From: Gammaproteobacteria bacterium
GTDB taxonomy: Bacteria > Pseudomonadota > Gammaproteobacteria > Eutrophobiales > Eutrophobiaceae
DNA length: 64,000 bases
NCBI GenBank assembly: GCA_012103475.1
Contig: WLWS01000002.1
Span: 682,081-746,080 of the forward strand
Direction: 5' to 3'
Both the position numbers and the translations under genes were made by a program. The notes under the pieces are model-generated. The model was not told the DNA's origin and made no database searches. It saw only the letters and a list, made by a program, of their open reading frames with translations. Positions 1 to 64,000 of the stretch are shown here, in pieces (positions within the stretch are counted from its first letter, which is position 1; each line of letters opens with the position of its first letter).

Positions 1-237
1 CGCGGTATAGACATTCAATCAAGAACCATGATTTATGAGCTCTTGAACAATCTGGCGCTTGAAGGCAAAGCGATTGTCGTCGTCTCCAGCGATGATGCTG
101 AATTGAGTCAGCTGTGTGACCGGATCGCGGTCATGTCAAATGGCAGACTGGCTGATACCTTTGATTATGGAGAGTGGACGCAGGAGAAATTACTTAGTGC
201 TGCATTCCGGTTTTATTCAACGGACAGCGCAGCCTGA
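1..237 (+). CDS. Sugar ABC transporter ATP-binding protein (RbsA/MglA type), C-terminal part; 5' end outside the window
   Basis: Frame open from base 1: RGIDIQSRTMIYELLNNLALEGKAIVVVSSDDAELSQLCDRIAVMSNGRL, the typical end of a ribose-type ABC ATPase (RGID..., D-loop/H-loop region); followed by a permease gene. Confidence 0.85.
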   Translation, partial: RGIDIQSRTMIYELLNNLALEGKAIVVVSSDDAELSQLCDRIAVMSNGRLADTFDYGEWTQEKLLSAAFRFYSTDSAA

Positions 238-246
238 GGAAATACA

Positions 247-1227
247 ATGCCGACAATCCGCTCAATCTTATCGAAAGACTACGTGACCTTGCTTGGCGTT
301 GTGGCCTTACTGGTTTTTGTATTCAGTCTGAGCAGTCAACACTTTTTTTCCCTGCTTACTTTTACCACTCTGGCCAATCAGCTACCTGCCCTGACCGTCA
401 TCGCAGTCGGTATGACTTTTGTATTAATCGTGGCTGGTATCGATCTTTCTGTTGGTTCTGTCATGGCCTTCAGTGCAGCAGTGCTGGGCATCGCCCTGGT
501 TGATGGCGGCCTGTCTCTCTAGCTCGCGGCCCTGTTGTGTCTTGGTACCGGTTTTCTATGCGGGTTCGTAAATGGTTTTATTTCGGCCAAATGGAGCGTT
601 CCTTCTTTTATCGTGACACTGGGTATGCTGGAAGTTGCAAGGGGTTCTGCCTATCTTGTGAGTGATTCACAAACTATATTTATCGGTTCAAAAATAGATA
701 CTCTCGGCACACCTCTGCCGATACTTGGGCTCTCACCTGCCATGCTGATTGCAATCCTCGTTGTGATTCTGGGTCAGCTAATATTAAGCCGTCATGTATT
801 CGGACGTTACATGGTAGCGATTGGCAGTAATGAGGAAGCTGTCAGGCTGTCCGGTATCAACACGGTTTACTGGAAGATACTTGTATTTGCCCTTTCTGGT
901 CTGCTTGCCGGTCTGGCCGGCTTTTTTCACGTGGCTTACCTGCAATCGGCCGATCCTAATGCCGGCATCGGTCTTGAACTGGCTGCCATTGCCGCGGTGG
1001 TAATCGGTGGTACCAGTCTTGCCGGCGGTAAAGGATCCGTGATTAACACTTTTCTCGGCGTCATTATCATTGCGCTTCTACAAACCGGACTGGCTCAGCT
1101 TGGTGTTTCCGAGCCCGGTAAGCGGGTCATTACCGGTCTAGTCATCATCACAGCAGTCGTGCTTGATGTTTATCGCAATCGTGAGCGCAGTTTTGTTAAG
1201 GTGTTGAGTCGCTTTTTCAGGCGCTAG
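247..1227 (+). pseudogene. Ribose-type sugar ABC transporter permease (RbsC family) interrupted by in-frame TAG at 520-522
   Basis: ORFs 247-522 and 535-1227 are in the same frame; joined product ...VDGGLSL*LAALLCLGTGFLCGFVNG... reads as one RbsC-like permease (GMTFVLIVAGIDLSVGS; GGTSLAGGKGS). Confidence 0.85.
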
Positions 1228-2389
1228 TCCTGTCCTTTAGATAATTGCAATAGTTGGCCAGCAGAAGAACAATAAACACCAGCAGATAAACCAGCATACA
1301 CATGCTAACGGCCGCATCGACACTACCCTGCATTTCCACCACCTTGCTACTCAAGACCGGACCAAGAGCCGATCCGAGACCACCGACTAGCAACAGATAA
1401 GCAATATGCTTATGGGTTGGCGTATTAACAAAAGTAAGGGCGAAAGCCACATAGGAATTATAAGTAGCCGAAATAGATATGCCGAATAAAAAAGCAAGAG
1501 TAAGCATAGTGCTGAAGTTATCACTCTGAGTAAACAGCCAGGTACTCAGCATGGCAAGAACCACCAGACTATAGAGTACATAATGAACTTTTACTCTTGA
1601 AACCAGCCATGTGCCAGCTACAGAACCGAAGAAAGCACTGCTGAAGATATTCGACATGAACTGAGCGGATTCAGCACTACCGACAGAAAATTTCTGTTCA
1701 ACAAACTGGGGCGCCCAGACAAATAATGCTATTTTTGCGAGTAGAAAAAGCAAAAGACTCAGACCAATAAGAATAAAACCTGCATTCCATTCTGTAACTA
1801 TTGTCGTTTGTTCTTCGTTGCGAGTAACATTCTCTGCATCCCTGAACGAAGATAACAACCCCAGAAGTACGACCAGAAAAGCAAGTCCGCCGACCACCAC
1901 ATAGGTAGTACTCCAGCTGAAATCCTTATTAAGGAATGATATTGATAGCCAGGCAAATACGACACCACCGCCATTAAACATGGCATCCTGAGCGACCAGA
2001 ACAGATTGCCTGATATTGCCCTCCCATAAACGGGTTATCATTGTACCTCCGGCACAGGCAGCAATACTTGCACACACACCAATCAGCAGTAACAAAGCCG
2101 GCAGCATAGGATATGAAGGCAGATATTGAATTATTAGTACCGCTACCAGCAATAAGATATACACAAGGCTGATGGCGGGTTTCATTTTCATATAATCGAA
2201 AATAAAAAAGGACATGATGTAACCGATAAAGACGCCGCCTATGAAAAAGGAAAACTGCGAGGCAATAAGAGTTATTTCAACCCCATATTGTTCAGCAGCA
2301 GAAGCGGTGAGAAGACCGATGGGTGTGACCAGACCCGACATAATAAAGGTGGCCATCAGGCATATCACCAGCAGACTGATTTTATTCAT
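1217..2389 (-). CDS. MFS transporter (TsgA-like)
   Basis: About 12 hydrophobic segments; MNKISLLVICLMATFIMSGLVTPIGLLTASAAEQYGV... resembles TsgA-type MFS; start chosen at the internal Met, not the ORF's 2446. Confidence 0.7.
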   Translation of the reverse strand: MNKISLLVICLMATFIMSGLVTPIGLLTASAAEQYGVEITLIASQFSFFIGGVFIGYIMSFFIFDYMKMKPAISLVYILLLVAVLIIQYLPSYPMLPALLLLIGVCASIAACAGGTMITRLWEGNIRQSVLVAQDAMFNGGGVVFAWLSISFLNKDFSWSTTYVVVGGLAFLVVLLGLLSSFRDAENVTRNEEQTTIVTEWNAGFILIGLSLLLFLLAKIALFVWAPQFVEQKFSVGSAESAQFMSNIFSSAFFGSVAGTWLVSRVKVHYVLYSLVVLAMLSTWLFTQSDNFSTMLTLAFLFGISISATYNSYVAFALTFVNTPTHKHIAYLLLVGGLGSALGPVLSSKVVEMQGSVDAAVSMCMLVYLLVFIVLLLANYCNYLKDRTSA

Positions 2390-2399
2390 AGATATTGAT

Positions 2400-3116
2400 T
2401 TAGCGATGTAGCCAGCCGATATAACTACAACGACTGGCACCGGCAAACGGTGTCACGAGCTGCACCGCATGCGGCTGAGGAATCAGGAACACAGTAAGGG
2501 TATTAAAACCGGGTATATAGGCTTCTTCAATATTTCCGTGTTCATCGTAGAATGCCGTATGTCCTCCCCAGTTTTGCTGCCACTTTCGAGTCATACCAAA
2601 AGTATAAGCCGCTACACGATCGTGAGTATTGTGGCTGTCATCATGCTGCGTCAGAAACTGACCAGGCGAATACAGGGTCGCGTAACAGTCCGCTCTTGCC
2701 ACTGCTTTTTCTGCGGTCAGTTCGCGCATCATATTCAAAGTAGCCTCACTATTCATGAAATGATGAAGTGCGTGCATGGGATGTCCCGGCTGCTCGTTTA
2801 ATTCTATTGCCTGACTTATATAGTATTGATGAAAAACATACTGAAATTGCGTCTGCGCGCGCGCGTAAACCGCATTCATGAATTGTTGTCTTTGCTCTGT
2901 ACTCAGAGCCTGCATCTGCTGCATCGAGCTTTCAAAATATTCACTGCCTTCGTTGTAGGCCAGATACCAGTCCTTGTTTTCTGTTATCAGACTGAGCAGA
3001 TAGTCTGCAGTCTCCTCTTCAAAAAAATCAGCGATCTGTACGCGTCTTTTTTCGCGCAGGACTTTCGCATAATCATCCAGTGGTAAATTCGAGGAGATTT
3101 TGATTTCAGCCACCAT
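2400..3116 (-). CDS. 2OG-Fe(II) oxygenase family protein (prolyl-hydroxylase/Tpa1-like)
   Basis: HxD...H arrangement: YSPGQFLTQHDDSHN...WGGHTAFYDEHGN...PQPHAVQLV. Confidence 0.75.
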   Translation of the reverse strand: MVAEIKISSNLPLDDYAKVLREKRRVQIADFFEEETADYLLSLITENKDWYLAYNEGSEYFESSMQQMQALSTEQRQQFMNAVYARAQTQFQYVFHQYYISQAIELNEQPGHPMHALHHFMNSEATLNMMRELTAEKAVARADCYATLYSPGQFLTQHDDSHNTHDRVAAYTFGMTRKWQQNWGGHTAFYDEHGNIEEAYIPGFNTLTVFLIPQPHAVQLVTPFAGASRCSYIGWLHR

Positions 3117-3122
3117 GTTAAC

Positions 3123-3476
3123 TCATCCGGCCCGGGCACCATTTTCGATCGGTTTTTCAGGCATTGCCAGACAAGGTACTAAACCGTCCGCATATCCGAT
3201 ATCAAAAAGCATGCCTTCGGAGATTTCACCGGCCATTTTTCTTGCTGGCAAATTCAAAATAAATAAGGCCTGTTTGCCTTCTATCTCAGCCGGGTTTTCC
3301 CGCTCCTGCTTTATGCCTGCCAGTATTGAACGCCTGTGATCGCCGAAATCAACATTGAGCTTAACCAGCTTTTTTGATGAGCTCACTTCCGCAACCGAGC
3401 GTATCGTACCCACTCGGATGTCCAGTTTTTCAAAATCTTCAAAGCTGATTTCTGGTTTTATCGCTGCCGGTGTCAT
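3123..3476 (-). CDS. csaA: tRNA-binding domain protein, CsaA-like
   Basis: FEKLDIRVGTIRSVAEV...KLNVDFGDHRRSILAGIKQ...VNLPARKMAGEISEGML-type OB fold. Confidence 0.8.
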   Translation of the reverse strand: MTPAAIKPEISFEDFEKLDIRVGTIRSVAEVSSSKKLVKLNVDFGDHRRSILAGIKQERENPAEIEGKQALFILNLPARKMAGEISEGMLFDIGYADGLVPCLAMPEKPIENGARAG

Positions 3477-3606
3477 TTTATTTATCTTCTTGATTGAATT
3501 GATGTTATTGTTAATTTAATTGTTCCGGTGGCCTGATTTAATCCATAATTACGGACGTCATCCACCGCTTAAGACTTTATTTTCATACATTCTATCTATT
3601 AAACCA

Positions 3607-4812
3607 ATGAAACGAGCAATAATCCTGGTCATGGACTCATTCGGTATCGGCGCAACTGAGGATGCCCACCGTTTTGGTGATGTCGGTGCCAATACTCTTG
3701 GGAGTATCGCCAGACATTGTCAGGAACAACGTCAACAGGCCCTGTCACTTCCGAATCTGGCCCGGCTCGGCCTGTTTCAGGCGGCCCGGGAAAGCGCCGG
3801 TGCCTACCCTGCAGGCTGTAGTGATCAGACCGATATAATTGCGGCCTATGGTTATGCCGCTGAACTCAGTACAGGCAAGGATACGCCCAGCGGACACTGG
3901 GAAATGGCTGGTGTACCTGTTTTGTTTGACTGGGGATACTTCAGTGAAAAAGAAAATTCTTTCCCACAGACACTACTGGAGAACTTTATCGACAAAGCCG
4001 GGGTGCCCGGGGTACTGGGAAATTGCCACGCATCCGGGACAGAAATAATCGCCAGACTTGGTGAGGACCACATGAAGTCGGGTAAACCGATCGTTTATAC
4101 CTCGGCCGACAGCGTTTTTCAGATTGCCTGCCATGAAGAGTCCTTTGGCCTGGAAAGATTACTGGATATATCACACGTCGCTCGTGAACTGGTCGACGAG
4201 TACAATATCGGCAGAGTGATTGCACGTCCTTTTGTCGGCGAAAGTTCAGATAGCTTTGCCCGCACCGGTAACCGACGCGATCTGGCCGTGCCACCACCAG
4301 CCCCGACGGTTCTGGATAAATTATACGACAGCGGTGCTGAAGTAATCAGCATTGGTAAGATTGCCGATATCTACGCACAGAAAGGCATCACACAGAAAAT
4401 CAAGGCTGATGGAAACGCAGCGCTTTTCGATGCCACCTTAAAAGCAATGCAGGAGACTGAGGGTCAGTCGCTTATTTTTACTAATTTCGTTGATTTTGAC
4501 ATGCTCTACGGGCATCGACGCGATCCACTTGGTTATGCCGGGGCGCTTGAGTATTTCGACAAGCGTCTGCCTGAATTACTAGCCCTTATGCAGGAAGATG
4601 ATCTGCTTATCATCAGTGCCGATCACGGCTGCGACCCGAGCTGGAGTGGTAGCGATCATACGCGTGAACATATTCCGGTTCTTGCCTGTGGTAAGTCTAT
4701 AAGACCGGGCTCACTTGGACTTCGCCCCACCTTTGCCGACATCGGGCAAAGCCTGGCCGATTATTTCGATTTACCTGCTATGGATTATGGCAGCAGTTTT
4801 CTTGGCCAGTAG
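3607..4812 (+). CDS. deoB: Phosphopentomutase
   Basis: [32 protein letters not shown]...[13 protein letters not shown]...[21 protein letters not shown]; start placed at ATG 3607. Confidence 0.95.
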
Positions 4813-4848
4813 ACCGGCTTTCTTTTATTAACCCGGAGAACAAGATTT

Positions 4849-5571
4849 ATGTCTTCGAAACATATTAACGCCAGTGCAGGAGATTTTGCGGATACCGTAT
4901 TAATGCCCGGCGATCCCTTACGAGCTCAGTATATAGCTGAAAAATACCTGAGTAACAGCAAACAGGTGAATAACGTACGCAACATGTTTGCCTTTACCGG
5001 CGAATATCAGGGAACACGTTTGTCGATAATGGGACATGGCATGGGCATACCTTCTGTCTCCATCTATGCCACAGAGTTAATAAATGAGTATGGCGTGAAA
5101 AACATTATTCGGGCGGGAAGTTGTGGCGCAGTGAGCCCGCAAATAAAACTCCGCGATATTGTTGTCGGGCTCGGTGCCTGTACCGACTCTTCAGTTAACC
5201 GCATGCGTTTTCAGGGCTATGACTACGCAGCCATAGCCGACTACGGCTTACTGGAAAATATTGTCAGTGCTGCGCGTAACAAACAGATAGAAGTTCAAGT
5301 TGGCAATATTTTTTCAGCGGATCTGTTTTATACACCACAACCCGAGATGTTCGATGTAATGGAAAAATACAATATCCTCGGTGTGGAAATGGAAGCCGCC
5401 GGCCTCTATGGATTAGCTGCAGAATTTGGCGCAAAAGCAGTCACTATTTGTACCGTCAGCGATCATATTCGCAGTGGTGCTGCGCTATCTTCCGAGGATC
5501 GCCAAAGCACTTTTGATGAAATGATCGAAGTCGCGCTGGATGCTGCCGTTCTTGCGGAGACTAGGCAATGA
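4849..5571 (+). CDS. deoD: Purine-nucleoside phosphorylase
   Basis: [31 protein letters not shown]...IRAGSCGAV...[29 protein letters not shown]. Confidence 0.95.
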
Positions 5572-6008
5572 ACAATCTTATGTTTATCAGTCTGTTTGGT
5601 ATTGCCGGTGGTCTGGCAATAGGTTTACAGGCGCCACTGGCCGCAATAATCAGCCAGCGTATTGGCATTTTTGAAAGTGTATTCATTATTCATCTTGGCG
5701 GACTCGTAGCAGTGTTAGCCATCTTACTGCTAGCTAAAGGCGGTAATCTGGGGCAATGGCAGACCGTACCCTGGTATGCACTACTGGGTGGCACACTGGG
5801 TGTGATTCTGATTAGTGCTCAGGTTTACATCATACCAACTATTGGTGTTGCCGCTACGATAACACTGATCATCGCCGGTCAATTATTGATGGCGACCTGT
5901 ATCGACCACTTTGGTTTACTTGAAATTGAAGCGATAGCACTCACTTGGAAAAGATTACTTGGTCTAAGCATTGTTCTTGTTGGCGTCTGGCTGACAGTGA
6001 GGAATTGA
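5568..6008 (+). CDS. DMT family transporter (YdcZ/DUF606-like)
   Basis: Small four/five-TM protein, [38 protein letters not shown] overlap with deoD. Confidence 0.7.
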
Positions 6009-6011
6009 TTC

Positions 6012-7412
6012 ATGTCACAATTCACGGGTTTGCTTGGTATCGGTGTAATTTTTTTGAGCGTCTATATGATGTCCAACAACCGGCAGGCTATTAACTGGCG
6101 ACTGGTTTTCTGTGGTGTCAGTCTGCAACTTTTTCTGGCTATGTTTATTCTGCGTACGAGCTGGGGACAAAATTTATTTCAGGTACTTGGCAATATGGTC
6201 GAGAAGATTCTCAGCTTTGCCGAAGCCGGGGCCGGTTTTGTATTCGGGCCGCTGGTTTCGCAACCTGAAAAATTAATTGAGATATTTGGTCCCGGCGGCA
6301 GTTTCATATTCGTATTCAAGCTGGTGCCTGTATTCATTTTCGTTGCTTCTCTCGCGGCACTTGCCTATCACTTTGGCATCATGCAGAAAATTGTCGGCGC
6401 CATGGCCTGGGTTATCTATCGCCTGATGGGTGCGAGTGGTGCTGAGGCGACTTCAAACTCAGCCAGTATTTTTGTCGGCCAGGTCGAAGCGCAAATTCTA
6501 ATAAAACCTTTTCTGGCCAGCGCAACCAGATCAGAACTACTTGCGATCATGAGCGGTAGCATGGCCTGTATCTCCGGTGGCATCATGGCGGTCTACATAA
6601 ATATGGGCATAGCCGCCAACTACCTGATGACGGCCAGCGTGATGGCTATTCCCGGAGCACTAGTGATCTCCAAAATACTCTTACCGGAAGTTGAAGAATC
6701 CCTTACGCAGGGCACTATTAAGCTGGAAATTAAAAAAGAGTCAGTTAATGCAATTGATGCCATAGTCAACGGCGCTGGTGATGGCCTGAAAATTGGACTG
6801 GTTGTTACTGCGATGCTAATCGCTTTTATTTCTCTAATTACCATGCTTGATTTTTTACTGGGTAATTTCGGTTCTTATCTGGCCTCCAGCTTTTATGAGA
6901 CTGGAGAATCTGCACTGATTCTAAATATGGATTTAAATAATCTCACCTTGAGCAGTGTTCTCGGAGCCATGTTTTACTACCTTGCCATTCTAATGGGTGT
7001 GCCTGTTGAAGATGCTCTTCAGGTTGGTGGCTTGATGGGAACAAAACTGGTTATTAATGAGTTTGTTGCCTACAGCCAGATGGTCCCAATGATTAGCAGT
7101 GATGAACTCAGTCCGAAGGCGATTGTTATTGCCACATTTGCACTTTGTGGATTCGCCAGTTTTGGTTCAGTTGCGATGCTCATCGGTGGTATCAGTGAAA
7201 TGATACCTGAACGCAAACACGAGCTGGCGACACTCGCGATTCCAGCCATGATTTGCGGAACGCTTGTTTCCTATTTATCCGCGACGCTTGCGGGATTACT
7301 GTATCTCCCGCCTGAATCAAGCCTTAACAATTCTATGATTCTGCCGCTAACTGTTATGACGGGCTCTGTTGCTGTTATTGCCTGGTTTAACTATAGAATC
7401 TTAAATAAATAA
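6012..7412 (+). CDS. NupC/CNT family nucleoside:cation symporter
   Basis: GGSFIFVFKLVPVFIFVASL...SNSASIFVGQVEAQILIKPF...GFASFGSVAMLIGGISEMIPERK, CNT-family signature regions. Confidence 0.9.
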   Translation: MSQFTGLLGIGVIFLSVYMMSNNRQAINWRLVFCGVSLQLFLAMFILRTSWGQNLFQVLGNMVEKILSFAEAGAGFVFGPLVSQPEKLIEIFGPGGSFIFVFKLVPVFIFVASLAALAYHFGIMQKIVGAMAWVIYRLMGASGAEATSNSASIFVGQVEAQILIKPFLASATRSELLAIMSGSMACISGGIMAVYINMGIAANYLMTASVMAIPGALVISKILLPEVEESLTQGTIKLEIKKESVNAIDAIVNGAGDGLKIGLVVTAMLIAFISLITMLDFLLGNFGSYLASSFYETGESALILNMDLNNLTLSSVLGAMFYYLAILMGVPVEDALQVGGLMGTKLVINEFVAYSQMVPMISSDELSPKAIVIATFALCGFASFGSVAMLIGGISEMIPERKHELATLAIPAMICGTLVSYLSATLAGLLYLPPESSLNNSMILPLTVMTGSVAVIAWFNYRILNK

Positions 7413-7441
7413 GACCTGTAAACACTGCTGCGGAGCAGCCC

Positions 7442-8346
7442 ATGGGAAAGAACCTATCGAGCAAGTCTGAAGAGGTGAATTATTATTTTCATCGTGCACA
7501 CACTGAAGACGATGAAAAACCGAAATGTACGGTCGTCTTCGTGCATGGCCTACGAGATCATTCCGGCACACACAGCTTTTTTTTCATCAACTTAATCAGG
7601 AAGGTTGTCATGTTTTGAGCTTCGATTTGCTCGGACATGGCTTTAGTAGAGGTGAACCCTGCACTATTGATGATTACCGCCATCATGTGGTCGTAGTATG
7701 GCAAGGCATTATCCGGGCAATAAGAGAACATATTCCTCAGGGTATTCCTGTTGTTGTAATGGGTTACTCCTATGGGTTCTCACTGGTTATACATGCATTG
7801 AATGAATTGTGCTCAAAGTACAAAAGCATCGAGAAAATAATCAGCAAACGGGTCGCACTCGTAATCGGCTTGAGCCCTGCCTTTAAAGTCGGTCATACTG
7901 CTTCTCATCTTGTCCGTTTTTTTTCACCTGTTTTGGCCTTTATGTCGCGACATGTGAAAAACATCCCCTTAATGCCTATTCGACCGGAGTTTATTAGTGA
8001 TGATGAGTCGATCCTGAATATTATAGAAACCGATCCAAAGGTCTTTAAAGGTCGCATAAATGTTCAAACCGCACGGAATGTCCATATAGCCGGTCAAAGC
8101 GCTCTTTATATTCTGCCCACTATTCAGCTACCCTTTTTGCTGATCTTCGGAACGGAAGATTTTGTCCTGCCAGTCACAACTAAAGAAACCGGTGATCGCG
8201 AAGATATTGAGATTCGCATGGTTCGGGGCGGTAAGCACAATATATTTGATGGCGACAACCTGTATGCGGGGCGCACACTTGAATCTATCACCCGGGCTAT
8301 AGAGAAATATTGCGTGGAAGGAAATCCGAGGTCCTCAAATAGCTGA
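7442..8346 (+). pseudogene. Alpha/beta hydrolase (monoacylglycerol lipase/lysophospholipase-like), frameshifted at a T8 tract
   Basis: Frame 2 from ATG 7442 encodes MGKNLSSKSEEVNYYFHRAH...VVFVHGLRDHSGTHS, then continuity moves to frame 1 (FFHQLNQEGCHVLSFDLLGHGFSRGEP...GYSYGFS...GTEDFVLP...GGKHNIF) across TTTTTTTT at 7577-7584. Confidence 0.75.
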
Positions 8347-8357
8347 CTCCGCTTGAT

Positions 8358-9344
8358 TCAGGAGGCTGTTTCTTTACGCTTTTTCTTATCGCGTTTAGCC
8401 AGAAGCATTTGTGACAGTTTCGGGCCTCTGTCTGGTTCAGACCAGGGACAAACCTGAATGCATATCGCACAGCCATAGGTTGCACTAAAATAGGGAACGC
8501 ACTTGTCGAAATCAACGTACCAGCGCTTCTCCCCTCTCACCCACTGTTTCTGATCAGTTATCGCGTCGGGCGGGCAATCCGTTGTGCAGCGTCTGCAGCC
8601 AAAACATAAATCGTCTACAGCAATATCGACCGGCTCATCGCAGACTAATGGAATATTAGTTCCGACATTCGATAGCCTGACGTTCGAACCGTATTCAGTG
8701 CAAATCAGTGAGCCATGTTTTCCCAGTTCACCAAGCCCTGCCCTGACAGCCAGCGGGATCTGTAGTACGTCGGTGCTGCGCGGATCGCCGTAAGCGTAAG
8801 CCGGCCAGCCTAAACTGCGTATGTATTCGGCCAACTCGATTGCGATTGTGCCTACCTCATCATATACCCGCTGCACTTCCTCACCGGCAGCGGCATCAGG
8901 AACACCAGCCATCGCCTCTCGTCGCATGGGCACGCCTATACAAATAGCATAGCGATACTTTAGTTCAACATCATGATAGAGATCGTGATCAGTAAATTCA
9001 GTAATACCAATAATTCCGGCGCCCAGTTCACGAGCCTTTTGTTTTATTCTGGCACTCATCTCCACCGGGTCATTCACTTCGACGCGCTTTTTTGCGACGG
9101 GTCCGGCTGCTCTACGCAGCTTCCATCTCAATTGCAGTGCGAGTCGCACAATTTTCAGAGTTCCCGTCATCAGGAAGAAAACATTCATTCCAGCAAAGGG
9201 ATAATTCGGTCGACCGGGAGTGTGAAAAACTCGTTGCGCCCTGACTTTTTCTTTCAGCCCCTGACCGTTAGTCTTATTACCGGAAACCGGTGCGTTCTGG
9301 TAGGTGGGAAGGTTACCCGCCGACGGTGTGTTATGAAGTTTCAT
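8358..9344 (-). CDS. 4Fe-4S protein of reductive-dehalogenase/epoxyqueuosine-reductase-like family
   Basis: CFGCRRCTTDCPPDAI (CX2CX2CX3CP) and CVPYFSATYGCAICIQVCPW (CX9CX2CX3CP); VRAGLGELGKHGSLICTEYGSNVRLSNVGTNIPL. Confidence 0.7.
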   Translation of the reverse strand: MKLHNTPSAGNLPTYQNAPVSGNKTNGQGLKEKVRAQRVFHTPGRPNYPFAGMNVFFLMTGTLKIVRLALQLRWKLRRAAGPVAKKRVEVNDPVEMSARIKQKARELGAGIIGITEFTDHDLYHDVELKYRYAICIGVPMRREAMAGVPDAAAGEEVQRVYDEVGTIAIELAEYIRSLGWPAYAYGDPRSTDVLQIPLAVRAGLGELGKHGSLICTEYGSNVRLSNVGTNIPLVCDEPVDIAVDDLCFGCRRCTTDCPPDAITDQKQWVRGEKRWYVDFDKCVPYFSATYGCAICIQVCPWSEPDRGPKLSQMLLAKRDKKKRKETAS

Positions 9345-9562
9345 GATTTGCTTTCATCTGGTGGTGCGAATCTATCCACATAAAAGACTTCACCATTTTC
9401 CCGGGCACTTTTGAATTCTTCTCTAACCTTTTTCGCTTTAGCCCATCCGATCACAGTAAAAAACATAAATTTTAGAAGTCGAAAATTACGTAACTGCCGT
9501 TGTAGGAAAGTCGCTTCTTCAAGACAAAATTGCTCTGAAAATGTTTTGTAGGGTTTAGGCAT
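9341..9562 (-). CDS. Hypothetical small protein translationally coupled to the Fe-S protein
   Basis: 73 aa ORF overlapping the next start by ATGA on the minus strand. Confidence 0.5.
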   Translation of the reverse strand: MPKPYKTFSEQFCLEEATFLQRQLRNFRLLKFMFFTVIGWAKAKKVREEFKSARENGEVFYVDRFAPPDESKS

Positions 9563-9639
9563 TTTTATTGTTTTTAAGAGTCTCAGTTCAGGTATTATTC
9601 ATGTTAAACCAATAAGATATATCCAGTATAGAAAAAAAT

Positions 9640-11259
9640 ATGTCAACATCGCCGATAATCGTCGCCAGCACATCAGAAATTGCTTTACCTTATGAGCAAA
9701 GGACGATTCCTGCACTCCTCAAGCAGCAGTCTGGCCGCTACACAGATAAAAAACTGATCACTTCTGGTGATTTCTCAAATAGCTACGCACAGGTTCTCGA
9801 AAACACAGCCCGTCTCGGGGCGATGTTTGTTCATTATGGTGTTAAGAAAGGCGATCGGATAGTTGTCATGTCCGCAAATCGTCCTGAGGTACTCGAACTT
9901 TTTTTAGCCTGTGCATGGACAGGCGCTATTTTTACGCCTGTTAATACGGCCGCCCGTGGCGAACAGCTGCGTCATGTCATTGCTACGGCCGATCCTGAAG
10001 TGATCGTTATTGAGCAAGAGCTTTTGCATCATCTACAAACATATAGTATCGAGACTCCCTCGCTTTCTCATTTGTGGATAATGGATTTGAAAGACGATAA
10101 GCCTCTCTGGAACAATGTTGAAGTTTCTAATTTACCAGCCCCAATGGAAGCCATTCCGGCCGTTGATATTCTACCTTCTGATCCTCTGACAATAATCTAT
10201 ACATCCGGCACAACTGGCCCTTCCAAAGGCGTGCTTTGCTCACATTCACAGTTCTGCTGGTGGGGACACTATGGTGTTCACTACATGGGCATTACGGAAG
10301 ACGATGTACTTTTTACTGTGCTGCCCTTTTTTCACACTAACGCCATCTCTGCCCTCTGCCAGACTTTAATGGCTGGTGCCAGCTACACTTTTGAAAAACG
10401 CTTTTCAGCCTCAAAATTCTGGCGACAGGTAACGAACTATAAAGCGACTGTGACCTACCTGTTAGGCACGATGTCTCATATTCTTCTGGATCGGGATGAA
10501 TCTGAATACAAAGCAGAGCATCAAGTAAGGATCGCTTTATCTGCCGCTACTTCTGCTCCTGTGGTTGAAGCGTTCAGGGAACGCTTTGGTACCCACCTCA
10601 TTGACGGCTACGGATCAACAGAAACTAATCACATCATGTCTACTAATATTGGAAGCTTTGAACCCGGCACTATGGGACGACTGGTTGACGACTTTGAAGT
10701 AATGGTTGTCGACGATAACGATATCCCAGTCACCGACGATGAAGCCGGTGAAATGCTGGTACGCAACAGGATCCCGGACACAGTTGCACTTGGTTATTTT
10801 GGCAATCCGGAAGCGACAATCGAAAGCCGCAAGAATCTCTGGTTCCATACAGGTGATCGAGTTATTCGTCGTAGCGATGGCGTTTTCCTGTTCGTTGATC
10901 GAAAAAAAGACGCCATCCGTCGTCGAGGAGAGAATATCTCATCGCACGAAGTCGAATCAGCCATTATCGGCCATCCTTCGGTGAATGCCGTAGCCGTTGT
11001 CGGTACCGCATCTGAAATCGGTGAAGAGGAAGTAATGGCATTTATCGTTCTGGGAAAAGATAAAGCAATGGACCCGATTGAAATTATGCGTTATCTGGAG
11101 CCCCACCTTGCTTACTATGCCATACCAAGGTATATCGAATTTCTGGATGAGTTGCCAGTCACGGAAAATGGAAAAGTAAGAAAAACTGTACTTCGCGACT
11201 TCGGTGTACGAGCCAGCACCTGGGATAGAGAAGCTGCCGGAATTAGACTCAAACGTTGA
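9640..11259 (+). CDS. AMP-dependent acyl-CoA synthetase (crotonobetaine/carnitine-CoA ligase CaiC-like)
   Basis: IIYTSGTTGPSKGVLCSHSQ, DGYGSTETN, WFHTGDRVIRRSDGVFLFVDRKKDAIRRRGENIS, ENGKVRKTVLR. Confidence 0.85.
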   Translation: MSTSPIIVASTSEIALPYEQRTIPALLKQQSGRYTDKKLITSGDFSNSYAQVLENTARLGAMFVHYGVKKGDRIVVMSANRPEVLELFLACAWTGAIFTPVNTAARGEQLRHVIATADPEVIVIEQELLHHLQTYSIETPSLSHLWIMDLKDDKPLWNNVEVSNLPAPMEAIPAVDILPSDPLTIIYTSGTTGPSKGVLCSHSQFCWWGHYGVHYMGITEDDVLFTVLPFFHTNAISALCQTLMAGASYTFEKRFSASKFWRQVTNYKATVTYLLGTMSHILLDRDESEYKAEHQVRIALSAATSAPVVEAFRERFGTHLIDGYGSTETNHIMSTNIGSFEPGTMGRLVDDFEVMVVDDNDIPVTDDEAGEMLVRNRIPDTVALGYFGNPEATIESRKNLWFHTGDRVIRRSDGVFLFVDRKKDAIRRRGENISSHEVESAIIGHPSVNAVAVVGTASEIGEEEVMAFIVLGKDKAMDPIEIMRYLEPHLAYYAIPRYIEFLDELPVTENGKVRKTVLRDFGVRASTWDREAAGIRLKR

Positions 11260-11360
11260 ATCTTCTTATCTGATTGCAGATCTCAGAAAATCTTGAAGAC
11301 TTTACTAAGGATGAATACTTTTTAACTGCCCTGAAACAATATTGAAAAATCCGAAGATAT

Positions 11361-11882
11361 TTATTTTTCATCGACTACAGCAATGGCAGTGATTTCCACC
11401 AAAAACTGTGGAAAAGAAAGCTTTTCAATTCCGAGTAAAGTATTGGCTGGTAAGTGTTCAGGATCAAAAAACTGCTTCATTGCTGCCTGGTAGGCAGGCA
11501 ACTTGTCTGAACTCCAGTCAACCAGATAAATTTCAAGACGCACGACATCACGCATGCTGGCACCAATTTCCATCAATGCTGTTTGAATGTTGCTTAATGC
11601 CTGAACCATTTGTTTTTCCAGGTTATCGCCACCGACCAGATTCCCATCTTTATCACGTGCAGTTTGCCCGGAGATATAAACCGTTTTTGCACGAGTTGAA
11701 GTGACAACCTGGGAAAGATGATACTTAGTCAGGTCAGGTAGTCCTTTCGGCTGTATGTATTCAATTCTGCTATCAGCAGATACTGTATGTAGTGGCAATA
11801 AAAAAAGAACTAATGCTAGTGAAATCAGAAAATTGACGGGCAATGTCAATCTAGCGACGCTGATAGGATGTATATATTGCAT
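11361..11882 (-). CDS. RidA/YjgF family protein with N-terminal signal peptide
   Basis: Hydrophobic leader then YHLSQVVTSTRAKTVYISGQTARDKDGNLVGG...MRDVVRLEIYLVD...PANTLLGIEKLSFPQFLVEITAIAV. Confidence 0.8.
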   Translation of the reverse strand: MQYIHPISVARLTLPVNFLISLALVLFLLPLHTVSADSRIEYIQPKGLPDLTKYHLSQVVTSTRAKTVYISGQTARDKDGNLVGGDNLEKQMVQALSNIQTALMEIGASMRDVVRLEIYLVDWSSDKLPAYQAAMKQFFDPEHLPANTLLGIEKLSFPQFLVEITAIAVVDEK

Positions 11883-12010
11883 AAAACTCTCCCAGATTTA
11901 TGAAATCGTACTCAAATTGTCTTAGCAGTGTCTGCCTAAATAATAGTTACAACTAAAATACGACAGGAATCAACTGAAAAGCTATATAAGGTTGCCACTG
12001 CGGCCTGGAG

Positions 12011-13099
12011 TCAGGCTTCATTGGCGCGCACTATTCGATATACGCCAACAGTCAACAGAGGACCCACAAACATTAACAGGAAGAACCAGGCATAGGATTG
12101 GGCTGCAATCATTATCAGTTCAACCAGTCCTATTTTGGCCAGTAATGAGGCTATCACCAGTAATATGAATGCTGTTATTGGCCGTAGTTTTTGCGGCATT
12201 TCTTTGTTACGTGAGCGATAAAGGCTGGCTAAACGTTCGTTAACAGCGTGAATGACTCCGGTACCCGTTTCTATCAGAGTACCTATCAGAACTATCTGAA
12301 AGAAAAGTTGAAACCATCTGGCATTGAGTGCCTCCAACATAAAGTTCGACGGCAACACGACATCTTTTATAGTCGGATACTGACTCAGCATGATCAGATA
12401 AAACAGAATTCCGGGGATTATGGCAATGGGGCCAACCAGACTACCGGCAATAATCGCCTGCCGGCGAGTTTTGATGTGATGAAGAGCAAATAACACCGCG
12501 GGCATCATACTAAGCTGCAGACCGGCATAGGCTGTGCCATTTTTAAGCCAGTTACTGCCTGTTGCCGGTTCTGCCAGACTCGTGGATATATTCTCCCCGA
12601 ATTCTCGAAAGGCCCAGATAAAAAAGAATATGTAAGTCACATAAAGTACAAACGACCAGAATGACAGAACCCTCTCCACAAGTGCACTACCCCAGAACAC
12701 AAGTGTCGCGATAGAAACCATCAGGAAAATGGTGCCGCTAGCGTAAGGTAAGCCGAAGGTTTGAGAGAAAATCTCACCTGCGGCTGAGCCCATAAGTCCA
12801 AAGAAAATAGCAAGGCTGGAGAGGAAGCCAATCTCCCATATCCACCAGGCACGACCGAGCAATAACTGAAAGAAGCTTCTATAGTCGTATGCCCGATAGA
12901 TCCGGGCTAACTCGAAACTCAGGATCGCACTGATACTGATGATCGGAATCGGTAGAAGAATGAGCGCCAGTAATCCTTCTTTCGGACCAAGACTTAAAAA
13001 GAAAACCGAAAGCTCCTGTCCGGTGCCATAACCACCAGCAACTATTATCGACTGAAATACGACCCCGGGAAGCAGAAATATCAAGAAAATTCTTTTCAT
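12011..13099 (-). CDS. YkvI-like integral membrane protein
   Basis: Multi-TM; VVFQSIIVAGGYGTGQELSVFFLSLGPKEG; GTLIETGTGVIHAVNERL; start chosen at the Met immediately before the first TM. Confidence 0.6.
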   Translation of the reverse strand: MKRIFLIFLLPGVVFQSIIVAGGYGTGQELSVFFLSLGPKEGLLALILLPIPIISISAILSFELARIYRAYDYRSFFQLLLGRAWWIWEIGFLSSLAIFFGLMGSAAGEIFSQTFGLPYASGTIFLMVSIATLVFWGSALVERVLSFWSFVLYVTYIFFFIWAFREFGENISTSLAEPATGSNWLKNGTAYAGLQLSMMPAVLFALHHIKTRRQAIIAGSLVGPIAIIPGILFYLIMLSQYPTIKDVVLPSNFMLEALNARWFQLFFQIVLIGTLIETGTGVIHAVNERLASLYRSRNKEMPQKLRPITAFILLVIASLLAKIGLVELIMIAAQSYAWFFLLMFVGPLLTVGVYRIVRANEA

Positions 13100-13116
13100 A
13101 GTAGAACTGAGTTCAT

Positions 13117-13986
13117 TTATTTGTTCGTTACTGGGCAAGCGCGACCGGGTTCGGCCTCGCCACTGGTTTTAAATCTAAAAAAGGTCAGCGTGGCATAAGT
13201 CGAAATACCCGGGACTCCCTGGTATGTTTCAACATCCGCGGTAGCCTGTTCAACTATCAGGGTATAGTCGAGACCAGGCTCCAGGGTTTTGCCGGGCACA
13301 ATGTAATGTCTATCCTCAAAAGTCAGATAATCACCCTGGTAAGGTCGACCGCTATGAATCACACTCTTGCCATGACAATCGAAACCAAGCACAAAAATCA
13401 GATCAGCTAATTCACTGCCTATAGCTTTGGTATTGCCAGGCATAGGCTCCCAGTTTATTCGCCAGTCATACTCTGCATTGATAATCGCATTGTCTATTCT
13501 TTTCTGAGCCTGCAACAAACTTACTCTGGCCGCACGTGGCATATCCTCTGTCGTTACTCGTTTTTTCAGTGTAAGAAATTGATTCATGTTTCCACTTTGT
13601 GTTTCATAGTCGAATATATAGACACCATCAGGATGAGCTTTATGCAATTCTTCTGCGTTTTGAACACGAGCACCGTGAGCAAGAAAAGCCAGACCTTCAT
13701 TATTGAATGTTAATACCTGGTTGGGTTTAGCCGCGCTTGTAAGCGTGCCTCCAACAATCCGACGGCCGGTTTTCGGCATAATTTCAGCGACAAAATGATA
13801 GTCTCGTAATGTAACCTCGCCATCAACATGCTGATTAAAAATCGCCATTTTTGCCAACACCAGAAAAAGTACATCATCAGCAACCGGATTAATCACGTTA
13901 TTTGGGTTCTCAACAGCGACTAAACTGCTGCAGAAAAAAAAGATGTAATTCAGACTGCCGTATACAACCAGGTTTTTAAATTTCAT
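13117..13986 (-). CDS. Hypothetical exported protein
   Basis: 289 aa, hydrophobic N-terminus, no family recognised. Confidence 0.65.
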   Translation of the reverse strand: MKFKNLVVYGSLNYIFFFCSSLVAVENPNNVINPVADDVLFLVLAKMAIFNQHVDGEVTLRDYHFVAEIMPKTGRRIVGGTLTSAAKPNQVLTFNNEGLAFLAHGARVQNAEELHKAHPDGVYIFDYETQSGNMNQFLTLKKRVTTEDMPRAARVSLLQAQKRIDNAIINAEYDWRINWEPMPGNTKAIGSELADLIFVLGFDCHGKSVIHSGRPYQGDYLTFEDRHYIVPGKTLEPGLDYTLIVEQATADVETYQGVPGISTYATLTFFRFKTSGEAEPGRACPVTNK

Positions 13987-14025
13987 GAACGACAGCGTTA
14001 GTCTATTAGTAGTCGCCAGAAAACA

Positions 14026-14706
14026 TTAGTAGCCGCCGGAACTTTCTTTATCAGCATCACCAACTATGGTCAGCCCTGAACTAGTGCCAAGACGATTTGC
14101 ACCGGATTCTACCATTGCTCTGGCCGTTTCATAATCACGAACACCGCCACTCGCTTTCACACCGATATCAGGCCCGACCGTCTGCCTCATCAATCTGACG
14201 TCTTCCAGGGTCGCGCCGGAAGTCGAAAATCCACTGGAGGTTTTGACGAAATCGGCTCCCGCACTGACACAAAGTTCGCAGGCTTTTTTCTTCTCCTCAT
14301 CGTTGAGCAAACAGGTTTCCAGAATAACCTTAACAGTCCTTCCTTTTGCTGCTCCCACAACCGCACTGATATCTTTCTCGACTTTGTCCCAATCCCCGCT
14401 TTTCAGCAGGCCCACATTGATAACCATATCAACTTCATCTGCACCCTGATCAACCGCCACACCGGTTTCTATTGCTTTGATTGCTGACTCATTCCCACCC
14501 AGAGGAAAACCGATCACGGTACACACTTTGACACTTGTATCTTTCAGAAGTGTTGCCGCCAGATGGACGTAGCTGGGTAAGATACAGACAGAGCAAAAAC
14601 CAGCCGTAATGGCTTCATCGCATACTTGCTCAACCATGGCAGCTGTTGACTCTGGCTTCAATAATGTGTGGTCAATCAGGGCTGCTATTTCTTTATTCGT
14701 GTTCAT
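14026..14706 (-). CDS. deoC: Deoxyribose-phosphate aldolase
   Basis: [22 protein letters not shown]...GFPLGG...[11 protein letters not shown]...[10 protein letters not shown]...[11 protein letters not shown]...[13 protein letters not shown]. Confidence 0.95.
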
Positions 14707-14733
14707 AGGTTTCCTGTAAAGAGCTTAATTTGC

Positions 14734-15954
14734 CTACCATGATACCGGCAGAGTCTTTAAACCCCTACTGGTAATGCCGGGCCTGAACTCTGGATTATCG
14801 TCTATCAGTCTTAACTCGGGCATTCTTTTCAGCACGCTGGAAAACATTATGTCCATATTCAGACGTGCCAGATGATTGCCGAGGCAAAAATGTGCGCCAA
14901 TTCCGAAAGCGAGGTGACGGTTTGGCTCCCGTCTGATATCGAAAGTATCGGCATTCGGAAATTGCGCCGGGTCACGATTAGCAGAGGCGTAAAGTATCCC
15001 GAATTTTGTACCTTTCTCATATAGCACACCTTTATATTCCACATCCTCAGCAAGAAAACGATGAAAGTAGGGTAGCGGAGGATCATAACGTAACATTTCC
15101 TGCACAGCCGTCTGAATCAACTCTGGCTCCTGTCTCAATTGTCGCAACTGTTCTGGATGCCGTAACAAAGCAAGTAAACCATTACCGCTCACATCGATGG
15201 TTGAACCATGACCTCCGGCGAGAATTAATATGCAGGTAGATATCAGTTCGTCACGATTCAGTTTGCCTTCAGATTCTGCATGAATTAGTTCAGATAACAA
15301 ATCATCTTCAGCTTGCCTTCGGCGTTCTTCAATAAGCACGAGCAAATAATCAGCAAATTCCCTGGTCGTATCTTCAGCAAGCTGGATATGTTCTGCCGTT
15401 CTCTCAGGCTCAAAGACCTGTACGATATTCTCCGACCATATCCGTAATCGGGCTCGATCGGGTTTCGGAATACCGAGCAGCATGCCGATGACATGACCCG
15501 GGATTTGTGCGAAAAATTCTTCAACAAAATCAGCTTCCTTTTTATCAACAATGATATCGAGGCACTCACTGACACGCTCCTGTACGAGATTGCGTAGACT
15601 GTGAACGCGGGCCGGGGTAAAGATACGAAAGACCAGTTTTCTCAGGCGATCATGAGTTTCTCCTTCTGATTCCAGTATACTGAAACGGACATAAGCACTT
15701 AGATTTGGCGTACTGTCCCAGTTTTCCATTTTTTTGTGCTCAGCAACATCCTTTGCTGGCAAAATATGGTCCAGAGTTCTTACCAGTCGCGAATCATTGA
15801 CCAAAGTGGCAATATCCTCGTAACAACTAAGCAGGTAGGCATCCCAGTCTTTGAAATAAAACACGGGCTGTTGTTCGCGTAATTGTTTGTATACCGCGTA
15901 AGGGTCTTGCGCAAATTCTGCCGAGAAGGGTTGAAAACTTAACTCGTTTGACAT
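14734..15954 (-). CDS. Cytochrome P450
   Basis: FGIGAHFCLGNHLARLN heme loop; ILAGGHGSTIDVSGNGLLALLRHPEQL; EMLRYDPP. Confidence 0.93.
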   Translation of the reverse strand: MSNELSFQPFSAEFAQDPYAVYKQLREQQPVFYFKDWDAYLLSCYEDIATLVNDSRLVRTLDHILPAKDVAEHKKMENWDSTPNLSAYVRFSILESEGETHDRLRKLVFRIFTPARVHSLRNLVQERVSECLDIIVDKKEADFVEEFFAQIPGHVIGMLLGIPKPDRARLRIWSENIVQVFEPERTAEHIQLAEDTTREFADYLLVLIEERRRQAEDDLLSELIHAESEGKLNRDELISTCILILAGGHGSTIDVSGNGLLALLRHPEQLRQLRQEPELIQTAVQEMLRYDPPLPYFHRFLAEDVEYKGVLYEKGTKFGILYASANRDPAQFPNADTFDIRREPNRHLAFGIGAHFCLGNHLARLNMDIMFSSVLKRMPELRLIDDNPEFRPGITSRGLKTLPVSW

Positions 15955-16041
15955 TTTAATACCGTAAATTAAATATCTATTTTATGAATAAACGAATGTT
16001 ATTATATAGGCATATAAAAATTAAAGCGGGATCAGATTAGT

Positions 16042-16632
16042 ATGACTAAAAAGATCAAGCGCATTTGTGTGTTTTCAGGATCAAGCCCCGGCGGACGACC
16101 CGAGTACACTGAAGCGGCCATCGCTCTCGGACGCGAGCTGGCAAAAAATGATATCCAGCTGATATACGGTGGTGGTGATGTCGGTTTAATGGGAGTGATT
16201 GCCGATACAGTGATGTCCTCTGGTGGTCAGGTAACAGGCATAATTCCGGAATTTCTTGCGAAAAAGGAAGTTGCTCATAACGAATTAACCGAGTTACATA
16301 TCGTTCAGTCCATGCACGAACGCAAGGCAATGATGTCGGAATTGGCAGATGCTTTCATTGCCATGCCGGGCGGTATCGGCACCTTTGAAGAGCTCATTGA
16401 AGTCTTAACCTGGCAACAACTCGGCATTCAGTTCAAACCCTGCGCCCTACTCAACACCGCCGGCTACTTTAAACACTTGCTCGCACAATTAGATCACGCT
16501 GTCGATGAAGCTTTTTTAAAACCGGTTCATCGACAAATGTTACTGGTTAAATCAGAGTCCGCAGAAATCGTGAATGAGATTATGGCCTACCGCCACAGCC
16601 ATGAAGACAAGTGGATGGGTGACAGAACCTGA
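16042..16632 (+). CDS. LOG family protein (TIGR00730, cytokinin riboside phosphoribohydrolase-like)
   Basis: CVFSGSSPGGRPEY...LIYGGGDVGLMGVIAD...MHERKAMMSELADAFIAMPGGIGTFEELIEVLTW. Confidence 0.93.
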   Translation: MTKKIKRICVFSGSSPGGRPEYTEAAIALGRELAKNDIQLIYGGGDVGLMGVIADTVMSSGGQVTGIIPEFLAKKEVAHNELTELHIVQSMHERKAMMSELADAFIAMPGGIGTFEELIEVLTWQQLGIQFKPCALLNTAGYFKHLLAQLDHAVDEAFLKPVHRQMLLVKSESAEIVNEIMAYRHSHEDKWMGDRT

Positions 16633-16645
16633 AGGTCTGAGTCAC

Positions 16646-17830
16646 TTACAGACGCTGTGACATAAAATACTTGAGTACTTCGTTAGCGCCGCCAATGATG
16701 GGAAATACCATCGCGTCACGAAGGTATTTTTCCACAGGGTAATCTTTCATATATCCTGCCCCGCCCATTATCTGCATGGCATTCACGGTAACCCGCCGAG
16801 CCATTTCGGCCGGATAAACCTTGGCTAAATTGGGTAACAAGGCGCCCTCTGAACTTTCATTCGTGCATTGCCAGGCGACCCGGCGTACCAGCAGGCGAGA
16901 CATCTCTATATCCGCTTTCATATCGACCAGCATATTGCCGACGGCTTGATACTTACCGATAGCCTGACCCCAGATCTCGCGTTCTTTGGCGTATTCAAGT
17001 GCCATTTCATAGGCCGCTCTGGCAACACCGACGGCCTGACTTCCCAGACCCATACCGTTCGAATCATAAATCGCATTCAGGGTGGCAAAGCCGCCGCCTT
17101 CTTCGCCAAGCATGTTGTCCTTTGTCAGACGCATATCCTCGTAAATATGCTCCCCGTTCATGGAAGAACGGGTACCCATTTTGTTTTCTATGGTGCCAAT
17201 TGAAAAGCCGGGGGTATCTGCAGGAAACATAAATACCGAGCAGGATTCTGCGTTGGGTTTGGTCGTATCGGTTCGGGCCAGGCAACCATAAAGACCGGCG
17301 ACACCGGCATTACTGGAATACACTTTCCTGCCATTAACAACATAATCATCGCCCTCTTTCCTGGCGTGAGATCGGGTTCCCAGTTTAGGATCGGGAAGCG
17401 GGCAAAAAATCTCACTGCCACCTGCCGGCTCAGTTGCACCAAAACCTATCAACTGGGTACCCGTTTCGTCTTCCGCTATGGGTCTTAACCAGCGTTCGCA
17501 TTGTTCTTCAGTTCCGGTTTTGGAAATCAATTCTGAAATTGACATGCAGACATGGAAGGCATTGGCCGTGCCCAGATCGGCAACGGCTAACTCCTCAAGC
17601 AAAATGGCGTAATCGAGTGGCGTCGCTCCTATGCCACCGTATTTCTCCGGGATCAAAAGAGAGTGAAAACCGAGTTCAAAACCTTTTTTGATTACCTCTT
17701 TAGGGTAAGTCTTGTGAGGATCAGTTTCATTATCCAACGCTGCGGCAATCGGTTTAATTTCGTTTTCCGCAAAACGCCGTGCTACATCCTGTAGCTGTTT
17801 TTGTTCTTCTGACAACTCGAAATCAATCAT
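16646..17830 (-). CDS. Acyl-CoA dehydrogenase
   Basis: MIDFELSEEQKQLQDVARRFAENEIKPIA...PEKYGGIGATPLDYAILLEELA...AMQIMGGAGYMKDYPVEKYLRDA. Confidence 0.93.
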   Translation of the reverse strand: MIDFELSEEQKQLQDVARRFAENEIKPIAAALDNETDPHKTYPKEVIKKGFELGFHSLLIPEKYGGIGATPLDYAILLEELAVADLGTANAFHVCMSISELISKTGTEEQCERWLRPIAEDETGTQLIGFGATEPAGGSEIFCPLPDPKLGTRSHARKEGDDYVVNGRKVYSSNAGVAGLYGCLARTDTTKPNAESCSVFMFPADTPGFSIGTIENKMGTRSSMNGEHIYEDMRLTKDNMLGEEGGGFATLNAIYDSNGMGLGSQAVGVARAAYEMALEYAKEREIWGQAIGKYQAVGNMLVDMKADIEMSRLLVRRVAWQCTNESSEGALLPNLAKVYPAEMARRVTVNAMQIMGGAGYMKDYPVEKYLRDAMVFPIIGGANEVLKYFMSQRL

Positions 17831-17891
17831 AACTTCATCAACACCCTTAATTGATTAACTTTTTCCCGAAAACATTTTTTCCTGCAGTTCC

Positions 17892-18875
17892 TTACACAAG
17901 CCCGGCTTCTGCAAGACGCGTATCAATCGCGTTTTTTGTGAAGTCATCAAGCAAATCGAATGGAGGTCTAACCGGACCACCTGGTAATCCGAGTTTTTCC
18001 GCCCAGTACTTTAAGGCGGTCAGAGGAAATACACCTTTACCCATCAGATAAGCTACCTGTGTCTGATGGAAGAGAATACGCATGGGCGACAATTCATTGA
18101 AAATTTTCATTGCTTCGTCTTCCTTGCCTTCCTTAAGTAAGCGCGTGTACTGAATCAGGCGGGGTTTTTCCGGGGTCTGAAAAAGTGCAGGAGCGAAATT
18201 ACAAAACTGAAAGGCCGTATCCGGCATATAACGCATCTGCTCTGGCCAGTAATCTTCGAAAGGATCGCCAATGACAATCTTGTCCCCTGCCAGTTCATAA
18301 GCTCTGAGGGTTTGATCGATGCTACCTATGCCCTGCTTGATACCACATATGTTTGGTATTTTCTCGGCAAGCATATTAATAGCCTGTGGAGAGAGCACGT
18401 ATCCGGTCGGGCGCGTATTATAGAGACAAATACCGATATCTACTCGATCAGCAAGATACTTGTAATAACGGTAAACACCATCATCAGAAGAGGAATTCGC
18501 GTAAGGGGTGCAATGCATAAGTGCATCACAGCCAACATCCTGAGCATGCTGGGCCAGTTCGACAGCCTGCATGATATTCGGATGGCTGCTATTGGCAATT
18601 AAAGGTACCCGCCCGGCCACGGTTTCTACCGCGACTTCATAAATTTTCTTGCGCTCTTCGACGCTGAAGGTGAGCCACTCGCCGCAGGCCCCATCACAAA
18701 TGATGGAGTCGACACCCATATCAATCTGTCTGTTTATCCAGGCCGCGGTGCCTTCATAGTCAATGCTGTAATCGTCATTGAGAGGCTGAATTATGCCGCC
18801 GCCGATTCCGGGCAAGTTCTCTCTAGCCCATTGTTTTGCTTCACCTTTCTTGTATTTCATTAACGCTGTCTCCAC
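17892..18875 (-). CDS. Dihydrodipicolinate synthase (DHDPS) / N-acetylneuraminate lyase family protein, divergent
   Basis: TIM-barrel family features: CDGACGEWLTFSVEERKKIYEVAVE, LYNTRPTG, catalytic Lys in ICGIKQGIGS. Confidence 0.8.
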   Translation of the reverse strand: METALMKYKKGEAKQWARENLPGIGGGIIQPLNDDYSIDYEGTAAWINRQIDMGVDSIICDGACGEWLTFSVEERKKIYEVAVETVAGRVPLIANSSHPNIMQAVELAQHAQDVGCDALMHCTPYANSSSDDGVYRYYKYLADRVDIGICLYNTRPTGYVLSPQAINMLAEKIPNICGIKQGIGSIDQTLRAYELAGDKIVIGDPFEDYWPEQMRYMPDTAFQFCNFAPALFQTPEKPRLIQYTRLLKEGKEDEAMKIFNELSPMRILFHQTQVAYLMGKGVFPLTALKYWAEKLGLPGGPVRPPFDLLDDFTKNAIDTRLAEAGLV

Positions 18876-18934
18876 TGAAATGGCGAATGTCCATACACTC
18901 GCTGGTTAGGTTGTCAATCGATCGTTGGCTAGAT

Positions 18935-18948
18935 TACGGTATACCGTA
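18935..18948. promoter_or_regulatory. 14-bp perfect palindrome TACGGTATACCGTA upstream of the DHDPS-like gene; candidate operator
   Basis: Self-complementary sequence about 60 bp upstream of the minus-strand start; GGTATACC core resembles GntR-family (UxuR/ExuR-type) operators. Confidence 0.4.
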
Positions 18949-19006
18949 TACTAAGAAAAGGGCAAATTACCCCGAAATGCTGAAAAATGCGATTTTAAAG
19001 CGATTA

Positions 19007-19303
19007 TCAGAAAGAAATCGACCTGCCTGATTCGGTAAATATTACCGGACTCGCCCGCATGACGATCGTTGGGCAGCTCATACTGAAATCCATTTCATCT
19101 TCATTTTCAGCATACCAGTCGTCCTGAAAAGCCTGCATCTGGCCTTCCTTATAGCCGTCTTCGTAGTCCTTTTTGCCAAATACCAGCCATTTTTGTTGTT
19201 CTACATTGTCATAACCATCGTAGTACCCGGTTTCGTGATCAGAGCAGGAAATGAGTACAGAACTGGAGAGGCAAACAAGTATTCTGGCAATATCCCTGAA
19301 CAT
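19007..19303 (-). CDS. Hypothetical small lipoprotein
   Basis: 98 aa with signal and lipobox-like LISC; SDHETGYYDGYDNVEQQKW. Confidence 0.5.
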   Translation of the reverse strand: MFRDIARILVCLSSSVLISCSDHETGYYDGYDNVEQQKWLVFGKKDYEDGYKEGQMQAFQDDWYAENEDEMDFSMSCPTIVMRASPVIFTESGRSISF

Positions 19304-19318
19304 AGCGTCTGCCGCTTA

Positions 19319-20178
19319 TCAGGATTTCGAGAATGCCGCTTTGTGGATTTCCAAAAATTCACGGAACGAACGCGGAGCATGACCACAGACCTCGGTGAAA
19401 GTGTCTGTTTTTTTCGCACCATCATTGCTGGCGATTAGCTCAAACAAGTCGGTCACGGCCGCAACATACCAATCACCAGTTCCCCATTTTCGCAATTCAT
19501 CACAGAAAGCCTGTGAGGGAACATCAACATATGAGATTTCTCGTCCAAACACTTCAGACATCTGTGTCGCCATTTCAGTGAAAGACAGTATTTCAGGGCC
19601 GGTGATGTAATGGATTTTATTATCGTGCCCCTCTCCGGTCAGGACTTCAGCAATAAACTCCGCGACATCTGCTACGTCAATCAGGCCTGTTGAGCCATCT
19701 CGCATCGGCAAATAAAACCTATTCTCAGCAATAATAGACGCGGCTGAATGCAGCATATTCTGCATATAGAAATTAGGCCGGACTGATGTATAGGTAAGTC
19801 CGGAATCGGACAGATAGTCTTCGGCTTTGCCATGAAAATTCTTCAACAAAGCATGTGAATTAGCATCAGCTCCCGAAGCAGAGAGTTTAACCAGATGCTG
19901 TACTCCGGTTTTTTAGCGACGTCTATAAAGCGTTTTTCGTTATCCAGCTGCTCTTCAATATTTGGCATTAACATAAAGGCTTTTTCGACACCGGTCATTG
20001 CTTTTGCCAGTGACGCTTCATTGTCAAAATCTCCCTCGACTATTTCAAGGTTTGCTATCTCACTGCTGTTGAGCTTAGAAGGATCACGAAGCATTGCCCG
20101 CATTGGTACATCCTTGTTTTTTAGCGCCTGAAGTAACAGCGAGCCAGTGGTTCCGGTAACACCCGTAAGTAATATCAT
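19319..20178 (-). pseudogene. NAD(P)-binding NmrA-like SDR protein, frameshifted
   Basis: N-terminal MILLTGVTGTTGSLLLQALKNK...FIDVAKK then frame change at A6 (plus-strand T6, 19909-19914); adding one A gives AKKTGVQHLVKLSASGADANSHALLKNFHGKAEDYL, continuous with ORF 19319-19849. Confidence 0.8.
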
Positions 20179-20314
20179 GTTATAGTTTCCATCAATAATA
20201 AATTAAGAAGTATGTCAGTTTCACCTTCGAGACGTACTGTTTATCACCATTCAAATTGTTCAGCATCAGACAAAGAACGCATTGTAGTATAATTCATTAT
20301 ATTTGGCTCCTTAC

Positions 20315-21103
20315 ATGAAAAAAATTCGACTACTGATTGTCTTGCTAGGACTCTGTATTAATGCTCAGGCAGCGGAAGTGCTGAATATAGCGGTTGCCTC
20401 GAATATGTCGCATGCCTTTACTCAAATAGCTGACATCTATGAAGAACGAAGCAATTCGAAAATCAGACTCAGCGTCGGTTCATCCGGTAATTTCACCCGG
20501 CAGATTATTCAGGGTGCCCCTTATAAGATATTTTTGAGTGCTGGTACCAGCTATATCGATATGCTCAGGAAAAATGGCGTAAGCCTGATTGCTGACGTTG
20601 AATATGCACGCGGGCGTATCGGTTTTTTTATTCCCCATAACTCAACGCTGAATCAGAATAATAATTTAGACGGGATCATTAAAAAATTGTTTCACGGTCA
20701 CTATGCCCGTCTGGTCATCCCGAACCCTGAACACGCACCTTTTGGTCTTGCTGCAAGACAGGCTTTGCAAACAGGTGGAATCTGGGCTCTGAACAGAAAG
20801 AAACTACTGCCGGCCGAGAACGCTGCACAGGCAACACAGATTGCTATTAGCGGCAATGTCGACGCAGGTATTATTCCGGCATCACATGCTTTGTTACCTG
20901 AGGTTTCTGAAAAAGGTCAGTTTATTCTGATTCCGGAAAACTGGCATGAGCCGCTACAGCAGCACCTTGTTCTGTTAGCAGGTGCAAATAAGTCTGAATC
21001 CGTTTTTTTTGATTTCCTCAGGAAAGACACTGCACTAAAAATAGTTAGTCATTTCGGTTATACACTCGGGACAGAAAAGTTTGATGGATTGGCAATCCCT
21101 TGA
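20315..21103 (+). CDS. modA: Molybdate ABC transporter substrate-binding protein
   Basis: Signal peptide; LNIAVASNMSHAFTQIADIYEERSNSKIRLSVGSSGNFTRQI; followed by modB and modC. Confidence 0.9.
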   Translation: MKKIRLLIVLLGLCINAQAAEVLNIAVASNMSHAFTQIADIYEERSNSKIRLSVGSSGNFTRQIIQGAPYKIFLSAGTSYIDMLRKNGVSLIADVEYARGRIGFFIPHNSTLNQNNNLDGIIKKLFHGHYARLVIPNPEHAPFGLAARQALQTGGIWALNRKKLLPAENAAQATQIAISGNVDAGIIPASHALLPEVSEKGQFILIPENWHEPLQQHLVLLAGANKSESVFFDFLRKDTALKIVSHFGYTLGTEKFDGLAIP

Positions 21104-21752
21104 GCTCTCTCTGCTGCTCGGGATATGGACAGTCATTGTTCTTATCCCGCTTGGAATCCTGCTTGCACGCATATTAGCCTGGCGTCGATTTCCCGGCAGA
21201 AATTTTCTTCAGACATTACTCGCCTTGCCGTTGTTGTTACCACCTACGGTGCTCGGCTTTTACCTGCTCTTGCTTATGGGCAATCAGTCTTTCATTGGCA
21301 GAACTTATCAATTCATTTTTGCAGAACCACTGGTGTTCTCCTTTCAGGGCTTACTGCTAGCTTCGATTATTTTTAATATTCCCTTTGCCATACAGCCTAT
21401 GCAACGGGCATTTGAATCCATTTCGATTTCAATACGGGAAGCTGCCTGGTGTAGCGGACTAAGCGCCTGGCAGACCTTCTGGAAAATAGAACTACCGCTG
21501 GCCTGGCCCGGAATTCTTTCAGCAGGAATTTTAACCTTTGCACACACTCTCGGAGAATTCGGTGTGGTCTTGATGGTTGGTGGTAACATTGAAGGAGAAA
21601 CACGTACTATTGCTATTTCCATCTACGATCGTGTGCAGGCTTTTGATAATCAGAGCGCAGGAATCATGTCTGCTGTATTACTGATTATTGCTTTTGTCTC
21701 TATCACGAGTATTTATGTATTAAATGACAAGATAGGCCGGCGACATGACTGA
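21081..21752 (+). CDS. modB: Molybdate ABC transporter permease
   Basis: LLALPLLLPPTVLGFYLLLLMG; AHTLGEFGVVLMVGGNIEGETRTIAISIYD. Confidence 0.93.
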   Translation: MMDWQSLELSLLLGIWTVIVLIPLGILLARILAWRRFPGRNFLQTLLALPLLLPPTVLGFYLLLLMGNQSFIGRTYQFIFAEPLVFSFQGLLLASIIFNIPFAIQPMQRAFESISISIREAAWCSGLSAWQTFWKIELPLAWPGILSAGILTFAHTLGEFGVVLMVGGNIEGETRTIAISIYDRVQAFDNQSAGIMSAVLLIIAFVSITSIYVLNDKIGRRHD

Positions 21753-22845
21753 ACAAAGCCTGGCACTATCTTTGAATCAACTTTCCCCTATTCCGCTTGA
21801 TGTCGAGCTTTCCTGTAAGACAGGAGAAATATTGGTCATTCTCGGTCCCTCTGGTTCTGGAAAGACCACTGTTTTGAGAAGTATCGCCGGCCTCTATACA
21901 CCGAAAACCGGAAAAATTAGTAGTAATGGTAGCAGCTGGTTTGACACAGAAAAAAAAGTGAACCTTTCCATTCAGCAAAGAAAGGTGGGGTTTGTGTTTC
22001 AGGAATATGCCCTGTTTCCGCATCTGACAGCACTGGATAATATCCGTACCGCCTTGCCGAATGCCGAGTATTCTGCGCAATTACTTAAAGCAGAAGAGCT
22101 ACTGGAAAGAGTCAATATGCAGGGGCTTGGAGATCGCTATCCCAACCAGTTGTCAGGTGGTCAGCAGCAGCGTGTCGCATTGGCCAGAGCACTGGCCCGG
22201 GATCCTCGTGTCCTGCTGCTGGATGAACCCTTTTCCGCTGTTGACCAACAAACCCGGCGCAAACTGGTACGCGAACTACTACAACTACGTGAACAAGTGA
22301 ATATTCCAATTATTCATGTGACTCATGATCTTAATGAAGCACGTCGCATTGCTGATCGAATTTGTATTATTCACCGTGGTAATACTCTGCAAATCGATAC
22401 ACCACAAAACATTATGGCCAGACCACTTAACCGGAATGTTGCGCACCTGGTTGGTCATTACAATGTCTTCAGAGCAAACATTGAACAGCATGACGAAGCT
22501 GAGAAACTCACCTATCTGCGCTGGCACGATTACCTGCTTGAGACAAATTATCGTCCTGAGTTCGAAAAAGGCCAGGAAGTAAGCTGGGTTATTCCCGCTG
22601 AAAATTTAATTTTGCACAGACGTGACAGACCCTCTAAAGGGGAAAGAGAGAACCCGGTAAGCGGCGCGATTGAAGAATTTATTCCTATGGGTGAAACTGT
22701 ACTGGTAACAATAAAGGTAACTAACAGCGACGAAATACTGACTATGAGTGTTCCCACGCATGTGGCACAGCGAAATGCAATTCAAAAAGGTGGCGATTTG
22801 TCCGTCTCCCTGCTTGGCCAGGGTATTCATCTCATGAAAGAATAA
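21745..22845 (+). CDS. modC: Molybdate ABC transporter ATP-binding protein with C-terminal TOBE-like domain
   Basis: GPSGSGKTT Walker A, LSGGQQQRVALARAL, LLLDEPFSAVD; overlaps modB. Confidence 0.93.
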   Translation: MTEQSLALSLNQLSPIPLDVELSCKTGEILVILGPSGSGKTTVLRSIAGLYTPKTGKISSNGSSWFDTEKKVNLSIQQRKVGFVFQEYALFPHLTALDNIRTALPNAEYSAQLLKAEELLERVNMQGLGDRYPNQLSGGQQQRVALARALARDPRVLLLDEPFSAVDQQTRRKLVRELLQLREQVNIPIIHVTHDLNEARRIADRICIIHRGNTLQIDTPQNIMARPLNRNVAHLVGHYNVFRANIEQHDEAEKLTYLRWHDYLLETNYRPEFEKGQEVSWVIPAENLILHRRDRPSKGERENPVSGAIEEFIPMGETVLVTIKVTNSDEILTMSVPTHVAQRNAIQKGGDLSVSLLGQGIHLMKE

Positions 22846-22883
22846 GACAACAGGATAAGCTTGATAGACATCAAGGTTTCGTT

Positions 22884-23981
22884 ATGAGCACAATAATATT
22901 CAGACAATTATTTGATCAGGACTCCTCTACATACACTTATTTGCTGGCAGATAAGGATAGCGGCGAGGCTGTGATTATTGATTCCGTGTTTGAACAGTGT
23001 CGGAGAGACCGGGCGCTGCTGAAAGAATTGAATCTGGAACTCAAGCATGTGATTGACACCCATTGTCATGCTGATCATGTCACTGCCAGCTGGTTAATGA
23101 GTCAGCATACCGGTGCTAAAATCGGTGTCTCTGCAAATGCGGATGTTGCCGGTGCCGATAACTATTTTAAGCATGGCGATGAAATTAGGTTCGGGGCTCG
23201 CTACCTGCAGGCTCGTTCTACACCCGGTCACACCAATGGCTGCATGACCTATGTACTCGATGATGAAAGTATGGCGTTTACAGGAGACGCGTTGCTGATA
23301 CGAGGCTGCGGTCGCACCGATTTTCAGCAGGGTGACGCGCATACCCTGTACAAATCGATTCACGAAAACATATTCACACTACCGGACTCGAGCCAGATTT
23401 ATCCGGGACATGACTATCGTGGGTTGATGTCCAGCACAGTCAAAGAAGAAAAAAAGTACAACTCCCGCCTTGGTGGCAATGTCAGTGCAGAAGATTTTAG
23501 TGGTTACATGGACAATCTTGGACTCGCACACCCACGAAAACTGGACATAGCCGTACCTGCAAACCTTAAATCGGGTAGACCAGAGAATGGTGAACTACCC
23601 GAATCCGAACCTCAATGGGCCCCACTGTCATTTACCTTTGGTGGCATCTGGGAAATTGATGCGAACTGGTTGGTGGACAATCTGAAAGCTGTGCAAGTTG
23701 TGGATGTCAGAGAGCAGGAAGAATTTGATGGCCCGCTCGGTCACATTGCCGATGCGATTCTTGTTCCGCTTAGAACATTGAAGGAAAAACTTCAGGATCT
23801 GGACACAAAAAAACCTGTAATTGCCGTCTGCCGTTCCGGTGCCCGATCTGCACAAGCCACCAATATTATGTCTCAAGCCGGCCTCGCGAACGTGGCTAAC
23901 TTACATGGTGGCATGTTGCACTGGAATGATCTCGGACTTCCAGTGGCTGGTAATAGCCTGGATCCTGATTTTCAAATCTGA
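22884..23981 (+). CDS. MBL-fold persulfide dioxygenase-like hydrolase fused to a rhodanese domain
   Basis: THCHADHVTASW, STPGHTNGCMTYV, TGDALLIRGCGRTDFQQGD, PGHDYRG; C-terminal rhodanese with VCRSGARSAQA. Confidence 0.88.
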   Translation: MSTIIFRQLFDQDSSTYTYLLADKDSGEAVIIDSVFEQCRRDRALLKELNLELKHVIDTHCHADHVTASWLMSQHTGAKIGVSANADVAGADNYFKHGDEIRFGARYLQARSTPGHTNGCMTYVLDDESMAFTGDALLIRGCGRTDFQQGDAHTLYKSIHENIFTLPDSSQIYPGHDYRGLMSSTVKEEKKYNSRLGGNVSAEDFSGYMDNLGLAHPRKLDIAVPANLKSGRPENGELPESEPQWAPLSFTFGGIWEIDANWLVDNLKAVQVVDVREQEEFDGPLGHIADAILVPLRTLKEKLQDLDTKKPVIAVCRSGARSAQATNIMSQAGLANVANLHGGMLHWNDLGLPVAGNSLDPDFQI

Positions 23982-23998
23982 TCCAGAAGTTTACGCAC

Positions 23999-24766
23999 TC
24001 AAAGTAGAAAGGCCAGGTCGTAGCGGCAACAAATTGCATCATCCTCAAAGTTAAAAGCCAGCTCGCTGTAATCCTTAGGCATATTCTCCGCCAGCAGGAT
24101 TTTGTCTCTGACACGTTTTGGTCTGCTCAGGAAAACCAGATCGGTAGGAGCCACTTCTTCATGAGAGGCATTATCGAAATAGGCCTCAGTCGTCAGCACA
24201 CCATGTTCCTCATGTCGCATTTTCATATGAATATGCGCTGCTCTTGGAATACCACGATGATCAGATCCCGGGAGCCCCGCTAAAAAATACCAGCGAGGTC
24301 GAATCGTCTTGAAGAAATAGTATCCTTCCTGGTTTGTTTTTACCTTGGCAAAATAGCCAAAATTCGGATCAAGTTGATCCTGACCCCAGCCACGGGGATG
24401 TTTGTAATTACCGTTATAATCCGTGTGCCAGATTTCCACTACCGCATTTGGCAAGGGCCTTCCCTGTCTGCTGAATATCTGACCAAACAAATAGAGCGTA
24501 GTCCCTTTTGCTTTGCCTTTCTCTCCGGTTTTCGTAAGGTCATTATTCCAGGGAATCTCTACCGGTGGATATAAAGGTCCATCTTCGGTCATACCGATAA
24601 AAGGGATATCTTCATCTCCAAAAATAACATCTTCGATCTTCTCGGTTTTTGTCTGCTCCGCGTTAGCAGTTAATGAAATACCGGTAATACCTGCCAGTCC
24701 TGCAGTTTGCCCTGCCATGGCAATAAATTCTCTACGAGACAAATCCTGCTTTATCTTTTTCATCAT
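23999..24766 (-). CDS. Intradiol ring-cleavage dioxygenase-like protein with Tat-type leader
   Basis: SRREFIAMAGQTAGLAGITG leader; VEIWHTDYNGNYKHPRGWGQDQLDPNFGYFAKVKTNQEGYYFFKTIRPRWY...PRAAHIHMKM. Confidence 0.8.
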   Translation of the reverse strand: MMKKIKQDLSRREFIAMAGQTAGLAGITGISLTANAEQTKTEKIEDVIFGDEDIPFIGMTEDGPLYPPVEIPWNNDLTKTGEKGKAKGTTLYLFGQIFSRQGRPLPNAVVEIWHTDYNGNYKHPRGWGQDQLDPNFGYFAKVKTNQEGYYFFKTIRPRWYFLAGLPGSDHRGIPRAAHIHMKMRHEEHGVLTTEAYFDNASHEEVAPTDLVFLSRPKRVRDKILLAENMPKDYSELAFNFEDDAICCRYDLAFLL

Positions 24767-24775
24767 AATTTCCTT

Positions 24776-25198
24776 TCATTTGCATTCGTACATTCTGGTC
24801 ATACGCTCGATTGAATCTGCAACAATTTCCTTCAACGCTTCCACATCAATATCGGAAAGCCGCTTAATATAAAGACAGGACACGCTGTGTTTGTGTTTGC
24901 CCAGTTTTGCCAGCTGTTTTTTGTATTTTGAAAATCCGGGCATGATGTAAATACTGATATTTTGCTTACGGGGCGAAAACCCGGTTACCGGCCAGTCCCC
25001 CTCTCTTCCTGATTTGTATTTATAATGATATTCACCAAAGCCAACAATACTGTCGCCCCACATCGCCGCACGTTTACCACTGAGTTTGCGCATCATTGTC
25101 GCAAGTTGTTTACAGTCCTTTTTCTTTTCACTATCTTCAATCGAATCGATAAATTCTCTAACACTGGCTTTGTTCTTTTTCGTCTTTAGTTCCGACAT
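24776..25198 (-). CDS. DUF1801-type protein
   Basis: MRKLSGKRAAMWGDSIVGFGEYHYKYKSGREGDWPVTGFSPRKQNISIYIMPGF. Confidence 0.8.
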   Translation of the reverse strand: MSELKTKKNKASVREFIDSIEDSEKKKDCKQLATMMRKLSGKRAAMWGDSIVGFGEYHYKYKSGREGDWPVTGFSPRKQNISIYIMPGFSKYKKQLAKLGKHKHSVSCLYIKRLSDIDVEALKEIVADSIERMTRMYECK

Positions 25199-25201
25199 TA
25201 C

Positions 25202-25993
25202 CTAGCCCAGATCGATTTCTATATCTGCCTTCATGTATTTAACAGCATGACCGGCAATCGCAACACGTGAACCTTTAACACTGCATTTCAAATCACCGCC
25301 TCTTTTCGAAATTTGTTTTGCACGCATTGTTGTCCTAGAGAGCCTGTCCGCCCAGAACGGGGTTAAAACGCAATGCGCTGAACCAGTCACCGGATCTTCA
25401 TCGATACCGAAGCGAGGTGCGAAGAAACGACTGACGAAATCGACTTCATCACCGGGAGCGGTGACCAGGATCCCACGGGTATCTATCTCTGCCATTAACT
25501 TAAAATCAGGTGCGATTTTTCTTACCTCAGTTTCCGACTCGAGCAGAACTACGTAATCTTCGTTGCTGAAGACATCGACTGGGCCAATTCCAAGTGACTT
25601 AAAGAGCCTGGCGGGCGCTTCACATTTAATGGGCATCTTGCTTGGAAAATCCATTTCCAGTTCGCCGTCTGTATGTCGCTCGACAAAAAGATCCCCTTCT
25701 CTCGTACTAAATCGAATTTTATCGCCCTGATAATCAAGCAGATTGAATAATACGTAAGCAGAAGCCAGTGTCGCATGACCACAAAGATCGACTTCTGTAG
25801 CCGGTGTAAACCAGCGCAGATGAAAGCCATCATCTTCTGGTATAAAGAAGGCCGTTTCTGACAGGTTGTTTTCAATCGCAATCGCCTGCATGACTTCATC
25901 GGGCAACCATTGCGCAAGTGGGCAGACTGCGGCAGGGTTTCCTGAAAATACCCTGCTGGTAAAGGCATCGATCTGGTACATCGTAATTTTCAT
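25202..25993 (-). CDS. PhzF family isomerase/epimerase
   Basis: IDAFTSRVFSGNPAAVCPLAQWLPDEVMQAIAIENNLSETAFF...LRWFTPATEVDLCGHATLASAYV. Confidence 0.93.
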   Translation of the reverse strand: MKITMYQIDAFTSRVFSGNPAAVCPLAQWLPDEVMQAIAIENNLSETAFFIPEDDGFHLRWFTPATEVDLCGHATLASAYVLFNLLDYQGDKIRFSTREGDLFVERHTDGELEMDFPSKMPIKCEAPARLFKSLGIGPVDVFSNEDYVVLLESETEVRKIAPDFKLMAEIDTRGILVTAPGDEVDFVSRFFAPRFGIDEDPVTGSAHCVLTPFWADRLSRTTMRAKQISKRGGDLKCSVKGSRVAIAGHAVKYMKADIEIDLG

Positions 25994-25997
25994 ATGA

Positions 25998-28676
25998 TTA
26001 CTCCGTAAGCAGCGCTTTCATTGCAATACAGCGTTGATCTTCCTGCAAAGCAATTCTCAATGCTTTTACCGTGCCGAGTGATGCCTGACTATTGTCTGTT
26101 ATTGCTTTTTCCAGTTCGGCATTACTATCAGCAGTGCAGTAACCTCTGATTAGATAACGATTATAGAAGCGCAAATATTGCTGGTCTTTTTGGGTGTCAA
26201 GAACGCTCAGTTTCTCTAATGCTTTGGCTAAAAGTGCTTGCCTGTACTCCACATGATGCGCCGGGTACAGTGTTCCCATTGCGGCGCGTAATTTCGCCAG
26301 CTCCAGGTTGGTTGTTTCATCCTGAATTTCCGCCAGCCAGACCTGTTTGTTATTCAAATCCGGCGCGGCCGATTGGGCGGAGACATGTGCCTTGGCACCT
26401 GTGTTTGAAGGATCTCTGACCAGTTCACGATTGAGAATATCTTCGATACCTGTATGGGCGTGCGTGGCAAGTCGTACTACCAGAGCCCAGCGACGATCCT
26501 GATCCAAAGTAAAGCCGGCAATACTGTTTTCTCCCTGCAGCAAAGCTTTTAATCTAGCCAGTCCTGCACTGCTGTGAACAATCGAGGCATAGTGATCAAA
26601 CCAGAGTTTTTGCAGATCCGGGTTGTCTTTAGAGCCCTGAACTTTTTCCCAGGCCAGCGCTTCGAAACGCTCCTGAAACAATTCTCTAGAGTTGTCAGCC
26701 GTGGCCTGAAACAGGTGCAGATAGGCTATCGTGCCGCCAATAGTTCCCATCACCTGATTCAAGGTTTTCAGATCACTCTCTTGCGTAATATTCGCCAGTA
26801 CAATTTCAGCATAATCAGTGATCGGTAGCTGCGCATCTCGCACAGCTTCCCACAAATTCCGCCATAGCATTGAACGCAGCATCGGATCGTCAAAGCCATT
26901 AATATTGTTTTTCAGCAAAGCAACTTCTTTTTCAGGTAATCCAATTTTTGCAAAGCCCCAGTCTTCGTAGTTTGGATAAATAAAATCCGGACAGGCTTTT
27001 GTAGTCAGTTCCGAAATATTTGTGCTGTCTCCTGATATGACCACCGATAGCGAGTCCTGTAATTGCATACGCCTGTTTTCATCAGCTTTGTACAAGCCCA
27101 ATTTAAGTCGATGTTCACGTAATTCCTGATCGTCCGCTGGCATAGCCTCCTGCAGAATCTGAATAGCATTTATCTTGCCGTCCTCACACTGGTAGTCTGC
27201 CGTCACCCTGTTGGTTCCCTTGGTATACAGCCATTGTCGCGTCCATTCATCGAGATCACGGTCTGCCGCACGCGCCATCGAAGACATAAAATCTTCCAGC
27301 TCGCTATTTTCAAAGGATTTGGTTTTCAGATATTCGCTAACGCCTTTACGAAACACTTCCTGTTCTATCAGATACGACAGTTGCTTGAGAACGGAAGCGC
27401 CCTTCCCATAAGTAATTCCATCAAAATTGGCAAAGCCGCTGTCTGTATTATTAACCGGCAATTCAATAGGATGATTGGTTACCTGTTCATCAGTGTTGTA
27501 AGCCCAGAGCTTGGTACGGGAATAAAAACTATGCCAGGCCCGCTTGAAAGACGTCGCTTCCGTAGCCGAGAGGTAGGCCATATAGGTTGCAAAACTCTCA
27601 TTCAGCCACAGACCATTCCACCAGCGCATTGTCACCAGATTACCAAACCACATGTGGGCCATTTCATGCAGGATCACATTAGCAATACGTTCCCTTTCCT
27701 CCATGGTGTAGTCACCGCGTTTTATATAACGCTCGGAAAAAGTCACCGCACCCACATTTTCCATTGCTCCGGAATTGAAATCAGGAACAATAAGCTGATC
27801 ATACTTATGAAAGGGGTAGTCGACCTCGAAGTACTTTTGAAAAAAATCAAAACCCTGTCTGGATATTTCAAACCAGTGTTCTTCTTCAACGTATTGCGCC
27901 AGAGTTTTTCGCGCCATCAGACGCATAGGAATATCTCCGGCCATATCTTCCCAGATCACATAAGGGCCAGCATGCAGGGAAAATATATAAGTACTGAATT
28001 TATCACTGGCCGGAAAACGCCATAACTTCCGCTCGCCTTTCTCTTCAATGGCAAATTCCCGCTGTGCCGTGATTACCTGCCAGTCACCCGGCGCTTCTAC
28101 TTCTATGTGGTATGTCGCCTTTATATCCGGCTGGTCAAATGCGGGGAAGATCCGATTGGCGTCATAGGGTTCCAGATCTGAATAAATGTAGGCATTGCCA
28201 TCTTCCGGATCAATCGAGCGATACAAACCGGAACCCGTTTTCGAATAAGGGTGGCTGAATTCAATGTCGAGCTTTTGCTGGCCAATTTCAAGAATGTCTT
28301 TATCGATAGTGATAAACCAGTTGTTGTAAGCGAATTCGATTTGTTCACCATTCAGACTGATTTTTTGAACCGAACCATCAGTAAAATCAATAGTCAGATC
28401 CTGCTCAGTATTCAGAAGCTCAAAACTGATTTCCTGTTTACCCTGAAAATCCTCATCGTCCGCAGAGAGACTGAAAAACTGTGTGTAAGCAACCTTATCT
28501 ACCTGCTTACTGCGTAATTTAGAATAGTCTTCGTTAAGATAACTGACTTCAGCTCGCTTGTAAGCTGCAGTATTTTCTGACTGTTTTGTTGTCTCCTGTT
28601 TCTGTTCAGCCGCGTCATCTGAGCAGGCTGTAAAAAAAAGCAGGCAAACAAGAATAGAATATTTCCAATCATACAT
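25998..28676 (-). CDS. pepN: M1 family aminopeptidase N (lipoprotein)
   Basis: GAMENVGAVTF, HEMAHMWFGNLVTMRWWNGLWLNESFA; lipobox LLFFTACS; start placed at MYDWKYS. Confidence 0.92.
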   Translation of the reverse strand: MYDWKYSILVCLLFFTACSDDAAEQKQETTKQSENTAAYKRAEVSYLNEDYSKLRSKQVDKVAYTQFFSLSADDEDFQGKQEISFELLNTEQDLTIDFTDGSVQKISLNGEQIEFAYNNWFITIDKDILEIGQQKLDIEFSHPYSKTGSGLYRSIDPEDGNAYIYSDLEPYDANRIFPAFDQPDIKATYHIEVEAPGDWQVITAQREFAIEEKGERKLWRFPASDKFSTYIFSLHAGPYVIWEDMAGDIPMRLMARKTLAQYVEEEHWFEISRQGFDFFQKYFEVDYPFHKYDQLIVPDFNSGAMENVGAVTFSERYIKRGDYTMEERERIANVILHEMAHMWFGNLVTMRWWNGLWLNESFATYMAYLSATEATSFKRAWHSFYSRTKLWAYNTDEQVTNHPIELPVNNTDSGFANFDGITYGKGASVLKQLSYLIEQEVFRKGVSEYLKTKSFENSELEDFMSSMARAADRDLDEWTRQWLYTKGTNRVTADYQCEDGKINAIQILQEAMPADDQELREHRLKLGLYKADENRRMQLQDSLSVVISGDSTNISELTTKACPDFIYPNYEDWGFAKIGLPEKEVALLKNNINGFDDPMLRSMLWRNLWEAVRDAQLPITDYAEIVLANITQESDLKTLNQVMGTIGGTIAYLHLFQATADNSRELFQERFEALAWEKVQGSKDNPDLQKLWFDHYASIVHSSAGLARLKALLQGENSIAGFTLDQDRRWALVVRLATHAHTGIEDILNRELVRDPSNTGAKAHVSAQSAAPDLNNKQVWLAEIQDETTNLELAKLRAAMGTLYPAHHVEYRQALLAKALEKLSVLDTQKDQQYLRFYNRYLIRGYCTADSNAELEKAITDNSQASLGTVKALRIALQEDQRCIAMKALLTE

Positions 28677-28816
28677 TTGGGTTAATCTCCCTCTGAAATT
28701 CTGAACATTAGAACTCGGAGAAATTAATATATTTATTAATTTCAATAGCTTATTTGAGCTCTGGAATAGCCTTATGTTACCTTAGAACACTTTTTATTTC
28801 ACAGGATAAGTAGCGT

Positions 28817-29980
28817 ATGAAAAATGGCAAGGGTCCCCTGAAAGGTTTTCGGTTTATCGAAGTGGCCGGAATAGGTCCGACTCAGTTATGCGGTATGTTA
28901 CTGGCTGATATGGGTGCCGAGATCATTCGGGTTGAAAGAATCAATACTGTTGATCTTGGTGTTGGCATGGAGGAGAAATACAACCTGATGAATAGAAGTC
29001 GACGCTCTGTCGCCATCAACCTCAAAGATGCACGCGGCCGCGAGTTGCTACTTGAATTATGTAAACAAGCTGATGCGCTATTCGAAGGCTTTCGGCCAGG
29101 CGTAATGGAACGTCTGGGCCTTGGGCCGGAACAGTGTATGAAACAGAATGCCAAATTGGTCTATGGACGAATGACAGGCTGGGGGCAGGAAGGGCCGCTC
29201 GCACAAGCAGCGGGACACGACCCGAATTACATCAGCATTGCCGGCGCTCTCGGACTGATTGGTGATGATGGAAATGGCCCGACATATCCCTTGAATATTA
29301 TTGGTGATTTCGGGGGAGGCGCCCTTTATCTTGCTATGGGTATGCTAGCCGCTCTTCTGGAAACAACTAAATCAGGTAAAGGCCAGGTAGTAGATGCAGC
29401 AATGATTGATGGCGTCGCTTCCTTACTCACCTATTTTTATAGTCTGCAGGAGGCTGGCGAATGGAGCAGAGAGAGAGGTAAAAACGTTCTTGATGGCGGA
29501 GCGCACTTCCTCAGGCCCTATAGAACTTCGGATGATCAATATATTGTTGTGGGTGCTCTTGAGGCGCGTTTTTATGAGAACCTTCTGGATACTCTGGAAA
29601 TAGACGATTCCGATTTACGTAACAATCAGATGGACAAGACAAACTGGCCTCAATTCAGAGAAAAATTACAAAATATATTTTCTACTAAGACAAGAGATGA
29701 GTGGCTGGAAATATTTTCTGATTCTGAAAGTTGTTTTTCACCGGTTCTCAGCCTTCAAGAAGCCACTCGTCACCCTCATGCACTGGAAAGAAACAGTTAC
29801 ATTGACGTTGCCGGAATTACACAGCCGGCGCCAGCGCCGAGATTCAGTCGGACGCCATCGAATATTCAATCTCCTCCAGCCGAAATAGGTGAACACACCA
29901 TAGATTGTCTTTCAGATTGGGGAATTGACAGAACGCTAATTGATAAACTACTAAAAACCGAAATCATCATGCAGTCTTAA
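28817..29980 (+). CDS. CaiB/BaiF CoA-transferase family protein (alpha-methylacyl-CoA racemase-like)
   Basis: LKGFRFIEVAGIGPTQLCGMLLADMGAEIIRVER...NRSRRSVAINLKD...FEGFRPGVMERLGLGPEQ...GRMTGWGQEGPLAQAAGHDPNYISIAGAL. Confidence 0.93.
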   Translation: MKNGKGPLKGFRFIEVAGIGPTQLCGMLLADMGAEIIRVERINTVDLGVGMEEKYNLMNRSRRSVAINLKDARGRELLLELCKQADALFEGFRPGVMERLGLGPEQCMKQNAKLVYGRMTGWGQEGPLAQAAGHDPNYISIAGALGLIGDDGNGPTYPLNIIGDFGGGALYLAMGMLAALLETTKSGKGQVVDAAMIDGVASLLTYFYSLQEAGEWSRERGKNVLDGGAHFLRPYRTSDDQYIVVGALEARFYENLLDTLEIDDSDLRNNQMDKTNWPQFREKLQNIFSTKTRDEWLEIFSDSESCFSPVLSLQEATRHPHALERNSYIDVAGITQPAPAPRFSRTPSNIQSPPAEIGEHTIDCLSDWGIDRTLIDKLLKTEIIMQS

Positions 29981-30002
29981 TTAACGCCACACCTTGACTA
30001 AA

Positions 30003-30018
30003 TGTGAATCAGTTCACA
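30003..30018. promoter_or_regulatory. CRP/Vfr-like binding site TGTGA-ATCAGT-TCACA
   Basis: Exact TGTGA-N6-TCACA within AATGTGAATCAGTTCACACAAATT, in the intergenic region about 114 bp upstream of the ORF at 30132. Confidence 0.6.
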
Positions 30019-30131
30019 CAAATTGTCCGAAATTCAGTTACGATGGAACCCCTAGAATTTACACTTGAGCTGACAACAGCATAATTTTATCTGAATCACA
30101 CTGTTAACCGGAGAATGGTGCTAATACCCCC

Positions 30132-32723
30132 ATGACTCGCTTTGGCTTTTTTCTGCATAACCCAATAAAAACCTCTCTGTTTTTTGTATTCCTATTTCTG
30201 TTGTGCGTATCTTTCCCTCTCTCTATTCATGCTGACGAAGAAGAGACACTGGATAAAATTGAAAATGCCGCTGATAAAATAAAGGAGTTAATCGAAGCCT
30301 ACCAGGAAGCTGATGTCAATTTCGTAAAGAAAGAAATTGTTAGCATCAAAGATACTTCCGGCAATCCTCGAGATTGCGACGTCGCTATATTCTATGACAA
30401 TGGTCAACAAGCTCGCTTTACAACCAAGGAAGGTCGTTTTGAAGGCAACTTCGATCACGGTACTAATGTCCCTGCCAATTCTCTGAGTTTGCGTCTATCT
30501 AATTGCGAATGTCGTGCAATAAGAACCCGGCATGTATCAACATGGTTAGGCGTAATCGAAGAAATTGAAAAAGTTAAAAAAGTCATTGCTGATGAAATTG
30601 AAGGGATGCTTGAAGAAAAAGCCAGCGAATATGCCGAAGAACTTCTTAATAAACTGGCAGAAAAAGCGGGACTTGCTGCAGGCGCCAGCGGCTTCTTAAC
30701 TGGTTTTAAAGCTGGTGCCGAACTCGGTGCAGCAGTAGGTGATCATATTACTGAAGAAATTAACAAAATTCTCGATAGTGCCAGGCAGAAAAACCAGCAA
30801 GCCGCTAAAGATCTCAATAATTCTCCCTTGTATCCGAGTGTCGGTCATATCAGTCCGCGCGGCTGGTGGGGAAACACGCGGGGAGAAAATCCCAAGTTAC
30901 AGAACAAGTGGGATATAACTGTGCGTTGCGGTTCCAGAATCATTCCTCCTGCAGCCGCAACATGGTCTGATACAAATCAGCTGGAAGCCGCACAGGAGCG
31001 CTTCGATTATCCGCCTGAAACTTCATCAGGTACTAGTGGTACCGATCGTCAGGCTGAGCAACAACGCGCCCGTGAAGAAGCGCAGCGACAGCGGGAACAA
31101 GGTAAAGCCGAAGCTCGAGCGGAAAGAGAACGTCAGCAGGAAGCCGAAGCCGCCCGTCGCCGCTACGAAGCTGAGCAACGCCGCATCGAACAAAAAGCGC
31201 AGGAGATAGCCAGAACCTGCACTATCTGCGATCCGATTCGCGAACAGATCAGACTGGCTGAACAGGAACTTCAGGATGCCGAAGCAAGCCTGCCAGATCT
31301 GGAACAGGCTGTTAGTGAAGCAGAAGCAGCCAGAAATCGCGCTCAGAATAAGGAACGCCAGGCTCGTCAAAGACTCAATGAATTTCTGAACCCGCAAAGC
31401 TCAGCTACTAATGAAAGCACCGGAAGAACAGCAACTACAACTGATCTGGAAGTAAGAAACCAGGCCGCACTGGAAGCACAGGAGCGCTATCGTTCCGGAG
31501 AAGCATCAGCGCAGGAAACCGAGGAAGCCTGGAAGAATCTGGATGATCCCGAAAAAATCGAAGAGCTAAAAGAAGCAGCGCAAGAACGTCTGGAAAATGA
31601 GATAACAACAGCAGAGCAGGAGCGCGAACAGACAGACACAGACTTTCAGAATGCACGGCGTGATCTTGCCCGCGGCAAACGCAAAGTCGACAATGCCAAG
31701 GACTATATTGAATATTTAAAAAGTAAGCTGGAAGAATGCATTAAGCAATGTCAGGCACAAGCACGTAGTATTGCCATTGGCCATGTCGTAGATCTGGATG
31801 ACCTGATGGACTACAGAGTGCCGCCTTCATCGCCAACAATTACCCCAACGGAAGCCACTCCTTCTACGACGACTGCAGAGAATAAAGACTTGTTTGAAGA
31901 TATTTTTGGACCCGGTCGTGATACTGAAATTGAAATTGTCGATGTCATCAATATCAGAGGTAATGATCCTTATGATCCTTATGATCCACGCGATCCACTC
32001 GCGGAAGAATCTTCTCAGATAGGCCTTGAGATTGTTCTCGAAGCAGAGCCCGAGCCGGAACAACCTCCACCACCACCATTACCGCCACCACTTCCACCAG
32101 TGATGACTGATGCGAGTTTCAATGCTCAATGTGATGTCCAGTCCGGCGCAGGAACGCATGATGTCAGCATCGATGGCAATCCATTTTGTTCTCAGACAGG
32201 CACTGGTGTAAATGGGGGTACAGCTAATTTTATGTGTATACCTGGTGATTCTGTGTCAGTTTCAGGCACCTGTACTGGCCCGGGAAGTTGTCGTGCCTTT
32301 GTCAACACCACTACCAATCTGAACTGTCCTTTTCCCGACGGTGGGTTTTTGAATGGTGGATTCAACGGCAACATCGGTTATACAGGAACAGCCTCGGTAA
32401 ATTGTAGTTGTGACGCAGTGGGGCCACCTACGAGTGACGTCGGAATCAGTGCCAACTGTGATGTCAATTCCGGTAGCGGAACCAGCTCGTTGTCAATTGA
32501 TGGCACAGAGTTTTGTAGTGTCAACGGCAGCGCTTCGGACTTCGCTGGTGGCGCTACATTCATCAGATGTAACTCTGGAGACACTGTTACCCTGACTCAC
32601 ACCTGCACCGCAACCGATTGCCGCTTTACATTAGGGGAAAGCACACTGCCCTTCCCCGGTCTCGTTCCCGGTACCAATGGTCCCTTTAGCGGCGTAACTA
32701 CTTTTACTGCGACCTGTCCCTGA
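30132..32723 (+). CDS. Large exported coiled-coil protein with proline-rich linker and two C-terminal Cys-containing repeat domains, unknown function
   Basis: 863 aa, hydrophobic leader; Glu/Ala/Arg/Gln-rich helical region; DPYDPYDPRDP; EPEPEQPPPPPLPPPLPP; duplicated CDV.SG.GT..LSIDG..FCS domains. Confidence 0.8.
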   Translation: MTRFGFFLHNPIKTSLFFVFLFLLCVSFPLSIHADEEETLDKIENAADKIKELIEAYQEADVNFVKKEIVSIKDTSGNPRDCDVAIFYDNGQQARFTTKEGRFEGNFDHGTNVPANSLSLRLSNCECRAIRTRHVSTWLGVIEEIEKVKKVIADEIEGMLEEKASEYAEELLNKLAEKAGLAAGASGFLTGFKAGAELGAAVGDHITEEINKILDSARQKNQQAAKDLNNSPLYPSVGHISPRGWWGNTRGENPKLQNKWDITVRCGSRIIPPAAATWSDTNQLEAAQERFDYPPETSSGTSGTDRQAEQQRAREEAQRQREQGKAEARAERERQQEAEAARRRYEAEQRRIEQKAQEIARTCTICDPIREQIRLAEQELQDAEASLPDLEQAVSEAEAARNRAQNKERQARQRLNEFLNPQSSATNESTGRTATTTDLEVRNQAALEAQERYRSGEASAQETEEAWKNLDDPEKIEELKEAAQERLENEITTAEQEREQTDTDFQNARRDLARGKRKVDNAKDYIEYLKSKLEECIKQCQAQARSIAIGHVVDLDDLMDYRVPPSSPTITPTEATPSTTTAENKDLFEDIFGPGRDTEIEIVDVINIRGNDPYDPYDPRDPLAEESSQIGLEIVLEAEPEPEQPPPPPLPPPLPPVMTDASFNAQCDVQSGAGTHDVSIDGNPFCSQTGTGVNGGTANFMCIPGDSVSVSGTCTGPGSCRAFVNTTTNLNCPFPDGGFLNGGFNGNIGYTGTASVNCSCDAVGPPTSDVGISANCDVNSGSGTSSLSIDGTEFCSVNGSASDFAGGATFIRCNSGDTVTLTHTCTATDCRFTLGESTLPFPGLVPGTNGPFSGVTTFTATCP
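31965..32000 (+). repeat. Short tandem 9-bp repeat (gatccttat gatccttat gatccacgc gatccactc) encoding DPY DPY DPR DPL
   Basis: Read directly from sequence. Confidence 0.8.
32121..32723 (+). repeat. Two diverged copies of a C-terminal domain within the 863-aa protein
   Basis: NAQCDVQSGAGTHDVSIDGNPFCSQTGTG (from ~32121) versus SANCDVNSGSGTSSLSIDGTEFCSVNGSA (from ~32449). Confidence 0.8.
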
Positions 32724-32748
32724 CCTTAAGATACCCAAGGTAAAACGA

Positions 32749-33255
32749 ATGCGATACAAACTTTTATTTACAGCCTTGACGATTTCGCTGGTGTTGAGCT
32801 TCAGTAATGTAATGGACAGCGAAGCACGTCAGCTTCGTACAATTTCCGCCCCAGCCAAAATAAAAATGAAACTGCCTGATGGCGCTATCCCGGTGGATGA
32901 GGCCAGAGATTTAGATCGAAGGCAAATAAGCGCTGCCGTGGAACAAGTTGTGTCCCTTTGGAACCAGGGAGATACGGCCAGCACCTTGTCTGAGAGGTTT
33001 TTTGATAAAAGTCGCTTAAGCGATGCGATAGATAGTCTTGTTCCCAGAGATGCGACCTTAAGAATCCAGTCTGTGCAGGGAGTACGGACTCTGGAGCAAT
33101 ATTTACTGCCATCATCAAAAGGCAACAGGTTGGTCAGTGTTGTTTCGGCCACAGTTCGCACACAACTGGAATTCAACGACCCGAGCACCGGCTTCGTCCA
33201 GCGTCAGGGTGTAAATGAATTTATTCTACAAATCAGTCAACCGGCACAAAGATGA
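32749..33255 (+). CDS. Hypothetical exported protein
   Basis: 168 aa with signal peptide; 3' end overlaps the next start (ATGA). Confidence 0.75.
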   Translation: MRYKLLFTALTISLVLSFSNVMDSEARQLRTISAPAKIKMKLPDGAIPVDEARDLDRRQISAAVEQVVSLWNQGDTASTLSERFFDKSRLSDAIDSLVPRDATLRIQSVQGVRTLEQYLLPSSKGNRLVSVVSATVRTQLEFNDPSTGFVQRQGVNEFILQISQPAQR

Positions 33256-35438
33256 GTTCATCAACTCAAACCCTGATCTTTTTTCTGTTTCTAAGCTTCA
33301 CGACTTATCTCGCGGCAGAGAAAGCAACGACGGGTTGGGATGTGTACGGCAGCAATACACTTAGGGGAAGCGTCTATGATGCTAGCGGTCCCGGTTCAGG
33401 CAGTCCTTACCCTTTCGAAGGCGATATGTATTTTGATGAGTTAAGCGTGTTTTTCAGCAAAGAAGATTCAGACTACGCTTCCTGGCGTGGTGAAGTGAGT
33501 GGTTTGTATAACGTGAATGACGACTATCGTAGTCAGGATTTCGGTCTGGTGCCGGAACGTATGAACCTGACCCGTGAAAGTGGCGAAGGCGTTATTCCCT
33601 ACCGCGTCGAGATAGGTGACTATTTTGCCTACTACAGTTATTTGACCCTGCAGCGTTCGTTAAAAGGTCTGCAGCTGGAACTGCAGCCCTTTACTAATGA
33701 CAGACAGCAGCATTCGATTATTATCACCTCTGGTGCAAACGAAAATAACTGGCGCGACCTCACCCCACAGGACAACTACGTTAACGGTCTCTCCTGGCTG
33801 GTTCAGGATCAGAAACTCGGTAGCTGGACTTTCAATATCGCTCACAACTTTCAGGACAATTCATTCAAAGCCGGCACTCTGGACAGGAATCAATACACCT
33901 ACAGTGTGGCAGGCGAAGTACCGTTTACACTGGGTAATCATTTTGTTTCGATCGAAGCGGAAGCGGCACACTTTGGCGGTGATCACAATGGTCGAACAGG
34001 TGCGGCCAGCGGCCAGGATAGATCCGATAATGGTTATCTGGTCGAAATGCGCGGAAACCACAAAAAGCTGCCCTGGAATTATCGTTTTCGTTTTGAACGC
34101 TATGGACAGGATTTCCGTCCTACCGGCGCAGTTGTCACGCCCGACAGGGAATCTTACGAATTACACAGTGGCTGGCGATTTCAAAACAACATTCAGATAC
34201 GTCTGCGTGCACAACGATTTGAGGACGCTCTGGAAACCAGTAATTCACTACGAACTCGCACATACGGGGTAAACCTGACGGGACCATTGTTAACAAACTG
34301 GTATACCGGATTGAATGGTCGCATTGACGCCTTTGTTCAAAACCGCGATAACGAATTAACTACCATCAGCCAGTTGAGCCAGACCATCAACGTCAACCTC
34401 AATGCTCCCTTGCCGCAAGGCTGGACTGGTCGTCTCGCCTTGTTTTTGCAGAATGTAAAAAATCGACTTGGTAGAAGCGGCGATACGCTGACACGCCAGG
34501 TAAATATTGGTCTCGACCGTGGCTTTACTATTTCCGGATGGCAGGCTTATATTACCCCCGGCTTTACTCTGCGAATACTACGGAAAGGTGGTCGTGATGA
34601 TGAAGAATATCGACCTTCACTTGCCCTTCGTCTAAACAGGGACGCACATTCCCTGAGCATGAATTACGGTTTACAAATTCAAGACAGAACCAGCACACTG
34701 GGTGGAATAGATGTCGACACTCATACCTTCAATGCTGACTATCGTTACCGTTACAAACATCATACTTTGGGTTTTGAAGCGAATCTTTTCGGACGTGAAT
34801 CCGAACTCAATCCGGACACTGAGGCCTATCGTATCTCGGCATACTGGACGATGACATTTGATAAACCGGCGGTCCCTGCCACGACAGTACGTCAGGCTGA
34901 CGTAAGCAGTAAGGCATTACCTGCAGGTGAATGGCAATTAAATCTCATAACACTAGGACCCGAAAGTGAAATTAAACACGTGGAATCGGAACTAAAAGCT
35001 GCCAATATCAGTCGTGGTACCCAGCAGGGAGGCTATACCGTTTATGAGACGGCTGTACTTCGCAATATTTTCCGGCGACAACGTCTGGCTCTGGCCTATC
35101 AGGCGGGTGTCCTGAGGGATGCAGTAGTCGTGATTGACTTTGATGAAGTCGGTAATCGTGATAGTAATGCGCAAAGTTACGAAAGAATTCGCCAATCACT
35201 TATTCGCCAGTTGGGTAGCCCCAGCCGGACCATTGATGAAGGTGATTTTACCAGCACACTTGCGCGTGATGTTAATGATGAGCGTTTTATCAGAATTACG
35301 GAATGGCAGACTGAGCGCGGCAGCATTCGATTCGGCATACCGCGACGTCTGGATGGTCAGGTCAGAATGGAAATTCAACACCGAAGCAGATTTCCTTCTT
35401 ATCGCGACACGCTTTGGTCAGTAGAGGCTGTACGTTAG
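33252..35438 (+). CDS. Putative outer-membrane beta-barrel protein with C-terminal SPOR-like region
   Basis: Signal peptide; alternating aromatic beta-strand pattern (SYELHSGWRFQNNIQIRLRAQRF; YRYRYKHHTLGFEANLFGRE); C-terminus WQLNLITLGPESEIKHVESELKAANISRGTQQGGYTVYET. Confidence 0.65.
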   Translation: MSSSTQTLIFFLFLSFTTYLAAEKATTGWDVYGSNTLRGSVYDASGPGSGSPYPFEGDMYFDELSVFFSKEDSDYASWRGEVSGLYNVNDDYRSQDFGLVPERMNLTRESGEGVIPYRVEIGDYFAYYSYLTLQRSLKGLQLELQPFTNDRQQHSIIITSGANENNWRDLTPQDNYVNGLSWLVQDQKLGSWTFNIAHNFQDNSFKAGTLDRNQYTYSVAGEVPFTLGNHFVSIEAEAAHFGGDHNGRTGAASGQDRSDNGYLVEMRGNHKKLPWNYRFRFERYGQDFRPTGAVVTPDRESYELHSGWRFQNNIQIRLRAQRFEDALETSNSLRTRTYGVNLTGPLLTNWYTGLNGRIDAFVQNRDNELTTISQLSQTINVNLNAPLPQGWTGRLALFLQNVKNRLGRSGDTLTRQVNIGLDRGFTISGWQAYITPGFTLRILRKGGRDDEEYRPSLALRLNRDAHSLSMNYGLQIQDRTSTLGGIDVDTHTFNADYRYRYKHHTLGFEANLFGRESELNPDTEAYRISAYWTMTFDKPAVPATTVRQADVSSKALPAGEWQLNLITLGPESEIKHVESELKAANISRGTQQGGYTVYETAVLRNIFRRQRLALAYQAGVLRDAVVVIDFDEVGNRDSNAQSYERIRQSLIRQLGSPSRTIDEGDFTSTLARDVNDERFIRITEWQTERGSIRFGIPRRLDGQVRMEIQHRSRFPSYRDTLWSVEAVR

Positions 35439-35492
35439 AAATTTCACAAATCTTTAAGACTCTTTTTTTAATTAGTCTTTGTATACACCCTA

Positions 35493-37210
35493 CTAAGTAT
35501 GTCCTGAATACATTTGCTCAATTTCACTTTCAAAACGCTCCATGATTACTTTGCGCTTCATTTTCATGGTAGGGGTTAACAAACCATTTTCCACCGTCCA
35601 AGGATCTTGGATGCAATGGCTATGATAAATCTGTGCATAACCGGGAAATTCTTTCAGGCATCCGCCCAGCTTCTCCAGAATTATTTTTTCGCATTCGCTG
35701 TCGTTCACATCTTTATCTGCCAGACCCGCTTCGGCGGCGATGGTTTTCCAGCGATGTTGATTAATGACTGTTAATACAACCAAAAAAGGTTTGGCCTCGC
35801 CGATAACCATGGCCTGTTCAAACAGAGAGTTGGAGGCAATGGCCAGTTCCATATCGACCGGGCTGACTTTTTCACCGTTTGCGAGAACGATAATGTCCTT
35901 AAAACGGCCTCAGTGGCTTCCTGATTTTTCCAGTAACCGAGCATGATGTTTTCGCCTTTGGCAAACAACTCATCATTCTCACCAATACGCACGTCGACTC
36001 CCGGAATCGCCTTGCCAATACTATCCGGTTTGTTTTCTTCAATGCGGTTAACGCTGATTATCGGACTGCTTTCTGTTAATCCATAGCCCTGCACAATCGG
36101 CACACCGAGCCCAACAAATACTTTTGAAATTTCGGGTGAAAGCGCAGCGCCACCACTGACAGCTATCTGCAAATTACCACCGAGACGTTCTGTGATCTTG
36201 TCAGCAACCAGTCGTTTTAAAAGTGGCCACATGAAAAGCAGCATTGGTTTTTTTGCCCTGCCTTGTAAATACTCGAATCGCTGCCAGCCCAATTCCACTG
36301 CCTGCCAGAACAGGCGTTTTTCAAAGTTTGATTTTGCTGCCAGATTTTCTTTAATTTTTGCATACACCCGCTCATAAATTCTTGGTACTGAAATCAGACC
36401 ATGGGGTTTAATAATCAGTAAATCTTTTGCCAGCTCAGGGATACCTCTGGCGTGCGCTACCGTTGCCCCGGCCATCATCGGCAGATAATAACCAACTGTT
36501 CTTTCCAGGGTGTGTGAAAGTGGTAGAAAAGAAAGATAAACGTGATGAGTGTCTATATCGAAGACTTGCAGGGCGTTATAACTGTTACTGAGAATGTTAC
36601 GATGACTCAGCATGACGCCTTTTGGTTTACCCGTCGTGCCTGAGGTATAAACAATTGTCGCTAACTCATCCGGGCCAAATACCGGTCTATCAACTTCCGG
36701 ATAATCCATGGGCAACCAGCTTCCCATATGTAACAGACGTTTATCTTTGCCCCCTGAACATTCTGCAATGCTGATAATGCGTTTTAATTTTGACAGCGGT
36801 TTCAGACTGGCGTGAAGATCCTGCCATTGCTCATCACCACCGATAACCAGTAGCCTGACTTCCGCATGCTCTAATATGTAAGCAACGTTATCGGCACGAT
36901 CCTCGGTATAAATGGGCACCACTACCAGTCCAAGTGACAATATAGCCTGATCAAAGATCACCCAGTAACGCGAATTACGCGCCATGATGGCAACTTTGTC
37001 GCCAGGTTTCAGTTTTTCTTTTGCCAGGGCAGCGCGGCAACGGGCCACATCTTTGGCCGTGGCTCTCCAGGAACTGTCGGTCCAGACACCGTTCAAGGCA
37101 TCATAAAAACGATAGGCACAATTTTCGGCTGAACGACTGACTCTTTCCTCAAACAACTCTGGTAGAGTTGTGGCCACATCAGGCCCGATAACAGAATTTC
37201 TGGCAGTCAT
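35493..37210 (-). pseudogene. Long-chain acyl-CoA synthetase (AMP-forming) with internal deletion and frameshift
   Basis: TIVYTSGTTGKPKGVMLSHRN, QGYGLTESSPIIS, GENIMLGYWKNQEATEAVL then directly KDIIVLANGEKVSPVDMELAIA in another frame; DGW.TGD...GR segment absent at ~35898-35906. Confidence 0.85.
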
Positions 37211-37215
37211 AGGCT

Positions 37216-39252
37216 TTACTTCACTTGCTGCCAGCCTTCATGGGCACGGAAACGCTCACCATATTTATCTTCCAGATCTTTAAGTGTTGCCCTTATATTC
37301 TCGACCCCTCTGGCTTTTGCATAATGCAAAGGTCCGCCCCGGAAGGGCGCGAAACCCGTTCCGAATACCATTCCCGCATCAAGCAGATCGCTGTCTTCTA
37401 CAAGCCCTTCGTGCAGACAGGCGACGCATTCGTTAAGAATACGCATGACCATACGATCTTCTATATCCGGCAATGATGACTTCACATAATTTTTATTTTT
37501 TTTCAGTTTGCCCTTTTCATATTCATAAAAGCCACGACTGGACTTTTTACCCAGGTTTCCCTTATTGACCATCTGCTGTAATTGCTCTGGAATCTTAATG
37601 TTCAGGGTATCCGCCATGTTCTGTGACACGGACAAACATATATCCAGACCCACGGTGTCAGCCAGCTCCACCGGCCCCATTGGCATACCGAAGTTTTTGG
37701 CCACTTTATCAATCTGTTCAGCACTAACCCCTTCCTCCCATAAAGCCACTGCTTCCAGTAGATAAGGTGTGAGTATACGATTGACCAGAAAACCGGGCGA
37801 ACTCAATACGGACACTGGCAGCCGCGATATCTGCTGACAGAATGCCGTGGCTTTGTCGATCCATTGCTTATCCGTTTTTGCTGAATAGACCACCTCAACC
37901 AGCTGCATCTTTGCTACCGGATTAAAAAAATGAATACCGGCAAGACGCCCTGGATTATTTAACTGCGTACTGATTTCATCGAGAGGAATACTCGAAGTAT
38001 TGGTGGCAAGAATGGCATCCTTCTTTGCTCTCGATTCCAGATCCTTAAACAAAGCTATCTTGGTATCAGCATTTTCAACAATGGCTTCGATGATCACATC
38101 CGCTTTTTCCACACCCAGAGCTTTATGGTCCGGGATAAGTCTGTCCATCGCGGCAGTTACCAGTCGAGTCTGTTTCAGTTTGCGCTTGAATAAAGTGTGC
38201 GCACGTTTGATTGCCGGCGCGATGAATTTTGGTTCACGATCCTGCAGGGTTACGGTCATACCCTGTAAAGCACACCAGGCTGCAATATCACCACCCATGA
38301 CTCCTGCGCCGATTACGTGCACATGTTCTGCTTTAAATTCAAGTTCAGGGTTTTTACTTTTGAGCCGGTCTTGTAATTTAAACAAACGCACCAGGCTCTT
38401 CGATGTGTCGGTCTCAAACATCTCGGCAACGGATTCGGCTTCTGCTTTCAGTACAGCGCGGTCGTCCCCGCCATGTTTTTCCCAGACATCTAAAATTGCG
38501 AAAGGCGCCGGATAGTGATCCTGACGGGCTTTCTTCTCCAGCTGAGAACGCATGTATTTTGCCAGCAAAGGTCTGACCAGAGGCAGGTTCGATATATTTT
38601 GTAATACACCCGCTTTCTTCAGAGACGGCCTTTGCTCCAGCATTATCTCGGCGCTACGCCGTAATTGTCTGTGCGCAACAACCTTGTCGACTATGCCGAG
38701 TTTCTTAGCTTTACGCGCGTCCAGGCTCCGCCCCGTCAACATCAGCGGTATTGCCTGTATCGGACCAATCAAACGTAATAAACGCATCAGACCACCGAAG
38801 CCTGGGTGAATACCAAGCATGACTTCGGGCAAGCCAATGCGTGTTTTTGGATCATCCAGTGCAACGCGATAGCGACAGGCCAGTGCCAGTTCCAGGCCGC
38901 CACCAAGACAAAAGCCATTTATTAATGCCAGTGTCGGGCAGGAAAGTGCTTCGAGGCGATCAAACAGGGCATGCACATGCTGGATATGCTCAAGTGCGCC
39001 ACCACTTTCCTGCAAAGGAATGAATTCATCGATATTGGCACCGGCGATGAAACCATTGTCTTTTCTAGACATGATGACGAGTCCGACTGGCGCTGAATTT
39101 TCAGCTGTTTCAACAATACTCTGGAATTCTTCGAGCACCTCTGTCGAGAGGATGTTAGTGGATTTACCCGCGACATCGAGATGACACCAGAGCACTCCTG
39201 AAGCATCTGTTTCCAGAAGCCAGTTTTTGTATTTCATTTGTTTTTCCGCCAC
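37216..39252 (-). CDS. fadJ: Multifunctional enoyl-CoA hydratase/3-hydroxyacyl-CoA dehydrogenase (FadJ/FadB-like)
   Basis: FIAGANIDEF...NGFCLGGGLELALACRYRVA...GLPEVMLGIHPGFGG; VIGAGVMGGDIAAWCAL; NTSSIPLDEIS; GIHFFNPVAKMQLVEVV. Confidence 0.9.
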   Translation of the reverse strand: MAEKQMKYKNWLLETDASGVLWCHLDVAGKSTNILSTEVLEEFQSIVETAENSAPVGLVIMSRKDNGFIAGANIDEFIPLQESGGALEHIQHVHALFDRLEALSCPTLALINGFCLGGGLELALACRYRVALDDPKTRIGLPEVMLGIHPGFGGLMRLLRLIGPIQAIPLMLTGRSLDARKAKKLGIVDKVVAHRQLRRSAEIMLEQRPSLKKAGVLQNISNLPLVRPLLAKYMRSQLEKKARQDHYPAPFAILDVWEKHGGDDRAVLKAEAESVAEMFETDTSKSLVRLFKLQDRLKSKNPELEFKAEHVHVIGAGVMGGDIAAWCALQGMTVTLQDREPKFIAPAIKRAHTLFKRKLKQTRLVTAAMDRLIPDHKALGVEKADVIIEAIVENADTKIALFKDLESRAKKDAILATNTSSIPLDEISTQLNNPGRLAGIHFFNPVAKMQLVEVVYSAKTDKQWIDKATAFCQQISRLPVSVLSSPGFLVNRILTPYLLEAVALWEEGVSAEQIDKVAKNFGMPMGPVELADTVGLDICLSVSQNMADTLNIKIPEQLQQMVNKGNLGKKSSRGFYEYEKGKLKKNKNYVKSSLPDIEDRMVMRILNECVACLHEGLVEDSDLLDAGMVFGTGFAPFRGGPLHYAKARGVENIRATLKDLEDKYGERFRAHEGWQQVK

Positions 39253-39332
39253 TTCTCTAACTCCTGATTAACTAGCAGCGCCTGCTGCTGATTATTTTGC
39301 TGAGTACCCGACTGCGCTCAAACAAAACTGAC

Positions 39333-40640
39333 TCATTCTCTTTCAATCAACATGGCGCCACCCTGGCCGCCACCGATACATATCGACGCCAGCCCTCGTT
39401 TTGCCTGATTCTGCTCAAGCACATGACACATGTGTAAAACGATTCGCGCACCGCTGGATCCAACCGGGTGACCAAGCGCGATAGCACCACCATCAACATT
39501 CAGTTTTGCCTGATCCAGTTCGCCAAACGCCGAACGCAGGTGCAATTGTTCACGACAGTATTTTGCGTCCTTCCAGGCTTCGATACAGCCCAGAACCTGC
39601 GCTGCAAAAGCTTCATTAATTTCCCAGAAATCCACATCATCGATTTTCAGTTTCTGTCGCTTCATTAAAGGAGTCATGGCGTGTACAGGCCCGAGTCCCA
39701 TTTCTTCAGGGCGTAAAGCCGCCCATTCACTATCAATTAATCGCCCGAGTACCGGTAACTTATGTTTTTTAACTGCCTTTTCACTGGCCAAAATCAGCCA
39801 GGCGGCGCCATCGGTTATTTGTGAGCTGTTACCGGCCGTAACCATGCCGAACTGGCGATCAAAAACGGGTTTTAATTTGGCGAGTTTTTCCACGGAGCTG
39901 TCCTGTCTGACGCCATCATCGTGATCGTAAAATTTGCCCTTGTGATCGTACATCACCTCAATTTCATTCAACCGGCCCTCAGCCTGGGCAGCAGCAAGTC
40001 GCAAGTGTGATTGCACAGCAAAGGTATCCATGGCAAGACGATCAATGCCAAAGTGATAAGCTATTTCTTCCGCCGTCTGACCCATGTTAAGACCAACAAC
40101 CGGATCGGTAAGACCCTGTAACAAGGCGATGACAGGTTTCAAGAGCGGTGGACGAAATTTGCTAATGGCTTGTAATTTAGCCGGCAGGGAGCGGGCTGCA
40201 TAAAAATTACCCAGCCAGGTCGCCATCGCCGTACTGAACAGCAAAGGCGCATGACTCATGGCATCAACACCACCAGCTAGCACCAGTTCGGAACGGCCTG
40301 CGAGAATGTTGCGTGCAGCGCTGTCTATCGATTGCATGCCGGAGGCGCAATTGCGCATTACTGTCCAGGCCGGTACCTGCTCGCCACAGCCCAGTCGTAG
40401 CGCAACCACCCGCCCGATATTCGCCTCATCAGGAGAAGGCATGGTGCTGCCCAGAATCACTTCACTAAAATCGGAAGCTGCAAAATTCTGTCTGGCCAGC
40501 AAGCTACGACCAGCTGAGACAGCCAGATCAGCTGCATGAAAGGGTCCCGGTACACCGCGGGCGCGAATATAGGGAGTTCGGGCTCCATCAACAATGTATA
40601 CCGCTTTTCCCGAGCTTTTTTTAACTTCAGCCATGTTCAT
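39333..40640 (-). CDS. fadI: Acetyl-CoA C-acyltransferase (thiolase, FadI-like)
   Basis: VYIVDGARTPYIRARG...MRNCASGMQSIDSAARNILAGRSELVLAGGVDAMSHAPL...NVDGGAIALGHPVGSSGARIVLHM...ASICIGGGQGGAMLIE. Confidence 0.92.
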   Translation of the reverse strand: MNMAEVKKSSGKAVYIVDGARTPYIRARGVPGPFHAADLAVSAGRSLLARQNFAASDFSEVILGSTMPSPDEANIGRVVALRLGCGEQVPAWTVMRNCASGMQSIDSAARNILAGRSELVLAGGVDAMSHAPLLFSTAMATWLGNFYAARSLPAKLQAISKFRPPLLKPVIALLQGLTDPVVGLNMGQTAEEIAYHFGIDRLAMDTFAVQSHLRLAAAQAEGRLNEIEVMYDHKGKFYDHDDGVRQDSSVEKLAKLKPVFDRQFGMVTAGNSSQITDGAAWLILASEKAVKKHKLPVLGRLIDSEWAALRPEEMGLGPVHAMTPLMKRQKLKIDDVDFWEINEAFAAQVLGCIEAWKDAKYCREQLHLRSAFGELDQAKLNVDGGAIALGHPVGSSGARIVLHMCHVLEQNQAKRGLASICIGGGQGGAMLIERE

Positions 40641-40827
40641 TCATCCTGTGTTCTTAATCTGATTAACGCTGTTAACAGGGTCATTATTACACAGCTGCGG
40701 TAGAAATCTCATCGAATTAAGGCCTTGATTTTGCGACTAAATCGACAGCTTGCACATTGCACTTTCAAGGTCATAATAGGGCTTGTAGACAAATCCGCTC
40801 TGCTAATTCAATCAGTCGGAGATTCAC

Positions 40828-42747
40828 TTGAAAAATCACATAAAAACACTACCCAGGATTCTCCTCATGTGCCTGTGCCTGCCTGCCATACTGTCAGCGC
40901 AAGACAAGGAAGCGGATGTTACCGCCCAGTTCCAGCAGGAGTGTCAAAAATCCCTAGAGGCTTCGAGTCTGCAGTTTGAATCTATACTTGCGGTTGAAGG
41001 AGCCAAAACTTTGCAAAGCGTGCTGGAACCTCTCAATGATCTGGAAGTGTTAATTAACAAAGGCTACAGCAAAGCCCAGCTTTACCAGAACGTTCATCCT
41101 CTGCCGCAAGTCAGAGAGCTGGCGGAGAAATGCGCTCAGGATTTTTCCGAATTGATTACCAGGATCACTCTGTCGCGCCCTCTGTTTGACACCGTTAGTG
41201 CCGTCGACGTTTCAACTGCTGATGAGCAGAGTAAACGCTACTTGCGGCAGACTCTAAGAGACTTCAAAAGATCGGGGGTGAATAAGAGCGAGAAAGACAG
41301 AGATAGAATAACAAAGCTTCAGGAAGAACTGGCGGGTTTACCGGAGGACTACATTCAAAATCACCCTGCTAATGAGAATGGCAAAATTCTGATCACTACG
41401 GATTATCCGGATTATTTTCCATTTATGAACTATGCGGAAAATGATTCTCTGCGCAAGGATCTCTACAAACTATTTCGAAACCGGGGTTATCCACAGAACG
41501 AAAAAATTCTGAAAAACATTCTTCGTAAACGCTATGAACTATCGCAGATACTTGGTTATGATAATTACGCTGAGTTTATAACCGAAAATAAAATGATTAA
41601 AAATGCCTCAGCGGTTTAATCTTTTATAGAAAAAATTTCAAAGATTGCGAATAAGCGAAGCTCTGTGGATTACCAGACATTGCTGGCAAGGCTGCAAAAA
41701 ATTGATCCCGCAGCCAAAGAAGTCGGTGACTGGCAAAAGTCGTATTTATCCGAACTGGTGCGCAAAGAGCAATACAATTTTGATTCAAAAGCAGTCCGCC
41801 AGTACTTTGCCTACAACAAGGTCAGGGACGGTATCTTTCAACTCATGTCGACCCTGTTCGATATTTCTATTCACCCCTGGGACACAACAACCTGGCATGA
41901 CAGTGTTGAGGCCTATGAAGTGCGCGATAATGGCAAGCTCATGGCTCGATTTTATCTGGACATGCACCCTCGTGAAGGTAAATATAAACACGCTGCGCAC
42001 TTTTCATTACAAAATGGTTTGACTGGTCGTCAGCTTCCTGTGTCTTCCCTTGTTTGTAATTTTCCCGGAGGAGATGATGGTTCCGGTTTGATGACCCATG
42101 ATCAGGTGGAAACCTTTCTGCATGAATTCGGACATTTGATTCATCACTTTTTCGGAGGCGAACAACGCTGGACAAGTTTTTCCGGGGTCGCTACTGAATG
42201 GGACTTTGTTGAAGCGCCGTCACAAATGCTCGAAGAGTGGATATGGGATGCGGACACGCTCAAGCTCTTTGCCACTAATGAGCAGGGTGAAACTATTCCA
42301 GATGAATTAATTACAAAGATGAATACTACGCGCTACTTTGGTCGCGGCCTGAATGTGAAGAATCAGATGTTCTATGCAGCCACATCTTTGAACTACTATA
42401 ATCGCGAACCGGATAGCTTTGATTTGACCCGAAAAATGATAGAGATGCAGGATCGCTATTCACCTTACAAATACGTTGATGACACACATTTTTTCGCCAG
42501 CTTTGGCCATCTGGATGGCTATTCCGCAATTTACTATACCTACATGTGGTCACTGGTTATTGCCAACGACCTTTTCAGCCGTTTCGAGAAAGAAGGCATG
42601 CACAACAGGAAGGTGGCAAAAGATTATCGGGAAAAGGTTCTGGCACCCGGAGGTTCGGCCGATGCAGCCGAACTTGTGAAAGATTTCCTTGGTAGACCGT
42701 ATAACTTTGAAGCCTTTGAAAAAGAACTGGATAAAGGCACGCGATAA
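40828..42747 (+). pseudogene. M3 family oligopeptidase, in-frame TAA at 41617-41619
   Basis: ORFs 40828-41619 and 41665-42747 share a frame; KMIKNASAV*SFIEKISKIANKRSSVDYQTLLARLQ; zinc motif HEFGHLIHHFFGG; TTG start and signal peptide. Confidence 0.85.
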
Positions 42748-42789
42748 GTCTGTTATAGTCTGTATAAGAGCGAAATTGACCTGTCAGTA

Positions 42790-44446
42790 ATGAAAGCCAA
42801 CACAATAAGAATAATTACAAAGCTCAGCCATTCATTTGTCCTCGCCGGTGTATTCATCACGCTGTCTTCCTGTTCGCTGGACTGGGAGTCTAATGTTGAA
42901 TCCGGAAATCGCGAACAAATCCTGCATTACGGCAATGGCGATGAGCCACAGGAAATCGATCCTCATCTGACCACCGGTATCCCGGAATTTAATATACAAC
43001 TGGCCTTGTTCGAAGGTGTGGTTTCAAAGCATCCGAAAGACTTGAGTATTCAGCCGGCTGTTGCCGAATCCTGGGAAATCTCTGAGGACCAACTCACTTA
43101 TACTTTTCATTTTCGGGGAGATGCGCGCTGGTCTAATGGTGAGCCCGTCACTGCACAGGATTTTGTCTATTCATGGGAGCGGGCGCTGCGTCCGGAATTA
43201 GGCAGTTTGTACGCTTATATGTTCACCTACATTGTCAACGCCAATGAATTCTTCAAAGGCGAGATAGACGACTTCGACAAGGTTGGTATCAAAGCGCTGG
43301 ATGAAAGAACATTACAAGTAAGCTTACGTTCACCGACACCCTTCTTTTTACAATTGCTTGATCACCATAGTTATTACCCTGTGCACCCACCCACTATTGA
43401 AAAATTTGGCGGCATGACTAAACGCGGCAGTCAATGGTCAAGGCCTGGTAATTTTGTCGGCAATGGGTCTTTCGTATTAAAAGAGTGGAAACTGAATCGT
43501 ATTCTCACTGTAGAAAAAAGTCCGACCTATTGGGATGCAGACAGAGTTCGTTTGAAAGAGATTCGTTTTTATCCCGTCTCTAATCGTTCTACAGAAGAGC
43601 GCATGTATCGTGCAGGACAATTGCATGTCACAAACAGAGTACCTAATGAAAAAATTGCTCAATACAGAATTGACGATCCAGAGTCTCTGAATATTACACC
43701 TTATCTGGGTACTTATTTTTATCGTTTCAATTCACGAGTAAAACCGCTCGGTGATGCGCGTATTCGTCGTGCTCTGTCCATGTCGATTAATCGTCCGCAG
43801 ATAGTCGAACACGTGACGAAAGGCGGAGAATTGCCCGCCTATACTTTTACACCACCGAATACCAATGGCTTCACATCCAATCACAATTTTGAATACGATA
43901 TATGAAGGTGCAAGAAAACTACTGACAGAGGCGGGCTACCCTGATGGAGCAGGTTTTCCCAAACTGGAAATAATCTATAACACCGATGAATCGCATCGCA
44001 TGGTGGCTATTGCTATTCAGCAAATGTGGAAACAGGCCCTTAATATAGATGTAACTCTGTCCAATCAGGACTGGCAGGTTTATCTTGAAAACGAATCTAG
44101 AGGAAATTATCAGATATCGCGTGCCGCCTGGATTGGCGATTATCTTGATCCGAATAACTTTCTGGACATGTGGTTATCAGATGGAGGTAATAACAGAACC
44201 GGTTGGTCGAATCGCGAATACGATGAGTCAATCGCTGCGGCGGCGGTGGCCATCGAAAAAGAAGATCGCTTTCGATATTTCCAGAGAAATGAACAAATTC
44301 TCATTGAAGAAGCACCGGTAATGCCGATCTATACCTACACGCGAGTGTATTTAATACGCCCCAGTGTAAAGGGCTGGGATGAAAACATCCTCGACCAACA
44401 TCCATATAAATATGTCTATCTCGAAGACGATACAGTCAAAGAATAA
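42790..44446 (+). pseudogene. oppA: Peptide ABC transporter substrate-binding protein (OppA-like), frameshifted
   Basis: NGDEPQEIDPHLTTGIPEFNIQLALFEGV...DARWSNGEPVTAQDFVYSWERAL...NTNGFTSNHNFEYDI then frame change at ~43898-43905 to EGARKLLTEAGYPDGAGFPKLEI. Confidence 0.88.
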
Positions 44447-45381
44447 TGCTTAAATTTATCCTGAAGCGACTTTTGCAGGCCATCCCTGTTCTCTTGATTG
44501 TGATTACGATAACCTTTGCACTTATTCACGCCGCCCCCGGCGGGCCCTTCTCCGCAGAACGTGCCGTGCCACCTGAGGTTATTGAAGCACTCAATGCACA
44601 GTACAATCTTGATGATCCGGCTTATGTTCAATATTTTATTTATCTGAAGAATATTGTCAGAGGTGATTTCGGGCCTTCTTTTAAATACACCGGTCGCAGC
44701 GTTACTGAGATAATTGCCGCCGGTATGCCAGTCACCTTTGAACTCGGCTTTTACGCGATTATGATCGCACTGACTCTGGGCATCAGCGCCGGTGTAATTG
44801 CTTCCTTGAAACCCAACACCATCCAGGACTATATTCCGATGTCACTGGCCATGACCGGTATCTGTTTACCGACATTTGTACTCGGTCCAATGATGGTTCT
44901 TGTCTTCGCCATCTGGTTAGACTGGTTGCCCGTATCAGGCTGGGGCTATATTCCCGGTGATAAAATTCTGCCGGCGCTGACTCTCGGCTTTGCTTACGCA
45001 GCTTACATTGCCCGCCTGAGTCGCGGTGGCATGCTGGAAATCCTGTCACAGGATTTTATTCGCACCGCTCGCGCCAAGGGTTTGAAGACCGCGACCATTG
45101 TGACCCGACATGCCTTACGTGGCGGCATGCAACCGGTTGTCTCCTTTATGGGGCCTGCCCTTGCCGGTTTATTAAGCGGTTCCTTTGTGGTTGAAACTAT
45201 TTTTCAGATACCGGGTATGGGGCGATATTTTGTGCAGGCAGCCTTTAATCGTGATTACACCCTGATTCTCGGCACCACCGTCTTTTTTGCCTCACTCATT
45301 ATTCTTTTTAATCTTCTCGCCGACATAGTGACCGTCTGGCTTAATCCGCGCTTACGCGATAATAGCAATTCAGGAAATTGA
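44446..45381 (+). CDS. oppB: Peptide ABC transporter permease (OppB-like)
   Basis: MLKFILKRLLQAIPVLLIVITITFALIHAAPGGPF...LSRGGMLEILSQDFIRTARAKGL. Confidence 0.93.
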   Translation: MLKFILKRLLQAIPVLLIVITITFALIHAAPGGPFSAERAVPPEVIEALNAQYNLDDPAYVQYFIYLKNIVRGDFGPSFKYTGRSVTEIIAAGMPVTFELGFYAIMIALTLGISAGVIASLKPNTIQDYIPMSLAMTGICLPTFVLGPMMVLVFAIWLDWLPVSGWGYIPGDKILPALTLGFAYAAYIARLSRGGMLEILSQDFIRTARAKGLKTATIVTRHALRGGMQPVVSFMGPALAGLLSGSFVVETIFQIPGMGRYFVQAAFNRDYTLILGTTVFFASLIILFNLLADIVTVWLNPRLRDNSNSGN

Positions 45382-46283
45382 CTATGTCAGGTTCGGAAGA
45401 GCAAGCCACAATAAAGGATCTGGACAGCGTCGAGTCGGGCACTTCTCTCTGGCAGGACGCCTGGAACCGCCTGAAGAAAAACCGTCTGGCAATGTTCGGC
45501 CTCTGTGTGGTTTCCTTCATGATTATCATCGCTTTATTGACGCCCTGGATTGCGCCTTATTCCTATTTTGAGCAAAACCTTGATTTGGGTGCCACGCCGC
45601 CGGATGCTGATCATTGGCTAGGTACCGACACACTGGGTCGGGATTTGCTAACCCGCATAATGTATGGCAGCCGGATTTCGCTAATGGTGGGTTTTCTGGC
45701 TACCGCAGTCGCGCTTACCATCGGTGTGCTCTGGGGTACAGTATCTGGGTTCTTCGGCGGCCGGGTTGATGCTTTCATGATGCGCACCGTCGACATCCTC
45801 TATGCCCTGCCCTTCACTATTTTCATTATTTTATTAATGGTCGTCTTCGGTCGAAATATTCTCTTACTGTTCATGGCAATAGGCGCGGTTGAATGGCTGA
45901 CTATGGCCAGAATTGTTCGCGGTCAGGTTCTCAGTATCCGTCAGCAGGAATACATTGACGCAGCCATAACCATGGGACTTCCTAAAGCGCAGATTATGTG
46001 GCGACATGTGATTCCCAATACTCTGGGCACTATCATTATTTATGCCACTCTGACAATTCCAAATGTCATATTACTGGAATCGTTTCTCAGCTTTCTGGGG
46101 CTGGGCGTGCAGCCTCCGCAAAGTTCCTGGGGCCTGTTGATTTCATATGGTGTCGAGACCATGGAAGAATATCCATGGTTGTTGTTTTTTCCTGCACTGG
46201 TACTTTCCCTGACACTTTTTTCCCTGAACTTCCTTGGTGATGGCCTGCGTGATGCGCTGGATCCAAAGGCATCCAGAGATTAA
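45378..46283 (+). CDS. oppC: Peptide ABC transporter permease (OppC-like)
   Basis: HWLGTDTLGRDLLTRIMYGSRISLMVG; FLSFLGLGVQPPQSSWG. Confidence 0.93.
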   Translation: MTMSGSEEQATIKDLDSVESGTSLWQDAWNRLKKNRLAMFGLCVVSFMIIIALLTPWIAPYSYFEQNLDLGATPPDADHWLGTDTLGRDLLTRIMYGSRISLMVGFLATAVALTIGVLWGTVSGFFGGRVDAFMMRTVDILYALPFTIFIILLMVVFGRNILLLFMAIGAVEWLTMARIVRGQVLSIRQQEYIDAAITMGLPKAQIMWRHVIPNTLGTIIIYATLTIPNVILLESFLSFLGLGVQPPQSSWGLLISYGVETMEEYPWLLFFPALVLSLTLFSLNFLGDGLRDALDPKASRD

Positions 46284-46293
46284 TTAATAGACT

Positions 46294-47955
46294 ATGTCAC
46301 TACTAAGCGTCAAAGATTTGCATATTCACTTTCACACCCGCAATGGTCTTGTGAAAGCCGTTAATGGTGTGAACTTTGAGCTGAATAAGGGCGAAACGCT
46401 GGGAATCGTCGGTGAGTCCGGTTCCGGAAAAACCGTGTGCTGCTATTCTCTGCTTGGTCTGCTGCCCTCACCACCAGCTCGTATCGAGTCCGGTAGCGCC
46501 AGTTTTGAAGGTAAAGATTTATTGCATATGCCTGAGGAGGAACTGCGCGATATTCGTGGTAACCGCATAGCCATGATTTTTCAGGATCCGATGACTTCGC
46601 TGAATCCCTATATGAAACTGGGTGCCCAGCTGATTGAACCGCTAACCATACACAGCGATATTTCAAAGGATGAAGCCAGGAAACGGGCCATAGCCGCGAT
46701 GCAGGAAGTGGGTATTCCTGAACCGGAACGTCGTATCGACTGTTATCCGCATGAGTTTTCAGGTGGCATGAGACAACGCGTGATGATTGCGATGGCACTG
46801 GTTACTGAACCGGACATTCTTATTGCTGATGAACCTACCACTGCCCTTGATGTTACCGTGCAGGCGCAGATTCTCGATTTGATTAAAAAACTGCAGGACA
46901 AACATGACATCGCGGTAATTTTCATCAGTCATGATCTGGGAGTGATTGCCGGTTGCGCTGACAAGATTATTGTCATGCATCAGGGAGATATTGTTGAAAG
47001 TGGTACAACGGATGAAATTTTCTATAAAACCAGTCACGACTACACCAAAAAATTACTGAACGCGATTCCAACATCAGGCAAACCTGCAGCAGCAAGCCTC
47101 GATACGAACAAAGGTCAGGAGCCATTTTTTTCCATCGACCAACTACAGACAAATTACGACATTCGTGATGGCAGTTTTTTTGGCAATGGCAAAAAAGAGA
47201 TACATAAAGCCGTAGACAATGTCAGTCTGGAGTTAGTTGAAGGCGAAACGCTTGGCCTGGTGGGAGAATCCGGCTGCGGGAAATCAACGATAGCAAAGTC
47301 GATCATGCGACTGGTTAATATTTCTTCAGGGAAAATCACTTTAGACGGAAAAACCATCAGCTCACTGGAAGGCGAGGAATTAAAACGGGCACGAGGCGAT
47401 TTTCAGATGGTGTTTCAGGACCCTTATGCCTCACTTAACCCGCGCATGACTGTTTATGACTCACTCGCTGAAGCGCTAAACACTCAGAGCAATATTGATA
47501 AGTCTGCCTTGCTTGATCGGGTTGTTAATCTGATGACTGATGTCGGCTTGCCGGCGCAGGCTATCAGAAAATACCCTCACGAATTTTCAGGTGGTCAGCG
47601 CCAACGCATCGCCATCGCCAGAGCCCTCGCCTTACAACCACGCTTACTCATTGCAGATGAACCCGTATCCGCACTGGACGTCACCATTCAGGCGCAGATT
47701 CTTGATTTGTTATTGAAGCTGATTCAGAAGTACCGGATTACAATGATTTTTATATCGCATGACTTATCTGTCGTGCGCTACCTTACTGACCGGACAGCGG
47801 TGATGTATCAGGGTAAGATTGTTGAATATGGTGAAACCGAAGAGATTTTTAACAAGCCAAAGCACAAGTATACTCAGGCGCTGCTCTCCGCAATTCCAAT
47901 TGCTGATCCAGATAAGGAACGTTCCAGAGAGCGTATTATATTTAGTCCCGAGTAG
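46294..47955 (+). CDS. Peptide ABC transporter, fused dual ATP-binding protein (OppD-OppF type)
   Basis: Two ABC ATPase domains: GESGSGKT...[15 protein letters not shown]...[11 protein letters not shown] and GESGCGKST...[15 protein letters not shown]...[11 protein letters not shown]. Confidence 0.95.
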
Positions 47956-47999
47956 GTATGTTGAGTTTTAAAAACCTGTAAATCAATTATCAGTTCCGT

Positions 48000-49867
48000 A
48001 TGTCATTTGATATTGCCAAAAGTATTCAGTCAGCACTTGAACATCATCAAGCCGGACGCTGGCAACAGGCAGAGCAAGGCTATCAGGCAATTATTGATAA
48101 CTATCCACAATACGCGGATGCCTGGCATTTACTCGGTGTGCTTTCCTTACAGCTGGGTCATGCAGAAAAAGCCCTCGAACTTATAGACAAAGCAATCGAG
48201 ATCAGTCCCGATACCAGCGATTTCTATTGCAATTCCGGTGAGGCCTATCTGGCCCTGGGACAACTCGAATCGGCAATAAATCGTTACAAACGGGCTATTG
48301 AGATTAATCCAGACTCAGCCGGTGCACACAATAATCTAGGTAATATGTTCAGACAGTCGGGGCAAACTGAAAGGCCTACGCCTCATATAAAAAAGCCGTA
48401 GATCTGGCGCCGGACGTTGCCCTTTTTCAGAATAATCTGGGTGTCTCTTTAAAAGATTGCGGTCGTCTGGATGAGGCCACTGAGCATTTCGGTATTGCTA
48501 TCAATTTGTCTCCCGAATATGTCGAATCGTATAACAATCTAGGAAACGTGCTTCAACTACAAAATGCATATCAAGATGCTGTGGAAAACTATCGTAAGGC
48601 TATTAAGATAAATCCCGATTACGCCGAATCACACAGTAATCTGGGAAATGCCTTAAGGCATCTGGGTAATAACGAGGAGGCGATTGCCCACTATAATAAG
48701 GCTATTAATATTAAGCCCGATTTTGCAATGGCTCATTATAATCTGGGTAATGTGCTTGTGCAGCTTGGTCAGAAAGAAGACGCAATAAAAGCCTTTGAAA
48801 CCGCAATCGAATTGAGACACGCTTATGCCGAAGCACACAGGCATTTGTCCATGCTCAAATATGAGAATAGCCAGATTACTGCGATTGACAGAGAATTACT
48901 TCAAACTGATCTGCCTCAATCAGAGAAAATGCATTTTCACTATGCACTTGGCAATATTCATAATGAAAACAAAGACTATGATCAGGCCTTTGAACATTAT
49001 CTACTGGCGAATAATCTGAAACGCAGAACACTTAATTATGATGCGGCCCAGTACACCTCTCATGTAAACACTTTGATAGATGGTTTCACGCCGGATTATT
49101 TCCGGAAAGTAGAAGGCTATGGCTCAGAGTCGATATTACCGGTATTCATTGTGGGCATGCCCCGATCTGGCACCACATTGGTTGAACAAATACTGTCTTC
49201 TCATCCTGAAATAAGCGGAGCGGGTGAATTGACAGACATGCTTAAGATTGAAAAAGCGATTATTTATGAAACACCAAAGGGAATGTCCTATGCAAAATAC
49301 ATGTCGAACTGTGATGCCACCCTGTTTAGAAACTATTCACAGCAATATTTACAGGTACTTGAAAAATATTCGAACAAGGCCTTACGTGTCACCGACAAAG
49401 ATCCTGGTAATTTTCATAGAATAGGACTAATAAAGTCATTATTTCCAAAAGCCAGAATAATTCATTGTCAACGAAATCCTCTGGATACCTGTACGTCTAT
49501 ATTCTTTAATTATTTTATTAAAGGTAATGAGTACACTTTCGATCTAGAGGAGTTGGGTAAGTACTATCTGGATTATCAACGCCTGATGACACACTGGAAC
49601 AAACTGTTTCCTGAAGATATTCTCAATATTCAATACGAAAGTCTGGTTAATCAGCAGCTGGAATATAGCCAGAAAATTATTGCGCACACAGGTCTCCCCT
49701 GGAATGAAAAGTGTCTTGAGTTTCATCTCAATGACCGGGCAGTGAAAACACTCAGCTGTGTGCAGGTGAGACAGCCAATCTATTCTCAATCAATTGATCG
49801 CTGGAAACGCTATGAGAATCACCTTCAACCGCTAATGGAAATTCTGAAAACATCCAGAGATTACTGA
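48000..49867 (+). pseudogene. TPR-containing sulfotransferase family protein, frameshifted
   Basis: TPR ORF 48000-48401 and TPR-sulfotransferase ORF 48506-49867; adding one A in AAA at 48370-48372 gives GQTEKAYASYKKAVDLAPDVALFQNNLGVSLKD; PAPS motif VGMPRSGTTLVEQILSSHPEISGAGEL. Confidence 0.85.
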
Positions 49868-49943
49868 TTTTATAATCCACTTGCTGGACTGGCTAGGCTC
49901 ATGCCAAAATGGTCTTTCAAAACCGAATAGCTGAGAGGAAAAT

Positions 49944-50720
49944 ATGAGCTTGCTCGAAGGTAAACGCGCACTAATAGTCGGAGTAGCCAGTAATCGTTCC
50001 ATTGCATGGGGGATTGCTCAGGCAATGCATCGTGAAGGCGCCGAATTGGCCTTTACCTACCAGAATGACAAGTTAAAGGCCCGTGTCGAGAAATTCGGGG
50101 CTGAGCTCAATTCCGAAATTATCTTGCCCTGCGATGTGGCTGATGACGGAGAAATCCAGAAAGTCTTTGAGCGACTCGATGACTACTGGGATCACTTCGA
50201 TATACTGGTTCACTCAGTCGCTTATGCACCGAAAGAACAGCTCGAAGGGGGCTATCTTGAGAGCGTTACTAGAGAAGGCTTCCTGATGGCACACGATATC
50301 AGCTCTTATAGTTTCACGGCACTTGCTGACGCTGCGCGTCCAATGATGAAAGACACCAACGGTGCCATGCTGACTCTTTCCTATATCGGTGCTGTCAGGG
50401 CGATGCCAAACTACAATGTGATGGGAGTTGCCAAAGCCAGTCTTGAAGCTAATGTACGCTATATGGCATCGAGTCTGGGACCCGAGGGCATTCGCGTCAA
50501 CGCTATTTCTGCAGGCCCCATTCGTACACTCGCCGCCTCCGGGATTAAGGGCTTAAGGGGGTTTTTATCTCATGTGGAAGAAGTTTCACCTTTAAGGCGA
50601 AACGTGACTATCGATGAGGTTGGAAATGCAGCTGCTTTTCTTTGCTCTAATCATGCATCAGCGATAACCGGCGAAGTCACTTACGTCGATTGCGGCTACA
50701 ATTCGGTGGGAGCAACCTGA
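49944..50720 (+). CDS. fabI: Enoyl-[acyl-carrier-protein] reductase (NADH)
   Basis: [38 protein letters not shown]...[12 protein letters not shown]...[19 protein letters not shown]. Confidence 0.95.
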
Positions 50721-50726
50721 GCTCAA

Positions 50727-52031
50727 TTACCTTTTTGCGGCGTTTCCGTTTTTATCAGGATTGAGATCGGCTTCGGGATCCTTGTATGTTTCGATATCCA
50801 GCTCACCTTCCTGACTTGCAACAATAAGAGAGACTGTGGCATCACCCGTTATGTTCACTGCGGTTCGTACCATATCCAGCAAGCGGTCAACACCAATGAT
50901 TAAGGCAATGCCTTCAACAGGTAAACCTACTTGCTGTAATACCATTGCCAAAGTAATCAAACCAACTCCCGGTACTGCGGCAGTACCGACTGAGGCCAAT
51001 GTCGCTGTCAATACTACGGTTAATAAATCCACAGCACTAAGCGGAATACCATAAACCTGAGCGATAAATACAGTCGCCACACCCTGCATTATTGCCGTTC
51101 CGTCCATGTTAATTGTCGCACCCAATGGAACCGTAAACGAAGCGATGGAGTTATGTACGCCAAGTCGCTTTTCTACGGCCCGCAGTGTTATCGGCAAAGT
51201 TGCGCCGGATGATGCTGTAGAGAATGCGAAGGCCCAGATATGACGAAGTTTGGAATACATCTGTTTTGGGTTAAGACCGGTAAAAAACCTGAGCACAAGG
51301 CTGTATACACCCAAAGCATGAAGCAACAATATCATTACAACAGTAAGAAAGTATTTCGCCAGATCCACAATCGCGCCGACGCCCAACTCGGAAAATAATT
51401 TTGTCAGTAGACAAAATACACCGTAAGGAGCAAGTGTTATTAAAACGGCTACCATTTTCATTATAACCTGCTCAAAATCACGAAAAATTGCGGTGACACG
51501 CTGGCCTTCCTCACCGGAACGGGATATTGCATATCCCAGTAATAAAGAGAAGACAATAACCTGTAGCATTTTCCCTTCTGCCATTGCCTTAACTGGATTC
51601 GACGGGAAAATTTCTACCAGTACCTGCTTTAATGGTGGTGCCTGCTGTGCGACAAAATCGGCTTCGCTGATCAGGTTCATACCGACTCCGGGTTGTATCA
51701 GCATTGCCGCCAGCAATGCTGCGCTGATCGCAAGAGCCGTCGTCAACATATAAAGCAATAGAGTTTTAGTTGCGATTATTCCCATCCTCTGATTATCACC
51801 AAGTGCAGTAACACCACAGACCAGTGAGACAAAAACCAGGGGAACCACAAGAAGCTTGAGGGATGCGATAAATATCCTGCCGATGCCGTCCAGCAGACCG
51901 GCAACGAGAAAATCGTATACGTCTGTAGCAAAGGCTTCAGACAGCACCTGTGTGGAGAATAGCAGGTTCAAAACAGAGCCAGCGATAACGCCGAGAACCA
52001 TCGCGAGTAAAATTCGAGCGGTGAGAGACAT
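50727..52031 (-). CDS. Dicarboxylate/amino acid:cation symporter (DAACS family)
   Basis: STASSGATLPITLRAVEKRLGVHNSIASFTVPLGATINMDGTAIMQGVATVFIAQ...GVDRLLDMVRTAVNITGDA. Confidence 0.93.
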   Translation of the reverse strand: MSLTARILLAMVLGVIAGSVLNLLFSTQVLSEAFATDVYDFLVAGLLDGIGRIFIASLKLLVVPLVFVSLVCGVTALGDNQRMGIIATKTLLLYMLTTALAISAALLAAMLIQPGVGMNLISEADFVAQQAPPLKQVLVEIFPSNPVKAMAEGKMLQVIVFSLLLGYAISRSGEEGQRVTAIFRDFEQVIMKMVAVLITLAPYGVFCLLTKLFSELGVGAIVDLAKYFLTVVMILLLHALGVYSLVLRFFTGLNPKQMYSKLRHIWAFAFSTASSGATLPITLRAVEKRLGVHNSIASFTVPLGATINMDGTAIMQGVATVFIAQVYGIPLSAVDLLTVVLTATLASVGTAAVPGVGLITLAMVLQQVGLPVEGIALIIGVDRLLDMVRTAVNITGDATVSLIVASQEGELDIETYKDPEADLNPDKNGNAAKR

Positions 52032-52246
52032 AGTGGATAAAATTAGTTATGAAAGCTGAGTAAGACGATTATAAGCCTCCTGCAGGATTCAAACACTCGA
52101 AGAATTCGCTTAAGGGGATATTACGATAAGGCACTATTTTTCCTTTAATATCAAATTGTTATATTTTTTTTGGTTTTTTTGCATCCAAATTGCCCAGGAC
52201 GAACATCTAAATGGGTAACGTAATTAAATTTTATTGAGGAAAAGCC

Positions 52247-52528
52247 ATGAAAACTTTACCAACACTGCTATTTTGCCTTGTATTATCACTGACTGTGGCA
52301 GGCCAGAGTTATGCCATGCAACAGGTTTCATCACCCCAGAACGGGATAAATCAGGTGCTGCAAATGAAAATCGAGAAAGACCTGACACAATTGCTAAATT
52401 CGAAAAAGGCTTATCGCGGTGTAAAAAAGATAAACACGCCTGTTCGAAAAGAGCCCGCTACGGTTCAGGAAAGTGATGAAATAATCGCACCCGATTGCCT
52501 CTGCGATCTACATACACGTATTATTTAA
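52247..52528 (+). CDS. Hypothetical small exported protein
   Basis: 93 aa with signal peptide (MKTLPTLLFCLVLSLTVAGQSYA). Confidence 0.55.
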   Translation: MKTLPTLLFCLVLSLTVAGQSYAMQQVSSPQNGINQVLQMKIEKDLTQLLNSKKAYRGVKKINTPVRKEPATVQESDEIIAPDCLCDLHTRII

Positions 52529-52578
52529 TCTGAGTTCATTCTAAGCATAACTATTTGGAATATTTTCCGGAGAATAAA

Positions 52579-53283
52579 ATGAAAAACTTTTTATACAGCC
52601 TGCTTCTAAGCAGCATCCTCGTGGCTCCGGTATGGAGCGAAACCGATACTTCTTCTTCAAATACTAAAGATGGTGGCTTGAAAATCGAACTCAGTATGGA
52701 TGATGAAGCCGATACCCGGATAACTGAAAAAGAGTTGGAAACTAAAATAAAAGGAAAAGTGTTTTCAATTATCACTGATATTCTTGAGGCGGCGGGTGAT
52801 GATATTAGTGATGAAGAAAAGGCCGAAATCAAAACCGAGATTAAAGAAGCCATCACAGAAATTAAGGAAGAGGATGAAGGCACCGTTATACGACCAAAAC
52901 TCCATATCGGAGATGATGATGATTCACTTGAGTTTACTGAAGCCGCGCTGGGTGCTCTGGCTATTTTCTTTATATTCGGCACACCTATTATGATAATTGC
53001 TGCGGTTCTTTATGCCAGTTACCGTAAGAAACGACTGATGCATGAAACCATAAATCAATATGTCGCCAGCGGTAAGGACATTCCTCCGGAAGTACTGCAG
53101 GGATTGCAGAAAGAAACCGCACCAAAGAACAACCTGCATCGTGGCCTGATCATGAGCGGTCTCGGACTCGGAATTTTTCTCTGCTTTGTCATTATCGGCG
53201 CTATCCCGGCAGCTGCTCTCGGTCTGATACCTCTGTTCATAGGTCTTGCTCAACTTTTAATCTGGAAACTGGAGAATAAATAA
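52579..53283 (+). CDS. Membrane protein with DUF6249-like C-terminal region
   Basis: Signal peptide from ATG 52579 (MKNFLYSLLLSSILVAPVWSE), acidic domain, then YASYRKKRLMHETINQYVASGKDIPPEVL and two TMs. Confidence 0.65.
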   Translation: MKNFLYSLLLSSILVAPVWSETDTSSSNTKDGGLKIELSMDDEADTRITEKELETKIKGKVFSIITDILEAAGDDISDEEKAEIKTEIKEAITEIKEEDEGTVIRPKLHIGDDDDSLEFTEAALGALAIFFIFGTPIMIIAAVLYASYRKKRLMHETINQYVASGKDIPPEVLQGLQKETAPKNNLHRGLIMSGLGLGIFLCFVIIGAIPAAALGLIPLFIGLAQLLIWKLENK

Positions 53284-53306
53284 CACGGCAGAACAGAAAT
53301 ATTTCG

Positions 53307-53846
53307 ATGGAAATTGATGACCAGACCCTGATAGAAAGGGTTCTGGACAAGGGAGATGAACATGCATTTTCCGAACTGGTAAAACGATATCAGTCTCAAT
53401 TACGCTACTCATTGAGACAACTTACCGGCTGGGACGAAGCACTTGCGGACGATCTGGCGCAGGAGACTTTTATAAAAGCGTACAAGTCGCTTAAGCAGTT
53501 CAAAGGCAAGGCAAAATTCTTCACCTGGCTCTATCGCATTGCCTACAACTGTTTTGCTGCCTATTATCGCAGCCACAAAGCCGAATTACAGTTGAACGAC
53601 GAAGATATTCCGGATCCGGGCTTTAACCCGGAACTTGCCAGTGATTTACACAGGGATTTTGCCAGAGCCTTAAAAGCATTTGAACCACAACAGAGAATGG
53701 CGCTACACTTAAGTTTCCAGCGCCAGCTGTCACATAGCGAAATTTCCGAAGTGATGGAAATTCCACTGGGAACCGTGAAAAGCTACATTTCACGGGGACA
53801 GGACAAACTTAAGCAGCAGATGATAAGTTGGCAATCAGGAGTCTAA
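53307..53846 (+). CDS. RNA polymerase ECF-type sigma factor
   Basis: DEHAFSELVKRYQSQLRYSLRQLTGWDEALADDLAQETFIKAYKSLKQFKGKAKFFTWLYRIAYN...HSEISEVMEIPLGTVKSYISRGQDKLKQQ. Confidence 0.92.
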   Translation: MEIDDQTLIERVLDKGDEHAFSELVKRYQSQLRYSLRQLTGWDEALADDLAQETFIKAYKSLKQFKGKAKFFTWLYRIAYNCFAAYYRSHKAELQLNDEDIPDPGFNPELASDLHRDFARALKAFEPQQRMALHLSFQRQLSHSEISEVMEIPLGTVKSYISRGQDKLKQQMISWQSGV

Positions 53847-53848
53847 AT

Positions 53849-54187
53849 ATGCAAGGCACAAATAATTTTGATGATTTGCTCGGTAACTTAAGAGAAACCG
53901 AACCCTATATTGCCGATGAAGGATTTACTTCGGGCATTATCGCCCGCCTCCCCGAGGCCGAACAACTACCTGCCTGGTTGAGTAATCTGATACTACTTGT
54001 ATTCACTGCAATGGGCTCTGGTATCGCTGCATGGCAATTACCGGTCTCCAAAATGGTTTCTTTTACTACTTCATCAATTACTTCTTTACCTGCCTTCAGT
54101 TCAATTCCTATGATTGGTGTTGGCGCAACGATTACTTTTTTACTGAGCTATGTGATTATTTGGTTAGTTCATAGTGATGCTATTTAA
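53849..54187 (+). CDS. Putative anti-sigma/membrane partner of the ECF sigma factor
   Basis: Immediately downstream of the sigma gene; short cytosolic N-terminus plus two TM segments. Confidence 0.55.
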   Translation: MQGTNNFDDLLGNLRETEPYIADEGFTSGIIARLPEAEQLPAWLSNLILLVFTAMGSGIAAWQLPVSKMVSFTTSSITSLPAFSSIPMIGVGATITFLLSYVIIWLVHSDAI

Positions 54188-54225
54188 ACATTTCAACAAA
54201 AGCTGACTATTGACGTCTTACAGGA

Positions 54226-55581
54226 GTGCTCTCAATGAAAGTTCACAAGCTGTCAATTGTTTACACCTTGCTTGTGAATGCAATCACCTCGATATTTTGT
54301 TTCGTCGTCAGCACGAGTCTCCTGTCAGCAGAGTCTTCATTAGAAGATTATCAACAACGAATTAACATGATACAGAAAAGTATCGGTCCCTACAGTGAAG
54401 AGCTGATTCAACCTACTTTACAAATGGGTCTTATATTGCATGAAAACAATCAATTCTCTGATGCCAACGAGAGACTTGAATCTGCACTTTATTTACACCG
54501 GGTAAATTATGGTCTTCAGGATCTGCAACAATCTTCGATAGTCGATCTTCTTATCAGCAATAACCTGAATCGTCAGGACTGGAAGTCCGCTGATAATAAT
54601 TTTCATAAACTACATTGGCTGCATCGAAGAAATCTTGATTCAAATGATCCAGAATTACTTGCCGTACTGGACAGACTCATAGCCTGGCATCTGGTTGCCA
54701 CCAATTTAAAAACAGGCCAGCATCCGGGCAAACATTTCATGAAGTTGCTGGAACTAAATCAACGTGCACTTGAAATAGTTGATAATTATCCCGTGCAAGA
54801 CCAGCTGGAACTATCCAGAAGACTTTACAAACTGGCTTTAGTGCATTACTACATAGCAATCGCGGTCCAGCGTGGTGATTCAGTCGGTCGCTATCTGCTG
54901 GAAGAATTTGATCCTATTCAACTCAGCGACAGTTATGAGACGGCCAGTGAAAAAACGGCTTTAAAGATGTTCAGAAAAAGTCGCCAGCTGATTGTTCGAA
55001 TAGTAAGTCTTCATCAGGATATTGTGCCTGCCACTAAAGATAGCCGAGCAATTGCGCAGTTGTATCTGGCAGACTGGGATTTACTCTTTAATCGACACGC
55101 GAATGCAAATCGCGGTTATCAAAATTCTTATGACATTCTACTTGAGCGCGGTTATTCCAGTGATTTAATTAATTCTTTTTTCGACCAACCCATACTCTTG
55201 CCAAAGTCCGAGTTCATTCCCGATTTGATGACGAAATATGCGCTTCAATATGAAAAAAATGAAATCCCCGAGACTGGCACAATGGAATTCGTAGGCTGGT
55301 CCAAATCACTTCCCGGAGTCAAGTATCCTACGGCGGAGATTAATAATATTGTCTCGGCCAGTACAGAGCGTTTTGCAGATGTGTCTTTTGATGTCTTGAA
55401 AGATGGTCTAGCGAAAAACATTGTTATAGGCAAACACAAACGCAAAAGTGGCCTCCCCAGAAGGACTACTTACGAAGCCATCTGGTCAGCGCAATTCCGG
55501 CCTCGCTTAATTGAAGGCAGAGCAGTAGCTGTGTCTGGAGTCACAACCCGTTTTTATATGCCCAGTATCGAGAACAAATAA
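54226..55581 (+). CDS. Hypothetical exported TPR-like protein with TonB-C-terminal-like end
   Basis: Start ATG near 54235 possible; helical repeats; C-terminus RFADVSFDVLKDGLAKNIVIGKHKRKSGLPRRTTYEAIWSAQFRPRLIEGRAVAVSGVTTRFYMP. Confidence 0.55.
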   Translation: MLSMKVHKLSIVYTLLVNAITSIFCFVVSTSLLSAESSLEDYQQRINMIQKSIGPYSEELIQPTLQMGLILHENNQFSDANERLESALYLHRVNYGLQDLQQSSIVDLLISNNLNRQDWKSADNNFHKLHWLHRRNLDSNDPELLAVLDRLIAWHLVATNLKTGQHPGKHFMKLLELNQRALEIVDNYPVQDQLELSRRLYKLALVHYYIAIAVQRGDSVGRYLLEEFDPIQLSDSYETASEKTALKMFRKSRQLIVRIVSLHQDIVPATKDSRAIAQLYLADWDLLFNRHANANRGYQNSYDILLERGYSSDLINSFFDQPILLPKSEFIPDLMTKYALQYEKNEIPETGTMEFVGWSKSLPGVKYPTAEINNIVSASTERFADVSFDVLKDGLAKNIVIGKHKRKSGLPRRTTYEAIWSAQFRPRLIEGRAVAVSGVTTRFYMPSIENK

Positions 55582-57237
55582 TTAGCGTAATAGCTGACTG
55601 ATATCTTCAATCATATCCCGGTAGTTTTTCCAACGACCACAGGAATTCTGATGCAGGCCTTCGCGAACCTGCCAGACACTGGCCGTTTTTACAGGATTAG
55701 CGCTTTCACTGAAATTCAGACAGGCTGGATCCCACTCCAGTTCTAGAAAATCCAGCAAGCCGGACAACAAAGGTTCAGGCTCGTTCACCAGATTTTCATA
55801 ATCTACAGTGAATATATTATCGGCAAAACATTCATGCCAGTGTTCCATCAGGACAAGATGTTGCTGATAATAGTGAGCGATATTTTCCATTCGTGTAGCG
55901 TAATGCAGGTTACCACCAAGCTGCTGGAAAAATACGGAAAGGCAATTATCGAGTGGATTACGTTTTGTATAGATGATTCTGGCTGATGGATAAAGCATTT
56001 TTATCAGACCAAGAAACAGAAAATTGTCAGGTTGCTTGTCCGTTATATTCCAGGCTTTGGGAAAAAGCGATTCAAGTAAAGACAAATATTGGTAACCAAC
56101 CGCGTGCAGTTCCTCCGCTGTCGATGTGGCTACTCTATCCGGATAGGGAGTAAAATTTTGCGTGACCAGCCATTGTAGAAAATCCAGTTCTCCTGCCGCA
56201 ATTATCGAATTGTGCGCGGACAAAATCTGTTCAATCAATGTAGAACCGGAACGAAACATACCGCAGATAAATATCGGCGAGACAGAAGGATCCCCGTCAG
56301 CATCTCTGATTCGGTTTTTCGAGAACACCTTTTTAAGATTATGAAATCCCGTTTCTACATCCGCAGTAACATAAGGAGGGTTGCGAGCACTACCGAGTTC
56401 ATTTCCTTTCGTATAGGCTTCAACTGCCCTGTCGTACTGAGCTAAATCATCATAAGATTTTCCCAATGCGAAAAAAATACTCTCTTTACCTATAGGATCG
56501 GCAGTGTCACGATTAGAAGCTGTTTCAAGCTTGTCGAGTAAATCCTTATCTTCTTCGCCAATTTTTTTCATATACGCCAGTCTTGAAAGTGACTCAAGAT
56601 GCTGGGAATCAAGCGTAAGAATTTTTTCATACAATCTGGCCGCTGTAGCTCTGTCACCCCGCTCTTCACTCAAGCCCGCCAAATTAAATAGCGCCGGAAT
56701 ATACTGCGGGTCAATCTGAAGAGCCTGTTCATACATACTGTGGGCTTTATCAGCCTGACGCATTTCAGAGTAAAGGACACCCAGGTTCGAGTAGACTTCT
56801 TCTGCTCCCCTAACTCCCAGTGTCAGTGATTTTTCATAAGCTTCTAGCGCATCGGAAAAACGTTTCCCGCGCTTGTATAAAAGAGCCAGGTTAAACCAGG
56901 CATCAGCATTACCAGCATGACGTCCGACAAAATCCTGATAGTAAGATATGGCGATACCCAGTTGACCGAAGCCAGTCAGCATCCCGGCCAGTCTATCCAG
57001 ATAGAAAAGACTGTCTGGCTTTTCTGCATGCAATTTTTTAAGTGTGTTCATCGCCTCCAGTGGGCGCTGGTTCTGCATATAGAATTCCAGCAATGCATTC
57101 AAGGATTGCTCCGGATCAGCACTCATCTCAACCAATGCAACAAGTTCACGTTCTGCTGCTTCAAAATTCCCATTTCTGAGTAGTTCAGCGGCCTTGTTAA
57201 TCTGGATCTGAAAATTATCGCCATTACTCATTGTCAA
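55582..57237 (-). CDS. TPR-containing sulfotransferase family protein
   Basis: TPRs followed by ICGMFRSGSTLIEQILSAHNSIIAAGELDFL...TDKQPDNFLFLGLIKMLYPSARIIYTKRNPLDNCLSVFFQQL. Confidence 0.9.
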   Translation of the reverse strand: MTMSNGDNFQIQINKAAELLRNGNFEAAERELVALVEMSADPEQSLNALLEFYMQNQRPLEAMNTLKKLHAEKPDSLFYLDRLAGMLTGFGQLGIAISYYQDFVGRHAGNADAWFNLALLYKRGKRFSDALEAYEKSLTLGVRGAEEVYSNLGVLYSEMRQADKAHSMYEQALQIDPQYIPALFNLAGLSEERGDRATAARLYEKILTLDSQHLESLSRLAYMKKIGEEDKDLLDKLETASNRDTADPIGKESIFFALGKSYDDLAQYDRAVEAYTKGNELGSARNPPYVTADVETGFHNLKKVFSKNRIRDADGDPSVSPIFICGMFRSGSTLIEQILSAHNSIIAAGELDFLQWLVTQNFTPYPDRVATSTAEELHAVGYQYLSLLESLFPKAWNITDKQPDNFLFLGLIKMLYPSARIIYTKRNPLDNCLSVFFQQLGGNLHYATRMENIAHYYQQHLVLMEHWHECFADNIFTVDYENLVNEPEPLLSGLLDFLELEWDPACLNFSESANPVKTASVWQVREGLHQNSCGRWKNYRDMIEDISQLLR

Positions 57238-57254
57238 AAATATCTCATCTGTAC

Positions 57255-59093
57255 TTAGTCGTGAACAGGTACAACATCGAAGGCGACTGTTGTTCGAGGC
57301 TCATTTGATTCAAATGGCACAGTTCCATGCCACATATAAGATGGAAATAAGACCAGACGACCAGTCTGTGGTTGAATTTTATGTACAGCCAGACCACGCC
57401 AACCCAGATCAATATCCGGCTCTCCAAATTTGATGCCACCACCATGCTCATCCGATTCACTCACTTCAGTTGGTACGTGCACATAATACGCCGAGCTGAT
57501 CCAGCCCAGCGGATGTACATGCATAGTGTGATATCCGGGTGCATGCAAGCGAACTGACCAGGAAGCCGAATAGGAAAAGCGATCGCTCTTACGCATGAGT
57601 AAGGGATGCTGGCTATGGTCGGCGAGCTTACTGATATAATCCTGAACACAGGCACTTAACCCTGCCTTTAATTCCTGAATTTCAGGTTCTCTTCGATCCA
57701 GTAAATCACCATGAGTCTGAGTGCCTCCTCGCAAGGTTTGTTCAGGAGGATGACGCCTGCCAACATGCAATTTATCCAGCAACTGCATAAGGTTCCGGTT
57801 AAATTCAGCGGCATCAGAGTAGCGTTCCGAGATGGGTATGTCATAGACCTGAACAAGATTTTCATAATCGTTTATGAAAGCGTCTGCTTCATTCTCCAAC
57901 ATACGCCAGCATAAACCCAGATAGGCAATCGCCCGTTGATTAAAGGGCATGTCATCGGCCGCTTTCTGCGCGTACACAAGGGCTTTTTCCGGTTCTTCAC
58001 GGGCAAGTAAAGCACGAGCATAACTTATACCGTGATTCGGGTTTGTATCCGCGCAGCTGACTGCATTGGCGTGAGTTTGTAAAGCGCGTGTCCAATCCCC
58101 CTGTCCTTCAAAGGTGTAGGCCAGCAAACTTTTTAATTCACTGGATTCGGGTGCATGCACTAAAGCTGCGCTTAGCACCTCCTCCGCTTTTTCAAAACTT
58201 TCACCCTGATTCAGCGCCATCCCGTATGCCAGTGCCAGTGCCTGAGATTTCGGATTCGTCAATAGTGCCTGTTGGTAGGACTGTAAATACTCCTCTTCTC
58301 GTTCCAACTGGAAAAGCAGGCTATTCAGTGAACGGTGACTGGCGAGATCTTCAGGATCACGCGTAATTGCCTTCCGGTAATTCTCCAACGCATTGTCCAT
58401 ATCCAGCCTGTCCACCTGTACACTGGCTAGATTCTGGTAAATTTCCGCTCGATCAAGCCCCAGCGCCCGGGCTTTTTCGAAACACTCCATCGCTTCCAGC
58501 GATTTTCCCTGCATGCGTAAACACACACCCATATTATGATGCGCTTCGGCGTAATCAGGCCGGAATTCGATTGCTTTTCCAAGACACTGTATTGCCTGAT
58601 CAAGTTCATTCTCTGCCTTAAAAATGTTACTCAGTCCCAGGCAAGCCACAGCATCGTCCGGCTGAATTTTCAAACATTGTTTCAAAGCGTCCAATGCTGC
58701 CTGACTGTTCTCTATTTCTATATAAGTCAGACCCAGATTTCGCCAGGCTTCGGCGTAGGCAGGTTTAATTTTGACCGCCTGTAGATAACACTCAATCGCT
58801 TCATGGGAGCGCTCACATGCGGATAAGGCATTGGCAAGATTGTTGGCTACTTCAGCCTGCTCTGGAAATAGTTTTAGAGAACGAGACATTAACTCAATAG
58901 CAGGTTCGTATTCGCCTAGTTGCGAATGTAGCAGACCGGTTAATTGTAAAGCGGTGGGATGCTCACTCTCTTGTTCAAGAAATTGTTGATAAAGCGGCAT
59001 AGCCTTATCTGGTAAACCTGCCTGATGAGCATTTATTGCTTTCTGCAACAAGGCCGGTAATTGTGCCGGGGTAGAGGGCGACTTATTACTCAT
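57255..59093 (-). CDS. TPR protein with C-terminal 2OG-Fe(II) oxygenase domain
   Basis: Multiple TPRs; SWSVRLHAPGYHTMHVHPLGWISSAYYVHVP...GGGIKFGEP...VHKIQPQTGRLVLFPSYMWHGTVPFESNEPRTTVAFDV. Confidence 0.85.
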   Translation of the reverse strand: MSNKSPSTPAQLPALLQKAINAHQAGLPDKAMPLYQQFLEQESEHPTALQLTGLLHSQLGEYEPAIELMSRSLKLFPEQAEVANNLANALSACERSHEAIECYLQAVKIKPAYAEAWRNLGLTYIEIENSQAALDALKQCLKIQPDDAVACLGLSNIFKAENELDQAIQCLGKAIEFRPDYAEAHHNMGVCLRMQGKSLEAMECFEKARALGLDRAEIYQNLASVQVDRLDMDNALENYRKAITRDPEDLASHRSLNSLLFQLEREEEYLQSYQQALLTNPKSQALALAYGMALNQGESFEKAEEVLSAALVHAPESSELKSLLAYTFEGQGDWTRALQTHANAVSCADTNPNHGISYARALLAREEPEKALVYAQKAADDMPFNQRAIAYLGLCWRMLENEADAFINDYENLVQVYDIPISERYSDAAEFNRNLMQLLDKLHVGRRHPPEQTLRGGTQTHGDLLDRREPEIQELKAGLSACVQDYISKLADHSQHPLLMRKSDRFSYSASWSVRLHAPGYHTMHVHPLGWISSAYYVHVPTEVSESDEHGGGIKFGEPDIDLGWRGLAVHKIQPQTGRLVLFPSYMWHGTVPFESNEPRTTVAFDVVPVHD

Positions 59094-59150
59094 GCTAAAC
59101 AGTATACTCGCGTGCTTAAGTCATATAGATGAATTTAAAACGAACTGCGC

Positions 59151-59182
59151 AAATAAAAACGGCGGACCTGAGTCCGCCGTTT
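59151..59182 (-). terminator. Rho-independent terminator downstream of the TonB-dependent receptor
   Basis: AAACGGCGGAC-CTGA-GTCCGCCGTTT: perfect 11-bp stem, 4-nt loop, with T-rich tail on the minus strand (GTTTTTATTT). Confidence 0.85.
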
Positions 59183-59204
59183 ATATTACTCACTTTACTG
59201 CCGT

Positions 59205-62200
59205 TTAGAACTTCTGGGTCACCCCGAAGAACATATAGCGACCAAGTGTGTCCCAGGTACCCGGAACCGTATTACCATTACCGAAAGTAGAAACGTTATT
59301 GAAGAAACCATTAATAGGTGGATCATTATCCAATACGTTGCTGACGCCAATGTTAACTACAGTTTCGCCATACCCAATCCACTGCGGCGTATAGGCCATG
59401 GAAAGATCCAGATAGCTCTCATCACCAGCTGAACGAGGGTTGCCCTGAAAGTTATCCACACCTTTAATAAACCGCCATGAAGCGTTAAAGCTCAGATCCC
59501 ACGGAGTTGTCCAGGTGGAACTGAGTGTATGCTTCCATTCGGGACGTGGGCGCTGACAGGAACCGCCAAAAAAGCCTGCACATTCCTCGATAGCAGCGCC
59601 TGGTGCGAGTTGTTGCAACCATTTTTCAGTCCAGGTACCTCTCATGGAGAAGTCCAGACTGCCGTAATCACCAACTTCCATTGCGTAACTAGTAGCGATA
59701 TCGATACCAGAAGTTTCGAAGAAGCCAATGTTTACGTTAGTGGAGGTAACATTCGGAGCGGTCGCACTGCTACCAATCCAGAGGTTACCGTTGGCGGGTG
59801 AGCGATTAACCAGATTACAGAAAGCCGGATCACCAGTCAGACCACATTGGTTCACAATAAACTCAGGCTGAACATCATCAATAGCATTCTTAATGGTGAT
59901 GCTCCAGTAGTCGATACTCAACTGGAAGCCTGGAATCTGATCAGGCGTAAATACTGCCCCAACAGTAAAAGAGTTGGATTTTTCTGGATCCAGATTCGGA
60001 TTACCACCAAAAACGCCGTTGTACTGACCAGCCGGGCTCAGAGGAATGGTACCGTACTGAGCTGCGGTAACGCCTGAGTTGGCACACTGCGCTGCAGATT
60101 GTGCAGGAGTAGGTCCTGCACAAGGATCAACACCAGCCCAAAGACCCAGGTTCTGCGGCTCGAACAACTCACGGATATTGGCCACACGAGAAGCTCGTGA
60201 ATAACCACCGCGTAGTTTAAAGCCGGATACTGGTGTGTATTCACCCTGGAATTTGTAAGTATCGGTTTTCTTGCCAATACTGTAATCCGAGTAACGATAA
60301 CCAACGTCCAGTGTTAAAGACTCAATCCAGTCCTGATTCTGAGCGATTGGAATCTGCGCTTCGACAAAGAACTCAGTCACATCCAGTGCACCGTTTACAG
60401 CCGCCGTCGGACCACCCTGACCTGCACCATCACCCGATGTGTAACCGGCATCTGGTTTGTAGTCCATGCGTTCATCACGGAATTCGCCACCGAGTACTAT
60501 CTGCATGCCATCTTCAGCCATCGGACTGACGAAACCGTAGTTGGTCAAGTCGCCAGAGACAAAGCCGACATACTGATCCTGTTTCAGGCTACCCTGAGCA
60601 AAAAGGTCAATAAACAGATAGTTGATCTGGGCCTGTGTAACACCGCCTGTCTGAAATACGTTCCATGGAACACAGGTCGGGTCGCTGCCATCTACAACAG
60701 ATTGACAGGTAGGTGCTCCGCCGGGACCAGCTACGACGTTTAAGGCTCGAGTAACTCGAGTGGTAGAGAGGTCATTGTTATAGAGCTCACTAAGATCGGT
60801 ACGTGAAATATTAACGAAAGCGTCATAACTCCAGTCATCATTGATCTCGCCTTTGGCTCCGAACAGTAAACGATAAGAGGTATGTTGAATATCGTCATTA
60901 CGCGGACCACCTTCAACGTTACGACGACCGATGTATAAAGGTACGTTCGCAGTTGGGTCGCCAGCCGCTGCAGCAATCTGTGCCCCGGTACAACCAACTG
61001 CACCAGCCTGTTGCGCTGACAATAGTGGATTATTACAGTTCAGTGACGTGGTAACGAAGAAAGCACCAGAAGGCGCGATCTGAGCATTGGTCTTGTCATC
61101 CATAAACTGAAATTCAGCGTAGGCTTCAAAGTGCTCGTTGACTTCATAGTGACCAAACATGCCAGCGGTAAAACGCTCATCCGGACGTTGAAAATGGTTA
61201 GCCGGAGCATAATTATAGTAACTATAATCCCAGGGAACGAACTGGTTACCGGCGACCGTCAGGTAGCCAGTGTTAGATGTCGCCCCACCAAAGTCTGTGA
61301 ACAAACCAGTGGGAAGCGTCGCCGAACCAGCGCAGGAATGGGGTCCGTCAGCATCATCAATGGAACAGGCGCTGAAGTCTCTTTCAGATTGCGTTACCGG
61401 GTTAATCTGACGATAACCAAGATAAGCCGTGATGTTACCTTTGCCGTCAAACACCCATTGTAACGTTGACATCATGACCACCGCCATCCCAGACACTGCC
61501 TGGAGCCTGTTGGAAGCCACTGTTACCTATAGCTGTCTGAGCTTCGCTATTGCCCTGATTGTGGTGGTAACCGGAATATTGATAATCAACCTGCAGGCCT
61601 TCAAAGTCGCGCTTCATGACAAAGTTAACAACACCGGCCATAGCATCCGAACCATAGGTTGATGAAGCACCACCGGTCAGAACTTCGATTCGTTCGACCA
61701 GCGCACCGGGTACCTGGTTGATGTCAGGCGCTAACTGAAAAACGTCGCCAAAACCCATGCGATGTCCGTTGGTCAAGACCAGAGTACGATCGGATGTCAA
61801 TCCACGTAAATCGATGGTTGCGGTACCGACCGCGCCGTTAGCTTCATTAGCGGTGAATTCAGGTGTAATTGAAGGCAAATCGTTGAGCAGGTCTTCAACA
61901 CGCGTGATACCACGTGCGCTGAGTTCTTCTGCTTTAATCATCGAAACAGGACTTGAGCTGACTAGATTGGAATCAGTCGCGATTCGAGAACCGGTCACGA
62001 CAACTTCTTCAACGGTTTCATCTCCAGTTCCGAGTATGCCTTTTACTACGGCACCTGGAACTGAAAGCACACCCTTAACTACATTCCCTACACCTTCTGC
62101 AACACCCTCGACAACATTTTTGTCCTCTTCCTGTGCATAACCCACAGTTGGAGCAACAACAGTTGCTGCAATTGCTGCGGTCGACAACGCGCGATGCACT

Positions 62201-62229
62201 GCGACCGAAAGCGGTTTCAGTTCAAACAT
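59205..62229 (-). pseudogene. TonB-dependent receptor, frameshifted
   Basis: Plug (ETVEEVVVTGSRI; DLRGLTSDRTLVLTNGHRM; GAVVNFVMKRDF-type) ends ...VNVTMGV* near 61447; barrel continues in another frame FDGKGNITAYLGYRQINP... to C-terminal GRYMFFGVTQKF. Confidence 0.88.
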
Positions 62230-62402
62230 AAAATTTCTCCCATACTTTTACTGCGTAAACTTCTAATTGTTGTGTTATAGAAACAATCCAGCGAATCTAC
62301 AACTTATGGCGCGAGTATAGGCCTACGACAGTGTGAGGTAAAGTACAAATTAGGTGTCAAAAAAGTTGTCGCCATAAAACAACAAAGTTCTCTATGGAGA
62401 TC

Positions 62403-62882
62403 TTATTTGAGCCGACTGACACCGACTCGACGGCCGGTTTTGAGGATTGTCATTTCATAGAAACCAAACAGGTTCTTTTTAATTTCAACTGCCGGGTTTT
62501 CCAGCGAAACTGCGTAGCGACTGGATAAACGCTGTTTCCAGATCTCTCCATTATCGAGTCTGAAGACGGTTTTTCCCGTCCAGCCACTGAAATGACCGAC
62601 AATGTGACGCTTAACGCCCTGATTCTGAAGTTTTTGAATCTTTTTATCTGACTTCACCATTTGCTGGGAGTCATGAGCTAGAAACTTCAAAAACCAGCGA
62701 TCCAGTAATTTCAGTTCGTCCGCACTTAAGTTATCCAGCCCCGTTTTTTCAAACTCTTCTGCTGTCATCATTTTTCTGAGCCCGTCCCAATTACCGGACT
62801 TAATCTTCTCAGCCATGGATGTCGCTGAGAAGGTCAAAAACAGCAAACTAAAAATAGGAATAGTTATTGATTTCAAACTCAT
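62403..62882 (-). CDS. Hypothetical exported protein
   Basis: 159 aa with signal peptide; MMTAEEFEKTGLDNLSADELKLLDRWF. Confidence 0.65.
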   Translation of the reverse strand: MSLKSITIPIFSLLFLTFSATSMAEKIKSGNWDGLRKMMTAEEFEKTGLDNLSADELKLLDRWFLKFLAHDSQQMVKSDKKIQKLQNQGVKRHIVGHFSGWTGKTVFRLDNGEIWKQRLSSRYAVSLENPAVEIKKNLFGFYEMTILKTGRRVGVSRLK

Positions 62883-62910
62883 ACGCCTGCTCCAGAAAAA
62901 TTATCAAGGT

Positions 62911-64000
62911 TTAGATTTTTGGGTACTTCTCCAGCAATGGGCCCAGATTATTTTTTAAGGGCTCAAGCCAGTTCTCATAATTGCGCCAGTGCTCAAGGCC
63001 GGAACGGAAAATAGGCTGCCTGACCTGCTCTGCGCTTGCCGTACTTACGGCTCTGTCAGTCTGATGAAAATTAAGGCAAGCCTCTTCAAACTCCAGATCA
63101 CAGTAATCCAGCAGTCGCCGAATTTCTGCTTCCGTATCATCCACCAGCGATTCGTAAATGATGCGATGAACACGTCCGGGTAATACCTCATCAATATGCC
63201 TCATTATCTCAATATAGGCCGAATAGTATTTTCCGATGTCTTCGAGGCTGTAACTGAAATTCTGACCACCGGCAAAATGTTCTTTGAACAGGGAGAATCC
63301 ACAGGCCATAGGATGTCGGCGTACATCGATAATCCGGGAATTTGGTAAAATCAGGTTTATCATGCCTATGTGAGCGAAATTATTCGGTCTTTTATCAATA
63401 AAAAGCGGTGTATTTTCATGACGTTGTACACGCGTCTGCTCCAGATATGCCTCGCCAAGTTTTTCAGCCGCTACCTGCTCGATACTATGGAGAATATCCG
63501 GATAACCAGGTACATCACCATCTTCTTCGGCCTTCCAGCCATTCATGGAAAAAGACAGGGCTTCTATCTCGGTGAGTTCCATAGTGCCTTCGACGAGAGA
63601 ATGACTGGAGAGAATCTGCTCTACCAGTGTTGAACCTGAACGGGGTAAACCAAGAACGAATATCGGATCTTTCGCCTGGCAGCCCCAATTCTCTCTCTTA
63701 TTGAAGAATTCTGAGGTGAACACAGCCTGACTTTTTCTTACATGCTCGGCGAATTGTTCAGACTGATACGGCTTACTTTGCAATCGCAGTTGATTACCTG
63801 CCTTATAATGTTGAAAAGATTTCTCAAACTGCTGTCTGTCTTCCTGCGCTTTACCGATAGCAAAATGAAAATGCAGGCGGTCTTCATCTTTTAACTCATT
63901 CTCCTCCACCAGCTTTAGCATGGCATCGAGTTCCGCGTCGGCTACTGTCAGAGTCTTCATATTGGCCAGATTCCAATACGGCTCTCCAAACTGAGGGGCG
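62911..64000 (-). CDS. TPR-sulfotransferase family protein, 5' end outside the window
   Basis: Frame open to the window end (APQFGEPYWNLANMKTLTVADAEL...); LGLPRSGSTLVEQILSSHSLVEGTMEL; NNFAHIGMINLILPNSRIIDVRRHPMACGFSLFKEHF. Confidence 0.9.
   Translation of the reverse strand, partial: APQFGEPYWNLANMKTLTVADAELDAMLKLVEENELKDEDRLHFHFAIGKAQEDRQQFEKSFQHYKAGNQLRLQSKPYQSEQFAEHVRKSQAVFTSEFFNKRENWGCQAKDPIFVLGLPRSGSTLVEQILSSHSLVEGTMELTEIEALSFSMNGWKAEEDGDVPGYPDILHSIEQVAAEKLGEAYLEQTRVQRHENTPLFIDKRPNNFAHIGMINLILPNSRIIDVRRHPMACGFSLFKEHFAGGQNFSYSLEDIGKYYSAYIEIMRHIDEVLPGRVHRIIYESLVDDTEAEIRRLLDYCDLEFEEACLNFHQTDRAVSTASAEQVRQPIFRSGLEHWRNYENWLEPLKNNLGPLLEKYPKI

Follow-up and report, generated by a model that had tools for sequence, protein, structure and literature searches.

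Outer-membrane pores that serve clients of their own are, to our knowledge, few and well catalogued. CxxCH is the heme-binding motif, and a multiheme cytochrome partner defines MtrCAB. A 26-stranded barrel for polysaccharide export, with relevance to GfcD and YjbH, is described in PMC11494523. We set these systems, together with the chaperone-usher (PapC/FimD) and Slam (surface lipoprotein assembly modifier; type XI) barrels, against three consecutive genes, here called A, B, and C, which span positions 30132 to 35438 on the + strand of the window, the whole 64,000-nucleotide stretch of DNA from a marine gammaproteobacterium that was analyzed. A sequence-only reading had described them as three exported, co-oriented genes, and the ORFs of 863, 168, and 728 aa, the 25-bp gap between A and B, the 4-bp ATGA overlap between B and C, and the hydrophobic leader at the N terminus of A, B, and C alike were all confirmed. 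The 5′ neighbor (28817 to 29980) encodes a CoA-transferase (PF02515), and the 3′ neighbors converge on the locus and read as fatty-acid metabolism genes. A fadD-like acyl-CoA ligase in the window (35493 to 37210, - strand) appears to be split into two overlapping frames of 479 aa and 119 aa, which suggests a frameshift or an assembly error. The features of the locus are as follows.

30003 to 30018, no strand assigned: CRP site TGTGA-ATCAGT-TCACA, a perfect TGTGA-N6-TCACA, its first base 129 bp upstream of the start codon of A
30058 to 30085, + strand: promoter-like hexamers TTTACA-16-CATAAT, weak, their count not above chance
30132 to 32723, + strand: gene A, 863 aa, exported; proposed client or surface protein
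31218 to 31751, + strand: putatively stapled module of A (aa 363-540), CxxC, then 169 aa helical and charged, then CxxxC
31959 to 31988, + strand: motif of A, GNDPYDPYDP (aa 610-619), preceded by IEIVDVINIR; consensus vxvvDVxxIxGNNPFDxxDP
32046 to 32102, + strand: proline-rich linker of A, read from the sequence
32103 to 32720, + strand: C-terminal pair of tandem, Cys-rich, beta-type domains of A (aa 658-769 and 768-863)
32749 to 33255, + strand: gene B, 168 aa, exported; predicted three helices, then three long strands (AlphaFold, Foldseek, family alignment)
33252 to 35438, + strand: gene C, 728 aa, predicted outer-membrane protein
33339 to 34865, + strand: predicted beta-barrel of C, ∼26 strands (aa 30-538), with AYWTMTF as a typical aromatic final strand
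34938 to 35435, + strand: conserved soluble alpha/beta C-terminal domain of C (aa 563-728), ending RFGIPRRLDGQVRMEIQH...LWSVEAVR

On a moderate-confidence model, C may resemble MtrB/PioB of MtrCAB in being an outer-membrane barrel of ∼26 strands without a recognizable plug, and it has a partner encoded alongside; however, no sequence relation was found, A is no cytochrome, B has no counterpart, and C carries a C-terminal soluble domain. The chaperone-usher systems share with the locus a large barrel (predicted for C, with the best Foldseek E values, 2e-9) and an exported (here putative) client, whereas C matched no usher family in Pfam and NCBIfam scans, neither a pilus chaperone nor a pilin was recognized in the locus, and the conserved gene set showed no recognizable chaperone-type gene. 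As in Slam, a dedicated outer-membrane barrel is encoded with a (here putative) surface client, but C matches neither SlipAM nor TPR, the search for a SlipAM barrel with N-terminal TPR giving no match in 16 C homologs, and a lipobox is not evident in the window A. The capsule-associated barrels GfcD/YjbH are similar to C in size and in reported strand number (PMC11494523) but showed no relation to it by profile comparison, and no capsule genes were recognized near the locus; hhalign of C with GfcD and YjbH from E. coli gave a probability of 0.2%, and membership of this family was rejected. The locus departs from the usher, Slam, GfcD/YjbH, and porin-cytochrome families in at least one defining feature of membership each. 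Its likeness to usher, Slam, GfcD, and MtrCAB appears to lie in the way of working, by analogy: a barrel dedicated to its particular partner.

The earlier statement that no known system could be recognized held when characterized families were tested by sequence, profile, and structure. Pfam and NCBIfam gave zero matches above curated cutoffs for A, B, and C of the window, PADLOC was negative for the same three proteins, PDB sequences gave nothing beyond chance for B and C, tblastn with C against plasmids and phages was negative, and no described system matching A-B-C was found in the open-license literature.

The AlphaFold model of C, built with five sequences only (pLDDT 71, pTM 0.53), predicts ∼26 strands, an approximate count, and an alpha/beta C-terminal domain, with a fold match that is generic to large barrels. 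When this model was searched with Foldseek, ushers were best by E value (2e-9) and MtrB had the highest TM-scores (0.44/0.49), a result that supports a large barrel and not membership of the usher or MtrB family. Two of the 16 aligned C homologs match Porin_4 (best E value of 3.5e-8) and thus lend independent support to the predicted outer-membrane barrel, which the sequence-only reading had put forward as a putative one. The SPOR-like C terminus that it had also seen in C did not stand, since no SPOR domain was found in any of the 16 aligned sequences, the window C and 15 homologs. One distant C homolog (locus L065) has two real stretches of the peptidoglycan-binding SPOR domain (E value of 4e-13) as an addition at the N terminus, hinting at a peptidoglycan connection. 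In locus L045 the end domain of C occurs alone as a predicted lipoprotein, with a subthreshold resemblance to BamE (E value of 0.07).

For B, the AlphaFold model is a confident one (18 homologs, pLDDT 85) and predicts three helices and three strands of 18 residues. The nearest solved folds in Foldseek were the intermembrane-space domains of ARC6/PARC6, Tim44, and mL45, all of them weak matches (E values of 0.008 to 0.1, TM-scores of ∼0.35). B perhaps resembles the NTF2/Tim44-like fold (ARC6/PARC6, Tim44), with which it would share helices followed by a long-stranded sheet, but the E value is 0.008 or worse, the TM-score only ∼0.35, and there is no Pfam match, so that the resemblance is a lead and no proof.

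Profile searches of 369 gammaproteobacterial genomes found C in 11 and B in 9, and all nine of the B-positive genomes also had C. The two genomes with C only were not taken as containing real members, since one match covers 33 residues (G008) and the other is a truncated barrel without B (G253). B and C were found sparsely in two further classes of the phylum, and their distribution is patchy even in the order to which the window belongs (5 of 53 genomes, one of these being the 33-residue match). In 16 of the 19 loci that have both genes, B is the immediate 5′ neighbor of C, mostly with the stop of B overlapping the start of C. Two of the three exceptions, L042 and L068, still have the three genes grouped, now as C-A-B, and the third, L067, has B and C on one strand with ∼2 kb between them. 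An A-type protein adjoins B-C in nearly every readable locus, and the three genes are in this sense co-conserved. At L068:5468-8672, a FecR-domain protein (E value of 3.6e-9) is encoded between C and A. The locus is found near mnmG-rsmG-parA in G001 and G020 (L011 and L010) and elsewhere in the window genome, and its position therefore changes between relatives.

The genome G124 has the locus split over two contigs, one with C and B and no A (L046) and the other with A and a second B (L093), and this A retains the motif ('VRLIRVTQLQRNGTNPFDF'). Because the trio persists in this genome though it is not contiguous, the arrangement argues for a functional link among the three genes. That three unrelated envelope genes are adjacent by accident is barely credible: A, B, and C could each be exported alone, as such neighbors would be, but the co-occurrence, the kept order, the split locus, and the shared motif and conserved CRP site described below all contradict it. 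Our preferred reading, to which we give about even chances, is that A, B, and C make up one envelope system in which C, together with B, would export or display A, recognized through its motif.

The CRP site of the window is one of eight perfect sites in the 4.19-Mb genome, compared to two for a control pattern. Two of these eight precede the two copies of the locus in that genome, the one in the window and a paralog on contig 17; for upstream stretches of 160 bp, simple multiplication puts the chance of both copies having a perfect site at ∼1e-7. The paralogous locus has its perfect site at -104 and the congener G002 has one at -107, in upstream DNA that otherwise aligns poorly, and in G002 the spacer bases differ from those of the window. 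The window genome also encodes a true CRP equivalog (314.7 bits, with a cutoff of 266 bits). The case for CRP control is far stronger than the earlier note of a CRP-like site could make it, and we infer that the locus is regulated by CRP, in this genus probably as cAMP-CRP control. Since the more distant relatives tested are without the CRP site upstream of the locus, this control looks like a genus-level feature. Promoter-like hexamer pairs were found 7 times, with 6.7 expected.

Further observations were made at other perfect CRP sites and at the paralog. One of the eight sites (L073:2464-5001; G000:C17:395463) precedes an outer-membrane protein with TPR and a subthreshold SlipAM-like match, which is followed by an exported protein resembling a FecR-domain protein, and at L074:2307-3111 (G000:C17:1004306) a perfect site is followed immediately by the gene of a CRP/FNR-family regulator. 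In the second A-B-C locus of the window genome (L009:9423-11603; G000:C17:293431-295599), also behind a perfect site, a single in-frame TAA falls near codon 136 of the C gene, which may reflect decay of the gene or an error in the sequence.

A-type proteins follow a common plan across loci, in which a signal peptide precedes a body, the conserved motif, a linker of low complexity, and a beta-type domain at the C terminus. In the window A, the coiled-coil, proline-rich, and cysteine-repeat picture drawn earlier was recovered as a charged helical stretch at aa 300-545, the proline linker, and tandem Cys domains with 39% identity to each other (E value of 4e-19). The bodies come in two styles. 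In the first, helical segments lie between a CxxC pair and a CxxxC or CxxxxC pair; when such Cys-framed modules are defined by low Pro/Gly and high charge, the A proteins (14,171 aa) contain 12 and the other ORFs (217,532 aa) none. These modules would fold as disulfide-stapled helical hairpins. The second style consists of short tandem repeats (L043, L066, and L093) and is also that of a partly sequenced repeat protein in L065.

The CxxC pairs of A, and MtrB being top by TM-score in the Foldseek list of C, would fit a porin-sheath conduit of the MtrCAB kind, with C enclosing A and the paired cysteines carrying a redox function across the outer membrane. We consider this very remote, given that in the A sequences read by eye the CxxC pairs have no following His and form no heme-binding CxxCH, that helical stretches lie between the pairs, an arrangement expected of structural staples, and that cysteine is very scarce in some A proteins (L021 and L043).

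The long Cys-framed helical bodies also favor the main rival to export, namely, that A is a periplasmic stapled helical rod linking C to peptidoglycan or the inner membrane, with B as an assembly factor and no export through the outer membrane. The N-terminal SPOR domains of the C homolog in L065 would agree with such a tether, but the variable, swappable C-terminal beta domains of A, carried after a flexible linker, look surface facing, several A proteins have repeat bodies and not rods, and no known peptidoglycan-binding domain was found above the cutoff in A, and we therefore judge it unlikely.

In the export reading, the motif would be the part of A that is recognized. A strict pattern, GN[ND][PSGR][FYL][DNS]xx[DN]P, occurs in 10 of the 14 main A proteins, and the remaining ORFs of these loci (217,532 aa) do not contain it; the pattern was derived from the A proteins themselves, so that only the background, which takes in non-coding ORFs, is an independent count. 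Looser forms include NGTNPFDF (L093), GAGTNPFNF (L066), and QSGTNPFNP (L068), and in the A candidates of L044, L022, and L015a the motif is weak or missing, L044 having none. An exact DNA search for the motif in 21 genomes gave five matches away from B-C (G020, G296, G003, G008, and G016); the loci retrieved for them contained no A-type protein, two of the matches lay inside unrelated membrane proteins, and they were rejected as orphan A clients. The A protein of a Neptunomonas MAG (L021:2086-5610) has a stretch resembling a kinase-type glycine loop (LGEGSFSTAFTAK...VIKV), for which Pfam gave no match.

By sequence comparison, A is the fast-evolving, mosaic part of the locus, with swapped bodies and C termini, and B-C is conserved. 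The window A and the A of congener G002 (L012) share 58% identity over aa 6-571 and diverge thereafter; the end of the L012 protein resembles that of L041, and the body of the L009 protein resembles the L041 body. A C-terminal domain of the form 'HYH...DPxPxxCGxG' is common to seven A proteins (L009, L010, L011, L012, L013, L020, and L021), and in L042 HYR is matched above the cutoff and GEVED just below it. Such strong diversification and domain swapping against a conserved B-C, together with the L042 matches, would suit delivery of a variable A by B-C in competition or attachment, the diversity of A reflecting conflict or cell contact. However, neither a toxin domain nor an immunity domain or gene was recognized, PADLOC was negative, and adhesion would be a purpose of export and display and no replacement for that model, so that as an explanation in its own right we regard an effector or adhesin system as quite improbable.

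Returning to export or display of A by C and B, we propose that C is a wide outer-membrane barrel of ∼26 strands with a periplasmic C-terminal domain and that B is a small exported adaptor, possibly NTF2/Tim44-like. A would be the exported client, and B and/or C would recognize its vxvvDVxxIxGNNPFDxxDP motif. The linker of A may then thread through C, which would show the C-terminal beta domain at the cell surface, or the whole of A may leave through C. On this account the locus would be a surface structure. The sequence-only reading of an unrecognized envelope assembly with a dedicated outer-membrane barrel is supported by the lack of a characterized match and by the co-conservation of the genes. 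Only tentatively do we go further and suggest an undescribed export or display pathway, one that would combine a ∼26-strand barrel with an NTF2-like adaptor, recognize diverse mosaic clients by a sorting motif within them, GNNPFDxxDP, and occur sparsely over at least three proteobacterial classes.

If this is true, the barrel-adaptor-client trio adds a route by which proteins are placed on the Gram-negative surface, and a trio with its own internal sorting motif would fall outside every family tested. The motif of A offers a handle for finding further clients and makes the idea directly testable.
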